Shown here: positions 1 to 61,289 of the stretch, in pieces
How the letters are laid out: each line of letters begins with the position of its first letter
How positions within the stretch are numbered: the first letter of the stretch is position 1
Source of the DNA: Bacteroidota bacterium
Lineage (GTDB): Bacteria; Bacteroidota; Bacteroidia; Sphingobacteriales; Sphingobacteriaceae
NCBI GenBank assembly: GCA_018828585.1
Contig: JAHJVW010000039.1
Location: forward strand, 1 to 61,289
Length of the DNA stretch: 61,289 nt
Reading direction: 5' to 3'
The notes under the pieces: generated by a model
The model's input: only the letters and a program-made list of their open reading frames with translations
What the model was told of the DNA's origin: nothing
The model's database searches: none
Position numbers and translations under genes: made by a program

Positions 1-118
1 ATGGCAACTCCTAATCCTATTAATATTATCTAAACTAGTTGAAACATCTCTTCAATATAACCCTACTAATTTTTACCCTAAAAAACTAAAATGGACTTTT
101 TAAGGCTCGACTAGTTAA

Positions 119-442
119 CGTCATTCCGATCGAAGTGAGGAATCTGTTTGTTGTTACCGTCATTCCGAATGAAATGAGGAATCTGTTCGTATTTACCTTC
201 ATTTTATATTAAGAATCGTACTCATAACTTTTAGACCTCTCTCTATCGTTCGAGGTGACGGGGTGTTGGGGAGGTGACGGTAGCACAACCCGTCATTCCG
301 AATGTAATGAGGAATCTGTTCGTTGTTACCGTCATTCCGAACAAAGTGAGGAATCTGTTCGTTGTTACCTTCATTTTATTTACGGGTAGATTAAGAATCG
401 TACACATAACGGGCAGACCTCTCCTGATCACTCGAGGTGACG
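119..442. repeat. REP-like hairpin repeat array 1
   Basis: Four forward units (from 119, 158, about 290 and 329) each begin CGTCATTCCGA and end GGAATCTGTT, and two reverse units (about 231-260 and 413-442) read CAGACCTCTC...CTCGAGGTGACG or close variants. The reverse unit, read on the minus strand, has the same layout: CGTCA, a stem arm, a short loop, the matching arm, then TCTG. The stretch between forward and reverse units carries a spacer (TTCATTTTAT...AAGAATCGTAC) that recurs in arrays 3 and 4. The array overlaps and replaces the 3' half of an ORF6N gene. Bases 1-118 before it hold nothing I recognise. Confidence 0.85.
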
Positions 443-638
443 TAGTGGTTAATTCAAACATGAAGTCCTCTGGAAATCTATCTATATTCCTTCTAACTAC
501 CTGCTTTAAAACTCGGGTTTCTACAGCATACAAATCTGCCCATTCTCTATCTAACATGACCTTTTGTTTTCGAATCACATAAATTTGATTTAAGCTCACA
601 TCATCAGTGGGTATAACTGCTTGCTTTGTTTTACTCAT
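243..638 (-). pseudogene. truncated ORF6N-domain DNA-binding protein, 3' half replaced by repeats
   Basis: The first ~65 residues match the ORF6N domain (related to KilA-N/Bro-N phage-type DNA-binding domains): [20 protein letters not shown], then a stretch ending in [11 protein letters not shown]. In intact relatives this continues into a conserved region with a YLPxxFTEHG motif; here, directly after FELT, the frame runs into a reverse repeat ([11 protein letters not shown]) and then two forward repeats read backwards ([22 protein letters not shown]). The tail is therefore translated repeat DNA, and the gene is best read as a REP-truncated remnant. It lies 33 bp downstream of the XRE regulator on the same strand. 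A second broken ORF6N gene sits at 50597-51141. Whether the shortened DNA-binding part is still made is unknown. Confidence 0.8.
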
Positions 639-671
639 AGGGTGAACTATTCAATGCAAATTTTATAGTAA

Positions 672-911
672 TTACACTTTCCTATTAAGCTCTTCTATTT
701 TACGCTCACTCCAATCACTCTCGTTTAATAAATCTCTAATATCAACTCTTAGATATTCCGCTATTTTATTTAAATCTTCTAAAGAAGGTTGCTGGCGATT
801 CTTACACCATCTAGAAACAGTTTCCTCTCTTTTTTCCAAATGTTCGGCTAACGCTTTATTTGAAATTTTCTTTTCAGCTAAAATGACTTTTATTCTGTTT
901 ATATCTCCCAT
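672..911 (-). CDS. small XRE/Cro-CI family transcriptional regulator
   Basis: A 79-residue protein that is almost entirely one helix-turn-helix domain of the HTH_3 type: RIKVILAEKKISNKALAEHL, then EETVSRWCKNRQQPSLEDL and an amphipathic last helix (IAEYLRVDIRDLL). It has no effector or peptidase domain, so it is probably a DNA-binding repressor or activator only. The ATG at 911 is preceded on the minus strand by an A/T-rich leader with two palindromes (922-940 and 945-959) that could be its own operators. It is followed by the ORF6N remnant, with which it may once have formed a two-gene unit. Family assignment is firm; targets are unknown. Confidence 0.8.
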   Translation of the reverse strand: MGDINRIKVILAEKKISNKALAEHLEKREETVSRWCKNRQQPSLEDLNKIAEYLRVDIRDLLNESDWSERKIEELNRKV

Positions 912-921
912 TAATATTTTT

Positions 922-959
922 AATGACTTTAATAGTCATTTATTTGATTTTTAAAATCA
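922..959. promoter_or_regulatory. two palindromes upstream of the XRE regulator
   Basis: AATGACT-TTAAT-AGTCATT (922-940) has 7-bp arms around 5 bases. TGATTTTTAAAATCA (945-959) is a perfect odd palindrome. Both lie 11-50 bp upstream of the XRE start, which is where an autoregulatory operator would be expected. The role is inferred; the region is A/T-rich, so chance palindromes are possible. Confidence 0.45.
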
Positions 960-1022
960 TTTATTTATATTTGAACTAATAATAATAGCGACAATGAAAA
1001 GAGGCAAAACTCTTTAACAGTG

Positions 1023-1267
1023 TACGATATCACTCATTATAGAAAACCGCTAATTTTCCCAATGAGTTGGTCGTGAGTTCGCTCTCTATTGGATTTTTGT
1101 ATATTCGCTATACTGATTCAATAGGGCGGACTTCATGTCAGACTTTTGGGGACTTTAACTTAGGTTAAAGAGGTTCTTAGCGGTACCACTATCAAAAGCA
1201 GTGAAGTTCGCCCTATTGGTTTTTCACCAATCTAGCCTTCTTCTCTTCCTTATGAGTGTATATCGTT
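1023..1267. other. structured non-coding element with nested inverted repeats
   Basis: No gene fits 912-1285. An outer inverted repeat pairs ACGATATCACTCAT (about 1024-1037) with ATGAGTGTATATCGT (about 1252-1266; one extra base). Inside it ACCGCTAA (1046-1053) pairs with TTAGCGGT (1177-1184). Further in are a near-inverted pair (GTTCGCTCTCTATTG about 1077-1091 with CAATAGGGCGGAC about 1119-1131), a perfect hairpin CTTTAAC-TTAG-GTTAAAG (1153-1170), and ATTGGT-TTTTC-ACCAAT (1215-1231). Nesting of this kind suggests a multi-branched RNA or a DNA element of about 245 bp. It lies just upstream of a small ORF and the TlpA-SusC-SusD genes, so a regulatory leader is one option. It matches no RNA family I can name. 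Confidence 0.5.
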
Positions 1268-1285
1268 TTCATAAAAATAAATAAA

Positions 1286-1426
1286 ATGAAAACGTACCAC
1301 ATTTACCATCATCCGCCAAAAACAGCCTTTGCTTCCCACAAGCAATTAGTTGTTGCTACCCCCCTCGCGGTTGTAAATCATCCTTTCCAGAACCCCATTA
1401 TCCACATCATTAAAGCGCCTACATAA
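1286..1426 (+). CDS. possible small protein, 46 aa
   Basis: An ATG preceded by the A-rich tract typical of starts here opens a 46-codon frame ending in TAA at 1424-1426. The product begins MKTYHIYHHPPKTAFASHK and is rich in His and Pro, with no signal peptide or TM segment. It starts 19 bp after the structured element and ends 87 bp before the TlpA gene. I do not recognise it. It could be a leader peptide, a real small protein, or chance; only its position and start context support it. Confidence 0.25.
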   Translation: MKTYHIYHHPPKTAFASHKQLVVATPLAVVNHPFQNPIIHIIKAPT

Positions 1427-1513
1427 CGGCCTCTTTTTCATTTGATGCCAGCAGCATTTAAGCCTGCAGTGCATTCTCTATTTAATCAATTTTAATCAAC
1501 CTAAACTAAAAAA

Positions 1514-3238
1514 ATGAGGCTTTTATACTCTAGTGGACAGCTATGTCCAAATTTTTCATTAGGCTATCTTCAAATATATAAGATTTTAGCCCTAAAAAAA
1601 ACGCGTTTTAAGAAATATTTTTTCAATGATAAGCTTAAGTTAAAATGCGAAAGGCAGAAAGCTGTTGCGCAAATAAGGTTAATGCAATTCAAGTGGAGAT
1701 TCTTCACTTCGTTCAGGATGACTAGGCGGGCCAGGCAGTTCAGCTTGACAATGGCTAAGGGAGTCGGAGTGTCCAATTGTTTAAAGAAACTTTGGCAGGC
1801 TTACCTAGAAAGGAAGCGTTATCGGAAGGAACTCCAAAAGAGATTATTAAGAAGGAGATTTTATCAAAAAGATAGAGAAGCAAGTACTAACCATTGGACA
1901 GACCGATTTTTAAGGGGGGCTTCGACTCCGCTCAGCCTGACAGTGGCTTCGACTCCGCTCAGCCTGACAGTGGCTTCGACTCCGCTCAGCCTGACAAGGT
2001 TTTTTTCTAAAAATATATCTACAAAGAATCGTCTGCTGCCACTTTATTTAAGCCTGCTGCTCGTTGTTTTGGGGCAGCAGGGTAGCGGACAAACGGTGCA
2101 AGCTTTGAAGGTGGGGGAAAAGGTGCCAGAGCTATGGTTGAAACAACTAGCAGGTAAAGAAACAACTAGCTTGAATGGTAAGTTATTGGTGCTTGATTTT
2201 TGGAGTACCACCTGTGGCACCTGTGTGGCGAAACTGCCAGAAATAGATTCGCTGAACCAAATTTTTAAAGGCAAAGTGCGGATTATTCCTATTACTACCG
2301 ATCCTATAAGCCGCGTGGATGCTTTTTTGAAAAGAAAGCCAGCGCTGGCAACCATGGATTTAGGGGAATTTACCAATGATCAGGTTTTTTCGAAGGTCTT
2401 TCCATATCGATTTTTACCCCATGAAGTATGGATCAATGCAGATGGGATTTACTTGGGGGCTACGGAATCTGAATATGTGAATAGCGATAACCTTATTAGA
2501 GTTTTAAATGGAAAATCATTAATAGACCACAAAAAGGATAATTTGGTTTTTGACTTGAAGAGGGATGCGTTGCATACGCATTATCCCTCAGTTTATCAAG
2601 GAAATGGATGGATAGGGCATGATGTGGATGGTTTGCGTTATGGAGGTGTAAAAGTAAAAGAAGAGGGGACCGAACGTTACAGTGTATGTAATGCTTCTAT
2701 TTTGCAACTCTATGCTTTGGCTATTGACAGCGATGGATTGCCTTTTAACCCAAAAAGAAGAATCATCAGCCCAGCACTTTTAGCAGAAGTAGATTATGAT
2801 AAGACCCAGGGCTACCAGAAAGAATGGGAAAATAAACATAGCTATTGGTATGAAATTACTTACCCAGTAGGAAGCCCAGATGCTGTGATTAGAAAGGCGA
2901 TGCTTGCAGATTTAAATGCAGCCTTTAAACTAAAGGGAGAATTGCTACCGCACAGAGATTCTGTTTGGTTACTCTCTTATCAAAAACCACTAGCTGAAGA
3001 AAGACAAAGAGGTACGCGCTCCATTTCATCTCTCCTATGGGAATTGGAGCAGCGGGCAGATTGTCCGGTGATGATCCATAAAATTGACCCAAAGCTAGGG
3101 GTGAAGTTCTCCCTCCCGGTTAATTTCTCTTCTATCCCATTAACCGCTTTGAAAGATAATTTGGCATTGCAAGGCCTCCTTATTAAAACTGAAGTACAAT
3201 ACCTACCCAAATTTAAACTTACCAAGACTAAACCATGA
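1514..3238 (+). CDS. TlpA-like thioredoxin-fold protein with long C-terminal domain
   Basis: A thioredoxin-like disulfide reductase of the TlpA/ResA type, expected in the periplasm. The core starts near residue 195 (LKVGEKVPELWLKQLAGKE) and has the redox motif WSTTCGTC with cysteines at 234 and 237, then a region ending about residue 330. The remaining ~240 residues resemble the DUF3738-type tails fused to TlpA in Bacteroidota (YEIT..., ADLNAAFKLKGEL...), which is a tentative match. A hydrophobic export segment (LLPLYLSLLLVVLGQQGSGQ) lies only at about residues 171-190. The ~165 residues before it are basic and partly made of REP-family DNA read in frame (see 1697-1996). The 1514 ATG has the local AAAAAAATG context, but a start at 1750 or a downstream GTG could be the real one. 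The stop overlaps susC by ATGA, so the genes are translationally coupled. Confidence 0.75.
   Translation: MRLLYSSGQLCPNFSLGYLQIYKILALKKTRFKKYFFNDKLKLKCERQKAVAQIRLMQFKWRFFTSFRMTRRARQFSLTMAKGVGVSNCLKKLWQAYLERKRYRKELQKRLLRRRFYQKDREASTNHWTDRFLRGASTPLSLTVASTPLSLTVASTPLSLTRFFSKNISTKNRLLPLYLSLLLVVLGQQGSGQTVQALKVGEKVPELWLKQLAGKETTSLNGKLLVLDFWSTTCGTCVAKLPEIDSLNQIFKGKVRIIPITTDPISRVDAFLKRKPALATMDLGEFTNDQVFSKVFPYRFLPHEVWINADGIYLGATESEYVNSDNLIRVLNGKSLIDHKKDNLVFDLKRDALHTHYPSVYQGNGWIGHDVDGLRYGGVKVKEEGTERYSVCNASILQLYALAIDSDGLPFNPKRRIISPALLAEVDYDKTQGYQKEWENKHSYWYEITYPVGSPDAVIRKAMLADLNAAFKLKGELLPHRDSVWLLSYQKPLAEERQRGTRSISSLLWELEQRADCPVMIHKIDPKLGVKFSLPVNFSSIPLTALKDNLALQGLLIKTEVQYLPKFKLTKTKP
1697..1996 (+). repeat. 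REP-family units inside the TlpA reading frame, including a 27-bp tandem x3
   Basis: At 1697-1722 the sequence reads AGATTCTTCACTTCGTTCAG then GATGAC, which on the minus strand is GTCATCCTGAACGAAGTGA then AGAATCT, clearly of the same family as the arrays nearby. At 1918-1996 a 27-bp unit (GGCTTCGACTCCGCTCAGCC then TGACAGT) occurs twice complete and once nearly complete, end to end. On the minus strand it reads TGTCA-GGCT...AGCC, again GTCA followed by a paired stem. Because 27 is a multiple of three, each copy adds nine residues (ASTPLSLTV) and the frame stays open. Confidence 0.85.
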
Positions 3239-6200
3239 GAAAATTTTATTATCAACTAACTTTTATGATGCTGATTTGCATCCATAGTTTGAGAGCGCAA
3301 GAAAGCGTATCAGGCCAAATAAAGGACGACTTAACGCAGCAAACATTGATTGGTGCTACTGTAAGGAATTTAACGCTGCATACAACTACTAGCACCAATA
3401 AAGAGGGCTTATTTAGTATTGCTATTAAAACAGCCCTAGATACTTTACTGTTTAGTGCCATAGGTTACCAAGAACAAAAGTTGACGGTAGCCAATTTTTT
3501 GAAGATTAATCATGTATTGTCGCTGCAGCCCATTAATATGGAATTAAGGGAGGTAGTGGTAAGTACGGGTTACCAGAAGCTCTCACAGAAAAACCTTACG
3601 GGAGCCTTTACGCAAATAGACACTACTTTATTAGAACGTAGTAGCAGTCCCGATTTTTTAACAAGAATTGATGGGATAAGTAACGCTGTTAATTTTGATA
3701 GGAGAAGAGGTAACGACCAAAAATTTAGTATAAGAGGGATAAGTACCTTAACTGAAAATGCAACAGCACCATTAATTATTCTAGATGATTTTCCTTATCA
3801 AGGGGATTTAAGAAACATTAATCCAGATGAAATAGCAAGTATTACATTATTGAAAGATGCTGCCGCCGCTGCCATTTGGGGAGTAGGCGCCGCTAATGGT
3901 GTTTTGGTGATTAGCACTAAGAAGGGAAAGTTGAAACAGCCTTTACAAATCACCTACCATGCTGCCTTTAACAGTACTACCCCACCCAATTTGTATCAGA
4001 ACCCACAAATGAGCAATGTAGATTTCTTAAATTTTGAGGAGCAGCTATTTAATTTAGGCTATTTTAACAGTACCCTAAACAATACCAGGAACCGACCTGT
4101 GGTGTCGCCCTATGTAGAGCAATTGGCCAAGTTTAGAAGTGGCCTTATGACGCAGCAACAACTTGCTGATGCTAAACAAACCTTTATGAATGAGGATGTA
4201 AGGGCTGATTTTGAGCAATATGTATATCAACCAGCACAAAGCACTTTACACAGCTTGAGCTTTACAGGAGGTACTAGCAAAAGTGCCCATACTTTAAATT
4301 TAGGGTATACAGGAAAGCAAAATAATTTGATAGGTAATGGTGGGCAAAAATTGAATGTACATAGCGAAAATACCTATCAGCCATTTAAGTTTATGAAAGT
4401 AGATTTAGGTGTATTTTATACCCATAGTGAAGAAAAATTGGATGCAGAGGGCGGTTATGGCAGTATGATTAGTGGCGGGGGTAAAAATAATCTATATCCT
4501 TATGCTGCCCTAGCGGATGGAAATGGAAGCCCATTAGCTATCCCTAAAGATGCCCGTTTTGGCTATATTGATACGGCAGGGAGTGGCAAATTATTAGATT
4601 GGAAATATAGACCCTTAGCAGAAGCTGCCCTAAATAACCACCACATCAAATCTAATGCTGTAATTTTAAAGGTAGGTGCGCAGTTTAAAATTTTACCTTC
4701 TTTAAATGTAGATGCCAAATATCAATATGAAAATGGAAACAGCCAAGATCAATTGATTTATGCGAAGAACAGTTACTATGTAAGAAATTTAGTGAATAGG
4801 TATAGTACCATGAATGGGAATACGGTAGTGAGAAATATTCCTTATGGTGCTATTAAAGACCAAACGCTATCAGGCTATGTGGCCACTTCTGGTCGGTTAC
4901 AGTTTAATTATGATCATACCTTTGCTATAAAGCATCATTTAAACATGATTGCAGGTGCCGAAATAAGAACCTATGTCAATCAATCACAGAGCTATCGATA
5001 TTATGGCTTTGATGAGGATATTTTAACAAGTACCGCCGTAGATTATAAAACTAGTTTTCCTATTTATGGAGTGCTATCTTCTAATAGTACTATTCTGAAT
5101 AAAGATAATAATGAAAAAACAACCAGCCATAATGTTTCTTTATTTTCTGCCCTTTACTATACCTACGCAGGTAAATATACCTTTAGCAGTTCTTTAAGAA
5201 GAGATGCTAATAATCTGTTTGGTGCTACCACCAATAATAAATGGCAACCCTTATGGTCAGCAGGATTTAGTTGGAATGTATCTGATGAAAATTTTTATCC
5301 TAAGACTTTCCCATCAACGAGGTTGAGAATGAGCTATGGCTATACTGGTAATGTAAATGGAAATGTTACTGCTTATACCATCTTAACCTACAGACAAGCA
5401 GCAATAGGAAGTACTTCTTTAACAGGTTTACCCAATGCAAATATTACAGGCTTGCCTAATCCAGATTTAAAATGGGAAAGCACAGGCATTTTAAACATAG
5501 GTTTAGAACTAAATGGAAAAGGTAATCCTTGGTCTTTAAGTATAGATGTCTATCATAAAAATTCACAGGATTTAATTGGATTAATCCCTGCCGACCCAAC
5601 TTTAGGAGGAACTACTGCTGTTTTAGCAAACACAGCGGTTTTGGCGAGCAAGGGTATTGATTTAAGCCTAAATTATCCGATTAGACGAAGTAAAATTTGG
5701 GGATGGGATGTTAATTTTTTATACTCTTTTAATAGAAATGAGGTTAAAAAGTATTTATATACCCCTACTTTTTTTAGTTCCTATATAGGTGATGGGGCGA
5801 TTATTAATCCGATTTTAGGACAAGCGGCTTATAATATGGGCAGCTACACTTGGCAAGGCTTAGATGCGCAAGGCAATCCCATGGTGTTCATTAATGGACA
5901 ATCCTCAAAAGATTATGCCAGTGCCAACACTAATTTGGCCCTTAGGGATATTCATTTTGGCGGGTCGGCTTTGCCCACTCATTTTGGTGCGATAAGAAAT
6001 GATTTTAATTGGAAGCGTTTAGCATTATCAGTAAACGTTAGTTATCAATTGGGCTATTACTATAGAAGACCTTCTATTAACTATAGCAGTTTGGCAAGTG
6101 CATGGAATGGTCATCCGGATTATGCCAATCGTTGGCAAAATCCTGGTGATGAGTTGAAAACCAATGTGCCTTCTTTTATTTACCCATTAAACAGCACAAG

Positions 6201-6444
6201 AGACCAAGTTTACAGTTTTTCTGATCTATTGGTAGAGCCAGCCGATCATGTCCGCCTAAAAGATATCCGTTTATCTTATACGATGAAATCCTTTCCGCAT
6301 TTTAAAAACAGTTCTATTTTTTTAATAGGTACTGATTTGGGGTTGATATGGAAGGCCAGCCATTACCCTACAGACCCAGAGTATAGTGCCACTTTAGCGC
6401 CAAGTAAAACAATTTCTATAGGCTTTAAAACTAACATTCAATAA
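3235..6444 (+). CDS. SusC/RagA-family TonB-linked outer-membrane transporter
   Basis: At 1069 residues this has the normal SusC length and layout. A signal peptide ends at SLRAQ (about residue 22). A CarboxypepD_reg-like domain follows (VSGQIKDDLTQQTLIGATVR... to about 105), then the SusC signature LREVVVSTGYQKLSQKNLTG and a plug domain (about 120-225, with FSIRGISTL and ITLLKDAAAAAIWGVGAANG), then a long beta-barrel. It would form the TonB-driven channel under the SusD lid and import a glycan, peptide or other large solute. It overlaps tlpA by four bases (ATGA) and is followed two bases later by susD. No glycoside hydrolase, FecR or sigma factor lies nearby, so the substrate cannot be read from context; the TlpA partner hints at a redox or cysteine-containing cargo, which is speculation. 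Confidence 0.93.
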   Translation: MRKFYYQLTFMMLICIHSLRAQESVSGQIKDDLTQQTLIGATVRNLTLHTTTSTNKEGLFSIAIKTALDTLLFSAIGYQEQKLTVANFLKINHVLSLQPINMELREVVVSTGYQKLSQKNLTGAFTQIDTTLLERSSSPDFLTRIDGISNAVNFDRRRGNDQKFSIRGISTLTENATAPLIILDDFPYQGDLRNINPDEIASITLLKDAAAAAIWGVGAANGVLVISTKKGKLKQPLQITYHAAFNSTTPPNLYQNPQMSNVDFLNFEEQLFNLGYFNSTLNNTRNRPVVSPYVEQLAKFRSGLMTQQQLADAKQTFMNEDVRADFEQYVYQPAQSTLHSLSFTGGTSKSAHTLNLGYTGKQNNLIGNGGQKLNVHSENTYQPFKFMKVDLGVFYTHSEEKLDAEGGYGSMISGGGKNNLYPYAALADGNGSPLAIPKDARFGYIDTAGSGKLLDWKYRPLAEAALNNHHIKSNAVILKVGAQFKILPSLNVDAKYQYENGNSQDQLIYAKNSYYVRNLVNRYSTMNGNTVVRNIPYGAIKDQTLSGYVATSGRLQFNYDHTFAIKHHLNMIAGAEIRTYVNQSQSYRYYGFDEDILTSTAVDYKTSFPIYGVLSSNSTILNKDNNEKTTSHNVSLFSALYYTYAGKYTFSSSLRRDANNLFGATTNNKWQPLWSAGFSWNVSDENFYPKTFPSTRLRMSYGYTGNVNGNVTAYTILTYRQAAIGSTSLTGLPNANITGLPNPDLKWESTGILNIGLELNGKGNPWSLSIDVYHKNSQDLIGLIPADPTLGGTTAVLANTAVLASKGIDLSLNYPIRRSKIWGWDVNFLYSFNRNEVKKYLYTPTFFSSYIGDGAIINPILGQAAYNMGSYTWQGLDAQGNPMVFINGQSSKDYASANTNLALRDIHFGGSALPTHFGAIRNDFNWKRLALSVNVSYQLGYYYRRPSINYSSLASAWNGHPDYANRWQNPGDELKTNVPSFIYPLNSTRDQVYSFSDLLVEPADHVRLKDIRLSYTMKSFPHFKNSSIFLIGTDLGLIWKASHYPTDPEYSATLAPSKTISIGFKTNIQ

Positions 6445-6446
6445 AC

Positions 6447-7802
6447 ATGAAAAATAGCTTAAAACTTTTTATAGCAATGATGGGGTTTGGAATCCTGAGT
6501 TCTTGCAAAGACTTTTTAGAGGTAAAACCAGATCAAAAATTGGTGATCCCTAGCACTTTAAATGATTTGCAAGCCATTAACGATGCGGGCACCAATAATC
6601 TTTATCCCGCTGGGATGGATAATGCCTCTGATGATTTTTATCTTGCGGAAAGCAATTTTAATGCAGTAAGTGATTTAGATGCAAAAAATATGTATAAATA
6701 TGATGCTTTTGCGATCTCTGATTTTGATTGGCAGTACCAGTATAAGATGATTTTTGATGCCAATGTGGTACTGAGTTTAATAGATGATATTAAATTGAAT
6801 GGCAATTCTGAAGCTGATAGACAACAAGTAAGAGGGGCTGTATTTTTTAAGAGAGCACATGCTTTATTTAATTTATTGGTGCAATATGCCTTAGCCTATG
6901 ATACGCAGCATAAGGATTTACCGGCTATACCGCTAAGATTAAATGCCACCTTAACAGAGAAAATAGAGCGTAAGACTTTATCAGAAGGATTTAACCAAGT
7001 TGAAAAAGACTTAAAAGATGCTGTACAACTTTTACCAGAAAAGGCTTTGGTGCTTACCAGGCCTTCTAAAGTTGCTGCTTTGGGATTACTCTCTAGGGTT
7101 TATCTGTATAAAAATGATTATCAAGCAAGTTTAAATGCCGCCACCGAAGCCTTAAATTTTCAAAATGAACTGATTGATTATAATAATATGAATGCTGCAG
7201 CAGCAAATCCCTTTAGCCTTTTTAATAAGGAGACCTTATTTTATGGGATAAGTTCTGGTAGGGGTGGTTTACTTAACCCAACCATTGCATGGGTGAGCCC
7301 TGCACTTTATAATACTTATCAAATTGATGATTTAAGGAAGAAAGTATTTTATAAAACGGTTAATGGGGGATTTACTTTTAAAGGGGATTATAGTGGTAAA
7401 AGTTTTGGTCAACTATTTCATGGAATAGGAACTGATGAGCTTTACTTAAATAAGGCAGAGTGTGAAGCTAGATTAGACAAAGTACCTGATGCGATACAAA
7501 CCATTACCCAACTTTTGGTTAAGCGATATGCTAATGGAAAATATGTTGCACCGCTCACTACCATCCCAAAAGAACAACTGGTTACCTACCTCTTATCAGA
7601 AAGAAGAAAAGAATTAGCTTTTAGAGGAATGTTGCGTTGGATGGATTTTAAACGATTAAAGGATGATGTAAACAATCGCTTCGAGATGAAAAGAGTAATT
7701 GGAGGGGATATTTTTACCATCCAACCAGAGGACTTAAAGACTGCATTTTTGTTTCCAACATTGGTAGTGAATTTATCAGGCATTAGCCAAAATAACAGAT
7801 GA
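6447..7802 (+). CDS. SusD/RagB-family nutrient-binding outer-membrane lipoprotein
   Basis: A 451-residue surface lipoprotein with a short signal peptide and lipobox LSSC (Cys20), followed by the family hallmark CKDFLEVKPDQKLVIP. The middle shows TPR-like helices (FFKRAHALFNLLVQYALAYD, PSKVAALGLLSRVYLYKNDY). The C-terminal SusD region contains DELYLNKAECEARL and LLSERRKELAFRGMLRWMDF. It is shorter than many SusD proteins (about 500-600), in keeping with peptide- or small-ligand-type members. It caps the SusC barrel encoded just upstream. The gene ends at the very edge of the MITE-like element at 7803, whose terminal repeat could also terminate transcription. Confidence 0.92.
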   Translation: MKNSLKLFIAMMGFGILSSCKDFLEVKPDQKLVIPSTLNDLQAINDAGTNNLYPAGMDNASDDFYLAESNFNAVSDLDAKNMYKYDAFAISDFDWQYQYKMIFDANVVLSLIDDIKLNGNSEADRQQVRGAVFFKRAHALFNLLVQYALAYDTQHKDLPAIPLRLNATLTEKIERKTLSEGFNQVEKDLKDAVQLLPEKALVLTRPSKVAALGLLSRVYLYKNDYQASLNAATEALNFQNELIDYNNMNAAAANPFSLFNKETLFYGISSGRGGLLNPTIAWVSPALYNTYQIDDLRKKVFYKTVNGGFTFKGDYSGKSFGQLFHGIGTDELYLNKAECEARLDKVPDAIQTITQLLVKRYANGKYVAPLTTIPKEQLVTYLLSERRKELAFRGMLRWMDFKRLKDDVNNRFEMKRVIGGDIFTIQPEDLKTAFLFPTLVVNLSGISQNNR

Positions 7803-7947
7803 AATGAGGCTGTCTCAAAAAGCATGTCATTCCGAATTTATTTCGGAATCTTATTAAAAAAGGTGACTCAGATACAGGAAAACCTATATGATGAGCTATT
7901 GAAACAAGTTCAACATGACAAATCACTCTTTTTGAAACAGCCTCATT
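7803..7947. mobile_element. 145-bp MITE-like element / terminator with 20-bp inverted ends
   Basis: The ends are AATGAGGCTGTCTCAAAAAG (7803-7822) and CTTTTTGAAACAGCCTCATT (7928-7947), inverted copies with a single mismatch. Inside is a perfect REP-type palindrome: GTCA then ATTCCGAA-TTTAT-TTCGGAAT then CTT. There is no coding capacity. The element begins directly after the susD stop codon. The same GAGGCTGTCTCAAAAA word recurs in the hairpin at 61175-61202. It could act as a bidirectional terminator, a non-autonomous mobile element, or both. Confidence 0.6.
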
Positions 7948-7953
7948 TTTAAA

Positions 7954-8253
7954 CTAGTTTTTTAGAAATACATCACCATTGCTGGTGTCTTTGTTTGTAA
8001 TTCTAGATTGTAATCCTGTATCTGAAAGATCAGGCTCGCCATTTCCATCATCTGGAGCCATTATCGTACAAATACTAGCGGTTCCTTCACAGGCGGGAGA
8101 TGTTTCTACTAAAACATAATTCTCTGGTGCTAATACACTACCACTCCCATCATAAGCCCATTCTTGGAGGGTTCTGTGGTATTGGGTAAATGCAAAAGCT
8201 GCTGGTACTGCAAGTAGGGTTGCCATCACCAATAGAAATTTAACTTTTTTCAT
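7954..8253 (-). CDS. DUF6520-like small secreted protein
   Basis: A 99-residue exported protein. The start is placed at MKKVKFLLVMATLLAVPAAF (ATG at 8253, A-rich leader) because this begins a clean signal peptide; the frame is open upstream to 8358 but that part is basic and lacks export features. The mature part is short and contains two cysteines in TSPACEGTASICTI, WAYDGSG and a NYVLVETSPACEG block. That layout recalls the DUF6520 family of small Bacteroidota secreted proteins, an assignment from memory and not certain. It is probably co-transcribed after the 133-residue gene, divergent from the LytTR regulator. Function unknown. Confidence 0.6.
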   Translation of the reverse strand: MKKVKFLLVMATLLAVPAAFAFTQYHRTLQEWAYDGSGSVLAPENYVLVETSPACEGTASICTIMAPDDGNGEPDLSDTGLQSRITNKDTSNGDVFLKN

Positions 8254-8390
8254 TTTGTTTGCGGCTTTGCCAAAACTCGAAGCCATAGAGTTTAAGATAA
8301 ATTGATGCCTACTCTGTTCTAAAGGTTTTCGGCGTCTCCTTCCTTTCCTATCGGCCAATAAGAATCGCTGCTTTTCAAGGGAAAATTTCT

Positions 8391-8792
8391 TTAGCTCCCC
8401 GCCGGATACGTCACTTGGATGTTGAGGCTTGAAAGATTTTGGTAACCTGTATCGGGCGAGTAAGTACTATTCTGCTGCTCATTGAGGTTAAAAATTTTAG
8501 CACTATCCCCATCTCCTTTTAATAAGGGGTTTTGATTGACTTGCATCAGGTTAATGGCTCCTCTTTGTTTAAGGTAATAGCTGCCCCTACTGGATAGTTG
8601 CACTTGCATTTGCTGGTCTATACCCATCAGATAGGACAATTGCTGGGAGTCTAAATTAAAATGCAGCATACACCAGCCATTAAAATCATTTTGTAAAGCG
8701 GCTGCTTCTGCAGCCAATGCCTCATCATTGAGCGCATAAAGGGCGGCTAACAATTGTTGCATGCCCAATGGGGTAAAATCGTGTTTGTTCAT
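8391..8792 (-). CDS. hypothetical protein, 133 aa
   Basis: I do not recognise this protein. It is soluble-looking, with no signal peptide or TM segment. The N-terminal half is Ala/Leu-rich and helical (LLAALYALNDEALAAEAAAL), and a conserved-looking patch WCMLHFNLDSQQLSYLMGID follows. The C-terminal part is Asn/Gln/Ser-rich and ends in a beta-like SLNIQVTYPAGS. It is the first gene of a leftward unit with the DUF6520-like secreted protein, and its start lies 68 bp from a direct repeat likely bound by the divergent LytTR regulator. The pairing suggests the two minus-strand genes act together, but what they do is unknown. Confidence 0.6.
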   Translation of the reverse strand: MNKHDFTPLGMQQLLAALYALNDEALAAEAAALQNDFNGWCMLHFNLDSQQLSYLMGIDQQMQVQLSSRGSYYLKQRGAINLMQVNQNPLLKGDGDSAKIFNLNEQQNSTYSPDTGYQNLSSLNIQVTYPAGS

Positions 8793-8859
8793 ATTTATAA
8801 ATTTTTAACTAAAGTAAAAAAGCCCTCTATTCCTTGGCTGAGGGACAAAGCATTTCATT

Positions 8860-8894
8860 CTCGAATGGTAGTTTTTATACCTCGAATGGTAGTT
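8860..8894. promoter_or_regulatory. 14-bp direct repeat, candidate LytTR operator
   Basis: CTCGAATGGTAGTT occurs at 8860-8873 and again at 8881-8894, exact, 21 bp apart start to start (two helical turns). LytTR-domain regulators typically bind two direct repeats spaced about two turns apart, and the next gene encodes one. The repeat lies about 40 bp upstream of a good -7 element (TATATTTG, 8934-8941) for the LytTR gene and 68 bp from the divergent 133-aa gene, so it could control both directions. Confidence 0.6.
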
Positions 8895-8933
8895 ATTTTT
8901 ATATGTAATTATTTTTCTTTTAAAGTAAAGTTA

Positions 8934-8941
8934 TATATTTG
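8934..8941 (+). promoter_or_regulatory. Bacteroidota -7 element for the LytTR gene
   Basis: TATATTTG matches TAnnTTTG and lies 27 bp before the ATG at 8969. No TTTG is seen at the -33 spacing, which would fit a promoter that needs an activator bound at the direct repeat upstream. Confidence 0.5.
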
Positions 8942-8968
8942 CCCTAACATCAATTTTTACCTAACCTT

Positions 8969-9817
8969 ATGAAACCCTATTTCTACAAAAAACTTCCTAC
9001 GTTAGGGCGAGTATTTCTTGCCTTGATTGGAGCTCAGTACATCCTTATCATCCCACAAGACCATCCCTTATCTCAACTTTTGCAGTTGAAAGGCTATTAT
9101 GTGGCTTTATTGGCAAGTACTGTTATTGCTTGGCTTTTGATTTGGTTAAGCCACCAAGTGCATCTCCAATTGAATCAGCGCTTACCTTGGGAAGGGCGAA
9201 TGGTTCGACGCCTGCTGGCACAAGTTTTCTTTGGATTAGTTTTAATGATGGGCTTAGACTTGCTGCTGGTTTGGTGCTACTTTTACCTTTATCATCAAGA
9301 TTTTTTGCACAGCAGGTATATGAGGGTAGAGGCCCAAATGGTGGGTTGGATGCTCCTCTGTTTAAATATCACTAGGATTTGTTATGATTTGATCCAAGAA
9401 AAACAAAATCAAAACAAGCTGTTTGTAGACGATCAAGAATTTGTACACTATATTCAGGCATGCCTAGGTCGTAAGAGATCTCGCATAGCCTTGGATGAGA
9501 TTATCTTATTCTATCATGCATCTCACATAGGCTATGCTTACCTCATTAATGGCGAGATATGGAATACAGATTATACCTTAAATACCTTAGAGAAAAAGCT
9601 TCCGCCTGATTTTGGTTTCCGCATCAACCGTTCCTTAATGGTCAATTGGCAAAGCGTAAGATCTTATGAAGCCTTAGGCAATATGCAAGGCCGGTTAACC
9701 ATCAAACACCCAATAGAGCCCCGCCTAAACTTAATGATCAGTAGGAACCGCTTTAAAAATTTTAAGAAAAATTACGAGCAATACAAAGGGCGTAAACGTT
9801 ACCTAAATAAATTTTAA
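8969..9817 (+). CDS. membrane-anchored LytTR-family transcriptional regulator
   Basis: A 282-residue protein with about four TM helices in the first 140 residues (around 15-33, 42-60, 83-107 and 120-136) and a C-terminal LytTR DNA-binding domain (about 165-270: IALDEIILFYHASHIGYAYL, FRINRSLMVNWQSVRSYEAL, ISRNRFKNFKKNY). There is no response-receiver domain, so the membrane part probably senses the signal or tethers the regulator. It is followed ten bases later by a small HTH protein and is divergent from a secreted-protein unit. The direct repeat at 8860-8894 is its likely target. Family assignment is good; the signal is unknown. Confidence 0.82.
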   Translation: MKPYFYKKLPTLGRVFLALIGAQYILIIPQDHPLSQLLQLKGYYVALLASTVIAWLLIWLSHQVHLQLNQRLPWEGRMVRRLLAQVFFGLVLMMGLDLLLVWCYFYLYHQDFLHSRYMRVEAQMVGWMLLCLNITRICYDLIQEKQNQNKLFVDDQEFVHYIQACLGRKRSRIALDEIILFYHASHIGYAYLINGEIWNTDYTLNTLEKKLPPDFGFRINRSLMVNWQSVRSYEALGNMQGRLTIKHPIEPRLNLMISRNRFKNFKKNYEQYKGRKRYLNKF

Positions 9818-9827
9818 ACAGCTGGTT

Positions 9828-10157
9828 ATGGCAACTCCAGTAGAACAACATCTTTTTCGCATAGAAAAGAAATTAAAAAGCGTTGAGTTACTGCTTGCAG
9901 AACTCATCAAGCATCAATGCCAGCGAGAAATACGCTCTTTATTGGTGGAAATGTTAGCCTTTAAAAAGCAGCAGAGCGTACAACAAAATTATCAGGAAGA
10001 ATGGTTGGATAGTTATGAGGTGATGCGATTGTACCGCATTAGCAGAAGTACCCTTTATAGATGGAAACAAAGGGAATTACTGCACCCTAATAAAATTGGT
10101 AACCGAGACATCTTTTTGAGAAGAGAGGTAGAACGATTGTTTCAAAGCGTAGAATGA
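9828..10157 (+). CDS. helix-turn-helix (excisionase/MerR-like) protein
   Basis: A 109-residue protein. The first ~55 residues form a charged, probably coiled helix (LFRIEKKLKSVELLLAELIK). The rest is a winged HTH of the HTH_17/excisionase type: WLDSYEVMRLYRISRSTLYR, WKQRELLHPNKIGNRDIFLR, REVERLF. Such proteins are common in Bacteroidota mobile and accessory regions and act as small DNA-binding factors. It lies ten bases after the LytTR gene and is likely co-transcribed with it. The gene ends just before repeat array 2. Confidence 0.75.
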   Translation: MATPVEQHLFRIEKKLKSVELLLAELIKHQCQREIRSLLVEMLAFKKQQSVQQNYQEEWLDSYEVMRLYRISRSTLYRWKQRELLHPNKIGNRDIFLRREVERLFQSVE

Positions 10158-10188
10158 TGGTATACTTTAGGCGTCATTCCTTTTAACC

Positions 10189-10425
10189 CGTCATTCCGAA
10201 TGTAATGAGGAATCTGTTAATACAAGGTACTGCTTAAAACCCACAGACCTCTCTCTATCGTTCGAGGTGACGCGGGGAGAAATCTGTTTGTATTTACCGT
10301 CATTCCGAATGAAATGAGGAATCTGTTCGTACAAGGTACTGCTTAAAACCCACAGACCTCTCTCTATCGTTCGAGGTGACGCGGGGAGAAAACCCACAGA
10401 CCTCTCGTTATCACTCGAGTTGCCG
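10189..10425. repeat. REP-like hairpin repeat array 2
   Basis: Two forward units (from 10189 and about 10299) alternate with reverse units (about 10240-10272, 10350-10382, and a decayed one ending near 10425). A segment of about 110 bp containing spacer AAGGTACTGCTTAAAACCCA, the reverse unit and GCGGGGAGAAA is repeated, showing growth by duplication. After the array, 10426-10684 holds no gene; the A-rich tract just before 10685 is the leader of the DUF6266 gene. Confidence 0.85.
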
Positions 10426-10684
10426 GTTATTTAGGCTTAAACTCTTTTACTCTAGTTATGACCTGCTTTTAAATTTCTTTTAGAAAAGGCCTCTTTCTAA
10501 ATGTAGTATAAAACAATTCCCTAAGTAAGCTAAAAGAAATGAATACGAAATATGGTCAAGAGGTTGCATCGTAGGTCAATTTGTTTCACAGCCTAAAAAT
10601 CCATTTAAAGCTTCCTTTACTTAGCCCCAAGCTGTCAATAAGCGCTTAACAGTGACACAGATTATTCATTTAAAAAACAAAAAA

Positions 10685-11326
10685 ATGGGAAAGTATGAAA
10701 AAGGGATCTTGGGTCCCTTCAATGGAAAAGTGGGTACCGTGATTGGTAGCCAATGGAAGGGGATCACCTACATGCGCAGTTTACCCCGCAAGAGCAACAA
10801 AGCTGCCACTCAAAAACAGTTGGATGTACAAAACAAGTTTTTACAGGTCATCAACTTTTTAAAACCTATCAGTGGCTTGATCGTGGATGGCTATCAGAAC
10901 ATCAAAGGCTCCCTGACCCCTTTCAACTATGCGGTATCTTATCACCTTAAGAACGCTATTTCTGGCGTCAGTCCAAATTTCACCATTAACCTCAATAAGG
11001 TGGTGATCAGTAGAGGAGAGCTGAATGGCTTAACAGATGCGACTGTAGCAAGTGATGCTGCTAATACCCTTCATTTTTCTTGGGACGCCCTAAGTTTAAT
11101 GGGATTGGCCAAAACCGATGATAAGGTGAGTGCTTTAATTTTTGAAGAAACTTCTGGTTCGGGGTTCACCTTCCAAGAAAGTGCTTTAAGATCAGCAGGA
11201 GAATTCTTGGCGGCATTACCTGCTTCCTTCTCTGGTCAAACAGTGAACTGTTGGATTACCGTAAAAAGTAACGATAACAAACTGATTTCGACCAGTGCTT
11301 ATTTAGGTCAAGTAGTAGTGCAATAG
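10685..11326 (+). CDS. DUF6266 family protein
   Basis: A 213-residue protein whose start MGKYEKGILGPFNGKVGTVI followed by GSQWKGITYMRSLPRKS is the signature N-terminus of DUF6266 as I remember it. No signal peptide or TM segment is visible. The second half looks like beta-sandwich repeats (LHFSWDAL, VSALIFEETSGSGFTF, VNCWITVKSNDNKLISTSAY). The ATG at 10685 is chosen over an upstream GTG (10652) because it gives the family start and has the AAAAAAATG context. Function is not known to me. The gene heads a rightward run with lysis-like genes, separated from them by a hairpin at 11350-11372. Base composition is visibly richer in G+C than the polysaccharide genes downstream. Confidence 0.8.
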   Translation: MGKYEKGILGPFNGKVGTVIGSQWKGITYMRSLPRKSNKAATQKQLDVQNKFLQVINFLKPISGLIVDGYQNIKGSLTPFNYAVSYHLKNAISGVSPNFTINLNKVVISRGELNGLTDATVASDAANTLHFSWDALSLMGLAKTDDKVSALIFEETSGSGFTFQESALRSAGEFLAALPASFSGQTVNCWITVKSNDNKLISTSAYLGQVVVQ

Positions 11327-11349
11327 CATTGCTGCCATGGTTTAACCTT

Positions 11350-11372
11350 AGTCCCGGCGATTTGTCGGGACT
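11350..11372 (+). terminator. hairpin between DUF6266 and the membrane gene
   Basis: AGTCCCGGC-GATTT-GTCGGGACT forms a 9-bp stem (one G.T pair) and is followed only by ATTTACG, not a full T-run. It could partly terminate transcription after the DUF6266 gene and so lower expression of the three genes that follow. Confidence 0.5.
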
Positions 11373-11387
11373 ATTTACGCTAAAAAA

Positions 11388-11747
11388 ATGAAACAACTCA
11401 TTCAACAATTCAAAATGGAACTCCGCCAAGAACATCTCCTGGCCTTGATCCTATTCTTAATTTTAATTTTTAGCCCCAATTGGATACATCGCTTAGCGCC
11501 TACGGCCGCTTGGATTGACCAAGGGGTATGGTCTTTGGTTTTCCTCAGCATCCTTTCCTTTTTAGTACTGCTGAGCATGAGCTATTGGCTAGTAAAACGC
11601 TGTTGGACTGCTTTAGGTCTTCCTTCACTTTTATTTATGGTTACACAATTTAGATTTTTATCCTTATGGCAACAATTCGTATTGTACTGGTTATCTTTTG
11701 CCTTGGTTTTGCTGAGCGGAACACTCTGCCTCATGGCCATCTTTTAA
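11388..11747 (+). CDS. small three-TM membrane protein, holin-like topology
   Basis: A 119-residue protein with three clear hydrophobic helices (about 17-34, 46-70 and 93-117), a charged N-terminal arm (MKQLIQQFKMELRQEHL) and a short basic loop (VKRCW). There is no family motif I know. Size and topology fit class I phage holins, and the gene sits directly before an amidase-like enzyme (17 bp gap) and a lipoprotein with a C-terminal TM. The holin label therefore rests on topology and neighbours only; an anchor or immunity protein for the enzyme is an alternative. Confidence 0.55.
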   Translation: MKQLIQQFKMELRQEHLLALILFLILIFSPNWIHRLAPTAAWIDQGVWSLVFLSILSFLVLLSMSYWLVKRCWTALGLPSLLFMVTQFRFLSLWQQFVLYWLSFALVLLSGTLCLMAIF

Positions 11748-11764
11748 AACAAGAAAAATTAGGC

Positions 11765-12211
11765 ATGACCCGTTTGTTGGCCATTGCAAACCAAGAAGTG
11801 GGGATTCGCGAAGCCTCCGGTCACAATGATGGTCAAAGGGTAGCGGCTTACTTAGCCGCTGCAGATTTGAGAATGGGCGCTCCCTGGTGTGCGGCATTTG
11901 TTTGCTGGGTTTTTCGAAAGGCGGGTTATGCACAGCCCAGAACTGGCTGGTCGCCAGCCCTCTTCAATAGTAGGGTGCACCGCAAAAAAGCAGCGCCAGG
12001 CTTGGTATTCGGCATCTGGTTTCCCGAGCTCCACCGCATTGCCCATGTGGGTTTTGTTGCCGACTTACAGCATGATTGGGTCATCAGTATAGAAGGCAAT
12101 AGCAATGCCGATGGAAGTCGGGAAGGTGATGGGGTCTACCGCAAGAGAAGACCTCTGCATTTAATTTACGACCTGGCCAACTGGCTACCAGAGGAAGGAG
12201 GGACGCCATGA
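11765..12211 (+). CDS. CHAP/TIGR02594-like peptidoglycan amidase or endopeptidase
   Basis: A 148-residue enzyme of the papain-like CHAP/NlpC-P60 type. It starts TRLLAIANQEVGIREASGHN, as TIGR02594 phage-like proteins do, then has the catalytic cysteine in GAPWCAAFVCW (Cys42), the histidine in RIAHVGFV (His94), and a third polar residue in SIEGNSN (Glu110/Asn112). No signal peptide is seen, so it would need a holin-like pore or other route to reach the wall. The start at 11765 is preferred over an in-frame ATG at 11666 inside the upstream gene. Its last codons overlap the next gene by four bases (ATGA). An endolysin-like role is inferred from family and order. Confidence 0.75.
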   Translation: MTRLLAIANQEVGIREASGHNDGQRVAAYLAAADLRMGAPWCAAFVCWVFRKAGYAQPRTGWSPALFNSRVHRKKAAPGLVFGIWFPELHRIAHVGFVADLQHDWVISIEGNSNADGSREGDGVYRKRRPLHLIYDLANWLPEEGGTP

Positions 12212-12639
12212 GAAAAGTGATGCTACTCGGCTGCTTGCTCTGCTTTTGCTGCTCTTGTCATTGGTGGAAGAAAAAGGCGCTCCATTCTCGGGAGATGGAA
12301 CAATACATCCAACGCAGCCTGTTGGACAGTACGGCACTCCGACAAATCAGCAAAGACAGTTTATCCTGGGAGCAAGAACAATGGCGCAACCTATGGGTCT
12401 TTGCCGACAGCCTACATCCGCCAATGCTGGTGCAAGAACATGTAAAAAGCCATGCTTTTCAACAAGGATCACAGCTGACTCAACAACAATCTTATCAAGT
12501 CCGGCATGATCGACTTGATCGAAAAGAAAAAGAGCTCAGCTATCCTCCTACCAAAAGCTGGAAATGGGTTCAGTGGCTTGGTATCCTGCTGCTCGGCTTA
12601 TTCCTCTATTTTTGCTGGCGTAGGCTGAAAAGCATTTAA
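12208..12639 (+). CDS. small lipoprotein with C-terminal TM, unimolecular-spanin-like
   Basis: A 143-residue protein with a Cys-rich lipoprotein signal (MLLGCLLCFCCSC; Cys17 the best lipidation site, Cys9 possible), a central charged, helical, Gln-rich linker of about 95 residues, and a C-terminal TM segment (WVQWLGILLLGLFLYFCW, about 119-137) ending in a basic tail. An N-terminal outer-membrane lipid anchor plus a C-terminal inner-membrane anchor is the topology of u-spanins, which fuse the two membranes at the end of phage lysis. It overlaps the amidase gene by four bases. No sequence similarity to known spanins can be claimed by eye. A strong terminator follows immediately. Confidence 0.6.
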   Translation: MRKVMLLGCLLCFCCSCHWWKKKALHSREMEQYIQRSLLDSTALRQISKDSLSWEQEQWRNLWVFADSLHPPMLVQEHVKSHAFQQGSQLTQQQSYQVRHDRLDRKEKELSYPPTKSWKWVQWLGILLLGLFLYFCWRRLKSI

Positions 12640-12660
12640 GGTCCTTCGGGACCTTTTTTT
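12639..12660 (+). terminator. intrinsic terminator after the lysis-like cassette
   Basis: AGGTCC-TTCG-GGACCT followed by TTTTTTT: a perfect 6-bp stem with a stable UUCG tetraloop and a T-run. It starts on the last base of the spanin-like gene's stop codon. Confidence 0.92.
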
Positions 12661-12670
12661 ATGTGAACTT

Positions 12671-13195
12671 CATCCGACCAGAGGGAGGGACGTAGTTCAG
12701 AGAAGATAAATCTGTTCGTTGTTACCGTCATTCCGAATGTAATGAGGAATCTGTTTGTAAAAAGCACTACCTATAACCCACAGATCGCTCCTTTTCACTC
12801 GAGGTGACGTAGAGTTAACCCGTCATTTCGACCAAAGGGAGAAACCTGTTTGTATTCACCTTCATTTTATTTAAAGTACAGTAAGAATCGTACACATAAC
12901 GGGCAGATCTCTCCTTATCACTCGAGATGACGTTGGCATAACCCGTCATTTCGACCGAAGGGAGAAACCTGTTTGTAAAAGGCACTGCCTATAACCCCTA
13001 GACCTCTCCTTATCACTCGAGGTGACGTAGAGTTAAAACGTCATTTCGACCAAAGGGAGAAACCTGTTTGTAAAAGGCACTGCCTATAACCCACAGACCT
13101 CTCGTTATCACTCGAGGTGATTGTAGAGTTAAAACGTCATTCCGAACGAAGTGAGGAATCTGTTTGTATAAGGGTAGATCTGTTCGTTCGAGGCA
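12671..13195. repeat. REP-like hairpin repeat array 3
   Basis: The array begins with a decayed unit, then forward units (about 12726, 12820, 12944-12976, 13038, 13135-13167) alternate with reverse units (about 12778-12808, 12904-12932, 13001-13027, 13093-13120). Two subtypes are mixed: TTCC/GGAA stems and TTTC/GAAA stems among forward units, CCTC/GAGG and TCTC/GAGA among reverse ones. Two spacers recur: AAAAGGCACTGCCTATAACC, and a longer one containing TTCATTTTATTTAAAGTAC. The array runs up to the 3' end of the GIY-YIG gene. Confidence 0.88.
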
Positions 13196-13218
13196 GTACA
13201 TCATCAAAAGCCTCCCCA

Positions 13219-13518
13219 TCACCATTCTTTAATGACTTCATACAAATCATTCCATTCCGGATTTAAGGTATTGATAAGAGCTTCTTTTTTCTCTCTTCGC
13301 CATTTTTTTATCTCCTTCTCTCTTAAAATGGCTTCCTCAATGCTAAAATAAGATTCGTAATAAATACAATAACTCAAGTTATACCTCGCTGTAAAACTTT
13401 TAGGATATACTTGGTGAATATGCTCCCATAACCTAGCGGGCAAGTTAGAACTAACCCCGATGTATAAAGTGGTTTTGTTTTTATTAGTCATAATGTAAAT
13501 CGCACCTCCTTTTTCCAT
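13219..13518 (-). CDS. GIY-YIG nuclease superfamily protein
   Basis: A 99-residue, single-domain GIY-YIG protein of the small UvrC-like/UPF0213 kind. The motif reads AIYIMTN...TLYIGVSSN (residues 6-25). The catalytic arginine is in PARLWEH (Arg29), the metal-binding glutamate in LREKEIKKW (Glu67), and the late asparagine in TLNPEWNDL (Asn86), so the active site looks complete. It would be a DNA-cutting enzyme of unknown target. It lies alone between repeat arrays 3 and 4, only 24 bp from one and 53 bp from the other, pointing to a possible link with the repeats. The start at 13518 gives the usual MEKGGAIYIM beginning. Confidence 0.85.
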   Translation of the reverse strand: MEKGGAIYIMTNKNKTTLYIGVSSNLPARLWEHIHQVYPKSFTARYNLSYCIYYESYFSIEEAILREKEIKKWRREKKEALINTLNPEWNDLYEVIKEW

Positions 13519-13570
13519 TTTTTTGTTTTGATGAATTTAAAAATAGGGAATTGTTTTAATTTTTTTCACC

Positions 13571-14191
13571 CGTCATTCCGAACAAAGTGAGGAATCTGTT
13601 TGTAAAAGCCACTGCTTACAACCCACAGACCTCTCCTTTTCACTCGAGGTGACGTAGAGTTAAAACGTCATTTCGACCGCAGGGAGAAACCTGTTTGTAC
13701 AATGGTAGTGTGTTGTACTTATAACCCACAGATCTCTCCTTATCACTCGAGATGACGGTAGCACAACCCGTCATTTCGACCGCAGGGAGAAACGTAGTTC
13801 ATCGAAGATAAATCTGTTTGTACAAGGCACTGCTTATAACTCACAGACCTCTCCTTATCACTCGAGGTGACGTTGGCATAACCCGTCATTTCGAATGCAG
13901 GGAGAAATCTGTTCGTATTTACCTTTATTTTATTTACAGTACCGTAAGAATCGTACACATAACGGGCAGATCTCTCCTTATCACTCGAGGTGACGTTGGC
14001 ATAACCCGTCATTCCGAACAAAGTGAGGAATCTGTTTGTAAAATGGCAGTGTGTTGTACTTATAACCCACAGACCTCTCGTTATCACTCGAGGTGACGTT
14101 GGCACAACCCGTCATTTCGACCGCAGGGAGAAATCTGTTTGTAAAAGGTACTGCTTAAAACCCATAGACCTCTCTTGATCACTCGAGGTGA
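13571..14191. repeat. REP-like hairpin repeat array 4
   Basis: This is the longest array: six forward units (from 13571, about 13665, 13767, 13882, 14006 and 14110) each followed by a reverse unit (for example 14070-14098). The linkers are TAGAGTTAAAA or TTGGCATAACC. One forward unit (13767) carries an inserted CGTAGTTCATCGAAGAT like the decayed first unit of array 3, so array 3 and 4 share an ancestor. The array ends about 85 bp before the wecA-like promoter. Confidence 0.88.
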
Positions 14192-14275
14192 GGGTACTTT
14201 CCCCGGTCTTCTGACATCGGACTTCTAGCGTAACAACAGAATAAGCTTCATTCCTCGCTCCACCCAATTTGTTGC

Positions 14276-14283
14276 TATATTTG
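14276..14283 (+). promoter_or_regulatory. -7 element immediately before the WecA-like gene
   Basis: TATATTTG fits TAnnTTTG and ends 4 bp before the ATG at 14288, so transcription would begin at or within a few bases of the start codon. No clear TTTG is present at the -33 position. Confidence 0.5.
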
Positions 14284-14287
14284 CAAC

Positions 14288-15289
14288 ATGTTCATATTTG
14301 TTATCGCTTTTTTGGGCCTATTTCTATTAGAACTCATCTACTTTAAGATAGCAGATCATTTCAACATCATCGACAAACCCAATGAAAGAAGTTCCCATTC
14401 CATCCTTACCATCCGAGGAGGAGGAGTCATTTTTCCTTTAGCGTTGGTACTGGGTATATTCATTGATCAACCCCATCAGTATCTTTTAGCAATAGGAATT
14501 TTTGCCATTGCCTCCATTAGTTTCTTAGACGATATATTAACGCTGAATAATAAGTTAAGGATTGGAATTCATTTTATCTCAGTTTTATTCATCTTAACTC
14601 AAATATTTCTAAATCAAAATATGCTGATTTCATCACCATTTAGTCTTGTTTCTTTTATCTTGATTCTTACGTCTTTTGTGATCATCATCGGCATCATCAA
14701 CGCCTATAACTTTATGGATGGGATCAATGGAATGACCGTATTGTATTCTTTAGTGACCTTGATCAGCTTTTGGTTCATTCAACATCAATTAAACATTCCA
14801 TTACTAAATGAAAACATACTCCTCTTACTACTAGCTTCGCTGGTGGTATTTGGATTTTTCAATTTGAGGAAAAAAGCCAAGACTTTTGCTGGGGATGTAG
14901 GGAGCATCAGTATGGCATTATTATTTTGTTTCTTGCTCATCACTTTAATGGTAGAGACAGCAAACCTAAAATGGATCCTATTATTGGGTATTTACGGATT
15001 GGATGCAGTAGCTACGATTACCTGCCGAATCATTAGAAAAGAAAATATTTTTGAAGCGCATCGTTCCCATTTTTATCAATATTTAGCGAATGAACTTAAA
15101 TGGAATCACCTCCTCATTTCAATAGTTTATAGTGTAATTCAACTAATGCTAAATCTAACTTTAATTTATTTCTCCATTTATATCGCCATCCCTATATTTA
15201 TCTTCATTATTTTACTGTATATTACCTTGAGATTAAAATTAGAAGGATTCCGAAAATTATTTAGTTCTAAAATGATATCCAGTGACTAA
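14288..15289 (+). CDS. WecA/MraY-family undecaprenyl-phosphate sugar-1-phosphate transferase
   Basis: A 333-residue polytopic enzyme (about ten TM helices) that transfers a HexNAc-1-phosphate from a UDP-sugar to undecaprenyl phosphate, priming a polysaccharide repeat unit at the inner membrane. Family motifs are all visible: DKPNERSSHS (29-38), FLDDILTL with Asp81-Asp82, NAYNFMDGINGM (138-149), AGDVGS (201-206) and the cytoplasmic AHRSHFYQ loop with His258 and His261. The length is usual for WecA/WbpL/TagO. It is paired with the dehydratase gene downstream, which probably makes its sugar (for example a UDP-dideoxy-HexNAc). A second, unrelated priming enzyme lies at 26347-27747. Exact sugar unknown. 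Confidence 0.88.
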   Translation: MFIFVIAFLGLFLLELIYFKIADHFNIIDKPNERSSHSILTIRGGGVIFPLALVLGIFIDQPHQYLLAIGIFAIASISFLDDILTLNNKLRIGIHFISVLFILTQIFLNQNMLISSPFSLVSFILILTSFVIIIGIINAYNFMDGINGMTVLYSLVTLISFWFIQHQLNIPLLNENILLLLLASLVVFGFFNLRKKAKTFAGDVGSISMALLFCFLLITLMVETANLKWILLLGIYGLDAVATITCRIIRKENIFEAHRSHFYQYLANELKWNHLLISIVYSVIQLMLNLTLIYFSIYIAIPIFIFIILLYITLRLKLEGFRKLFSSKMISSD

Positions 15290-15304
15290 TCTTAAATTTG
15301 GGAT

Positions 15305-15337
15305 TTTGCTAATTCTCTAAAACAAATAGTATATTTG
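15305..15337 (+). promoter_or_regulatory. promoter of the dehydratase-Wzi unit
   Basis: TTTG (15305-15308), a 21-bp spacer and TATATTTG (15330-15337) match the Bacteroidota -33/-7 consensus. It lies 21 bp before the ATG at 15359, in the gap after the WecA-like gene. Confidence 0.7.
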
Positions 15338-15358
15338 AAACTACTAATATGAATTCGC

Positions 15359-17302
15359 ATGTTTAAAAAAATAAACATTGTACCTCGTTGGTTAATTTTC
15401 GCTATTGACCTTGCTTTTTGTGCACTATCACTGATTTTCGCCTATTTTATTCGCTATAATTTTGTTGTTGATCATATTGTTATTCAAGAATTAAGTAGGA
15501 ATACGCTTATTTTCATAGCCATCAATTGCATTGTTTTCTTTAGCGTTAAAACTTATGCGGGTATTGTAAGATACACCAGTGCGCAGGACTCGTTTCGTAT
15601 TTTATTCAGCATTTCGGTCAGCAATTTATTCTTCATCCTTTGCAACCTATTTTTAGTTTCATTTAATCAACCTGCTTTAATTTCTAATGTCATCGTAGTT
15701 ATTACCGGCTTGTGTAGTTTTGTTTTGTTAATCACCTACCGAGTATTGGTTAAATATTTCTTCATGTATATCAAAAACATGAAATTAGATAGAAGAGGAG
15801 TAGTGATTTATGGTGTTGGAGAAACTGGAGTAGCCACCAAAAGAACCTTAGATTCGGACCCGAATGTGAATATGAGAGTAGTCGCATTTATTGATGATGA
15901 CCCAAGAAAAAAAGGCAAAGTCGTAGACAACGTAAGGATTTATCATACCGATGATTTAGAAAAAATTATTGAATTAGAACACATAGATGACTTAATTCTA
16001 ACTTCTCAGAACATCACCCCTGAAAGAAAGAACAGAGCAGTTGATTTGTGTTTAGACCATGATGTAAAAGTTTTAAGTGTTCCTCCCTTAAAAACTTGGG
16101 TTAATGGTTCGTTTAAAGTGAACCAAATTAAAAATGTAAAGATTGAGGATTTATTAGAAAGGAGTCCTATCGTCATTGAAGAAGATGTCATCGAGGATCA
16201 AGTTAAGGGAAAAAGAATTTTAGTTACCGGTGCTGCAGGATCTATTGGTAGCGAGCTGGTTCGTCAATTGGTCAAATTCCAGCCACAGCTCATTATTCTA
16301 AATGATATTGCCGAGACTGCACTGCATGAGCTTCAGTTAGAGTTGCAGGACAATAATATTTTTGAGAATTTCGTGGCTTTTATTGGGGATGTAAGAAATA
16401 AACCTCGAATGGAATCGCTTTTTGAGACATTTAAGCCTCATTTTGTTTATCATGCTGCTGCCTATAAGCATGTTCCCATGATGGAGAATAATCCCAGTGA
16501 AGCCATCTGTACCAACGTAGGTGGAACAAAAAATCTAGCTGATTTATCGGTCAAATACAATGTCGCAAAATTCGTGATGATTTCTACAGATAAGGCGGTA
16601 AACCCAACCAGCATCATGGGGGCTTCCAAAAGAATCGCTGAGATTTATGTACAATCATTTTACGGAGCATTAAACAGTAATATAAAAGCTTTTAAGAATG
16701 GTTTAAGCCATTTAAACACGAAAGAAAATAAAACTAAATTTATTACGACCAGATTCGGAAACGTATTGGGCTCAAATGGCTCCGTAATTCCTCGATTTAA
16801 AGCTCAAATACAAAGCGGTGGCCCAATAACGGTAACCCATCCAGATATCACCCGATATTTTATGACCATTCCCGAAGCTTGTCGCTTAGTACTAGAAGCA
16901 GGATCAATGGGCGAAGGAGGAGAGATTTACATTTTTGATATGGGACAATCTGTAAAGATTGTTGAACTAGCAAAAAAGATGATTAAACTCTCTGGATTAA
17001 TCCCTAATCAAGATATCAAGATTGAGTTTACAGGCTTACGACCTGGTGAAAAACTATATGAAGAATTGTTAAATGATCTAGAAAATACCATTCCAACGCA
17101 TCATCATAAAATTATGATTGCAAAAGTCATCACTTATAATTTTGAAGAGGTGAGTCAACTAATCCAACAATTAATTGATATTTCATATAAATATCAGGAC
17201 AAAGTGGTGGTCAAAAAAATGAAAGAATTGGTTCCAGAGTATAAAAGTAAGAACTCTATATATGAAGAATTAGATGAAATTGAAATTGTAGTAAATGCTT
17301 AA
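15359..17302 (+). CDS. membrane-bound UDP-HexNAc 4,6-dehydratase (WbpM/CapD/PglF family)
   Basis: A 647-residue inner-membrane protein. Four TM helices (about 13-120) precede a CoA-binding-like Rossmann domain (about 145-270, VIYGVGETGVATK) and a C-terminal extended SDR domain. That domain starts KRILVTGAAGSIGSELV (NAD-binding GxxGxxG near 290) and has the catalytic STDKAVNPTSIMGASKR around 409-425, with the S/T-D-K and M-x-x-x-K pattern of 4,6-dehydratases instead of YxxxK. It converts UDP-GlcNAc to a 4-keto-6-deoxy sugar, the first step to QuiNAc, FucNAc or bacillosamine-type residues. The next gene overlaps it by eight bases. Confidence 0.9.
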   Translation: MFKKINIVPRWLIFAIDLAFCALSLIFAYFIRYNFVVDHIVIQELSRNTLIFIAINCIVFFSVKTYAGIVRYTSAQDSFRILFSISVSNLFFILCNLFLVSFNQPALISNVIVVITGLCSFVLLITYRVLVKYFFMYIKNMKLDRRGVVIYGVGETGVATKRTLDSDPNVNMRVVAFIDDDPRKKGKVVDNVRIYHTDDLEKIIELEHIDDLILTSQNITPERKNRAVDLCLDHDVKVLSVPPLKTWVNGSFKVNQIKNVKIEDLLERSPIVIEEDVIEDQVKGKRILVTGAAGSIGSELVRQLVKFQPQLIILNDIAETALHELQLELQDNNIFENFVAFIGDVRNKPRMESLFETFKPHFVYHAAAYKHVPMMENNPSEAICTNVGGTKNLADLSVKYNVAKFVMISTDKAVNPTSIMGASKRIAEIYVQSFYGALNSNIKAFKNGLSHLNTKENKTKFITTRFGNVLGSNGSVIPRFKAQIQSGGPITVTHPDITRYFMTIPEACRLVLEAGSMGEGGEIYIFDMGQSVKIVELAKKMIKLSGLIPNQDIKIEFTGLRPGEKLYEELLNDLENTIPTHHHKIMIAKVITYNFEEVSQLIQQLIDISYKYQDKVVVKKMKELVPEYKSKNSIYEELDEIEIVVNA

Positions 17303-17957
17303 CCTTAAGATAGCTACTTATTTGTTTTTATTCATGATTACATGTGGCCTTTCTACCTGTAAATCGCCTAAAGAATTCAAACAAACAATTTATGAAAATA
17401 ACTTCGATACGGGTGATATAACCCACTTAAGCAATACTAAAATCAGTACTTTTAATCAAAGTAAAGTGCTTGGAAATTTTAATAATGACGGTTTTGAATT
17501 AATATTAAACCAAATTCCAACACACGATTTAATTGAAATTAGCTTTGACCTTTACATACACGATACTTGGGACGGGAACAAAACATCCAACGGTATAGAT
17601 GGTCCTGACATTTGGGAAATGCAAATAGATGGTTCCCCTTATATCTATACCACATTTTCTAATACCATTTGCGCAACAACTTTTTGTAGTCCACAATCCT
17701 ATCCTGATGATTATCCCAATAACAATCACAATCCAAGAAGCGGTGCAGTCGACGTTCTACTCCCTGGCTTTTGTAGTTTAAAACTAATATCTGGTGGATC
17801 AACACTGTATAAAATCAGAAAAATTATTCAGCATAAAAATTCATCTTTAAATTTAAAATGCTTGGATCATTTAATTCAAACAAATGTCAAACCTGCCATT
17901 TGTGATGAAAGTTGGTCAATAGATAATCTAAAAATTGTAAGTATCAGTTTAAACTAA
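17295..17957 (+). CDS. lipoprotein of unknown function in the capsule locus
   Basis: A 220-residue protein with signal peptide and lipobox GLSTC (Cys22). The mature part looks like a lectin-type beta-sandwich (YENNFDTGD..., EISFDLYIHDTWDGN, GPDIWEMQIDG) with six further cysteines that may form disulfides. I cannot name a family. It overlaps the dehydratase gene by eight bases, and its stop shares one base with the next start (TAATG), so it is made together with the Wzi-like proteins and could help hold the polysaccharide at the cell surface. That role is inferred from context. Confidence 0.7.
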   Translation: MLNLKIATYLFLFMITCGLSTCKSPKEFKQTIYENNFDTGDITHLSNTKISTFNQSKVLGNFNNDGFELILNQIPTHDLIEISFDLYIHDTWDGNKTSNGIDGPDIWEMQIDGSPYIYTTFSNTICATTFCSPQSYPDDYPNNNHNPRSGAVDVLLPGFCSLKLISGGSTLYKIRKIIQHKNSSLNLKCLDHLIQTNVKPAICDESWSIDNLKIVSISLN

Positions 17958-19657
17958 TGAAAAAATATTTATTCATCTGTTGTAGCTTCATTACTGTTTT
18001 GCTGTTCAATTCATCTCCTATTAGTGCGCAAACTATTGCGGTTGGCTTTGCTAATTTGGAAGATTATTACAGACAAAATCAACTGTTGAGTGATAGCTCT
18101 TTTGATAAACTGTCACATACCATTCGTCCAATATATCCAACAAAAAACTTTGGAGTACGCTCCGAATATTTTATAGACACGCTTAGAACCCCGCATAATC
18201 TTCTGAAGATTCAATCGGGATACCAATCCAAAAATGAACTAATTAATTTTCATCTACTCCCAATTCAGTTTCAAACACGTTTTAATTCTGATCATCCATA
18301 TGGATGGAATGATGGACCCATGATTCCTGCTAGTGGTTTACAAACCTATTTTAGTGCTGGATTCTATGGGAAAATTGGCCCTATAAGTATCCAGCTGCAG
18401 CCTGAAATAGTTTTAGCTGCAAATCCCGAATTTGAAGGTTTTTCAGATAAGAACTTCAAAGTATTTACAGCAAGATATTATGATTTTTATAATAAAATTG
18501 ATCTCCCCGAACGCTTTGGGAATAGTTCTTTTGGGGAAACCTATTGGGGTCAAAGTAGTGTTAGAATAAACTCAAAGAATGTCTCTTTTGGTTTATCGAC
18601 GGAGAATTTATGGTGGGGTCCTGGTATCAGCAATTCATTGTTAATGAGTAATACTGCTCCAGGCTTTAAGCACTTCACATTAAACACGATTAAACCCATA
18701 GCAACCAGAGTAGGTAGTTTTGAAGGTCAGATCATTGCTGGATGGCCACAAACTAGTAAATATGGCGTATTAACTCCCGAACTAACCTATTTCAACGAAC
18801 CCCTTTACGTCCCTAAATCCCGTAATCAAAGATATTTATCTGGTATGATTTTTACCTGGCAGCCCAAATGGATCAAGGGTTTATTCCTAGGGTTTGATAG
18901 AACGCTGCAACTTTACACCCATCAACAGGGTAACCGTATAGGAGATTATCTTCCTTTATTTTCTCCATTTCAATCTGTAAGCGCTGATGAAAGTTTAGTG
19001 AAAAGACAACAAATGGGAGCGGTCTTTTTTAGATGGATTTGGCCGGAAAGTAAAGCTGAATTCTATGGAGAATTTGGTAGACATCATCAAAATACCAGCT
19101 TAAGAAATAATCTGTTAGAAACAGAAAAAAACAGAGGATATATCGTAGGCTTAAGGAAGGTCCTTCCATTGAAGAATAAGGACGAGCATTTACTCATCTC
19201 GGCAGAAGTAAGTCAGTTAAATGAGACGAACTCAAATGACATTACCAACTTAAACTCTTGGTATATCAATTCATTTATAACAGCTGGTTATACCCATCAA
19301 GGACAAGAGATAGGTGCTGGAATTGGTCCAGGAGCTAACATCCAACAAGTCAGTGTGAGCTGGAATAAGGGATTAAAAAAAATAGGTCTGGAAGTAGAGC
19401 GTTATCTTCATAACGACGATTTTTACTATTATGCCTTACAGGATTCTTACGATTTTAGAAGACATTGGTATGATTTAAGCTTAAAAGCTTCAGGTACTTG
19501 GGATTACCAAAACTTATTATTTAATGCAAATATTTTCGCGACAAGGTCATATAATTATAAATACTACCTAGAACAAAAGCCCGGCGACCCTTACTTTGTT
19601 TATGGGCTAAATAAATTTAATCTGCAAATTCAGTTAGGAGTGAATTATAGATTTTAA
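17957..19657 (+). CDS. capsule assembly Wzi-family outer-membrane protein (first copy)
   Basis: A 566-residue predicted beta-barrel with signal peptide ending SPISAQ. It carries the marks of Bacteroidota Wzi-like proteins: DHPYGWNDGPMIPASGLQ, AGFYGKIGPISIQLQPE, SVRINSKNVSFGLSTENLWW with GPG next, and a C-terminal beta-strand ending in Phe (LGVNYRF), as expected for BAM-dependent insertion. Wzi-type proteins bind capsular polysaccharide at the outer membrane. It is followed by a paralogue whose ATG overlaps its stop by one base. Why two tandem copies are kept is not clear; different polymers or a hetero-oligomer are options. Confidence 0.82.
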   Translation: MKKYLFICCSFITVLLFNSSPISAQTIAVGFANLEDYYRQNQLLSDSSFDKLSHTIRPIYPTKNFGVRSEYFIDTLRTPHNLLKIQSGYQSKNELINFHLLPIQFQTRFNSDHPYGWNDGPMIPASGLQTYFSAGFYGKIGPISIQLQPEIVLAANPEFEGFSDKNFKVFTARYYDFYNKIDLPERFGNSSFGETYWGQSSVRINSKNVSFGLSTENLWWGPGISNSLLMSNTAPGFKHFTLNTIKPIATRVGSFEGQIIAGWPQTSKYGVLTPELTYFNEPLYVPKSRNQRYLSGMIFTWQPKWIKGLFLGFDRTLQLYTHQQGNRIGDYLPLFSPFQSVSADESLVKRQQMGAVFFRWIWPESKAEFYGEFGRHHQNTSLRNNLLETEKNRGYIVGLRKVLPLKNKDEHLLISAEVSQLNETNSNDITNLNSWYINSFITAGYTHQGQEIGAGIGPGANIQQVSVSWNKGLKKIGLEVERYLHNDDFYYYALQDSYDFRRHWYDLSLKASGTWDYQNLLFNANIFATRSYNYKYYLEQKPGDPYFVYGLNKFNLQIQLGVNYRF

Positions 19658-21327
19658 TGATGAAAAAAATAAACATTTATTCCTTTCTGATCTTCATTTT
19701 TATCTGTCCTCACATTTATGGGCAAACCATCAATGTGGGAAGTACTGTTGAAGATTATTACCAGTTTTTACAATTGAAGGGTGAACTAGACTCTAGTCTA
19801 TCGTTTACCATCAGACCATTAAATGATGCTTACCTCACTCAAGCAATTAAACCCTCTTCAAGAAATACGAGAGACAGCTTAAGGTTTTTTTATCCGCTCA
19901 TAGAGCAAAAGCATCTTTCGCTGAGTCTTCTTCCCATTACATTGATTCAACAAGTAAATACGGATCATCCCTATGGATGGAATGATGGCGCTATGATTCC
20001 CGCTAAAGGCTATGAAAGTCTGGTTTCAGCGGGTTTTTATTTTAAGGTAGGGCCACTATCCATTCAACTTCAACCAGAGTATGTCTATGCTCAAAATCTA
20101 ATTTTTGATGATTTTGGGAAGTATCATTCTGATCAGGATTTGATCAACTATTACGCTTATCATTCAGGTACAGATCAGCCAGAAAAATTTGGACCTGGAT
20201 CTTATTCAAAAGTTTCATGGGGTCAAAGTAATATTTCTCTGAGTCATCAATGGTTAAGTTTGAGTTTATCTAATGAAAATAAATGGTGGGGACCAGGCAA
20301 TAGAAATAGCTTGATCATGGGTAATCATGCGCCTGGCTTTAAGAATATTTCATTACATAGCAATCGACCCATTAATATTGGAATTGGATCATTAGAATTT
20401 GAGATGTTTGGAGGCAGATTAGAAGAGTCTAATCAATCAGCTTTAGTGAAAAATAAGACGAACAATGGTTCATTATTATATAATGCTAAGAATCCTGATT
20501 GGAGATATTTATCAGCTTTAACGTTTAGTTACCAACCCAAATGGGTACCTGGGCTATTTTTTGGGCTAACTAGAACGTTTCAAGCTTATCATGCGACTGT
20601 GGACACTTTTCAAGAATATGTCCCATTTTTAACGCCTTATCAAAAGAAAAACACCAATAATGGAGACCCCATTCCTCGGGATCAATTAAGCTCGGTTTAT
20701 GCGAAATGGCTTTTGCCAAAAACGCATGCGGAAGTATATTTTGAATATGGCGTGAATGATAACGCCATAGATTTTAGAGATTTTTTGGGTTCCCCTCAAC
20801 ATTCGAGAGCCTATATTTTTGGATTCAAAAAAATGATAGCACTTAATAAAAGGGATGAATATATTACCATAAGTTCTGAAATTACACAATTATCACAAAC
20901 GCCTGATCGATTAGTGAGGCCAGCAGGGTCTTGGTATTATCATGGAGAGCTATTTCAAGGATATACAAACAAAGGGCAAGTATTGGGTGCTGGAACTGGC
21001 TCAGGAGGTGACTTACAATCTTTTTCTATCAATTATTTGAAAGACTTTAAAAATATAGGCTTCCGTTTTGAAAGATCAGTCCACGATCAAGATTATTATG
21101 AGGCTCTCATTGGAGATTATAATGGCCAAAGCAGAAGATGGGTTGATTTAAGTTTTGCGGCTTTAGGCCAATGGAAATTCAATCACTTTTTACTAAACAC
21201 CGAGCTCAACTATATCAAATCTTTAAATTACCAATGGTATGACTTTACGCCTTCTGGAAATTATTTACCAGTTGGGCAAGACCGAGGAAATTTCCATGGA
21301 AGAATAGGAATTAACTATTTTTTCTAG
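19657..21327 (+). CDS. capsule assembly Wzi-family outer-membrane protein (second copy)
   Basis: A 556-residue paralogue of the protein before it, with a signal peptide ending PHIYGQ and the same blocks: DHPYGWNDGAMIPAKGYESL, AGFYFKVGPLSIQLQPEYVY, NENKWWGPGNRNS. It has a terminal aromatic beta-strand (GINYFF). It is clearly a tandem duplicate that has since diverged. The 3' end overlaps the convergent chain-length gene by 17 bp, leaving no room for a terminator between the two converging units. Confidence 0.82.
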   Translation: MMKKINIYSFLIFIFICPHIYGQTINVGSTVEDYYQFLQLKGELDSSLSFTIRPLNDAYLTQAIKPSSRNTRDSLRFFYPLIEQKHLSLSLLPITLIQQVNTDHPYGWNDGAMIPAKGYESLVSAGFYFKVGPLSIQLQPEYVYAQNLIFDDFGKYHSDQDLINYYAYHSGTDQPEKFGPGSYSKVSWGQSNISLSHQWLSLSLSNENKWWGPGNRNSLIMGNHAPGFKNISLHSNRPINIGIGSLEFEMFGGRLEESNQSALVKNKTNNGSLLYNAKNPDWRYLSALTFSYQPKWVPGLFFGLTRTFQAYHATVDTFQEYVPFLTPYQKKNTNNGDPIPRDQLSSVYAKWLLPKTHAEVYFEYGVNDNAIDFRDFLGSPQHSRAYIFGFKKMIALNKRDEYITISSEITQLSQTPDRLVRPAGSWYYHGELFQGYTNKGQVLGAGTGSGGDLQSFSINYLKDFKNIGFRFERSVHDQDYYEALIGDYNGQSRRWVDLSFAALGQWKFNHFLLNTELNYIKSLNYQWYDFTPSGNYLPVGQDRGNFHGRIGINYFF

Positions 21328-22390
21328 CTGGTTGTTTAAATAATAGAAAGATCATATAAAATAATCCAGCCAAAAATCCTCCGTAGGCTACTCCCTGCCA
21401 CCACTTTAATTTATTTTTTTCCAAAGGTAAATCAGGTTGATCCACGATTTGGACGGTTGGCGTTTCTTGCATCAACATCGTCTTACTGACTTCTAAATTT
21501 TTAATTACCTCGGTATAAATGGTAGATAAAACTATTTTATCTCTTTCTTTTACCTCGGAACCTACTTTTGCCGTTGGATAAGCTGGATTAACGTCTAATA
21601 GAATCCTATTTGAGGAAGATGCTTGATAGGTTTTCTGATTCAATAAAGCGGTGATGCTGTCTGCTCTTAGCTGTAACTTGTCTACATTAGTTTTTAAGCG
21701 CTTTGTTTTCGTTTGTATATAAAAATCAGCTCCTTCTGCTAACAATCTACTGCATAATAATTGCGCTAATTTTTCATCCTTCATGGTGGTACTCAACTCA
21801 AAAAAGCTTAATTTTTTATCTGGTTTAACGATGCTTAAACCACTTTTCTGAATTCGTTTGCCAATATCCTGTAAGAGACTGTCTTGAAGTCTTGAATAAT
21901 TGCTAGTCTTTGTCGGAAAAGAAAGGATTCCCTCTCCATTTAGATATTTACTTTCCCAGCTCTTGATAAGCTTATTCTTTATCGCAAAAATATCTGCCAA
22001 CGTATGATTTTGTTCATCTCCGTAGGAGGTCAACAAAGTATTTTTCAAAATTGTATTACTCTTTAATAACTGCTCCACGTTATCCCCCGCTAACACACCA
22101 GAAGCGCCACCCAAGCTATTCATATCGAAGCCAAATTGACCTGCTAAAGCAGATACCAAAGATCCGCCACCTGATGATTTAGAATCCTCTACCACAAAAG
22201 TGAGTCTCGCGGTATAAGACACGGGCCAAATGAATGAAATTAATAAGCCTGCAATGCCACCTAATACCCCTATTAATATGATTTGAAATTTTCTTTTCCA
22301 CAGGTATAAAAAATCATCTTTACGTTCAATAAATAACATTTTAAAGGAGAAATTTTCTTCTTCTGGATTTTGTACAGGATAATTTTTCAT
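21311..22390 (-). CDS. Wzz-type polysaccharide chain-length determinant
   Basis: A 359-residue inner-membrane protein with the usual two-TM hairpin: TM1 at about 38-58 (ILIGVLGGIAGLLISFIWP) and TM2 at about 331-352 after the Pro-rich motif (VQIVDQPDLPLEKNK). The periplasmic part between is helical. No C-terminal tyrosine kinase domain is fused, unlike Wzc, and no kinase or phosphatase gene is seen in the window. It sets polymer length with the Wzy polymerase encoded upstream in the same operon. The gene is the last of the leftward operon, three bases after the Wza gene. Confidence 0.88.
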   Translation of the reverse strand: MKNYPVQNPEEENFSFKMLFIERKDDFLYLWKRKFQIILIGVLGGIAGLLISFIWPVSYTARLTFVVEDSKSSGGGSLVSALAGQFGFDMNSLGGASGVLAGDNVEQLLKSNTILKNTLLTSYGDEQNHTLADIFAIKNKLIKSWESKYLNGEGILSFPTKTSNYSRLQDSLLQDIGKRIQKSGLSIVKPDKKLSFFELSTTMKDEKLAQLLCSRLLAEGADFYIQTKTKRLKTNVDKLQLRADSITALLNQKTYQASSSNRILLDVNPAYPTAKVGSEVKERDKIVLSTIYTEVIKNLEVSKTMLMQETPTVQIVDQPDLPLEKNKLKWWQGVAYGGFLAGLFYMIFLLFKQPARKNS

Positions 22391-22393
22391 TGA

Positions 22394-24706
22394 TTATTTA
22401 CGTAAAATAGCGAATATACTGACCAGTGCCGTTAATGCCGTCGCGAAGGCAGAAATTTCACCTACACCCAATTTCACTTTAACATCAAAAGAGGGTTGTG
22501 GTACAATAATTTTACTTCCTTCGGTAACTATAGGATAATTTCTGAAGAATAAGAAATGCTTAACCGGACTATTTATCCCATTTGGATACGCAACATAAGC
22601 ATTCCTTAGTTTTACATTCTGTTTAATACCGCCAGCTGAGTTGATATAATATTTAAAGTTTTTGCTGTTGTAATGAAATAATTGAGGCGTATTTACCCCA
22701 CCCAGAACTTCAACAAATGGATTTTCTTTTGGAATGAAAACACTATCTTGAGGTAAAAGAATTAATTTTCTTTCCTTTTCCTTGCCAGTTAAATTCGCAT
22801 CCACTCTTAAGCCATTTCTGTAAATCTGAGCATTCCTTAAAGAACCAGAAGGAGTAATTCCACCTGCTCTTTGAATTAACTCTAAAGCGGTTTCATCTCT
22901 TCTTTGTAAAGCATAAATTCCAGGAAATAGAATTTCGCCTCCTATGTTAATATTACCCAAGGTCTGATAATTGACTAACCTTGGTACCGTAATTTTATCC
23001 AAAGCTTGTAACTGAATGGGTTCATTGGATTGCAAATTGCTGTCTAAATCAACAGTAAAAGTTTTTACCAATTGATTGGCTACTATATCTGATTTATTCT
23101 GAATGATTCTTGAAATTTCAATTCTATGATTTGCAGCATTATATTTAAAGCCTCCCGCCATCGCAATTAAATCTGCCAACTGCATTCCTTCTCTAAAACC
23201 ATAGTTTCCAGGCTGCTTCACAAAGCCACTAATGCTTACCGACAATTCATTTCGCAGTTCATCACTAGAGATAATGAAAACTTCATCCTCTCTTTGAAGA
23301 ACGATATCAGCTGTCTTTCCTGAAATAATATCTGCTAAATCAAATGAAACGGTTTGCTTGGTTAAGTCTGGCTTAATTCTGTTAATATATCCCCTGCTTA
23401 ATAATGCATTTCCTCTTAATCCACTGGCATCTTCAATTAACCCTTTAAGCGTTAAACCTTCCTTTAATTCAAAAACGCCTGGACGATAAATTGCCCCATA
23501 GATACTCACCCGATTAGTATAACGCTCTAGTATTCTACCTACGACAATAGAATCCGCATTTTGCGGAACGTAGTTTTCATAAATATTATCTGGAACATTT
23601 TTTACCATTTGTTCCGTTTTGCCCTTTTGAAAAACTTTCAGCATCTGCTGATAGGCATCTGCACTAAAACCACCAGCATACTGAATTAAATCTGAAATTG
23701 TTTCGCCAGGTCTAAGCTCATAAGCTGCAGGCATTTTTACTTCACCACTTAAAACCACTCTCTTTTGATAAAATGGAATTCTAATCACATCTTGATCTTG
23801 TAAGCTAATGTTATCACTTAACAAGCCTTTCTGTAAAAATGAATAAAGATCGACTTTCTTAAATACTTTATTCCCCCTAATCAGTTCTATGCTTCTTAAC
23901 GAACCATTTTCTGTAGGACCGCCAGTTTGATAAAGCGCATTAAACATCGTCGAAAGTGAAGACAGCGTATAGGTACCAGGTTGTTTGACTTCCCCTATGA
24001 TGGTTACTCTTATGCTTCTAATGTTCCCTAAGGTTACACTTAACTTGGTTTGTCCGGATGATAAGGCTGGATAAAACTTTTGCATTTTTGTCCTTATGAG
24101 GGTCCTTGCCTGCTCAATGGTTAAACCTCCAACATAAATTAATCCCACATAGGGAATTTGTATGTTTCCTTCGGGAGTAACCTCTGTTTTTAAGGAAGAC
24201 TCATTTAAACCAGTCAATAAAATAATCAATTGATCTTGAGTGCCTATGACATATCCTTCGGGAGTAGCAATTCTTAAATCCGGCTGAAAACTCAGTTTCG
24301 AATTATTAAAATAGGCAAGCCCATATACTTGTGATGGAACATTTGTAAAAATATTTAATGGAATATTTTGCTCTTGACGAGAATAGCTGATGCTGTCAGG
24401 CTTAGTTTTGGTGACCAATTTATTGTTCATTATTGCTCCCGACTTGATCACTGCAATTCTCTTCTTAAGTTTTTCAACCTCAATGGCAGGTAAGCCTTTT
24501 TGTTGCATCATTTGGAAAGCCGTCTCTTCCGTAAGACCACTGCTTAAAAGCTTTTGATAAAGCAATAGGATTTGATCGTCACTCAAGTCGTCTACTTTTA
24601 TAGTTTGAATATTTTCTATGCTTAATGTTTGAGCACTCAGCTGAAAAGCCGAGATCAAAAGACCGAATATGATGTATAAGATATATTTATAGCGCATATG
24701 ATTCAA
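22394..24706 (-). CDS. Wza-like polysaccharide export protein with multiple SLBB domains
   Basis: A 770-residue outer-membrane export channel component. A signal peptide ends LSAQ (about 26); a helical N-terminal region with DLSDDQILLLYQKLLSSGLT follows. Next comes the Poly_export domain (about 150-235, VTPEGNIQIPYVGLIYVGGL) and a series of about five SLBB-type beta-grasp repeats (TIIGEVKQPGTYTLSSLS, VVLSGEVKMPAAYELRPGE, SVSISGFVKQPGNYGFREG and others). A C-terminal hydrophobic segment (ISAFATALTALVSIFAILRK) is unusual. E. coli Wza is about half this length; long multi-SLBB forms are common in Bacteroidota. No lipobox is evident. Confidence 0.88.
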   Translation of the reverse strand: MNHMRYKYILYIIFGLLISAFQLSAQTLSIENIQTIKVDDLSDDQILLLYQKLLSSGLTEETAFQMMQQKGLPAIEVEKLKKRIAVIKSGAIMNNKLVTKTKPDSISYSRQEQNIPLNIFTNVPSQVYGLAYFNNSKLSFQPDLRIATPEGYVIGTQDQLIILLTGLNESSLKTEVTPEGNIQIPYVGLIYVGGLTIEQARTLIRTKMQKFYPALSSGQTKLSVTLGNIRSIRVTIIGEVKQPGTYTLSSLSTMFNALYQTGGPTENGSLRSIELIRGNKVFKKVDLYSFLQKGLLSDNISLQDQDVIRIPFYQKRVVLSGEVKMPAAYELRPGETISDLIQYAGGFSADAYQQMLKVFQKGKTEQMVKNVPDNIYENYVPQNADSIVVGRILERYTNRVSIYGAIYRPGVFELKEGLTLKGLIEDASGLRGNALLSRGYINRIKPDLTKQTVSFDLADIISGKTADIVLQREDEVFIISSDELRNELSVSISGFVKQPGNYGFREGMQLADLIAMAGGFKYNAANHRIEISRIIQNKSDIVANQLVKTFTVDLDSNLQSNEPIQLQALDKITVPRLVNYQTLGNINIGGEILFPGIYALQRRDETALELIQRAGGITPSGSLRNAQIYRNGLRVDANLTGKEKERKLILLPQDSVFIPKENPFVEVLGGVNTPQLFHYNSKNFKYYINSAGGIKQNVKLRNAYVAYPNGINSPVKHFLFFRNYPIVTEGSKIIVPQPSFDVKVKLGVGEISAFATALTALVSIFAILRK

Positions 24707-24731
24707 TTTTGGGAGTTGGCAAAGTTATACA

Positions 24732-26363
24732 TTACAAACCATAACTAATACTAAATTGAAATTGGGAATTTTTAGTACGATTAACATAATTACTCTCGCT
24801 AAAAGCTCTTAGCTGAGCAGAAAGATATAAATTATTAATCCATTCGTAACTTGTACTGAATGTAAAAGTAGTTTGGATTTTCTGTAAATTAAAAAGAAAC
24901 GGAGGTTGCGGTTCTGCTAAATATTGCTGTTCGATCGTCCCTTCATCTCCTTTTCTAACTTCTTGAAAGGTAAGCGATGTTTTTAATCTTGGGATTGGAG
25001 TGTACTTGATGTAAGCTATTAAACGATCAGAATTACTACCCATCCAATCCCCTAAGGTGTAATTTTGGTTCTTATAAGTTTGTGCAGGAATGATATTGTT
25101 ATAAACGAAAGGATTGATACGTGTATACTCGGCACCTAGGGTAAGATAAGGTATAAAAACATCCGTAACACTTCCACCAATATTAAAGCCCAATTGATTT
25201 CGACTCTTGGCCGAATTAAAGATTTCTGAAGTTCGGATTTCATCAATAAACAATGTTCCGTATAAATGTGTGTTTTTAATATGGTTACGAGAACTGGCCT
25301 GAAAAAAGAACTGCCCATTAGAACCTGTATTGATGTTATACCTACTTTGATATTGATCGTATGCCTTAAAAAATAAAACAGGAATTAAGTAAGCTGCATC
25401 AAACCTATCGCTGTAGACCATGGATTCTCCTAAGCTGAGCAATAAACCCTTTTTGGGTATAAAGTTTAAACTATGTATAGCTAAAAATTTTGAAATATAA
25501 ATTTCTCTATTTGAGCCGTAAACATCGTTTCCCTTTGGATAAGTTGCATTAGAATCAATTAAGCCAGATTGTAACCAAGCATGTAAGTAATGAAATCTCA
25601 GCCATTTTAGGGGTTGATAGTCAAATCTTATAAAGGGATAAGAGGGTGCTTTGTCAGAAAGAGTGATTCTGCCATTTTCACCGTAACCCCACAAATTTTG
25701 ATCCTTACCTACGCTGATATCACCGTTTTTCCAACTATAGGTTAAATAACCCCTTACATCACTATAATTTAATTTTTTAGCATTTGGATTAATATTTTGG
25801 GTTTTAACGACTCCTGTTTCAGGCGTGAAATTTTTCAGACGATCTATTCCGGTACCACTTTCTGTTATATCTCTAAAACTAGCTTGAAAGCTAAAGTGAT
25901 TACTCATTTGTCCAAAGAAAGATAAACCATGTGATTCTTTAAAAAGATTTTGGTTAGCGCTTTGTGTAGTTTCTAAGGTTAAAATTGGATCTATCCTAAG
26001 TAAAAACTCATCCTGCTTAACAGAGAGCATTCGAAATCTTTCATAATTATCTTTCTTTAAAATTGATAATGAAGGATTATTTGCTGTGGTGTCGAACTCA
26101 GAAAATTCTTTTTGATAAAAGCTTAGCTCTTTGTTTTCTTTAACGCTCAAATTCGCGTATCGCAGCTGAGCCAATAATTTACTAATTTCTTTACGACTGC
26201 TGGGTTGGATATAATCTGATAATGTAATATTACCTTTTTGAGCCTGCCTACCAAGAAAACTAACCACTTCATGTTTGGGGCTTTCCCAAACTATTTGAGC
26301 AAAACTAAACTTGGATAACAGAACAACTAAAAAAATTAGTGAAATTTTAATACGCATTCTCAT
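24732..26363 (-). CDS. Wzi-like outer-membrane beta-barrel protein
   Basis: A 543-residue predicted barrel with a signal peptide ending SKFSFAQ and a terminal aromatic strand (FSISYGL). Blocks such as GDISVGKDQNLWGYGENGRI, LSDKAPSYPFIRFDYQPLKW and LRFHYLHAWLQSGL resemble the Wzi-like family, though this protein is more distant from the two tandem Wzi copies. It is probably a third surface protein for polymer attachment or export. Its start overlaps the priming transferase gene by 17 bases, so the two are co-translated. Confidence is good for barrel, moderate for family. Confidence 0.65.
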   Translation of the reverse strand: MRMRIKISLIFLVVLLSKFSFAQIVWESPKHEVVSFLGRQAQKGNITLSDYIQPSSRKEISKLLAQLRYANLSVKENKELSFYQKEFSEFDTTANNPSLSILKKDNYERFRMLSVKQDEFLLRIDPILTLETTQSANQNLFKESHGLSFFGQMSNHFSFQASFRDITESGTGIDRLKNFTPETGVVKTQNINPNAKKLNYSDVRGYLTYSWKNGDISVGKDQNLWGYGENGRITLSDKAPSYPFIRFDYQPLKWLRFHYLHAWLQSGLIDSNATYPKGNDVYGSNREIYISKFLAIHSLNFIPKKGLLLSLGESMVYSDRFDAAYLIPVLFFKAYDQYQSRYNINTGSNGQFFFQASSRNHIKNTHLYGTLFIDEIRTSEIFNSAKSRNQLGFNIGGSVTDVFIPYLTLGAEYTRINPFVYNNIIPAQTYKNQNYTLGDWMGSNSDRLIAYIKYTPIPRLKTSLTFQEVRKGDEGTIEQQYLAEPQPPFLFNLQKIQTTFTFSTSYEWINNLYLSAQLRAFSESNYVNRTKNSQFQFSISYGL

Positions 26364-27747
26364 CCCCTTTTATAATATTAACTATGGTTTGCAAAATAAT
26401 CCAACAATCTAAACGAAATGTCCAACGATGAATATAATATAGGTCGTAGTTTACTCTTGCTTGCATGTCATGCTTAGTGAATGTTTCTCCTCTACATCCA
26501 TTTACCTGAGCCCATCCTGTTATCCCGGGCTTAACTAAATGTCTTAATAAATAATGTTCGATTTCCTTTATGGATGATAAATTAAGTGGCGTTACATGTG
26601 GCCTTGGACCCACTATAGACATATTACCTAATAACACATTCCAAAACTGCGGAAACTCGTCTATATTGTATTTTCTTAAATATTTTCCTATTTGAGTCAC
26701 TCTTGAATCATTTCTTACGGATTGCAAGAAATTACCTTTGTCATCCATCTCAGGACTCCCGTGTTTCATGGTTCTAAACTTGTAACATATGATCCGTTCG
26801 TTATTGATTCCCCATCGCTCTTGCAGAAAATATACTGGACCACTTGAAGTAAGTTTGATCAATATCGCTACTATTGGGAATAGCCACCATCCCATTAAAA
26901 TAAAAAAACTAATAGAGAAAACAATATCAAAAACTCTTTTTAATAATTTATTGTAAAATCTATCTTGTGGCAGCGATCTCAGATTTATCACCGGCAATAA
27001 CCCAATAGTATCCATCTGGATATTGCTACTTGCATAAAAATAGAAATCAGGTATGATACGAACGCGTTTAGCATAATGCCCACAAACTTCCACACTATAT
27101 TTAATCTCTTCATGTGCCGAATTAGGTAAAGCTATAATTACCTCATCTATTTCATGATTCTGGATGACATGAGGTAAATCATCCACTCTTCCTAAATAAT
27201 TACAGCCATTTAGTTTTTCCTGATGGTTATCCAAAAAACCTAAACATGAGTATCCGTAATACATGTGACTTTTAATGGTTTCATAAAAATTCATTGCAGC
27301 TGGTGTAGAGCCCACAAGCAACACTTTTTCTTGCAACTTTCCTTTGTGAATTAAACTATGAAGATATTTTCTTAAAATATATTTTGTGATGACAACAAAG
27401 AAAAAAAGAATAGAAAAATAAAAAAGCAAAAAGTAATTACTAAACTGAATCTGATTTCTAAAAAAGAAAAGCAAAGAGGTTAAAAAGATGGCATGTAATA
27501 AAACAGTGAATAATATATAAACAATCTCTTCAGAAAATTTATTAGTTCTTAAATCACTATATAATTTACTGATGTTGGCAGAAACGTACCAAGAAGCAAG
27601 GGAGAGTAAAATAAAAATATAAAATATTCCCTTAAAGATTAATTGATCAAGACCAAAAAAAACCTGAGCACACCATAAGCAAAATAAAATAATTGGCGCA
27701 TCAATTATAGAACGTACATTCTGATAAATTACGTAAGGCTTAGTCAT
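26347..27747 (-). CDS. undecaprenyl-phosphate sugar phosphotransferase (WcaJ/WbaP type)
   Basis: A 466-residue polyprenyl glycosylphosphotransferase that moves hexose-1-phosphate (often glucose) to undecaprenyl phosphate, starting a repeat unit. Four to five N-terminal TM helices (about 10-115) are followed by a Rossmann-like domain (VLLVGSTPAAMNFYETIK), then the catalytic Bac_transf domain (about 270-466): KRVFDIVFSISFFILMG, GPVYFLQERWG, CYKFRTMKHGS, YNIDEFPQFWNVLLGNMSIV, GPRPHV. Motif completeness suggests an active enzyme. Its start overlaps the DUF1972 transferase by four bases. Together with the WecA-like enzyme it gives the locus two different priming activities. Confidence 0.92.
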   Translation of the reverse strand: MTKPYVIYQNVRSIIDAPIILFCLWCAQVFFGLDQLIFKGIFYIFILLSLASWYVSANISKLYSDLRTNKFSEEIVYILFTVLLHAIFLTSLLFFFRNQIQFSNYFLLFYFSILFFFVVITKYILRKYLHSLIHKGKLQEKVLLVGSTPAAMNFYETIKSHMYYGYSCLGFLDNHQEKLNGCNYLGRVDDLPHVIQNHEIDEVIIALPNSAHEEIKYSVEVCGHYAKRVRIIPDFYFYASSNIQMDTIGLLPVINLRSLPQDRFYNKLLKRVFDIVFSISFFILMGWWLFPIVAILIKLTSSGPVYFLQERWGINNERIICYKFRTMKHGSPEMDDKGNFLQSVRNDSRVTQIGKYLRKYNIDEFPQFWNVLLGNMSIVGPRPHVTPLNLSSIKEIEHYLLRHLVKPGITGWAQVNGCRGETFTKHDMQARVNYDLYYIHRWTFRLDCWIILQTIVNIIKGDENAY

Positions 27748-28874
27748 AGGCTATTTCTCATCAATAATTTATTCATCAAATTAATATACTGCTTACTCAC
27801 AAATTCCCAATTATATTTTTCGCCAAGACCATTATTTACTTTCTTCCGCAGGCTTTCAACCAACGCTGGTGATTGTTCAATTTCATTCATTTTAGTTTTC
27901 AAAGATTTCTCATTCTTGTCAAAAAATAAGCCAAACTCACCATTATTTAGCATCTCTTGGTTAAATCGAGTATTTAAAGCTAAGATCGCACACTTGTTAG
28001 CCATTGCCTTTAACATAGCCGGATTTGTACCACCAAATTCATGACCGTGAAGATAAACAAAACAGTGTTGATATAAGCTCAGTAAATCATCTTGATTTTT
28101 TACATACCCGGTAAAGATTAATTTATCGGAAGCTAAACCCTTTAGGTGATTGGCATAATCATCCTGATAAGGAACATCTCCAATAACCACTAATTTTTTT
28201 GGAGAATTAGACTCAAGAAATTCTTTGATAATAAAATCAGCATTATTATCTGGTATCAAACGGCCAACGATCAAGTAATAAGCGTATGGCTTTAAATTAA
28301 ACTTTTCTAAAGCGACACTATTTCTCTCTTCAAATTGAGGTGCTCCATAAGCGATTACTTCAGACTCGGCATTAAACTTTTGAAGATAAACCTGTCGCAT
28401 TGCTTCGGCATCACTTATTAAAACATCATAAAATTTAGTTGCACACCACGCACCAAAATAAAAATATTTACTCCCCAAACCTTTCCATTTTGGACGTTCC
28501 CATTCTAATCCATCCGTATTCATCATCGTCTTTTTACCGAATAAACGCGGTAGCCAACCCAACGGGCCAGCTGCTAAATTGACCACTAAAACCACATCGA
28601 CGTTGCTTAAAGACACATGAAGCATACTTAAGAATGAATGTATTAATTGATTTAATGATTTGAACTTAACTGTTGGGATATATAATAAGTTTATTCCATT
28701 TACTTGTTTTGGCTGATGAATAAAAAGATTACTCTGGCAATAAACAGTAACTTCTATTTTTTGATGAATTAATCTTTCCGATAATTCTTTTACAAAGGTT
28801 TCATAGCCTCCGTAAACATACGGATAACCTCTAGAGCCAATAATAGCCAGCTTAATGATTTTTTTTGTGTGCAA
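27744..28874 (-). CDS. DUF1972-type glycosyltransferase (GT4, rhamnosyltransferase-like)
   Basis: A 376-residue GT-B enzyme. The N-terminus KLAIIGSRGYPYVYGGYETF and VKELSERL is the DUF1972 signature seen in Cps2T/WchF-type rhamnosyltransferases that add the second sugar of a repeat unit. The C-terminal domain has ...YLHGHEFGGTNPAMLKAMAN, the donor-binding region, with a modified EX7E. The only reasonable start is a TTG at 28874; no ATG lies near the beginning of the domain. The stop overlaps the priming transferase by four bases, consistent with acting as the next enzyme after it. Sugar unknown. Confidence 0.82.
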   Translation of the reverse strand: MHTKKIIKLAIIGSRGYPYVYGGYETFVKELSERLIHQKIEVTVYCQSNLFIHQPKQVNGINLLYIPTVKFKSLNQLIHSFLSMLHVSLSNVDVVLVVNLAAGPLGWLPRLFGKKTMMNTDGLEWERPKWKGLGSKYFYFGAWCATKFYDVLISDAEAMRQVYLQKFNAESEVIAYGAPQFEERNSVALEKFNLKPYAYYLIVGRLIPDNNADFIIKEFLESNSPKKLVVIGDVPYQDDYANHLKGLASDKLIFTGYVKNQDDLLSLYQHCFVYLHGHEFGGTNPAMLKAMANKCAILALNTRFNQEMLNNGEFGLFFDKNEKSLKTKMNEIEQSPALVESLRKKVNNGLGEKYNWEFVSKQYINLMNKLLMRNSL

Positions 28875-28901
28875 AACGAATTATTTCTTAATGTTGTAAA
28901 T

Positions 28902-30035
28902 TTAAGAATTTATAAGCTGAAGTATGTTTTTTTGAAAGGCATCATAGGAGAAATTCTGTTCTAATCGGGCTTTCCCAGCCTTCGCGAACCCGCTTCTAAG
29001 GGAAGGTACATCAATTAACTTATAAATGATTTTTGCCGCTTCTTGAGGTTTGTTTATTGGTATCAATAAGCCTGTCTCGTTTTCAACAATCATTTCTAAA
29101 GCGCCACCCTGCATGGTGGCTACAATTGCCTTTTCTGCAGACATCGCTTCCAAAATTACGGTCGGAAATGGATCTGGTAATATACTTGGACAAATGAAAA
29201 TATCAGTTATTTCAAGAATTCTGTTAATATCAGTTCGGTAATACAGATTGATAATATTGTCTTTAAATTTCATTTTAGAAATCCTTTCTTCCAAATTATT
29301 AGCCATATACTCGTTACCTGGGAATGGATCCCCAACCATTACAAATTTCAAATTCTTGTTTTCACTGAGTAAAACTTCAGCTATGTCTAAAAAATAATCT
29401 TGTCCTTTCCACTGATTGATTCGACCAATCATTGTAATAACAATTTCTTGAGGTAATATGTTTAATTCACTCCTTAAATCACTTTCCTTTAATAACTTTT
29501 TTGTGGTTTTAATGCCATTGTATATTCTTGTTATTTTTGATACTTCAATATATTTCTTCCAATGTCTTTTTACAGCTTCTGAAACAACAACTACTTTATC
29601 ACTGTAGCTGTTAATCAACTTCCCAATAGCTATAGTGAAAATTTTTGGTCTTAAAATAATTTCATGCAGATGCCAAATGTGCTTTATATTATGTTTTTTT
29701 GCTATAAATGCACTAATAAGAATTCCTGATGTATTGGTATATATTAAATCTGGTTTCTGCTTTTCAATAAGTTTATTTAACGCTTTCCAAGCTTTCCTAG
29801 TCACTTTTATTCGATTGATAATACCTTTAAAATTGAGGTACTTTCTTCTTAGGATTCCTAGGTTGATGATTTCGTAATCTACCTTTAATTGTTCTAATTC
29901 ATTAGAAAGTGGTCCTTCAGAAGACAAAATTACTTTACAATAGTGTCCTTCATTTTGAAACGTTTCAATTGTGAAAAGCAAAATCCTACTTGCTCCGTAT
30001 AAATCAGAGTTACTATGGAACATTAAAATATTCAT
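28902..30035 (-). CDS. glycosyltransferase family 4 protein
   Basis: A 377-residue GT-B transferase. It opens MNILMFHSNSDLYGASRILL, the glycine-rich acceptor side. The GT4 donor-binding part has TMIGRINQWKGQDYFLDIAE, FICPSILPDPFPTVILEAMS and AIVATMQGGALEMIVENETG, giving the EX7E-type motif. It probably adds one sugar to the lipid-linked repeat at the cytoplasmic face. The start overlaps the acyltransferase stop by four bases. Confidence 0.88.
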   Translation of the reverse strand: MNILMFHSNSDLYGASRILLFTIETFQNEGHYCKVILSSEGPLSNELEQLKVDYEIINLGILRRKYLNFKGIINRIKVTRKAWKALNKLIEKQKPDLIYTNTSGILISAFIAKKHNIKHIWHLHEIILRPKIFTIAIGKLINSYSDKVVVVSEAVKRHWKKYIEVSKITRIYNGIKTTKKLLKESDLRSELNILPQEIVITMIGRINQWKGQDYFLDIAEVLLSENKNLKFVMVGDPFPGNEYMANNLEERISKMKFKDNIINLYYRTDINRILEITDIFICPSILPDPFPTVILEAMSAEKAIVATMQGGALEMIVENETGLLIPINKPQEAAKIIYKLIDVPSLRSGFAKAGKARLEQNFSYDAFQKNILQLINS

Positions 30036-30715
30036 TCGCCTCTTTTCCTAATTACCTTAGCTGGTACACCTGCTACTATACTATAAGGAGGTATATCCTT
30101 ATTTACTATACTTCCACTAGCTATAATGCACCCCTTACCAATGGTAACACCAGCCAATATATTTACATTACTCGCAATCCAACAGTCATCATCAATTTTA
30201 ACAAATTCTCGTTTCACACCTTGTTCTTTAATTGATATATCTAAGTTTTCAAACACGTGATTTTCTGCATATATTCCTACTCTTGGACCCATAATTACGT
30301 TATCGCCAATTTCTATAAAGCCTGAGCAACCTATATAAGCAAATGGTCCAATACTAGAGTTGTTCCCTACTTTTAAACCTACTCCAATTTCACCACCATA
30401 AGCATTTGTAGGTCTAATCAAAGCAAATTTTCCAATGGTCACACGGTTTCCTAAAACGATGCCCTTAGTTGCCATACAATTAATTTCAGCAAAATCCTCA
30501 ATAATTAAATCTTTACCAGCTGTTAAATATTTAGAATATCTTAGAGATACGCCTTTTCCAACTAGTACTAAGCCTCTGGATTTTTTAAAAAAAATCCTTT
30601 GAATAGTCCCTCTTAGTAGAAAAAAAGATAACCTTAAATAGGTTATAAAAACATCGGAGTGTTTCCAATCTGTTGGGAATCTATCTTTAATCGTTGTGTT
30701 TTCAGAGGCTTTCAT
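30032..30715 (-). CDS. left-handed beta-helix O-acyltransferase
   Basis: A 227-residue hexapeptide-repeat acetyltransferase. Hexad repeats run from about residue 60 to the end: IVLGNRVTIGKFALIRP, VGNNSSIGPFAYIGCSGFIE, IGDNVIMGPRVGIYAENHVF (His of the AENH motif is the likely catalytic base), WIASNVNILAGVTIGKGCII, and the closing PPYSIVAGVPAKVIRKRGE. It most likely O-acetylates a sugar of the repeat unit. The first ~50 residues are basic and non-repeat. It overlaps the GT4 gene by four bases, and 59 bp separate it from the upstream transferase. Confidence 0.88.
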   Translation of the reverse strand: MKASENTTIKDRFPTDWKHSDVFITYLRLSFFLLRGTIQRIFFKKSRGLVLVGKGVSLRYSKYLTAGKDLIIEDFAEINCMATKGIVLGNRVTIGKFALIRPTNAYGGEIGVGLKVGNNSSIGPFAYIGCSGFIEIGDNVIMGPRVGIYAENHVFENLDISIKEQGVKREFVKIDDDCWIASNVNILAGVTIGKGCIIASGSIVNKDIPPYSIVAGVPAKVIRKRGE

Positions 30716-30774
30716 ATTTGAATTGGATAAATATATGAACTTTACCTTAAGGTATATATCAAGTATGATGTAAT

Positions 30775-31896
30775 TTATAAGTTAACTATTCGTGTGAATA
30801 TACCCACAAAAGCATTGGCAGCATCATCCCAAGAGAAAATTTTTAATCTGTCGCTTCCCTTTAAAATCATATTTTCTCTCAATTCTTTATCAGTAATCAC
30901 ATCCCTTAATTTCTGCCTCATATCCTCCAAATCATAAGGATCAAAATATAGAACAGCATCACCTCCAATCTCTGGTAAACAAGTATTATTTGATGCCAAA
31001 ACTGGTAATTTTTTTGAAAAAGATTCTAATATTGGTATTCCAAAACCTTCATTAACAGATGGAAAAACATACGCTAAAGCATCTTTATAGAAAACGGCCA
31101 AATCATCATCTGAAACATACCCTGGAAATACAACATCCCTTTTTAGGTCCAAATTTTTTATCGTTTTCATAATCTCCATTTGGTCGTTCATATCTGATTT
31201 TGGACTAAATTGCCCAATCAATACCAATTTCAAAAATGGAAACTCGGGTTTCAGTTTTTTAAACACTTTTAAGAGTGAAGGAATATTTTTTCTCTTTTCC
31301 ATGGTGCCCACATGTAGTAGATAATTCTTTTCTTGCAAACTATTTTGAAGGTCTTTAATTGATTTATCGGCATTTAAACTTAATGATTTTGACGCTTCAT
31401 ATATTACTTCAATTTTATCTTTCGGAATACTAGAATGCTTCGCTATTTGAATTTTAGAATAGTTTGTTGGAGTAACTACAAAGACAGATTTTTTAGCTGC
31501 TTTTACAGCTAGGTTTTTAAAAAGAAATAGCCAGTATTTATTGTATTGCGTAGGATATTCATAAAAAAAAGCATCATGAAAAATAGGTATTGTTTTTATT
31601 CCCAAAGAAAAATAGGGAACAAAATAATCAGTACAAATTAATATTTTGCAACCCATAATTTTAGCTTTGATGGGTAAAATTATCTGTTTCCAAAAGAAAA
31701 ATTTAATGTGTTCGATGACTTTAAAAAATTGATTTGTTCCAACATAAACACTCGATTTTGCATCAATTAGAATATAATTAAAATTTTTATCAGGATGTAA
31801 CTCTAAAGCTTTAATCAACTCTTCTAAGTAGGTTCTTGCTCCAGTCTTTGCAATATGCAAGTCTCGTATATCTATGCCTACTTTAATCTTGCTCAT
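30775..31896 (-). CDS. glycosyltransferase family 4 (group 1) protein
   Basis: A 373-residue GT-B enzyme. N-terminus MSKIKVGIDIRDLHIAKTGA; linker HVGTMEKRKNIPSLLKVFKK; donor site AYVFPSVNEGFGIPILESFS with the EX7E glutamates (E-GFGIPILE), then PVLASNNTCLPEIGGDAVLY. The layout recalls mannosyl/rhamnosyl transferases of the WbaZ/MtfB kind, but the sugar cannot be told. Its start overlaps the end of the Wzy gene by 14 bases, so it is translationally coupled. Confidence 0.88.
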   Translation of the reverse strand: MSKIKVGIDIRDLHIAKTGARTYLEELIKALELHPDKNFNYILIDAKSSVYVGTNQFFKVIEHIKFFFWKQIILPIKAKIMGCKILICTDYFVPYFSLGIKTIPIFHDAFFYEYPTQYNKYWLFLFKNLAVKAAKKSVFVVTPTNYSKIQIAKHSSIPKDKIEVIYEASKSLSLNADKSIKDLQNSLQEKNYLLHVGTMEKRKNIPSLLKVFKKLKPEFPFLKLVLIGQFSPKSDMNDQMEIMKTIKNLDLKRDVVFPGYVSDDDLAVFYKDALAYVFPSVNEGFGIPILESFSKKLPVLASNNTCLPEIGGDAVLYFDPYDLEDMRQKLRDVITDKELRENMILKGSDRLKIFSWDDAANAFVGIFTRIVNL

Positions 31897-33262
31897 TAAT
31901 TAATTTCTTTTTACTAATTATATTTATAAAAATACCGGTTAAAAACCATAGCATGTAGGATATATATACTGAGTTTTCTACCTCAGAAGTTAAGAATGGG
32001 ATAAGTAAACCTATTTTTGTGAGTAATAACACCAAGCATATTTTTTTTTCATTTCCATTCAATCTATAAAACCAAAAAGTAGTTTGCTTAATCACACTAA
32101 TAAAAAGTGCGATATAAAGGCCCAAACCTATTAAACCAGTTTGAACACCGATAATAATAAATTGGTTTTCGCCGCCAACGTTATCCCCCAAAGAAGCGGC
32201 CACCTGCCCAGAAGAACCCAATCCTAATCCAAATGGGTTTAGATAAATCGCGTTGATACCCTGCAACCATTCCAAAACATGCCCTGCACTTGAAGCATCG
32301 GTGAAATTAAGTGTGGTAATTACTACCTGAAAAACATTATTGTCATCTCCTAAATCCTTTATCAGAACATAAATAAAGTAAATTGATATTGTTATTAATA
32401 AAAAGTGTGCGATTTTTGGAATGTATTTTTTCTTTGTAAGAACACCATACATGTAGATGACTAGAAAATAACTCGCAAACGATGAACGAGAAACTGCAAG
32501 AAATATGCTTAAAAATGTGCCTATTAACGCTATAATTCCGAATTTATCGAATTTGATTTTGTATTGATCATTGGTATAATAAGCAGCAAGGACAGATAAT
32601 GAAATAATTGTTGCAGCAGCATGCTCTAATGGATTTGCAAAAAAACTTGCGAATCTTTTAAACCCCCCTGCCGATTCAAAAGTCCATGTTAGACCATAAT
32701 TTCCGCTAGATTCGTTATTGAAAAAGTAATAATTATAGTTACTGTATCCGGTATAAGTTTGTAGGTGAGTGTAAGTCACGAGTTCAAGAATGACAACTCC
32801 TGCTGCTAATACCGAAAGCACCAAAATATAAAGAAAGTATTTTCTAAGGAATACATTCTTGATATCAATAAAACGGCCGCAGAAATAAACTAGTGTGAAA
32901 AATGAAAGGCTTTTAAAAGCCCCTAATCGTTCTAAAAATGATAAACTTCCTATAGGTAAAATAGTGTATAAAAGCGTATAACCAAAGAAACAGAGTACTG
33001 CATAATCAACGAACTGAAGTTTTACTTTTTTCTTTAGTTGTAAAACCCCAACTATAAGCGTGACAACTACTAAAAATTCTTTTAACGGTTGTAAAAAAGG
33101 TATTAAATTTCCAAAGCCATATTGAAAAGTAAGAGATAATGCAGTAGTATAAATTGATAAGCCAAAAATGATAAATAGCAAAATTCCTTGTGCTTTACCT
33201 TTCCAAAGTTCTCTTAGCGCTAAAAAGAACGAAACGCAATAAATAATGGGGAAAATTATCAT
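31883..33262 (-). CDS. Wzy-type O-antigen/exopolysaccharide polymerase
   Basis: A 459-residue integral membrane protein with about eleven TM helices and a large periplasmic loop near residues 165-200 (YTGYSNYNYYFFNNESSGNY...). The block FFANPLEHAAATIISLSVLA and the SRSSFASYFLV segment, followed by a second loop ending GLGLGSSGQVA, are features of the Wzy/O-antigen ligase superfamily. It would join lipid-linked repeat units in the periplasm, with Wzx and Wzz encoded in the same operon. Polymerase and ligase cannot be separated by sequence, but gene context favours polymerase. Confidence 0.85.
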   Translation of the reverse strand: MIIFPIIYCVSFFLALRELWKGKAQGILLFIIFGLSIYTTALSLTFQYGFGNLIPFLQPLKEFLVVVTLIVGVLQLKKKVKLQFVDYAVLCFFGYTLLYTILPIGSLSFLERLGAFKSLSFFTLVYFCGRFIDIKNVFLRKYFLYILVLSVLAAGVVILELVTYTHLQTYTGYSNYNYYFFNNESSGNYGLTWTFESAGGFKRFASFFANPLEHAAATIISLSVLAAYYTNDQYKIKFDKFGIIALIGTFLSIFLAVSRSSFASYFLVIYMYGVLTKKKYIPKIAHFLLITISIYFIYVLIKDLGDDNNVFQVVITTLNFTDASSAGHVLEWLQGINAIYLNPFGLGLGSSGQVAASLGDNVGGENQFIIIGVQTGLIGLGLYIALFISVIKQTTFWFYRLNGNEKKICLVLLLTKIGLLIPFLTSEVENSVYISYMLWFLTGIFINIISKKKLINEQD

Positions 33263-33369
33263 TTAAAAATTATGAAAATCATATCTAAAATAGATTGATT
33301 TCGTTTCAGCTTATTATTTCTTATTCGTTTTTAAAGCTAGATTTTCACTGATATAAGTTTAAGTTTAAC

Positions 33370-34359
33370 CTACTTCCAATATTGATATATTCCTTGATCT
33401 AGTTCATAGGAATCCCATTTAAACTGATTTCTTACTGGCTGTACTTTCGCCCATTCCCACATTTTTGACAAACCAATCTTTAATTCTGTTTTCTCAACAT
33501 AAGATAATACATCGACTGATTTTTGATGCGTAGGATATGCATATTTCACCTCATGTCTACCTTCTAAAAACTGAATATCAGAACCTCCAACTACTTCTTT
33601 CAAAATTTCTGCAGCTTCTAAAACGGAAGTCTCTTTAATTCCGCCCAAATTAATAATTTCACGAGACGCATTTCCGTCTACAGCAGCTTTCCAAAATCCT
33701 TCTAGACAATCATCGATATAGCTGAAAGCTCGCATTTGTTTGCCGTCGCCAAAAATGGTAAAAGGTTGATTATTTAGTTTCTGATACATCCAAATGCCTA
33801 ACACATTTCGATATTTATCCCATATATTTTGATTTATACCATAGACATTATGGGGCCTAATGATACACCAATCTAATTGATGCTGTTCACCCGCAATTTG
33901 GATATCCATTTCGCAGGCATATTTTGCTACACCATAAGGATCTATCGGTTTAGGTTGGTCTATTTCCGAAAATGGTGGATTTCCATAGCCATATACTGCC
34001 AAACTAGAAGTAAATATTAATCTTTTCACACCAAACCTGACACACTCGTTGACTACATTTGCCGTAGCTATTAAGTTATTGTTATAATTATATTTTCTTA
34101 TAAAAGGGCTTAAACCCTCTGCTGCATAAGCGGCTAAATGATAGACATAAACCACATCATGTTTCTCAAAAACTTTTTTAAGATCTTCAGAAGCAACATC
34201 CAGATTATAAAATATCACCTTATCAGGAATGTTTTCTTTGTATCCTCCACTTAAATTATCAATCCCTATGATCTCGTACTGGGGTTGATTTTTCAATAAC
34301 CAATCTGCAATTCTTGAACCTATAAGTCCGGCTACACCGGTAATCATGATACTTTTCAT
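33370..34359 (-). CDS. NAD-dependent sugar epimerase/dehydratase (GalE-like extended SDR)
   Basis: A 329-residue extended SDR. The nucleotide-binding GVAGLIGSRIADWL is at the N-terminus; the active site has TSSLAVYG (Ser) and DPYGVAKYACEMD (Tyr and Lys of YxxxK), so it looks intact. Closest in style to UDP-glucose 4-epimerases and related nucleotide-sugar epimerases. The ATG at 34359 is used; a TTG three bases upstream is also in frame. It probably supplies a sugar nucleotide for the transferases of this operon. 107 bp of A/T-rich sequence separate it from the Wzy gene. Confidence 0.85.
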   Translation of the reverse strand: MKSIMITGVAGLIGSRIADWLLKNQPQYEIIGIDNLSGGYKENIPDKVIFYNLDVASEDLKKVFEKHDVVYVYHLAAYAAEGLSPFIRKYNYNNNLIATANVVNECVRFGVKRLIFTSSLAVYGYGNPPFSEIDQPKPIDPYGVAKYACEMDIQIAGEQHQLDWCIIRPHNVYGINQNIWDKYRNVLGIWMYQKLNNQPFTIFGDGKQMRAFSYIDDCLEGFWKAAVDGNASREIINLGGIKETSVLEAAEILKEVVGGSDIQFLEGRHEVKYAYPTHQKSVDVLSYVEKTELKIGLSKMWEWAKVQPVRNQFKWDSYELDQGIYQYWK

Positions 34360-34373
34360 CAAATAATTTATAG

Positions 34374-35282
34374 TTATATAGATTTTAAAAATCCATCTTT
34401 AGAGCCATCATAAACAGCCTTTAATTTTTTGAACCTTTTAAAGATTACAAAATAACTCATAATCGCTGCAGTATAAAAGAAATTATAAAAAAAAGTAGGT
34501 AATAAACTATACCATTTAACATATCTTTTTATAAACCAGATTCTGTTTCTTTGATTCAAATAATGTACAATAGGATTTACATAGCCTTCTTTCTGTTTAA
34601 CTTTAGATTTGTTAGACATCCCTGCGATATGATAAATAATCGAAAAAGGATGATAAATTAACTTATATCCTTGTTTTTTAATTCTGAATGAGAGATCAAC
34701 ATCCTCAAAATAAATAAAGAATTTTTCTTCTAGGGTTCCTACTTCTTTTAAAATGGACGATCTAGTAAAAAATGCACAACCAGTTACCCAATCAACTTCT
34801 TTGATACGATTAAATTCATGACTTGCCGGTTTTAAATATCCCTTTGTGTATGGCAATGTGATCCAATTATAATAGTAAGATCCTCCATTCCACAATAACT
34901 TTCTGTTATGATGACAAAATATTTTAGGCTGAATTATCCCAACATCGCTGTTTTGGTCCATATAATCGACTAAAACAGTCAAGAAATTTTCTTCTACAAA
35001 TGTGTCGTTATTTAAGAGCATGATGTAGGTATAGTCTCTTTTCAATGCATAATCGATCCCTAAATTATTTCCGCCAGCAAACCCTGTGTTGGTTTCAGAT
35101 TGAATCAAAACAACATCTGAATGTGACTTTTTCAGTTCATGATTAGACCAATCATTAGATCCATTATCGACTACTATAATATCGAAAATCTCTTGATTGC
35201 ACTTTTTTAAAGAAAGGATACATTGGTTTGTAAACTCAAAACTATTCCAATTAACCAATATAACACCAACCTTTTTACTCAT
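34374..35282 (-). CDS. GT2-family glycosyltransferase (rhamnosyltransferase-like)
   Basis: A 302-residue GT-A enzyme. VGVILVNWNSFEFTNQCILS and IIVVDNGSNDWS mark the nucleotide-sugar site, MLLNNDTFVEENFL the DxD-equivalent (NND), and VDWVTGCAFFTRSSILKEVG with FFIYFEDVDLSFRIKKQGYK the acceptor/catalytic part (ED of EDxDLSxR). This is the RfbF/WbbL-like group, often rhamnosyltransferases. A hydrophobic patch near 255-280 may bind the membrane. It starts six bases after the flippase gene ends. Confidence 0.88.
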   Translation of the reverse strand: MSKKVGVILVNWNSFEFTNQCILSLKKCNQEIFDIIVVDNGSNDWSNHELKKSHSDVVLIQSETNTGFAGGNNLGIDYALKRDYTYIMLLNNDTFVEENFLTVLVDYMDQNSDVGIIQPKIFCHHNRKLLWNGGSYYYNWITLPYTKGYLKPASHEFNRIKEVDWVTGCAFFTRSSILKEVGTLEEKFFIYFEDVDLSFRIKKQGYKLIYHPFSIIYHIAGMSNKSKVKQKEGYVNPIVHYLNQRNRIWFIKRYVKWYSLLPTFFYNFFYTAAIMSYFVIFKRFKKLKAVYDGSKDGFLKSI

Positions 35283-35288
35283 CTAATT

Positions 35289-36557
35289 TTATTTGGGATT
35301 GAGTGATAAATTATTTTTTCTTCGGATATGTAATTCATATAATAATAATGCAAATGATTCAATTGAAAGCGTATAAGCACCAAACCAAAAGTAACTCTTA
35401 GATTTTACTAAGGTTACTGAAATTAAAAGCGATAGCAATAGTAAAATAAAAGCGATTTGAAATATAGACTTTGTATCGTTATATAACAATCTATCTAAAA
35501 CATTCATAGAATTTAATGCCGCCAATGTTGGAGCTAAAGACATGAAGCGTAGAAAAGTTACAGCTGTTTCATTTTCTTGGCCTGATAAAATCAAAATTAT
35601 AAATCCGGGAAATAAAAATAAAACCGCAGAAAGAAGAAAAAATAATCCTCCAATATAAATTTTAGTTTTATTTCTAAATTTTATCCAAACTACTTGGCCT
35701 TCTTTAAAGAGTTGTGCACTTTTTGGATAAAGTGCACTCGAAATTGAAATGATTAACAATCTTGATGACCAGATCACCTTATCACAAAGCGAATAAGCTC
35801 CAAGCCAGGCATCAGTTCCCCACCTCTGCAATGCAAATAACATTAATGATTGTTGTAAGTGAACTGAAAAATTGTTAGCAACAAGATAAAAATTACCTGT
35901 ATAAATTTTAATAACATCCTTTTTCTTGGGCATAATAAATTTTAACTGGTATTTTTTTATGAGCACAAATACCAATATCAGATAATTAACACTTGTACAA
36001 AGTCCTATGATAAAATTTACCCAAACACCATCGCTACGTCCTTTAATAAAAATCAGTATTGCAATGATGGTAATTACCTTGGTGACCAGGTTAGAGAGAT
36101 TATAAGATCTTAAATTTTCTTGTCCTAAGAAAAAGAATAATGGATTAATGGCTTCTCCAAAAATAATTGGAACAATGCTTAGGTATAATAAAAAAGTTAC
36201 TGGGAAAAAATATTTACTTGATACAAGTATAGCGGTCATTAAAAAGAATAACAAAATTCTAATAAAAATAGTCTCGTTAAATATTTTAGAAATTATCTTG
36301 TTGTCTTTATGATTGAAGGCTATTTCCTTTACACTTGTTTGAACTGTAGCATAATTGATTAAGATACCCATTAATCCTGCTATAGCGTTAGAGACCATTA
36401 CATGCCCAAACATTTCTAAACCGACAGCTCTAGTAATGATTGGAATCATTAAAATCATTAAAACCGTATTACTTACTTGTATTACACTGAGATTTACAAA
36501 ATTTGCAAATACCTTAGTTTTAGTGATGTTTTTAATAAGACTGATAAAAATGTTCAA
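35289..36557 (-). CDS. Wzx-type oligosaccharide flippase
   Basis: A 422-residue MATE-like/MOP-superfamily membrane protein with about twelve TM helices, starting NIFISLIKNITKTKVFANFV, NLSVIQVSNTVLMILMIPII, as Wzx/RfbX proteins do. It would flip the finished undecaprenyl-linked repeat unit to the periplasm. The start is a TTG at 36557; the first in-frame ATG is about 30 residues in and would remove the first amphipathic part, so TTG is preferred. It is the first gene of the leftward operon, divergent from a methyltransferase 128 bp away. Confidence 0.85.
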   Translation of the reverse strand: MNIFISLIKNITKTKVFANFVNLSVIQVSNTVLMILMIPIITRAVGLEMFGHVMVSNAIAGLMGILINYATVQTSVKEIAFNHKDNKIISKIFNETIFIRILLFFLMTAILVSSKYFFPVTFLLYLSIVPIIFGEAINPLFFFLGQENLRSYNLSNLVTKVITIIAILIFIKGRSDGVWVNFIIGLCTSVNYLILVFVLIKKYQLKFIMPKKKDVIKIYTGNFYLVANNFSVHLQQSLMLFALQRWGTDAWLGAYSLCDKVIWSSRLLIISISSALYPKSAQLFKEGQVVWIKFRNKTKIYIGGLFFLLSAVLFLFPGFIILILSGQENETAVTFLRFMSLAPTLAALNSMNVLDRLLYNDTKSIFQIAFILLLLSLLISVTLVKSKSYFWFGAYTLSIESFALLLYELHIRRKNNLSLNPK

Positions 36558-36685
36558 GCCTGATAGAATTTTGTCGCTAAATTATGATTTATTTTGATGC
36601 TAATCTATTTGAGGAGTTATATTTAGATTTATTAAACCAATGAATAATTAATTTTAATTTACAGATTTGCGAATAATCATATATT

Positions 36686-37633
36686 ATGAGAAGAAAAATT
36701 AAAAAATATCTTACTAAAGTTTTAGATCTGATATTTTTTCCAGTTGTTGTTATCTCCGCATTTCTATACAGAGAAGTAAGAAGGGTTGGTATCCAAAAGT
36801 TCCCATTAACTAAAAAAACTTTAATTAAAATAGGTGTTATGCCAATTAGAGATCAATATTATGAACCTCTTTTCAATGCTGTTCATCTTAAAGAACCCTT
36901 ATCTAAAGAAAGGTCTCTAAATGCCATAAACTGGAATGCAAAAGAACAAGTTGAATTTTTAAGATCTTTTAAATACCAAGACGAATTACAAAATTTATCT
37001 GATGTTTTTGTGAATGATACAACATTTCATTTCAATAATGGATCATTTGAGTCGGGTGATGCAGAATATTGGTATCAGATGATCCGCTTAAAGAAGCCAA
37101 AGAAAATCATGGAGATCGGTTCGGGGAATTCCACCAAAATTGCTCGCTTGGCTATAGAAGCTAATGGAAAAAATTCATGTGAACACATTTGTATAGAGCC
37201 TTACGAAATGCCGTGGCTAGAAAAAATTAGTGTTCAAACGATAAGAGAAAAAGTTGAAAATATCCCTATTGATTTTTTTAAAAAATTAGAAGCTGGAGAT
37301 ATTTTATTTATCGATTCCTCTCACGTTATAAGACCTCAAGGTGATGTTCTTCATGAGTATTTACAAATTTTACCGAGCTTAAATAGCGGTGTGATTGTAC
37401 ATATTCATGATATTTTTTCTCCAAGAGATTATCCACATGAATGGATAATTGAAGAAATAAGATTATGGAATGAACAATATTTATTAGAAGCATTTTTATC
37501 AAATAATAATGAATGGAAAATCTTAGGTGCCGTAAATTATCTTCGTCATCATTATTTTGATTTGCTAAGTGAAAAATGTCCACGACTTATAGCTTCAAGA
37601 GAACCCGCCTCTTTTTACATGGTTAAATCATAA
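36686..37633 (+). CDS. class I SAM-dependent methyltransferase
   Basis: A 315-residue protein. A basic, hydrophobic N-terminus (KVLDLIFFPVVVISAFLYRE) may attach it to the membrane. The Rossmann methyltransferase core lies at about 125-240: PKKIMEIGSGNSTKIARLA (SAM-binding motif I), CIEPYEMPWLEK (acidic loop), GDILFIDSSHVIRPQGDV (motif IV), VHIHDIF. It resembles Methyltransf_24/TylF-type sugar methyltransferases. It may O-methylate a sugar of the surface polymer; this is inferred from the locus. Gaps of 128 and 151 bp flank it, with no strong promoter visible. Confidence 0.78.
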   Translation: MRRKIKKYLTKVLDLIFFPVVVISAFLYREVRRVGIQKFPLTKKTLIKIGVMPIRDQYYEPLFNAVHLKEPLSKERSLNAINWNAKEQVEFLRSFKYQDELQNLSDVFVNDTTFHFNNGSFESGDAEYWYQMIRLKKPKKIMEIGSGNSTKIARLAIEANGKNSCEHICIEPYEMPWLEKISVQTIREKVENIPIDFFKKLEAGDILFIDSSHVIRPQGDVLHEYLQILPSLNSGVIVHIHDIFSPRDYPHEWIIEEIRLWNEQYLLEAFLSNNNEWKILGAVNYLRHHYFDLLSEKCPRLIASREPASFYMVKS

Positions 37634-37784
37634 TATGGTTAATTAAAAGATTAATAAGCTTCAAATAATAAAAAAATTTATCTTTATCGCCAATCAAAAG
37701 GGTTATTATCTGTCTTTAAGTTATGTATATGACTATTTAAGCTTTACATAACCCACTAAAAAAATTTAAATTCATCAAATCTAA

Positions 37785-38489
37785 ATGGGAATAACAAATT
37801 TTATAGCAAAACTACTGGTTAATTATGACTCTGATACATCCCCCGCTTTTAAGCTAAGAAAAATAAGAGCTGAAAGAATAAAAATCCTGATTAACGAATG
37901 CTTTAATAAATATGGTGAAGTCAGAATTATAGACATTGGCGGAACCAGAACCTATTGGAATATTTTCTCGCTAAATTATTTGGCAGAAAAAAAGGTGCAG
38001 ATTTCAGTAGTTAATTTACCTTCAGAAATTCCTTTGCCCACAAACGATCATATTTTTACTTTCTATCATGGTGATGCTTGTAATTTGATAGAATTTAAGG
38101 ATAAATCATTTCATATTGCCCATTCAAACTCGGTGATAGAACATGTTGGAGATGATGCCAATAGAATAAAATTTGCACAAGAAATTAAACGTGTATCTAA
38201 TACTTATTACATACAAACCCCTAACTATTGGTTCCCTTTGGAACCACACTTCATGACACCTTTTTTTCAGTTTTTACCCGAAAAGATAAGGATAAAAATG
38301 GTGCAGAATTTTGCTTTGGGTTGGTTCGAACGATCTAAAGATTATCATGAAGCAAAAGCTATTGTAGACAGTTGTAATTTATTAACACAACAGGATTTAC
38401 AAACTTTATTTCCAGAAGCAGAACTCTATAAAGAGAAAATAGGGTTTATTGTTAAATCTTTTGTGATGATAAAGAATTGTATTGTTTAA
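37785..38489 (+). CDS. class I SAM-dependent methyltransferase (type 11-like)
   Basis: A 234-residue enzyme with motif I VRIIDIGGTRTYWNIF (about 46-61), an acidic GDACNLIEFKDKSFHIAHSN (motif II-IV) and SVIEHVGDDANRIKFAQEI, typical of Methyltransf_11/23 proteins. The GG-TR form of motif I is a variant of the usual GxGxG. It probably modifies the polysaccharide or its lipid carrier; the target is unknown. Confidence 0.75.
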   Translation: MGITNFIAKLLVNYDSDTSPAFKLRKIRAERIKILINECFNKYGEVRIIDIGGTRTYWNIFSLNYLAEKKVQISVVNLPSEIPLPTNDHIFTFYHGDACNLIEFKDKSFHIAHSNSVIEHVGDDANRIKFAQEIKRVSNTYYIQTPNYWFPLEPHFMTPFFQFLPEKIRIKMVQNFALGWFERSKDYHEAKAIVDSCNLLTQQDLQTLFPEAELYKEKIGFIVKSFVMIKNCIV

Positions 38490-38882
38490 ATTTTAAAGAT
38501 GTTTTCGAGTGATAAATTCGACATTTGGTTTTAGAATTATTGCCTTTTACTCAAAAAAACTATAAATAAAGCTTTCCTTTTCCTATCTTTTATATACTAT
38601 AAGTTGTTTCATCACTGCCTTTGTTTATAATAGCATTAGAACTTAATTAAATTTTCATTTATTTATTAAGTCATAATTGTTATTTAAACTTAAGTTATCT
38701 TTACTTAAGGATTATTCACTGATTTTACTTACTTAAATTTTAAGACTGCTTACTCATTAAATCCAAAATACAACTTACGAATTGAATTATAGGCAACTTA
38801 TAGAAACGAGAAAAACTTGAATTTAATAACACCACCAACTGGATAACTATTGGCTTGAGAAGCTCTTTCAGGAATATTTATT
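38490..38882. other. 393-bp gene-free, AT-rich stretch
   Basis: Very A/T-rich with short T- and A-runs and no open frame of note on either strand. I see no hairpin with a clean T-run and no good TAnnTTTG promoter near 38883. It may hold an untranslated leader for the next glycosyltransferase or be the scar of a lost gene. Confidence 0.4.
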
Positions 38883-40154
38883 ATGATTTCTAAAAAAAAT
38901 GAGCAGTTAAACTGGATATTAACTTATGATTTAAGAGGAAGTCAAACTTATACATTTAGATATTTCAGCTTTTTAAGTAAGTTATTAGAGAAAAACAATA
39001 ATACGACCGCTATAGGGTTAATTTCCCCATTAAATACCTCCCATACTGAGGAATTATCGGTAAACTCTTGTTTAGTTTACACCCCTCATTTACTTGATTT
39101 AATAATAATTGATTATAATATTATTCAAAAAATATTGCTATTTATTGATAAACATCATTACCCAAAATGGATAATGAGATTTTTTTTAGCCATTCATGTC
39201 ATGATCTACAAAGTTGATGCTTTGTTTGTAAATCCATCTAATTTTAAAAACATAAAGACCGAGCCTTCAATCATCATTTCAGGAGGGTCAGGAGGAATTA
39301 TAAAAACATCCTATCTACTCTCGAAAAAATTTAATGCAAAATTAGTTTTAGATTATAGAGATCCTTGGAATTTTGGTTATCATTTGCTAGAAACGAATCA
39401 TCTAATTCATTCTCTCAAAAAAAGGTTTACACTAAAGACCGAACTTAAGATATTGGAATATGCACACCATATTACCATAGTTTCAGAAAGTTTAAAAAAT
39501 TGCTTCCCTAAAAAATATCACCATAAAATAACTATAATTGAAAACGGAAGTAATTTTGAACAAGAAGATATTATTCCACTCATTAATGCTAAACCCGCTA
39601 AGTTTAGCATTAATTTTCTAGGCACTATTTATAACGACCAATTATTTGAAGAAGATTTTTTTAAAGCTTTTGTAGGTTTTTACAATTCCATTCAAAATAA
39701 AGAACTCATATCTTTAAATTTTATTGGATCAGCTCAAAATGAAAACCTGAAAATGTTAGTAAAAAAATATCAACTCGAAAGCATCACCAATATTACAAAA
39801 AGAGTTGAAAAAGAAGCATTGATTCCCTATTTAACCGATGCGTCTATCTTTCTTCAATTAAGATTTAAGGATAGATCACAAATTGTCACCTCAAAAATTA
39901 CGGACTATCTAATGTTCAGAAAACCTATTCTCCTTCCAGTTTCGGACAAAGGAGATATTGCGGAAACCATAAAAAATTATCAAGCCGGCTATGTTTGCAA
40001 TGGTTTTGAAGATACCATAGCGGTATTACAAAAAGAATATCAGAAATTTTTAAATAAAGAAAGTATCATGATTCATCAAAAAGATTTATCTCATCTATCA
40101 AGAACTGAAATTTCTAAGAAACTAGTTAAAGTGATTGAAGACTTACAAGCTTAA
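38883..40154 (+). CDS. GT-B glycosyltransferase
   Basis: A 423-residue protein. It starts LNWILTYDLRGSQTYTFRYF; the middle has IISGGSGGIIKTSYLLSKKF and KLVLDYRDPWNFGYHL, the DYRDPW block found in GT4-like transferases; the second domain includes ITIIENGSNFE, FSINFLGTIYNDQ and VTSKITDYLMFRKPILLPVS. It is likely another sugar transferase for the surface polymer but lies outside the main operon, on the other strand. Its stop is separated from the convergent dxs stop by a single base. Confidence 0.78.
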   Translation: MISKKNEQLNWILTYDLRGSQTYTFRYFSFLSKLLEKNNNTTAIGLISPLNTSHTEELSVNSCLVYTPHLLDLIIIDYNIIQKILLFIDKHHYPKWIMRFFLAIHVMIYKVDALFVNPSNFKNIKTEPSIIISGGSGGIIKTSYLLSKKFNAKLVLDYRDPWNFGYHLLETNHLIHSLKKRFTLKTELKILEYAHHITIVSESLKNCFPKKYHHKITIIENGSNFEQEDIIPLINAKPAKFSINFLGTIYNDQLFEEDFFKAFVGFYNSIQNKELISLNFIGSAQNENLKMLVKKYQLESITNITKRVEKEALIPYLTDASIFLQLRFKDRSQIVTSKITDYLMFRKPILLPVSDKGDIAETIKNYQAGYVCNGFEDTIAVLQKEYQKFLNKESIMIHQKDLSHLSRTEISKKLVKVIEDLQA

Positions 40155-40155
40155 A

Positions 40156-42087
40156 TTACCCCACCATCCCCTTAGTTGTTCTGGCAACAGCTAATTTTTT
40201 AACTTCTTTGATAATAGATTCACTATCATAACCACATTCTTGCCACAACTCCTTTTGTTCACCATGTTCAATAATTTCATCTGGCATTCCTAAACGAACA
40301 ACCTGTGATTGATACTGATGATCTACCATGAACTCTATAACTGCACTTCCAAATCCTCCCTGTAAACAACCATCTTCGATAGTAATTACTTTAGAGAATT
40401 TAGAGAATACCTCATGTAGCATTCTTTCATCTATAGGCTTCACAAAACGCATATCATAATGTGCTGGATGGTATCCTTCTGCATTCAATTCCAAACATGC
40501 TTTAACTGCTTCGTTACCAATGTGTCCTAAAGTAAGAATCACAATATCTTCACCATCACAAACCTTACGTCCTTTACCAACTTTAATCTCTTGAAAAGGT
40601 CTTTTCCAATCTGGCATTACACCATTTCCTCTTGGGTAACGAATGGTAAAAGGGCCTCCATGATTTTTTAATTGCGCAGTATACATTAGATTTCTTAACT
40701 CTTCTTCATTCATTGGAGCTGAGACAATCATATTCGGAATGCATCTGAAAAAGGCAATATCATAAGCGCCATGGTGTGTTGGACCATCTGCACCAGCAAT
40801 CCCTGCTCTATCTAAACAAAATACAACAGGCAACTTCTGTATGGCCACATCATGTACTACTTGATCAAATGCTCGCTGCATAAAACTCGAATAGATGTTA
40901 CAATAAGGTATTAAACCTTGAGTAGCTAACCCTGCCGAAAATGTAACCGCATGCTGTTCAGCAATCCCTACATCAAACGCCCTATTAGGCATTGCCCTCA
41001 TCATGATGTTTAAAGAGCACCCTGAAGGCATTGCAGGAGTAACCCCCATTATTTTATCATTCTGCTCAGCCAATTCTACCATCGTGTGTCCGAAAACATC
41101 CTGATATTTTGGAGCTTGAGGCTTATCAGAATCTGATTTTTTGATTTCTCCGGTGATTTTATCAAACAGACCTGGTGCATGCCATTTCGTTTGATCTTTT
41201 TCTGCCAATGCAAAACCTTTACCTTTTATGGTAACGCAGTGCAATAATTTCGGACCTGGAATATGTTTTAAATCTTCTAAAACTTTTACTAAATGATTGA
41301 CGTCGTGGCCATCAATTGGACCAAAATATCTAAATTTTAAAGACTCAAAAAGATTACTCTTTTTTAAAATCGTTCCCTTTATACTCTTTTCTATCTTCTT
41401 AACGACTTCATGGGCATTAGGACCTAATTCTGAAATTTTACTTAAAACAGCCGAAACATCATCTCTAAAACGATTGTAAGATTTGCTAGTACTTATATCT
41501 GTTAAATATTCTTTTAATGCGCCAACATTGGGATCAATCGACATACAGTTGTCATTCAAAATCACTAAAAGATTAGAATTCTCAATTCCAGCATGGTTTA
41601 AAGCTTCGAAAGCCATTCCAGCAGTCATTGCCCCATCACCAATCACAGCCACATGCTGTCGATCTGTTTCACCCTTATAGTGCGAAGCTACAGCCATCCC
41701 TAAGGCAGCAGATATAGAAGTAGAAGAGTGACCAACACCAAATGTATCATATTCACTTTCTGATCTTTTTGGGAAACCACTTATCCCCTTATATATTCTG
41801 TTGGTATGGAATACATTACGTCTTCCGGTTAGAATTTTATGACCATAAGCCTGATGCCCCACATCCCAAACCAACTGATCGTATGGTGTGTTTAAAACAT
41901 AATGCAAAGCAACCGTTAACTCAACAACTCCTAAGTTCGCTGCAAAATGCCCGCCATTTACAGACACCACATCAATAATATATTGCCTCAACTCTTTACA
42001 AATGGCGTCTAACTCTTCTTCCTTAAATTTCTTTAAATCAGAAGGAAAGTTAATTTGTGATAAGAGTTGCCCCGCCTGTACTTCCAT
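40156..42087 (-). CDS. dxs: 1-deoxy-D-xylulose-5-phosphate synthase
   Basis: A 643-residue thiamine-diphosphate enzyme that joins pyruvate and glyceraldehyde-3-phosphate to DXP, the first step of the MEP isoprenoid pathway. Visible motifs: VNGGHFAANLGVVELTVALH, DVGHQAYGHKILTGRR, GVGHSSTSISAALGMAVA, AVIGDGAMTAGMAFEALNHA (ThDP-binding GDG), FDVGIAEQHAVTFSAGLATQ, and LDRAGIAGADGPTHHGAYD. Length and order of the three domains are normal. As MEP supplies undecaprenyl phosphate, it also feeds the polysaccharide locus next door, though the neighbourhood is probably coincidental. Confidence 0.97.
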   Translation of the reverse strand: MEVQAGQLLSQINFPSDLKKFKEEELDAICKELRQYIIDVVSVNGGHFAANLGVVELTVALHYVLNTPYDQLVWDVGHQAYGHKILTGRRNVFHTNRIYKGISGFPKRSESEYDTFGVGHSSTSISAALGMAVASHYKGETDRQHVAVIGDGAMTAGMAFEALNHAGIENSNLLVILNDNCMSIDPNVGALKEYLTDISTSKSYNRFRDDVSAVLSKISELGPNAHEVVKKIEKSIKGTILKKSNLFESLKFRYFGPIDGHDVNHLVKVLEDLKHIPGPKLLHCVTIKGKGFALAEKDQTKWHAPGLFDKITGEIKKSDSDKPQAPKYQDVFGHTMVELAEQNDKIMGVTPAMPSGCSLNIMMRAMPNRAFDVGIAEQHAVTFSAGLATQGLIPYCNIYSSFMQRAFDQVVHDVAIQKLPVVFCLDRAGIAGADGPTHHGAYDIAFFRCIPNMIVSAPMNEEELRNLMYTAQLKNHGGPFTIRYPRGNGVMPDWKRPFQEIKVGKGRKVCDGEDIVILTLGHIGNEAVKACLELNAEGYHPAHYDMRFVKPIDERMLHEVFSKFSKVITIEDGCLQGGFGSAVIEFMVDHQYQSQVVRLGMPDEIIEHGEQKELWQECGYDSESIIKEVKKLAVARTTKGMVG

Positions 42088-42318
42088 TTTACGCTTAGGA
42101 TAATTTTATTTACAAAGTAATATAATCTTTATTAATTACCATGACAAATCAGTTAAAATAATGTTTTGATATTACTGATTTATCAAGATATTTTATTTTT
42201 AGTATTTAATATTTTTTATGCTTTTGTGGGGACTTTTTGTTCATACTGACCAGAGCTATCGGGAGTACATTGTTTAAAGCTTCATATCTCTTCTATTCTT
42301 AATACATCTATTTACGAG

Positions 42319-42507
42319 TTACAGTCGCTTAGGTTTCCCAAAAAAGAAATAAATAATAGCACCAATTAACGGGATTAAAACAACAATGATAATCCAAATT
42401 ATTTTTTTGCTCTTATCTAAAGTTTCATTCTCAAAAACATCTTTTATAGCTAAAAGACTGACCAATAACGGGAATAAAAATAATCCCATTAAAACTATTT
42501 TACTCAT
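42319..42507 (-). CDS. small two-TM protein with PLDc_N domain
   Basis: A 62-residue membrane protein: TM1 about 4-22 (IVLMGLFLFPLLVSLLAI), a short loop (FENETLDKSKK) and TM2 about 35-55 (IIWIIIVVLIPLIGAIIYFF), ending GKPKRL. This matches the PLDc_N (phospholipase D N-terminal) family, which occurs alone in small proteins or at the front of cardiolipin synthases. It starts five bases after the ABC transporter gene and is co-transcribed with it. The 231 bp before dxs (42088-42318) hold no gene. Confidence 0.75.
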   Translation of the reverse strand: MSKIVLMGLFLFPLLVSLLAIKDVFENETLDKSKKIIWIIIVVLIPLIGAIIYFFFGKPKRL

Positions 42508-42512
42508 ACTAT

Positions 42513-44291
42513 TTAATTGAAATTATCAGCCGTATCAACATTTTCCTGCTGGAAACGCTCTCCAATTTGCTGTCTCCACATCGCATAATATAAGCCTTTT
42601 TCATCAATTAACTGCTGATGTTTACCTTGTTCTACAATATTACCCTTTTCTAAAACAAAGATTTTATCAGCATGCATAATGGTGGATAAACGATGGGCAA
42701 TCAAAATAGTAATCCTATCAGATTGCTCTGATACATTTCTAATTGTATCAGTGATTTCTTCTTCCGTAATTGAATCTAACGAAGAAGTTGCTTCATCAAA
42801 AACTAAGATATTTGGCTTCCTCAATAATGATCTTGCAATAGATAACCTCTGTTTTTCTCCACCAGAAACTTTAACCCCGCCCTCACCAATTACGGTATCC
42901 AAGCCATGCTCTGCTCTAGAAAGTAGTGTGTCACATGCTGCCCGTTTTAAAACCTCCATACACTCCTCGTCTGTTGCGCTTGGCCTAACAAATAGTAAGT
43001 TCTCACGAATAGTACCCGAAAAAAGTTGCGTATCTTGAGTTACAAAGCCTATTTTCTCTCTTAAGTCATCTAAATCGATTTTTAAACTATCTACCTGATT
43101 GTATTTAATTTTTCCAAAAATCGGATGATATAACCCTACTAAAAGCTTAACCAAAGTTGTTTTCCCAGAACCAGATGGACCAACAAAAGCAATCGTCTCC
43201 CCATGTTTAACTTTAAAACTAATTCCATTTAGCGCATTCCGATTAGCCGTTAAATGTTTAAAGCTCACTTCCTCAAAAACCAATTCTTTAATGATGCCAG
43301 TAGCAACAGGATTCTCTGGCTTAACTTCAACTGGCATATCTAAAATATGTTGAAAATTATTTAAAGATGCCTCTGCCTCTCTGTAGGTTAAGATAATATT
43401 TCCAAACTCCTGTAGAGGACCAAATAAGAAAAAAGAATAAAATAAAAAAGTGAAATATTGACCAGGAGAGATGTTGTTTTGGAAAATCAACAATAATAAA
43501 ATGACCACCATTGAACTTCGGACCAAATTCACGGTTGTACCTTGTAAAAAGCTCATACTTCTTACGTACTTCACCTTTTTTAACTCTAAATCCAGTATTT
43601 TATAGGTGGTATTATTTAATCTTTTGATTTCCTGATTGGCTAAACCCAAGCTTTTTACCAGCTCTATATTTCTTAAAGATTCTGTAGTAGAACCTGCCAA
43701 TGCTGTAGTGGCACCAACTATTTTCTTTTGGATGACTTTAATCTTTTTACTCAACACCCAGCTCACCAAAAAAATCAATGGGATGGCTGCAAAATAAACT
43801 AGGGTAACTTTATAACTCACTGTTAAAGAGTAGATAATCACAAATATCATCCCTACCAAACTGGTAAAAAGAATATTAATAAAAGCGATAATGAACTTCT
43901 CAGAATCTAGTCTTACTTTCTGTAAAATACCTAAAGTTTCACCACTTCTTTGATCTTCAAAGGTTTGATAAGGTAGTTTTAAAGAATGTTCTAGACCGTC
44001 GGCGTACATTTGCGCACCTAACTTTTGAGTAATGATATTTGCAAAATAATCCTGAAAGTTTTTAGCAATTCTAGAAACCATGGCAGCACCTACTGCTAAA
44101 CCGATGAGTCTAAAAACACCATAGGTAAACTCATGTTCTTTTAATGTGTCCTTTTTCTCAATAAACTCATCCACAATTCTTCCGGTAATATGTGGGTCAA
44201 TTAAAGAGAAACATTGATTAATAGCCGCGAATAACAATGCTAAACCAATTAGTCCTTTATAATTTTTAAGATATCCTTTTAATATTTTCAT
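42513..44291 (-). CDS. ABC exporter, fused permease and ATPase (half-transporter)
   Basis: A 592-residue type I exporter. Six TM helices (about 15-310) precede an ATP-binding domain with Walker A GPSGSGKTT, Q-loop VTQDTQLFSGTIRENLLFV, signature VSGGEKQRLSIARSLL, Walker B NILVFDEATSSLD and H-loop IAHRLSTI. It would work as a dimer and pump lipids, drugs or peptides outwards; the substrate is not evident. It lies downstream of the frr terminator, with the PLDc_N gene immediately after. Confidence 0.93.
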   Translation of the reverse strand: MKILKGYLKNYKGLIGLALLFAAINQCFSLIDPHITGRIVDEFIEKKDTLKEHEFTYGVFRLIGLAVGAAMVSRIAKNFQDYFANIITQKLGAQMYADGLEHSLKLPYQTFEDQRSGETLGILQKVRLDSEKFIIAFINILFTSLVGMIFVIIYSLTVSYKVTLVYFAAIPLIFLVSWVLSKKIKVIQKKIVGATTALAGSTTESLRNIELVKSLGLANQEIKRLNNTTYKILDLELKKVKYVRSMSFLQGTTVNLVRSSMVVILLLLIFQNNISPGQYFTFLFYSFFLFGPLQEFGNIILTYREAEASLNNFQHILDMPVEVKPENPVATGIIKELVFEEVSFKHLTANRNALNGISFKVKHGETIAFVGPSGSGKTTLVKLLVGLYHPIFGKIKYNQVDSLKIDLDDLREKIGFVTQDTQLFSGTIRENLLFVRPSATDEECMEVLKRAACDTLLSRAEHGLDTVIGEGGVKVSGGEKQRLSIARSLLRKPNILVFDEATSSLDSITEEEITDTIRNVSEQSDRITILIAHRLSTIMHADKIFVLEKGNIVEQGKHQQLIDEKGLYYAMWRQQIGERFQQENVDTADNFN

Positions 44292-44319
44292 CTAAATACT
44301 TAGCAATCACAAAAATAAG

Positions 44320-44350
44320 AAAGGGAATAAGTTTTTAACTCATTCCCTTT
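44320..44350 (-). terminator. intrinsic terminator after frr
   Basis: Read on the minus strand, AAAGGGAATGAGTT-AAA-AACTTATTCCCTTT (arms of 13-14 bp with one G.T pair) is followed by CTTATTTTT. It lies 22 bp past the frr stop and closes the pyrH-frr unit. Confidence 0.85.
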
Positions 44351-44372
44351 ATATTTGATGATGTTATGACTA

Positions 44373-44936
44373 TTAAACTGTCATTACGTCTTTTTCCTTT
44401 ACTTCAGCTAAATGATCTACTTTTGCAATAAAGCTATCCGTTATCTTTTGCACCTCGCCTTCACCAACTTTAATCTCATCTTCAGAAGCGCCATCATTTT
44501 TTAATTTTTTGATGCTTTCATTGGTATTTTTACGGATATTTCTAACCGAAATACGTCCTGATTCTGCTTCTTCCTTTACCTTTTTTACCAAATCTCTTCT
44601 TCTCTCTTCGGTCAATGGTGGCACATTTAAACGGATCACAATCCCATCATTTTGAGGATTTAAACCAATATTAGCTTCCATAATTGACTTCTCTATTGGG
44701 CCAATCATATTTTTTTCCCAAGGCTGAACAACAATGGTTCTTGCATCCGGTGTATTAATACTTGCAACTTGAGCTAATAGCGTTGGTGCTCCATAATAAT
44801 CCACTGAAATACCATCCAGCATTCCGACACTAGCTTTACCTGCTCTAATTTTTGTAAATTCTAAATCGGTATGAGCTAAAGCTTTTTCCATTAAGGATTT
44901 CGCTTCTTCTAGTTCCATTTTAATGAATTCATTCAT
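44373..44936 (-). CDS. frr: ribosome recycling factor
   Basis: A 187-residue RRF that, with EF-G, splits the post-termination ribosome. Family blocks are present: FTKIRAGKASVGMLDGISVD, YYGAPTLLAQVASI, WEKNMIGPIEKSIMEANIGL, IRLNVPPLTEERRRDLVKKV and RISVRNIRKNTNESIKKL. The length is normal. It follows pyrH by 22 bp, the classical pairing. Confidence 0.97.
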   Translation of the reverse strand: MNEFIKMELEEAKSLMEKALAHTDLEFTKIRAGKASVGMLDGISVDYYGAPTLLAQVASINTPDARTIVVQPWEKNMIGPIEKSIMEANIGLNPQNDGIVIRLNVPPLTEERRRDLVKKVKEEAESGRISVRNIRKNTNESIKKLKNDGASEDEIKVGEGEVQKITDSFIAKVDHLAEVKEKDVMTV

Positions 44937-44958
44937 TGTATTAATTTTATAATCTATT

Positions 44959-45663
44959 TTATTTTACTAAAGTCCCTATGGCTTCTCCCTCCAATAATCT
45001 CATCAAGTTTCCAGTTTTATTCATATCAAAAACAATGATAGGAAGATCGTTTTCATCGCACAAGGTAAAAGCTGTCATATCCATTACATTTAAGTTTTTA
45101 TCATAAACCTCATCAAAACTTAAATGTTCAAACTTAGTAGCTGTTTTATCCTTTTCAGGATCTGCAGTGTAAATACCATCAACTCTCGTACCTTTTAAAA
45201 CTACATCTGCTTTAATCTCAATAGCTCTTAAAGCTGCTGCAGAATCTGTGGTGAAATATGGATTTCCCGTCCCGGCACCAAAAATCACTACTCTCCCCTT
45301 TTCTAAATGACGCATGGCTCTTCTTCGAACATAAGGCTCGCAAATTTGCTCCATTTTAATAGCAGATAGCAATCGAGTGTAAACTCCTAAAGTCTCTAAT
45401 GCATTTTGTAAAGCCATAGAGTTGATTACCGTAGCTAACATTCCCATATAATCAGCTTGAGCTCTATCCATTCCAGATTTTTCTGCACTTAAACCCCGAA
45501 AAATATTTCCACCACCTACAACAATGGCAACTTCAACACCTGCTTTTTGAACTGCTTTAATTTCCTCGGCGTATTGCAATACCATTTTATTATCAATACC
45601 GTAGGATTGTTCGCCCATCAGGGATTCTCCACTTAATTTGAGTAGTATTCGCTTATATTTCAT
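44959..45663 (-). CDS. pyrH: uridylate kinase
   Basis: A 234-residue UMP kinase of the amino-acid kinase fold, making UDP from UMP. Blocks: [80 protein letters not shown]. The 165-bp gap upstream, after nagA, contains TATTTTTG on the minus strand (45762-45769), a candidate -7 element for a pyrH-frr promoter. Confidence 0.97.
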
Positions 45664-45828
45664 GTGCTTTGGCTAAAATTTTCGGAATGAATGAAAAGGA
45701 GAGTCATTGAATAATGTGTTAAACAAATATTAATGTCGCATCTCATTTGTGTGGATTTTGACAAAAATATAAAATTCTGTTATAATACCTGATTTGTTTT
45801 TGAAAATGCGCTCTAAAAATTTAATCGG

Positions 45829-46923
45829 TTAATAAACTGCATCCTTAAAAATTGTATGAGTGAGATTTAAATTTTTATCCAACAATAATAAATTAGCACT
45901 TTCTCCTACTTCAATGTTTCCCAGTCTTTCTTTTCGCAAAAGTTTAGCAGGATAAGAATTTGCCATTCTAAGTGCATCTTCAATCGCAATGTCAACATAA
46001 TCGATGCAATTTTTTACGGCCTTTAACATCGTTAACGCTGATCCTGATAAAGTTCCATCTGGCATAATGTATCTGTCTTTGTCGAAAATATGTTGATAGG
46101 GTCCTTCTTTACATGAAGTTACCGCATCAGTAATCAAAAACAATCTTTCTCCCAGTATTTGCTTAGCGATTTTAATCATTTCAAAATCAACATGGATACC
46201 ATCAGCAACCACTGAAGTATAAGGCTTTTTCGCGAAGATTGCTGCTACTAAGCCAGGGCTGCGATGATGTAGAGCTGGCATCGCATTGAATAAATGAGTT
46301 GCGGCTGGAATTTTAGAGAAGAATTCAGATCCCTCATTGAAAGTAGCCATACTATGTCCTGCAGAAATTATTATACCTGCTTCATTTAAAACATCAATGA
46401 TTTCCTCAGACTGCAATTCTGGAGCGATGGTGATCATTTTTACTATCCCTTCTGACTTTTGAATAATTTCTGCTACATATTGTTTTGTAGCTACTTTAAT
46501 ATATTTTTCAATATGAGCACCCTTTTTTAACGGATTAATAAACGGTCCTTCTAAATGCAATCCTAAAAAATTACCAATTTTGGGTTGATAGCTTTTCGCT
46601 ACTTCTATTGCTTTTAGAAACACTTCATCAGAATTGGTAGCCAAAGTGGCCAAAAAACCTGTGCAGCCTTGATTAATTAATGCGCTCTCCATTTCCTCTA
46701 AAGACTCGTGACTTAAGTCAGCAGAAAATAAAGTCTTCCCTGCCCCATAAATTTGTAAATCTAAAAGGCCAAGCGAAACGATATCAGCCTTTATTATTTT
46801 ATAATTAGTTGGAATTTTCTTTTGATCTAATTCAGTAATGATTCCACTCTCTATTAAGATGGTCTGATCTCTATAAATTTCTAGATTGTTATAAATGGTT
46901 TTGGCAACGATGGCTATGTTCAT
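45829..46923 (-). CDS. nagA: N-acetylglucosamine-6-phosphate deacetylase
   Basis: A 364-residue amidohydrolase that removes acetate from GlcNAc-6-P, feeding amino-sugar recycling. Metal and substrate residues are visible: Glu in LHLEGPFINPLKKGAH, His in ISAGHSMATFNEG, ATHLFNAMPALHHRSPGLVA, and the catalytic Asp in LITDAVTSCKEG. The ATG at 46923 is preferred to an in-frame TTG at 46929. It is placed between tsf and pyrH, after a terminator-like hairpin, so it probably has its own promoter or is expressed weakly by read-through. No nagB or transporter is nearby. Confidence 0.92.
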   Translation of the reverse strand: MNIAIVAKTIYNNLEIYRDQTILIESGIITELDQKKIPTNYKIIKADIVSLGLLDLQIYGAGKTLFSADLSHESLEEMESALINQGCTGFLATLATNSDEVFLKAIEVAKSYQPKIGNFLGLHLEGPFINPLKKGAHIEKYIKVATKQYVAEIIQKSEGIVKMITIAPELQSEEIIDVLNEAGIIISAGHSMATFNEGSEFFSKIPAATHLFNAMPALHHRSPGLVAAIFAKKPYTSVVADGIHVDFEMIKIAKQILGERLFLITDAVTSCKEGPYQHIFDKDRYIMPDGTLSGSALTMLKAVKNCIDYVDIAIEDALRMANSYPAKLLRKERLGNIEVGESANLLLLDKNLNLTHTIFKDAVY

Positions 46924-46975
46924 GTTCAAATTTGCTGAAAATTATTTTGAATTTGATTTAATTAGCGTAAAAAGC

Positions 46976-47007
46976 AAAATCCCCATCTAATTAAAGATGA
47001 GGATTTT
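46976..47007 (-). terminator. terminator after tsf
   Basis: On the minus strand AAAATCCTCATCT and AGATGGGGATTTT pair over 13 bp (one U.G) around a 6-base loop, followed by GCTTTTT. This should end most transcription of the rplM-rpsI-rpsB-tsf operon before nagA. Confidence 0.85.
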
Positions 47008-47057
47008 TATAGGTTATATATTAGTCTAAATACTAATATCTCACTACTCTATACTAA

Positions 47058-47897
47058 TTAAGCTCCTAATACAACTCTTTTGAAAGCTGTAACTGTTAAT
47101 CCTTTCGAAGTTTCGTCTAAGAATTTACGGATGTCTTTAGAAGAATCTTTAACGAATTCTTGGTTCAATAAAGTTTGCTCTTTGTAGAACTTGTTTAATT
47201 TACCAGCAGCAATTTTTTCAACCATTTCCTCGGGCTTACCTTCTGCTCTGATTTGCTCTTTAGCAATTTCCATTTCTCTTTCGATGATACGCGTATCAAC
47301 ATCAGCTTTATCAACACCAACTGGGCTCATTGCTGCAATTTGCATGGCAACATCTTTACCAGCTTCGTCTAAACCATCTACTGATTGATTAAAGCCAACC
47401 AAAACAGCTAAGCGATAATTACCGTGAATATATGCAACCACTTTATCAGCAGAGATTGTTTCGAATTTAGAAACACCTATTTTCTCACCTATTTTTCCAG
47501 TTTGATCAATGATTAAATCGGCAATCTTAGCTCCATCTAATTCTAAAGCTGTTAATTCTTCGATTGAAGAAACTCCTGATTCGACAGCTTTATCAGCGAT
47601 AGCTTGTGCAAAAGCAACAAAATCAGCATTCTTCGCCACGAAATCTGTTTCGCAATTTACCTCAACTACGATTCCTTTTTTACCATCAGCAGTAGTTTTA
47701 GCAATTACAACACCTTCGTTAGAATCTCTATCCGAACGTGAAGCGGCTACTTTAGCACCTTTTTTACGTAAATAATCAATTGCAGCTTCAAAATCACCTT
47801 CTGATTCTATTAAAGCTTTTTTGCAATCCATCATACCTGCGCCAGTTTGCTGACGAAGTTTGTTTACATCTGCTGCAGAAATTTGTACTGTAGACAT
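47058..47897 (-). CDS. tsf: elongation factor Ts
   Basis: A 279-residue guanine-nucleotide exchange factor for EF-Tu. It has the UBA-like start (ISAADVNKLRQQTGAGMMDC, KKALIESEGDFEAAIDYLRK), the contact motif ETDFVAKNADF, and the C-terminal dimerisation part (MEIAKEQIRAEGKPEEMVEK). It follows rpsB after 100 bp in the expected order and is the last gene before the terminator. Confidence 0.97.
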   Translation of the reverse strand: MSTVQISAADVNKLRQQTGAGMMDCKKALIESEGDFEAAIDYLRKKGAKVAASRSDRDSNEGVVIAKTTADGKKGIVVEVNCETDFVAKNADFVAFAQAIADKAVESGVSSIEELTALELDGAKIADLIIDQTGKIGEKIGVSKFETISADKVVAYIHGNYRLAVLVGFNQSVDGLDEAGKDVAMQIAAMSPVGVDKADVDTRIIEREMEIAKEQIRAEGKPEEMVEKIAAGKLNKFYKEQTLLNQEFVKDSSKDIRKFLDETSKGLTVTAFKRVVLGA

Positions 47898-47997
47898 CTT
47901 ATTTTCTTTTTTAAGTTTCTATTTAAAAATAATGGGTTGTTCGCTGAAGCTGAAATCACTCCCAACTCTCAACCAACAACCCACCACTGAATTTTAT

Positions 47998-48867
47998 TTA
48001 TTCTCCTTTTGCTTCTTCAGTATTAGCTGCTACTGCAGTTTCGGCTTCAGAACCTTTTCTTGTTCTTTTACCAGTTTCTACAGGTGCTTTTTCAGCTACT
48101 GGAGTTGCTACTGCTGCTGGAGCATCTAGTTTTGCTTTTTCAGCTGCCGCTTCTTTATCGCTTTCAGCATCTTTTTCTTGCTTACGTTCTTCTAATCCTT
48201 CGATAATTGCTTGGATGATTATTCCAGTAATTAAAGAGATAGATTTTGTAGCATCATCATTCGCTGGGATAGGAAAATCGATGTTTGAAGGATCAGAGTT
48301 AGTATCCACCATAGCAAAGGTTGGGATATTTAACTTTAAAGCTTCAGTTACAGCGATATGCTCTTTCTTTACGTCGATTAAAAATAATGCAGCTGGTAAA
48401 CGGTTCAAATCAGCGATACCTCCTAATAAGGTTTCTAATTTAATACGCTCACGTTGGATCATTAATTTTTCTTTCTTAGAAAGTACATCATAAGTTCCGT
48501 CTTTAGTCATCTTGTCGATGTTGGTCATCTTCTTGATAGACTTTCTAACCGTTGCAAAGTTTGTTAACATCCCACCTAACCATCTTTCGGTTACGTAAGG
48601 CATGTTTACAGATCTTGCGTATTCTGCTACGATGTCTTTTGCTTGTTTCTTAGTAGAAACAAATAATACTTTACGACCAGATTTAACAATTTGTTTGATA
48701 GCAGAAGCTGCTTCTTCAACTCTTGTTAAAGTTTTGTTTAAGTCGATGATATGGATTCCATTGCGCTCCATAAAAATATATTGCGCCATTTTCGGATTCC
48801 ACTTGCGGGTAAGGTGACCAAAATGTACACCTGCATCCAATAAGTCCTGATAAGTTGTTCTTGCCAT
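47998..48867 (-). CDS. rpsB: 30S ribosomal protein S2
   Basis: A 289-residue S2: TYQDLLDAGVHFGHLTRKWN, IDLNKTLTRVEEAA, FVSTKKQAKDIVAEYA, ERWLGGMLTNFATVRKSIKK, FPIPANDDATKSISLI. After the normal S2 core (about 230 residues) it has a ~55-residue Ala/Glu/Lys-rich tail (KEAAAEKAKLDAPAAVATPV and more), typical of Bacteroidota S2 and probably disordered. It is preceded by rpsI with an 18-bp gap. Confidence 0.97.
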   Translation of the reverse strand: MARTTYQDLLDAGVHFGHLTRKWNPKMAQYIFMERNGIHIIDLNKTLTRVEEAASAIKQIVKSGRKVLFVSTKKQAKDIVAEYARSVNMPYVTERWLGGMLTNFATVRKSIKKMTNIDKMTKDGTYDVLSKKEKLMIQRERIKLETLLGGIADLNRLPAALFLIDVKKEHIAVTEALKLNIPTFAMVDTNSDPSNIDFPIPANDDATKSISLITGIIIQAIIEGLEERKQEKDAESDKEAAAEKAKLDAPAAVATPVAEKAPVETGKRTRKGSEAETAVAANTEEAKGE

Positions 48868-48885
48868 TGTCTTGTCCTCCGAATT

Positions 48886-49272
48886 TTAACGTTTACTGAA
48901 TTGGAATTTCTTACGAGCTTTAGCTCTACCTGGTTTCTTACGCTCAACCATACGGTTATCACGTGTCATTAAACCTTTAGCTCTAAGCGCTGGCTTTCTT
49001 TCCGCGTCCAATTCTACAATAGCTTTAGCGATTGCTAAACGAACAGCCTCGGCTTGTCCTTTAACGCCACCACCTGCAACATTTACAGTTACGTCAAACT
49101 GTCCTGTTACTTCAGTAACAATAAAAGCTTGATTTACGATGTACTGTAAAGGAAGTGTTGGGAAATATTCTTTGTGGTCTTTACCGTTTACGGTAATAGT
49201 ACCGTTACCCTCTTTTAAGTAGATGCGGGCAACAGCAGTTTTTCTTCTACCAGAAGTGTTTGTAACTGACAT
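48886..49272 (-). CDS. rpsI: 30S ribosomal protein S9
   Basis: A 128-residue S9 with the family core GRRKTAVARIYLKEGNGTIT and GGGVKGQAEAVRLAIAKAIV, and the basic C-terminal tail ending KPGRAKARKKFQFSKR that reaches the P-site tRNA. It follows rplM by 18 bp as in most bacteria. Confidence 0.97.
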   Translation of the reverse strand: MSVTNTSGRRKTAVARIYLKEGNGTITVNGKDHKEYFPTLPLQYIVNQAFIVTEVTGQFDVTVNVAGGGVKGQAEAVRLAIAKAIVELDAERKPALRAKGLMTRDNRMVERKKPGRAKARKKFQFSKR

Positions 49273-49290
49273 TTCTTTTCTCCTTTAAAT

Positions 49291-49734
49291 TTAAAATTTA
49301 ATTGATTTAGGGTTTTGTGCAACATGTGGATGCTCATTTCCTGCATAGATATACAGGTTTTTGAAGATTGCTCTTCCCAAACGATTTTTAGGTAACATTC
49401 CACGAACAGCCTTCTCTAATACACGAGTAGGATGCTTTGCCATTAACTCCTTTGGAGTGATGAAACGCTGACCACCTGGGTATCCGGTGTAAGAAACGTA
49501 TGTCTTATCAGACATTTTATCTCCTGTCAGTTTAACCTTGTCTGCATTGATAACAATTACATTATCTCCGCAGTCTACGTGTGGGGTGAACGATGGCTTG
49601 TTTTTTCCTCTGATGATCTTAGCGATATTAGAAGACAAGCGCCCCAAAATCTCGTCCTGAGCGTCAACAACAACCCATTGTTTGTCGACAGTCTTTCTAT
49701 TGGCAGAGACAGTTTTGTAACTTAACGTATTCAC
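49291..49734 (-). CDS. rplM: 50S ribosomal protein L13
   Basis: A 147-residue L13: QWVVVDAQDEILGRLSSNIA, FTPHVDCGDNVIVINADKVK, YVSYTGYPGGQRFITPKELM, ERAVRGMLP-type block (EKAVRGMLPKNRLGRAIFKN). The start codon is GTG (49734), chosen because it gives the NTLSYKTVSANRKTV start usual in Bacteroidota and no ATG lies just upstream. It is the first gene of the rplM-rpsI-rpsB-tsf operon, driven by the strong promoter at 49787-49817. Confidence 0.97.
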   Translation of the reverse strand: MNTLSYKTVSANRKTVDKQWVVVDAQDEILGRLSSNIAKIIRGKNKPSFTPHVDCGDNVIVINADKVKLTGDKMSDKTYVSYTGYPGGQRFITPKELMAKHPTRVLEKAVRGMLPKNRLGRAIFKNLYIYAGNEHPHVAQNPKSIKF

Positions 49735-49764
49735 TTGCTTATATTTAAATGATTAAAAATTAAA

Positions 49765-49784
49765 ATCCCCCCTATTTTGGGGAC
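49765..49784 (-). promoter_or_regulatory. hairpin at the 5' end of the rplM transcript
   Basis: On the minus strand GTCCCC-AAAATA-GGGGGGAT forms a G/C-rich stem starting within a few bases of the expected transcription start. It may protect the mRNA 5' end or be part of an r-protein autoregulatory leader. The leader is only about 50 nt long. Confidence 0.5.
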
Positions 49785-49786
49785 TG

Positions 49787-49817
49787 CAAAGATAGAACTA
49801 TCAATTTAAATATCAAA
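49787..49817 (-). promoter_or_regulatory. promoter of the rplM-rpsI-rpsB-tsf operon
   Basis: Read on the minus strand: TTTG, exactly 19 bases, then TATCTTTG. This is a full match to the Bacteroidota -33/-7 consensus (TTTG-N19-TAnnTTTG), about 53 bp upstream of the rplM start. Confidence 0.88.
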
Positions 49818-50097
49818 TAGTTGAGGCGAGTATTTTTGTTGAAAGGTTTGGAGGTGACAGGTTTGGAGTGAAAGGTGATAAGTTTTAGGTAATAGGTGGA
49901 AAGTTTAATTTGATGAGGTCTTGATACTGAATACTTACGCCTACCTACTTTTTGAAAAGCAAATTCCTTCACTCTTCGGTTCTGATAGTCCCGTTATTCC
50001 TGCCAGTCCCATAGGCTGGTATACTCCTCAAGGCATTAAGCTGAAAGGCATGTATCCGATGCTACCAGGTTTAATAATTATGAGCTATTTAAAAATC
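49818..50097. other. gene-free region with G-rich simple repeats and a possible gene remnant
   Basis: About 49838-49910 is a degenerate purine-rich repeat (AAAGGTTTGGAGGTGACAGG, then GGAGTGAAAGGTGATAAG and similar). From 49975 to 50070 the plus strand reads like coding sequence (DSPVIPASPIGWYTPQGIKL) but lacks a start context and a convincing length; it may be decayed coding DNA. Nothing else recognised. Confidence 0.35.
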
Positions 50098-50556
50098 TTA
50101 TTTCTTTAAAAATGCTGATTCGTATATATTAACCCAATCATTAACTGTTAGCTTAGTAAATAGTTGTCCTATTAAATCGTAAGGTATCAGTTCCGGCTTT
50201 TTAAATCTGATACAGCTTTTGCCCATATCTAATTTAGCTTTGGAGTGTTTGTAAAATTCATTCACAAACCAGTTTAGCAAATTTTCGTCGGCATATATAC
50301 CCATGTGATAAAGAGCAATGAAGTTCTTTTGAGATGCAATATTGATAAAAGGCAAAGGTAGTTTTGGGTCGCAGTGGTAACCTTTAGGGTAGATACTGTG
50401 GGGAACAACATAACCAATCATTCCGTAACTCAGTGTTTCTTCAAATCCTTGAGGGATATTTTTTTTAATAGTTACCCTTAACTTTTCTATGGCATCTTTT
50501 CTTTCCTCAGGCAATTGATGGATATAATCTTCAACAGAATTTGCTTCGATTTTCAT
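50098..50556 (-). CDS. DUF1801 family protein
   Basis: A 152-residue soluble protein of the DUF1801 (YdhG-like) group: SVEDYIHQLPEERKDAIEKL at the start, then PQGFEETLSYGMIGYVVPHS (the family's EE-hxYGMP-like block), LPFINIASQKNFIALYHMGI and LDMGKSCIRFKKPELIPYDL. The biochemical role of the family is not established to my knowledge. It stands alone, between the r-protein operon and the ORF6N pseudogene, on the same strand. Confidence 0.82.
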   Translation of the reverse strand: MKIEANSVEDYIHQLPEERKDAIEKLRVTIKKNIPQGFEETLSYGMIGYVVPHSIYPKGYHCDPKLPLPFINIASQKNFIALYHMGIYADENLLNWFVNEFYKHSKAKLDMGKSCIRFKKPELIPYDLIGQLFTKLTVNDWVNIYESAFLKK

Positions 50557-50596
50557 AGTTAAAGCTAAACAAAAAAGTAGGTATCAATTCTTAAGT

Positions 50597-51141
50597 TTAT
50601 AAGTCATCCGATTTATATCCAATCCTTTTTCTTTCTGTCGGCTCGCTCTTTAGTAGAATTAACTCGTCTACATATTTGAAAATCGTATCAATACTTTTAT
50701 CATGGTTTATTAGGCGCTTTTTTATTTCGTTCATTTCCAATTTCAATTCTGAGTGTTCACTAAGCAGATTTCTTAATCTTGAAAAAATTCTGACAATTTG
50801 AATGTTCATTTGTATCGCTTGGGAACTATTTAATGCACTTGATAACATTAAAACGCCATGTTCTGTGAAAACATTAGGTAAATAAGTCCTACCACCTCTA
50901 CCTTTGTTTGAGGTCACAAATTGTGACCTCAAAGATTCCCATTCTATATCTGTTAATTTGAACATAAAATCATCTGGAAATCTTTCTGCATTTCTTTTGA
51001 TTGCCTGATTTAAAACTTTGGTTTCTACATTATAAGCTCCGCCAAATCACTATCTAGCATCACCTTAAAACCTCTTATTTCATAAATTTTATTGATAACA
51101 ACTTCATCTGAAAGAATGGATAGTATATGTTTTTGAGCCAT
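50597..51141 (-). pseudogene. frameshifted ORF6N-domain protein
   Basis: From ATG at 51141 the frame reads MAQKHILSILSDEVVINKIY, EIRGFKVMLDSDLAEL, then a stop. Adding one base near 51031-51038 restores YNVETKVLNQAIKRNAERFP and joins the longer open part (MFKLTDIEWESLRSQFVTSN, GRGGRTYLPNVFTEHGVLML, SSALNSSQAIQMNIQIVRIF, and a coiled tail LEMNEIKKRLINHDKSID). The missing T is in a CTTTAT-like context. So the gene is an otherwise complete ORF6N protein broken by a one-base deletion. A downstream product from the internal Met at 50965 would lack most of the DNA-binding half. It contains a 27-bp palindrome (50907-50933). Confidence 0.85.
50907..50933. repeat. 27-bp palindrome inside the ORF6N gene
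   Basis: TTTGAGGTCACA-A-and its inverse complete a perfect odd palindrome with core GTCACAAATTGTGAC. It encodes the LRSQFVTSN part of the ORF6N protein. The same 15-bp core is the centre of the intergenic palindrome at 51181-51213. Confidence 0.8.
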
Positions 51142-51180
51142 AGGTAAAAGCTTTTAAATCAAATATATAATTATTTTTTA

Positions 51181-51213
51181 TTTTTTGATGTCACAAATTG
51201 TGACATCAAAAAA
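51181..51213. promoter_or_regulatory. 33-bp perfect palindrome between ORF6N and nrdJ
   Basis: Arms TTTTTTGATGTCACAA and its reverse complement meet at a single central base. The core GTCACAAATTGTGAC is identical to that in the ORF6N coding sequence 250 bp away. It sits 40-72 bp upstream of the ORF6N start (on the minus strand) and just past the nrdJ terminator, so it could be an operator for the ORF6N gene or a second terminator stem. Confidence 0.65.
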
Positions 51214-51235
51214 GCCCCTGAAATTTTCAGGGGCT
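51207..51235 (-). terminator. intrinsic terminator of nrdJ
   Basis: On the minus strand AGCCCCTGAAAATTTCAGGGGCT is a strong stem (AGCCCCTGAAA with TTTCAGGGGCT) followed by a run of T. It lies about 30 bp past the nrdJ stop. Confidence 0.9.
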
Positions 51236-51264
51236 CCATATTTATGGTGTTAAATATTAGTCGA

Positions 51265-54200
51265 TTAAGAACATCCCATTGAAGTTCCGCAGTTTAAACA
51301 TTTGTAACAAGTTCCTGAGCGAATAGTAGTATGTCCACAGCTGCTACAAGCTGGGGCATCAGACTGTGCACCCATAGATAAATCGAAGGACTGACCTTTT
51401 ACCATTGCTTTTGCAGTTACTACTTCTTTAACTGGAGCTGGTTGGTAAACATTTGTCGTATCAGGATTTACATCCGTATCTTTCATCTGAGGATTCTGAG
51501 TTTCTACCTTTTGCTCAGTAATCACATGTACTAAATCTGTGCGGTCTAAATAATCATATCCTAACATTCTGAAGATATAATCAATAATAGAAGTTGCAGA
51601 TTTGATATTTGCATGACCAACTACCATTCCTGCTGGCTCGAAACGAGTGAAAGTGAATTTCTCTACATATTCTTCTAAAGGAACTCCGTATTGTAAACCA
51701 ACTGATACGGCAATTGCAAAACAGTTCATTAATGAACGGAAAGTTGCGCCTTCTTTGTGCATATCTACAAAGATTTCTCCTAAAGTTCCATCTTCGTATT
51801 CACCTGTACGAACAAATACCGTTTGTCCGTCGATACTTGCTTTTTGAGTAAACCCATGACGCTTTGCTGGCAATACTTTCTTCTGCACTACTCTGGAAAG
51901 TTGACGCATGAAGCTGGTATCTTCTGAACGTTGTAGAATTGCATTGGCAGCTTCCAATACTTGTTCAGGTGTTAAATCACTTAATTTTAAGTTTGCCGCT
52001 TCGCCTAAAACCTCTTCAACGCTATCTAATTTGTCTTCTTTAGTATCAGATTTCGTAGATAATGGTTGAGATAATTTACAACCATCGCGGTAAAGTGCAT
52101 TGGCTTTTAAACCTAAGTTCCATGATAATTCATAGCTTTCTTTAATCTCTTCAACCTTAGCCTCGTTTGGTAAGTTGATGGTTTTAGAAATCGCACCTGA
52201 TAAGAAAGGTTGTGCAGCTGCCATCATTTTAATGTGACCATGAGCGTGAATGTATCTTACTCCTTTTGCTCCATTTTTATTTGCACAATCAAATATTGGA
52301 TAATGCTCTTCTTTTAGGTAAGGAGCACCTTCAATAGTCATTGTTCCACAAATAAATTCATTTGCTTCCGCAATTTGTTGACGGCTAAACCCTAATGATT
52401 TTAACACATTAAAGTCTTGCGCATTGTATTGCTCGGCTTTAAAGCCTAATCTTTGTAAACAATCTTCGCCTAAAGTCCATACGTTAAATGCAAATCCGAT
52501 TTCGAAAGCAGAAACAATGGCTTTGTCTAATTTCTCTAAATCAGTCTCTGTAAATCCTTTAGATCTTAAGCTGTCAGGATTAACGTGTGGCGCACCTTTT
52601 ATCGTTGCTGAACCTTTCGCATAATTTACGATAGTTTCGATTTCATCTTCATTGTACTTCAAGTTTCTCAATGCTGCAGGAACTGCTTGATTGATAATTT
52701 TGAAATAACCACCACCTGATAATTTTTTGAATTTCACTAATGCGAAATCAGGCTCGATACCAGTTGTATCACAATCCATTACCAAACCGATGGTTCCGGT
52801 TGGTGCAATTACAGTTGTTTGAGCGTTACGGTAACCGTATTTCTCGCCCATTTCTACTGCTTTATCCCAAGCGTTACATGCAGCTGATAATAAATAATCA
52901 GGACAAGTTTTTTGATCGATTCCCGGAGGCAGGATATCCAAACCTTCGTAAGCATCTGTTGCGTTGTAAGCAGCATAACGGTGGTTACGCATTACTCTCA
53001 ACATATTGTCTTTATTGTCTTCGTATCTGCTGAAAGTTCCTAATTCTCTGGCTAACTCTGCAGAAGTTGAATAAGCTGTACCCGTCATTACCGCAGTAAT
53101 CGCACCACCAATTGCTCTTGCTTTATCACTATCGTAAGGAATACCAGCCACCATTAACATAGACCCTAAATTGGCATAACCTAAACCTAGAGTTCTGTAA
53201 TCGTAGGACAGTTGAGCAACTTCTTTTGATGGAAACTGAGCCATCAAAACAGAAATCTCTAATACGGTTGTCCAAACACGGCAAGCATGTTCAAATCCTT
53301 TAACATCAAAAACTAAAGTTTTTAAGTCGAAGAAGTGACGTAGGTTGATAGAAGCTAAGTTACAAGCTGTGTTATCTAAAAACATGTACTCTGAACATGG
53401 ATTAGAAGCGTTAATTCTTCCACCAGCTGGACAGGTATGCCATTCGTTGATGGTTGTATCATACTGTACGCCAGGATCGGCGCAAGCCCAAGCAGCAAAA
53501 GCGATATCATCCCATAATTTGTTGGCATCAATAGATTTCATTTTTCTGCCATCAGAACGAGCAGTTAAATCCCAACCTCTACCTTCTTTTAAAGCTCTGA
53601 AAAATGTATTTGGAATACGTACAGAGTTATTAGAATTTTGACCAGAAACTGTTCTGTAAGCTTCACCTTCATAATCAGAAGCGTAACCAGCTGCAATTAA
53701 AGCAGCAACTTTTTTCTCTTCTTCTACTTTCCAATTGACAAAGTTTTCTATTTCTGGGTGGTCTAAATCTAAACAAACCATTTTGGCTGCTCTTCTAGTT
53801 GTTCCACCAGATTTGATTGCTCCGGCTGCTCTATCACCAATTTTCAAGAAAGACATCAAACCTGAAGAGTAACCTCCTCCAGATAATTTTTCACTCTCTC
53901 CACGGATGCGAGAAAAGTTGGTTCCTACACCAGAACCATATTTAAATATTCTAGCCTCACGAACCCAAAGATCCATAATACCACCTTCGTTTACCAAATC
54001 ATCTTCTACTGATAAGATAAAGCAAGCATGTGGTTGAGGACGTTCGTATGCTGAAGTCGATTTTTCTAACTTTTCGGTAACAGGATCAACAAAATAATGG
54101 CCTTGAGGCTTGCCAGTGATTCCGTATGAAGAATGCAAACCAGTATTAAACCACTGCGGAGAGTTTGGTGCTGCTAATTGGCCTACGATGGTATAAACCA

Positions 54201-54582
54201 ATTCATCGTAAAAAACCTCGGCGTCTTGTGTTGTTGCGAAGTAGCCATAACGCTCTCCCCAACTTCTCCAACAATTAGCCATACGGTGCGCTACTTGTTT
54301 GATGCTGTTCTCCGATCCTGTTGTTCCATCGGGTTGCGGAACTCCAGCTTTTCTAAAATATTTTTGTGCTAAAATATCAGTTGCTACCTGTGACCAAGTA
54401 TTTGGAACTTCTACATCGTTCATTTCGAAAACAGCATCACCAGAAGGATTTCTGATGACCGAAGATCTTTTGTCGTAAGTAAAGAGGTCATACACGCTCT
54501 TGCCTTCTTGTGAAAAATAGCGCTGAAATTTCAGGCCCTTTGCAGCTCCTTTTACTGCTTGCTTTGTAGAAGATTTTCCCAT
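51265..54582 (-). CDS. nrdJ: adenosylcobalamin-dependent (class II) ribonucleotide reductase
   Basis: A 1105-residue class II reductase that makes deoxyribonucleotides using coenzyme B12, independent of oxygen. Recognisable parts: [83 protein letters not shown] with the active-site cysteine and N-x-C-x-E-like region, [20 protein letters not shown]. The C-terminal zinc-ribbon-like [20 protein letters not shown] includes two CxxC pairs that re-reduce the enzyme. ATG 54582 is used (an in-frame GTG lies one codon before). A B12 dependence is implied, but no cobalamin riboswitch is evident upstream. Confidence 0.95.
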
Positions 54583-54897
54583 CACTGATAATTGTTTTGT
54601 TACTGACTATATTCGATTAAAAAAACTTTAGGGGTTTTTGATCAAATTTATATTCCTCAAGCGATTTTTGAGTTTTGAGTTTTCCACAAGCGATTTTTTA
54701 AAATTGCCTCATGTTAAATTAGTTTAACGGGAATGCTCATTTACAGTTAATTATGGGTGTGGAAAACTAAAATAATTGGATTTTTCAGGAATATTTTTAG
54801 TTTTTAGTTTGAAATCTAATTATGGCAATTTTTTATACCAAAAAGACAAAAATCACTTGATTATGTAACTTTAAATTTCAATTATGAAAATTAAAGA
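54583..54897. promoter_or_regulatory. nrdJ upstream region with DnaA-box-like sites and direct repeats
   Basis: TTTTCCACA (54680-54688) and its inverse TGTGGAAAA (54758-54766) each differ from the DnaA box TTATCCACA at one base. CAAGCGATTTTT occurs at 54658-54669 and 54687-54698. GTTAAA-TTAG-TTTAAC (about 54712-54727) is a further palindrome. TAAATTTG on the minus strand (54643-54650) is a possible -7 element. Functions are inferred; I see no NrdR-box pair or riboswitch. Confidence 0.4.
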
Positions 54898-57480
54898 CTA
54901 ATCCTCAATTATTTTTTGTGCTCGCTTTAATTGATCAGTCGCTTGCAAAATTTTAGCTTTTAGTTTTGACGGATAATTTGGGTGAGTCTCCAAAAAATCG
55001 TTCACTATTTTTAAAGCTTCGGGACTTTGGTAATCGCCAAAAGTGGCTTGTAACCATGATTGAGGAAAAAAGATATCGCCAGTCACCTGGATTTCTTGTA
55101 GTAAATCCAAACTCTTCTGTAAATATTCAACAGAGGTAGCTTGTTGCAGCGGATGATGCAGATAGTTTAAAGCAGCCAACACATTAGATTCCTTCTCTCG
55201 GTTTTTATGATCAGCAAGACTTTCAAAAAATTGATCTCGCACTTTTACATCGGCTGATAAAGCCGGCATGATGAATTCAAAACGTTTTTTACGATCAGGA
55301 TTTTTAATTCTTTGCAATTGCTCCGTAAGAATGTTCAAATCATTTTTCCTGAGCTTTAAAGCAAAAGCTAAAGACGTATAATCATCTTCTGATAGTTTAA
55401 TTCCTTCTGGTGTGACCTGATTTTTCCAAATCAAATACAATCTATTATAAGCTTCATCACTCCTAAAAATATTCTGATACAGTTTCAAAAGGTTCTTTTT
55501 ATTGTTGGATAAATCTTGCTTTTGTAGGGCTTGCCAAACTTTATTTTCTAAACCCGACACTAAACTTTTTCTAGCTTGAGCAGTATTAAATTCCCAAAAA
55601 ATATTCCCGATATACCCTGTTAATAGTCTTAAATTCAATTCATCTGTTTCTTTTTGAAGTTGCTGAGTAAAATAATCCAACAATCTCGCAGATTTAACAA
55701 AATCCTGATTCAACATATTCTCATAGGCTGAAATATAAAATGAAGCCCGAACTAATGGTGATGAAATTTTGTCGGTTTGATTAAAAACAGAAAGATCAAT
55801 CGGCCAAACGCCATAACCTTCTCCTCCAGAATTATACACGATAAAATTAGGCTGAGCCAAACCTATCGCGGCTTTTACATCCACCATTTTGCCCGATAAA
55901 CTTACTGGCAATTCTTTCACATGATCAGCATAAAACAAGGAGATTTTAAATGATTGTGGCCAAACTCTATCTTCTCCAAACTCTGGTTTCTGTGAAATCG
56001 TTAATCGCGAAATCTTTCCATTATTGATTTCTATTTGATCAGAAATTTTTGGTCGCCCATTATCATCCACCCAAACCTTATTCCATGATAATAAATCTAC
56101 AGGAGCATATTTATTCAAAATATTGATTAAATCTGGCCATGAGGCATTTGAAAAAGCAAACTTTTTAAGATACTCCCGCATGCCCATTTGAAATTTTTCT
56201 TTACCCATCAATAGCTCTAACTGACGCATCATGATGGGTGCTTTATGGTAAATGATATTCCCATACAAAGAACCTGCTTCATTCAAATTGTCTAAAGGCT
56301 GGCGAATGGGGTTTGCTCCGATGGTTCTATCGATACTATAAGCAGCAGGAAAATGATCTATCAAAAATTTATGGTTAAACTCTTCTTTGCCTTTTAAACT
56401 TTCGCTCACCTTATCGGCCATAAAATTGGCAAAAACCTCTTTAGTCCAAACGTCATTAAACCACTTGATACTCACTAAATCTCCAAACCACATGTGTGCA
56501 GTTTCATGAGAAATGAGATTAGCTCGGGAGATAAATTGGCTCTTTGTGGCAGTAGCGTCTAAAAACAAAGTAGATGCTTGATACTGAACCGCACCTGGGT
56601 GCTCCATTCCTCCAAACTGAAAATCTGGAATGGCAATAAAACCGATTTTTTGAAAAGGATAAGGGATTAAAGTCCATTTGGAGAGAAAATCAATAGCGTT
56701 TCTATGCGCCTGAAAAACTGAATCTATGCTTAAATGAATCTTCGCACTATCTGTCTCGCGATATAAAAATTGAGCCGATTGATGATTGACATCCTGATTA
56801 ACAGAAGTAAATTTACCCGCAGTAAATGAAAACAAATAAGTGCTGATTTTATCTGAAGGCGCAAAACTGCATATTTTTCTCCCTTGATTGGAAAAACTCC
56901 CTTCCAAGGTTCCGTTAGAAATGGCTTCCCATTTTTCTGGAACTTCTAAGCTTAGCTGATAAATAGCCTTTAAATCGGGTTGATCAAAACAAGGAAAAAC
57001 TGTTCTAGCTCTGTCCGGAACAAATAAAGTATATAAGTAATCATTGTTTCTATTGAGGGCTGAATTACCCGCAATAAAAGCAATTTGAATTTGATTTTTA
57101 CCTTTTATTAATGCTGAAGCTGGAATAATAATATGTTCTTTTTGGTAATGGATAGCAACTGATTTTCCATTTACTTCAATTTTTTGGATTTGATTTTCTT
57201 GCGCTTTAAAATCCAATTGTAGCGGAAATCCATCTCGAAACAAATAAAAACTGAGCAGCTCATTGGCTTTAATCTCTTGAGTTTTTAATTCAGGAATATC
57301 AAATTTTAATTGATACTGAATCTCATTAATGATTGAACTTCTGAACTCGGCAAGCTCTTTTGAAACTCCAAAATCAATTTTTGGTTCTTTCGTGTTTTCC
57401 TGAGAAAAACTCAAAAAAGGAAACATCAAAAAGAAATAAAGGAATAATTTAAAACCCAATTTATACTGCATAAGTATCAT
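54898..57480 (-). CDS. M1-family zinc aminopeptidase
   Basis: An 860-residue exported metallopeptidase. A signal peptide ends FLSFSQ (about 27). An N-terminal beta domain leads to the exopeptidase motif GGMEHPG (290-296) and zinc site HETAH (325-329) with the third ligand Glu348, exactly the HExxH-x18-E spacing. The C-terminal half is helical (HEAT/ERAP1-like). It removes N-terminal residues from peptides in the periplasm or outside. It starts directly after the NRAMP-like gene (no gap) and so belongs to the pxp operon, suggesting peptide breakdown linked to 5-oxoproline use. M1 homologues are usually stand-alone. Confidence 0.93.
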   Translation of the reverse strand: MILMQYKLGFKLFLYFFLMFPFLSFSQENTKEPKIDFGVSKELAEFRSSIINEIQYQLKFDIPELKTQEIKANELLSFYLFRDGFPLQLDFKAQENQIQKIEVNGKSVAIHYQKEHIIIPASALIKGKNQIQIAFIAGNSALNRNNDYLYTLFVPDRARTVFPCFDQPDLKAIYQLSLEVPEKWEAISNGTLEGSFSNQGRKICSFAPSDKISTYLFSFTAGKFTSVNQDVNHQSAQFLYRETDSAKIHLSIDSVFQAHRNAIDFLSKWTLIPYPFQKIGFIAIPDFQFGGMEHPGAVQYQASTLFLDATATKSQFISRANLISHETAHMWFGDLVSIKWFNDVWTKEVFANFMADKVSESLKGKEEFNHKFLIDHFPAAYSIDRTIGANPIRQPLDNLNEAGSLYGNIIYHKAPIMMRQLELLMGKEKFQMGMREYLKKFAFSNASWPDLINILNKYAPVDLLSWNKVWVDDNGRPKISDQIEINNGKISRLTISQKPEFGEDRVWPQSFKISLFYADHVKELPVSLSGKMVDVKAAIGLAQPNFIVYNSGGEGYGVWPIDLSVFNQTDKISSPLVRASFYISAYENMLNQDFVKSARLLDYFTQQLQKETDELNLRLLTGYIGNIFWEFNTAQARKSLVSGLENKVWQALQKQDLSNNKKNLLKLYQNIFRSDEAYNRLYLIWKNQVTPEGIKLSEDDYTSLAFALKLRKNDLNILTEQLQRIKNPDRKKRFEFIMPALSADVKVRDQFFESLADHKNREKESNVLAALNYLHHPLQQATSVEYLQKSLDLLQEIQVTGDIFFPQSWLQATFGDYQSPEALKIVNDFLETHPNYPSKLKAKILQATDQLKRAQKIIED

Positions 57481-58656
57481 TTATATCAATTCAAAAATAG
57501 TTTGACCGCCCAAAAATGCCATAAATATCACTACTAAAAACCCTAAAATTGCCAACCAAACAGGGTGCTTGTAGGTTTTAACTATAGAAGATTTATAAGC
57601 TGCCAGCAACATGACTCCTAAAGAAACTGGCAAAATCATCCCATTTAACGCCCCAACGAAGACCAATGTTTTAACTGGTTTACCGATGAATAAAAATATG
57701 GTGGTAGAAATTAGTATGAATATGATGATGATGTATCGTTGCTTAGCCAATATCCAAGGATGAAAAGATTTAATAAATGAAACCGAAGTATACGCCGAAC
57801 CAATGACAGAAGTAATGGCTGCCGACCACATCACCAAACCAAATAATTTATAACCAATTTCTCCGCTTGCCAACCTAAAAATTGAAGCAGGAGGATTTGC
57901 AGGATCTAATTTTGAGCCTACGTAAACCACACCTAAAGCTGCTAAAAACAATAAAACTCTCATCAATGACGCGACACCTATCGCCATGGTAGCGCCTCTG
58001 TTCACCTCCTTTAGATTTTTTTCTCCGGTAATTCCTGCTTCTAATAAACGGTGTGCCCCTGCAAAAGTGATGTAACCGCCAACAGTCCCGCCAACAATGG
58101 TTAAAATCGCTGAGAAACTTAATTTCTGAGGAACAAAAGTTTGAATAGCAGCTTCCGCAAAAGGTGGATGACTTTTATAAACAATATAGCAAGTCAGGAT
58201 AATCATTAGAAAACCCAAAATTTTGGTGATCCAATCTAAAGCCAAACTGGCTTCCTTGTAAATAAAAATGGCAACAGCAATGATGGCACTAATCAAACAA
58301 CCTTTGCCAATGCTGATTCCAAATAAAACATTCAACCCTAAACCAGCGCCAGCAATGTTTCCAATGTTAAAAGCCAAACCTCCTAAAAAAACTAGAAAGG
58401 ATAAAAAATAACCTAATCCCGGAAAAACTTTATTCGCAATTTCCTGAGCAGGTAGATCTGCCACCGCAATAATTCTCCAAATATTTAATTGAGCGATGAT
58501 ATCGAGAATGATAGAAATTAAAATAACGAAGCCGAAACTTGCGCCTAACTGTTCGGTAAAAACTGCGGTTTGTGTTAAAAAACCCGGACCAATAGCCGAA
58601 GTAGCCATTAAAAAGGCGGCCCCAATTAATATACTTCGATTAGATTTTAACTTCAA
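57481..58656 (-). CDS. NRAMP-like transporter of the 5-oxoprolinase operon (YcsG-like)
   Basis: A 391-residue protein with about eleven TM helices and NRAMP/LeuT-fold character. The first helix reads [20 protein letters not shown] where metal NRAMPs have DPGN, and I see no MPH in the sixth helix, so metal transport is unlikely. Its place among pxp genes matches YcsG of Bacillus, thought to carry 5-oxoproline or a related solute; this is inference. The start is a TTG at 58656 that overlaps the pxpA stop as TTGA. Confidence 0.8.
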
Positions 58657-59414
58657 TTGGTTAGTGCTTTAATGGTGATTCCCTCATTCTTCAAAGTTTG
58701 ATGAATGGTTTTAGCAAACTCAACAGCATGTTCACCATCTCCATGAATACATAGTGTATCCGCTTTAAGCGAAATGATCTTCTGATTGACACTCATGACT
58801 TGCTGTTGATTCACCATTTTTAAAACCTGAACTAAAGATTCCTTTTCGTTGGTAATTAAAGCATTACTTTGAGAGCGAGGAGTTAGAGAACCATCATCCT
58901 GATAAGTACGATCGGCAAAAACTTCTGAAGCTGTTTTTAATCCGATTTTTGCAGCTGAATTAATCATCTCGCTCCCTGCTAATCCGTACAAAATTAAAGA
59001 AGAATCAAAATTATGAATGGCATCTACAATGGCTTGTGCCAATTTCACATCCTTGGCTGCCATATTATATAAAGCGCCATGTGGTTTTACATGATGAAGT
59101 TTTGTATGAGCCGCCTTTACAAATCCTGATAAAGCCCCAATTTGATATAAAGTGATTTGATAAGCCTCTTTGGGCGATATTTTCATTTCTCTTCTACCAA
59201 AACCTTGCAAATCGGGTAAGCCAGGATGTACCCCGATAGCTACACCATTTTTGATGGCTAAAGCTACGGTATCCTCCATCACGGTTGAATCACCAGCGTG
59301 AAAACCACAGGCAATATTCGCTGAAGAAATGTACTTGAATAAAATTTCATCATTTGGCATTGGGTAATTTCCAAATGCCTCGCCCATGTCGCAGTTGATA
59401 TCGATGTTCGCCAT
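58653..59414 (-). CDS. pxpA: 5-oxoprolinase subunit A (LamB/YcsF family)
   Basis: A 253-residue subunit of the ATP-dependent 5-oxoprolinase PxpABC, which opens 5-oxoproline to glutamate. Family blocks are clear: [98 protein letters not shown] and [15 protein letters not shown]. The length is normal. It is two bases downstream of pxpC. Confidence 0.95.
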
Positions 59415-59415
59415 T

Positions 59416-60408
59416 TTATGCTTCTAGTTTGAATTGAATAGCCGTTGCTAATTTTTGAAAATCCTTTTGACGTTCAAGATACAGCTTTTCAGCTTCTTTT
59501 AAAGTGATGATCTCAAAATGAAGATGATCTCCGGGTTTCAATTGTGCGCAAATGGATAAATCTACTTCAGCCACTTTTGCAATTCTGGGATAACCACCTG
59601 TTGTTTGGCAATCTGCCATCAGTAAAATCAAAGAACCATCTCCTGAAACTTGGATAGTCCCTGGAACTACTGCTGTGGATAGTAACTCCTTTTGATGAGC
59701 TATTTTCCTATTGATTTTTGGTCCATCCAAATGATAACCCATTCTGTTATCTTCTTTTAATCGATAAGGTTCAGATAGAAAATCAGCGATAGCCAAATCT
59801 TCAAACCAATCTATTTCTCGTCCTAAAATCACTCTAATTTTTGTACTTGATTTAAATTGCGATGCAGGAACACTCCAGTTGGGGTAACTTATTGTTTCAC
59901 CTTTTAGTAACTCCATCAAAATTTCATTCTGTTTTGATAATTTTTGGATGGCTTTTAACTCATCATCTTTCTGCAAACGTCGTCCTTCATGTCCACCAAA
60001 TCCTGCAGTTACAAAAGTACTTCTGCTGCCTAAAATTTCAGGAACATCCCAACCTCCGGCTACAGCTAGATAAGAATAGCGACCATCTAGATTATTTTTT
60101 AAATGGAATTTAGAGCCTTTTGGGATATTAATCGGGCGATTTACAGGTATTATTTCCTCATTTATTTTGATAGTTGACGAGGCAGAAACTAAAGCAATTA
60201 ATAAATCTTCCTGAGCAATGAATTCAAAGTTTCCATCTACAATTTCTATCAGTGCAGCATCCATAGAATTTCCGACTAGCAGGTTAGCGATGTTAGCCGA
60301 AACCTGATCCATTACACCAGAAAGTGGAACAGCCTGATCTAGAAATTGAGTTCTCCCTTTATCTTGAATGGTACTAAAAACACCCTGTTTTATAATCCTG
60401 ATACTCAT
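59416..60408 (-). CDS. pxpC: 5-oxoprolinase subunit C (biotin-dependent carboxyltransferase/KipA family)
   Basis: A 330-residue protein with the KipA/AHS2 domain: [91 protein letters not shown]. With PxpB it forms the complex that supports ATP-dependent ring opening. Its ATG overlaps the pxpB stop by four bases. Confidence 0.94.
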
Positions 60409-61133
60409 GAGTTCTTTGCCATCCTTTCGTATTCACTTTTAGTAATGGCCTCGAATTTGATTCGGTCTCCAGCTTTTAATAAGGATGGTTGCGATTGCAA
60501 AACATCAAATAATTTCATGGGAGTTCTACCAATAATTTGCCAACCGCCGGGAGTTTCTAAAGGATATATTCCAGTTTGCATACCTGCAATTCCAACAGAT
60601 CCTGCAGGTATTGCTTTTCGTGGTGCTGTTTTTCTGGGAGCTTTTAAAAGTTCATTTAATCCACCCAAGTAAGGAAATCCCGGAACGAAACCAATCATAT
60701 AGACCGAATAAATAGCTTCGCTGTGTAGGGTTATAATTTTTTCTTTATCAAGATGATAGCTACTGGAAAGCTCTTCTAAATCCAAACCAAAAGCATCTTC
60801 ATAGCATACCGGAATCTGTATAATTTTACTGTCTTTGTGTGATTGATTTTTGAATTCATCCTTCATCTTCGACAGATAAAAGGTGATTTTTTCTAAACAG
60901 GTTGACCCTTGAAGAGTGGCATTCATCAACAACTCCAGAGGCTCAAAAAAGATGGTTAAAGTGGTGTAAGCAGGAACTGTGTTTATAAAACCAGAAAAAG
61001 GTTCTCTTAAAATACGCTGGTTTAAATGACTGATTTTTTGTCTGATTTCCTCATCTATCTGATTTCCAAATTCTATGGAAACTGCTTTTTCGCTAATGGG
61101 GTAGAGGATATATTCGTTTGCAATTGACGCCAT
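60405..61133 (-). CDS. pxpB: 5-oxoprolinase subunit B (KipI/AHS1 family)
   Basis: A 242-residue protein. The AHS1 core includes VSIEFGNQIDEEI, GFINTVPAYTTLTIFFEP, IPVCYEDAFGLDLEELS and the signature GFVPGFPYLGGLNELLKAPR followed by RKAIPAGSVGIAGMQTGIYP and TPGGWQIIGRTP. It is the first gene of the operon; TATATTTC on the minus strand (61144-61151), close to the -7 consensus, lies about 10 bp upstream of the ATG, so the leader would be very short. Confidence 0.94.
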   Translation of the reverse strand: MASIANEYILYPISEKAVSIEFGNQIDEEIRQKISHLNQRILREPFSGFINTVPAYTTLTIFFEPLELLMNATLQGSTCLEKITFYLSKMKDEFKNQSHKDSKIIQIPVCYEDAFGLDLEELSSSYHLDKEKIITLHSEAIYSVYMIGFVPGFPYLGGLNELLKAPRKTAPRKAIPAGSVGIAGMQTGIYPLETPGGWQIIGRTPMKLFDVLQSQPSLLKAGDRIKFEAITKSEYERMAKNS

Positions 61134-61174
61134 ATTGAAGCATGAAATATACTATTTTTCCAATTCAATAAAAA

Positions 61175-61209
61175 GAGGCTGTCTCAAAAATAAACGAGAC
61201 AGTTTTTTT
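61175..61209 (+). terminator. GAGGCTGTCTC hairpin terminator
   Basis: CTGTCTC (61179-61185) and GAGACAG (61196-61202) form a 7-bp stem followed by TTTTTTT. The leading GAGGCTGTCTCAAAAA is the same word found at the end of the MITE-like element at 7803. On the minus strand the stem is followed by CCTCTTTTT, so it may stop transcription from both sides. The remaining bases to 61289 show no gene I can support. Confidence 0.8.
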
Positions 61210-61289
61210 ATTTTTAGAGTTTTTGATCACGTTATTTTGTTAATGAAATACTGGGCAGTTTATCTAATGTGATTAATCAATGTTTAAGG

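Follow-up and report, generated by a model that had tools for sequence, protein, structure and literature searches.

DUF6266 and a domesticated phage lysis cassette in Sphingobacteriaceae: a candidate lysis-dependent release system

Directly downstream of a DUF6266 gene, the Bacteroidota genome studied here carries a phage lysis cassette that, as sequence comparison strongly indicates, has been domesticated by its bacterial host. The cassette is real and widespread. We propose that it was captured from a phage long ago within the Sphingobacteriaceae and has since been kept as a lysis-dependent release system, similar to the type 10 secretion systems (T10SS), in which DUF6266 would be the protein that is freed; we hold this account to be probable, though well short of certain. 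The features of the locus are collected in Table 1. All positions refer to the window, i.e. the whole stretch of 61,289 nucleotides that was analysed, which is one contig of a 3.58 Mb genome.

Table 1. Features of the cassette and its surroundings in the window.
Feature	Position	Strand	Evidence
Membrane protein with a DNA-binding LytTR domain; candidate regulator and a weak part of the system	8969..9817	+	Pfam LytTR, E 7.8e-14
Candidate regulator, HTH_17-type helix-turn-helix protein	9828..10157	+	HTH_17, E 4.5e-6
DUF6266 protein, 213 aa, presumed cargo	10685..11326	+	PF19781, E 3.1e-46
Terminator-like hairpin, 10 bp stem	11349..11373	+	z -3.1
Holin-like protein, three transmembrane (TM) segments (3TM), 119 aa, predicted N-in/C-out	11388..11747	+	TM prediction
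Endolysin-like CHAP/TIGR02594-type peptidase, 181 aa, N-terminal hydrophobic export signal	11666..12211	+	PHROG, alignment
u-spanin-like protein, 143 aa, with a lipobox (Cys17), a soluble central part and a C-terminal TM before a basic tail	12208..12639	+	Position, architecture
Intrinsic terminator closing the cassette	12638..12655	+	7 bp stem, TTCG loop, T tract

A first-pass annotation, made by reading the sequence alone, had placed a DUF6266 gene at the front of the locus, and the PF19781 profile matches along this gene with 157.9 bits against a gathering cut-off of 23.4. The protein adjoins the lysis genes, and neither a TM segment nor a signal-like N-terminus is predicted for it. In its AlphaFold2 model (pLDDT 91) a beta part at the N-terminus is followed by two helices and by a C-terminal domain with a predicted fibronectin-III (FnIII) fold (residues 111-213; best structural match Z 11.8, 2.0 Å over 93 residues). 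No mention of DUF6266 was found in the literature searched. Two further copies in the source genome are lone genes, and DUF6266 genes sampled outside the Sphingobacteriaceae are mostly solitary.

The next gene encodes, as had been claimed, a hydrophobic protein for which three TM segments are predicted; it has no family match. Among the cellular members of this 3TM family, the positive-inside count favours an N-in/C-out topology for 76 of 78. For the window protein itself the automatic count was spoiled by a spurious fourth segment, and the N-in orientation is read from the sequence (K2, K9, R13 and K69/R70). The number of TM segments is thus shared with class I holins of the lambda S type; however, these are N-out/C-in with a charged cytoplasmic tail, so that the predicted topology of the 3TM family is reversed.

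The third protein had been described as a CHAP-like enzyme lacking a signal peptide. It is indeed endolysin-like: it matches the PHROG 9589 endolysin (E 1e-17), and matches below the respective cut-offs are seen to TIGR02594 (E 5e-12) and to Pfam CHAP (24.8 bits, gathering cut-off 26). When the CHAP alignment was compared with PDB profiles, nothing matched. The closest named relatives are those of Pedobacter arcticus (58%), which places the genome in the Sphingobacteriaceae. The missing signal peptide does not stand, as the gene starts at the ATG at 11666, not at ~11765, and is 33 codons longer at its front. In an alignment of 30 relatives (A1) M1, C75, H127, E143 and N145 are invariant, and M1 precedes a hydrophobic stretch. 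A catalytic Cys, a His and an acidic or Asn third residue are hence all present (Cys75, His127, Glu143/Asn145), and the residues reported earlier as Cys42 and His94 are the right ones, renumbered to Cys75 and His127 by the corrected start. In the window this start lies 82 nt inside the 3TM gene, and an ATG at exactly this overlap is found in 70 of the 78 cellular loci that have both genes. At 11 loci the 3TM gene stops short of the CHAP reading frame or reaches 4 nt into it, and 10 of these still have the hydrophobic N-terminus, e.g. MKSILLLMTILCLFIVPQAQ. From the invariant M1, the hydrophobic N-terminus and the conserved ATG of the 82-nt overlap, the CHAP enzyme probably carries a Sec signal or a signal anchor and is exported on its own. 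This changes the mechanism to be expected. Signal-arrest and signal-peptide endolysins export themselves, unlike the cytosolic endolysins that depend on a holin, and by analogy the CHAP protein resembles the former.

The last protein shows the N-terminal lipobox and C-terminal TM by which unimolecular spanins (u-spanins) are defined (PMC6139136), in agreement with the first-pass reading. Its lipobox-like sequence is ...CCSC, ending in Cys17, and Arg and Lys follow the TM. Across 40 aligned u-spanin-like sequences (A7) Cys17 is invariant. The copy in the window is however divergent: the family motif IxPxGxF...GFxG is missing, a single-sequence phmmer search found 0 homologues in 150 other genomes of the family, and there was no PHROG spanin match. 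Since phmmer gave no homologue, its assignment is made from position and architecture, and this copy could be weakened. Elsewhere a u-spanin-like protein with both lipobox and TM comes next in 44 of the 70 loci with DUF6266 under strict automatic criteria, so loss of either feature among orthologues, which would have spoken against the reading, is not what is seen. The strict filter missed cases such as L127, L137 and L169, which have a TM and a plausible lipoprotein start. In 43 of these 44 cellular members there is no periplasmic cysteine. T1 gp11, a unimolecular spanin, likewise has an N-terminal lipobox and a C-terminal TM, stands last in its cassette and shares the usual lack of a periplasmic cysteine. 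Its periplasmic domain is mainly beta, whereas a family member from locus L105 is modelled by AlphaFold2 as helix, beta hairpin and helix (pLDDT 82, pTM 0.33). The terminator proposed to follow this gene is also present.

To see how far the arrangement is shared, about 85,000 species genomes were scanned with the CHAP alignment and the best 80 loci were taken, regardless of DUF6266; as these are the best-scoring 80, the fractions below hold for the close family rather than for every relative. Most of them (69) are in Pedobacter, and the remainder are in Desertivirga, Mucilaginibacter, Olivibacter, Arcticibacter, Albibacterium and three unplaced records. In 70 of the 80 loci a DUF6266 gene lies on the same strand no more than 3 kb upstream, and 78 loci have a 3TM homologue. 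With 3 to 19 DUF6266 copies per genome, adjacency to CHAP by chance is estimated at under 1%. The synteny suggested earlier is thus borne out, and co-occurrence is not confined to one strain but extends over Pedobacter, Olivibacter, Desertivirga, Arcticibacter and Albibacterium. At some Pedobacter loci (L041, 1659-2231; L112, L126 and L133) the upstream slot is held by a divergent DUF6266-like protein, MAKSTNNVVMKGASGTIGKMLVFR...

In close pairs dN/dS is mostly 0.05-0.25 and reaches up to 0.39 for DUF6266, 3TM and the part of CHAP outside the overlap; values this far below 1 mean that the genes are kept by purifying selection. Three pairs of loci (L114/L141, L162/L166 and L167/L173) have CHAP proteins that are 76-85% identical, while DUF6266 and 3TM share just 23-51% identity; it looks as though these two, the front half of the cassette, had been exchanged.

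The phage relatives of the cassette come from IMG/VR. Of 80 viral contigs with a CHAP relative, 68 have a 3TM homologue, and in 54 of these an ATG gives an overlap of 67-106 nt (exactly 82 nt in 17). The Bacteroidota phage cassettes (L177-L256) contain a homologous 3TM and CHAP pair nested in a similar way, and a lipobox/TM protein comes next. The cellular copies differ from them in that the phage cassettes have neither DUF6266 nor a hairpin before 3TM and lie beside virion genes, with portal, major head, tape measure, tail sheath and tail fibre families in their flanks. DUF6266 was found neither in phage nor in plasmid records, nor in the fetched stretches of the 80 IMG/VR cassette contigs, nor in IMG/VR as a whole by one single-protein pattern scan. 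Overall, the first-pass observation is partly confirmed, and its interpretation is partly supported.

The cellular loci sit in ordinary chromosome. The flanks of 20 of those with DUF6266 (93 proteins) contain regulators, SusC/D and metabolic enzymes, and none of the 25 commonest families listed is a virion family. Reading through the window's open reading frames likewise brought up no capsid, tail or integrase gene, as the first-pass annotation had also noted. A CHAP tree of 165 rows accounts for the viral group with 3 changes, where shuffled labels take 50 on average, and with 2 changes once the cellular loci with neither cargo class are set aside. The largest cellular clade has 69 rows and a support of 94. 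On this tree the cellular CHAP proteins fall into one or two old lineages, apart from the phage ones; one and two origins are not distinguished by a quick tree with weak deep support. A true prophage relative is probably seen at the Mucilaginibacter lappiensis locus L174, which has no DUF6266 and matches the IMG/VR locus L178 in coordinates and in sequence as far as shown.

The same phage homology could also mean that the locus is the decaying remnant of a recent prophage and DUF6266 an unrelated neighbour. The grouping of the CHAP proteins of L160 and L174, two Mucilaginibacter genome loci without DUF6266, with phage sequences would fit such an origin. We consider it quite improbable, as DUF6266 recurs upstream at most of the best loci, dN/dS is well below 1, no structural phage genes were seen among the commonest families at the 20 sampled loci, and cellular and phage CHAP proteins are separate. 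For the group prophage decay is already contradicted; the window's own copy could be decaying. Domestication of a cassette of phage origin, as first suggested from the sequence, is well supported by the phage homologues, the chromosomal flanks, the separate old CHAP lineages and the purifying selection taken together.

The genes of the cassette had been called overlapping or tightly spaced. This is right for the 3TM/CHAP overlap, but DUF6266 is separated from 3TM by 61 nt, and this gap contains a terminator-like hairpin that had gone unreported and ends 14 nt 5' of the 3TM start codon. Scored against dinucleotide shuffles, 52 of 62 cellular DUF6266-3TM gaps have z below -2, compared with 3 of 62 stretches 5' of phage 3TM genes; among ordinary same-strand intergenic gaps such a hairpin is found in 2 of 24. 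A hairpin also lies downstream of 8 of 10 lone DUF6266 genes, which weakens the idea of an element specific to the cassette. For this reason the hairpin is best read as DUF6266's own terminator, retained before the lysis genes. The 14 nt between hairpin and start codon leave no room for a promoter, so expression of the lysis genes probably depends on read-through or on a promoter inside DUF6266. Upstream of the cassette no strong promoter was matched by a scan whose models do not cover Bacteroidota promoters.

Two candidate regulators precede DUF6266 in the window. A homologue of the HTH_17 protein lies within 1.5 kb upstream of DUF6266 in 30 of 70 loci (29 on the same strand) and within 1.5 kb downstream of CHAP in 4 of 70. 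LytTR genes account for 3 of the 93 flanking proteins at other DUF6266 loci. Short interspersed repeats (10163-10420, 12690-13200 and 13743-14180) flank the cassette and recur in the window: GTCATTCCGAA...GAGGAATCTGTT; ACCTCTC..ATC.CTCGAGGTGACG. A small reading frame resembling GIY-YIG endonucleases (YIMTNKNKTTLYIGVSSNL) is located nearby on the minus strand (13219-13518), with a similar one at L067 (5184-5483).

The slot of DUF6266 is not always filled by DUF6266. In genomes G019, G003 and G112 the cassette is paired with another protein of ~211 aa, with a weak C-terminal fn3 match (E 1.3e-4, below cut-off) and with no homology between its profile and that of DUF6266. It is mainly because two unrelated soluble proteins of similar layout occupy the slot that we read it as a cargo position. 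The combination of the lysis cassette with a helical plus fn3 protein of this size is seen at L063-L072 and L074 (G019 and G003) and at L028 and L061, in many copies per genome; G019 has 31 CHAP matches, some of which are halves of one gene. Two viral matches to the fn3 cargo profile (L208 and L212) were rejected as generic FnIII repeat proteins.

DUF6266 itself is also found beside a second set of phage-like genes. In other genera, where it occurs without the CHAP cassette, it often precedes DUF5675 (PF18925, E 5e-28) and small TM proteins. DUF5675 corresponds to the phage family phrog_1501, which is annotated without a function. The 25 genomes searched have 48 DUF5675 genes, of which 25 are directly downstream of DUF6266 by a count that combines two lists of coordinates, and this adjacency ties DUF6266 to two unrelated phage-like sets. 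At L085-L092 (e.g. L090, 2362-3278) one of the small TM proteins that come with DUF5675 after DUF6266 is weakly similar to a phage holin family (E 0.036), and this arrangement suggests a lysis role for DUF5675. In another family, at L268 (6120-7273, orientation minus/plus as listed), a protein starting with MARQKGIIKLKGTIGDITFYKTQDGHLAREKGG lies directly before DUF5675, and its start recalls the N-terminal motif of DUF6266.

A different purpose for the cassette would leave DUF6266 with another part to play. Programmed lysis could serve the release of DNA or vesicles, or suicide on phage attack, with DUF6266 as a regulator, an inhibitor or a timing factor. Its place before the lysis genes is one that an antiholin-like gene could take, it also occurs alone, and proximity is not proof of export. 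However, it is predicted to be soluble with an FnIII domain, and its slot is elsewhere taken by a sequence-unrelated protein with an fn3-like end. As for defence, none of the four cassette proteins matches a PADLOC defence family; the one match is of the HTH protein to a MADS HTH model (E 5e-5). We regard this explanation as unlikely, and DUF6266 as the likely cargo released by lysis.

The course of events that we infer for such a release would be as follows. The holin-like 3TM protein would collapse or permeabilise the inner membrane, the self-exported CHAP endolysin would cut the peptidoglycan, and the lipobox/TM protein would fuse or disrupt the outer membrane. DUF6266, signal-less and encoded directly upstream, would be freed as only a subset of the cells bursts. 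As the lysis genes would need read-through past the hairpin, much cargo could be made before a few lysis proteins, and the hairpin may thereby set a high ratio of cargo to lysis proteins. Judged from its genes, the locus points to deliberate bursting of a few cells, by which DUF6266 would be released, and lysis-dependent release is likely.

T10SS are clusters of holin, endolysin and spanin genes outside phages, which descend from phage cassettes; an HTH regulator is encoded upstream, and the cargo has no signal (PMC10847048). Opinions differ on whether these systems kill the cell (PMC13284979). The present cassette is also clustered outside a phage genome, at the 80 genome loci, with the holin, endolysin and spanin roles assigned by architecture. 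Like ChiWXYZ of Serratia and YenLC of Yersinia entomophaga it combines non-phage holin, endolysin and spanin genes, an upstream HTH gene, a signal-less candidate cargo and descent from phages. In contrast to these systems, which have a two-gene spanin, it has a single u-spanin-like protein and a Bacteroidota host, its CHAP enzyme has an export signal of its own, and the presumed cargo (DUF6266 or the fn3 protein) is at the front with a terminator between, as far as the genes tell. The Salmonella T10SS, which exports ChiA and typhoid toxin, similarly employs a phage-derived holin and a peptidoglycan hydrolase for protein export, but its hydrolases are without a signal and it has no spanins, while both signal and spanin-like protein are present here. 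In the literature we found T10SS-type release for gammaproteobacteria and clostridia, and none for Bacteroidota.

Non-lytic wall remodelling or export, by transient openings that do not kill the cell, has been reported for the Salmonella T10SS (PMC13284979), and it could be imagined here as well, since a CHAP enzyme with its own export signal does not need a large holin hole. The spanin-like protein of the present cassette is however absent from the Salmonella systems (PMC13284979), and in Yersinia and Serratia the action of spanins is linked with disruption of the whole cell (PMC10847048). We give non-lytic export a low probability and retain lysis-dependent release as the best explanation.

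The observations could also be drawn together more widely, in a picture that we offer tentatively and rather doubt in its full extent. Sphingobacteriaceae would then have altruistic-lysis systems in which a variable, signal-less cargo with a C-terminal FnIII domain is combined with at least two non-homologous phage modules, one with CHAP and one with DUF5675 as an unrecognised wall-active lysis protein; recombination would swap the parts and the terminator would set the ratio.

Many relatives of this soil-type Bacteroidota bacterium carry captured phage lysis genes beside DUF6266. If lysis-dependent release is true, DUF6266 would gain its first testable role, many Pedobacter genomes would carry systems for deliberate lysis, and the homologous pair of cellular and phage cassettes would show what domestication changes, namely that a cargo is added and a terminator is placed in front.
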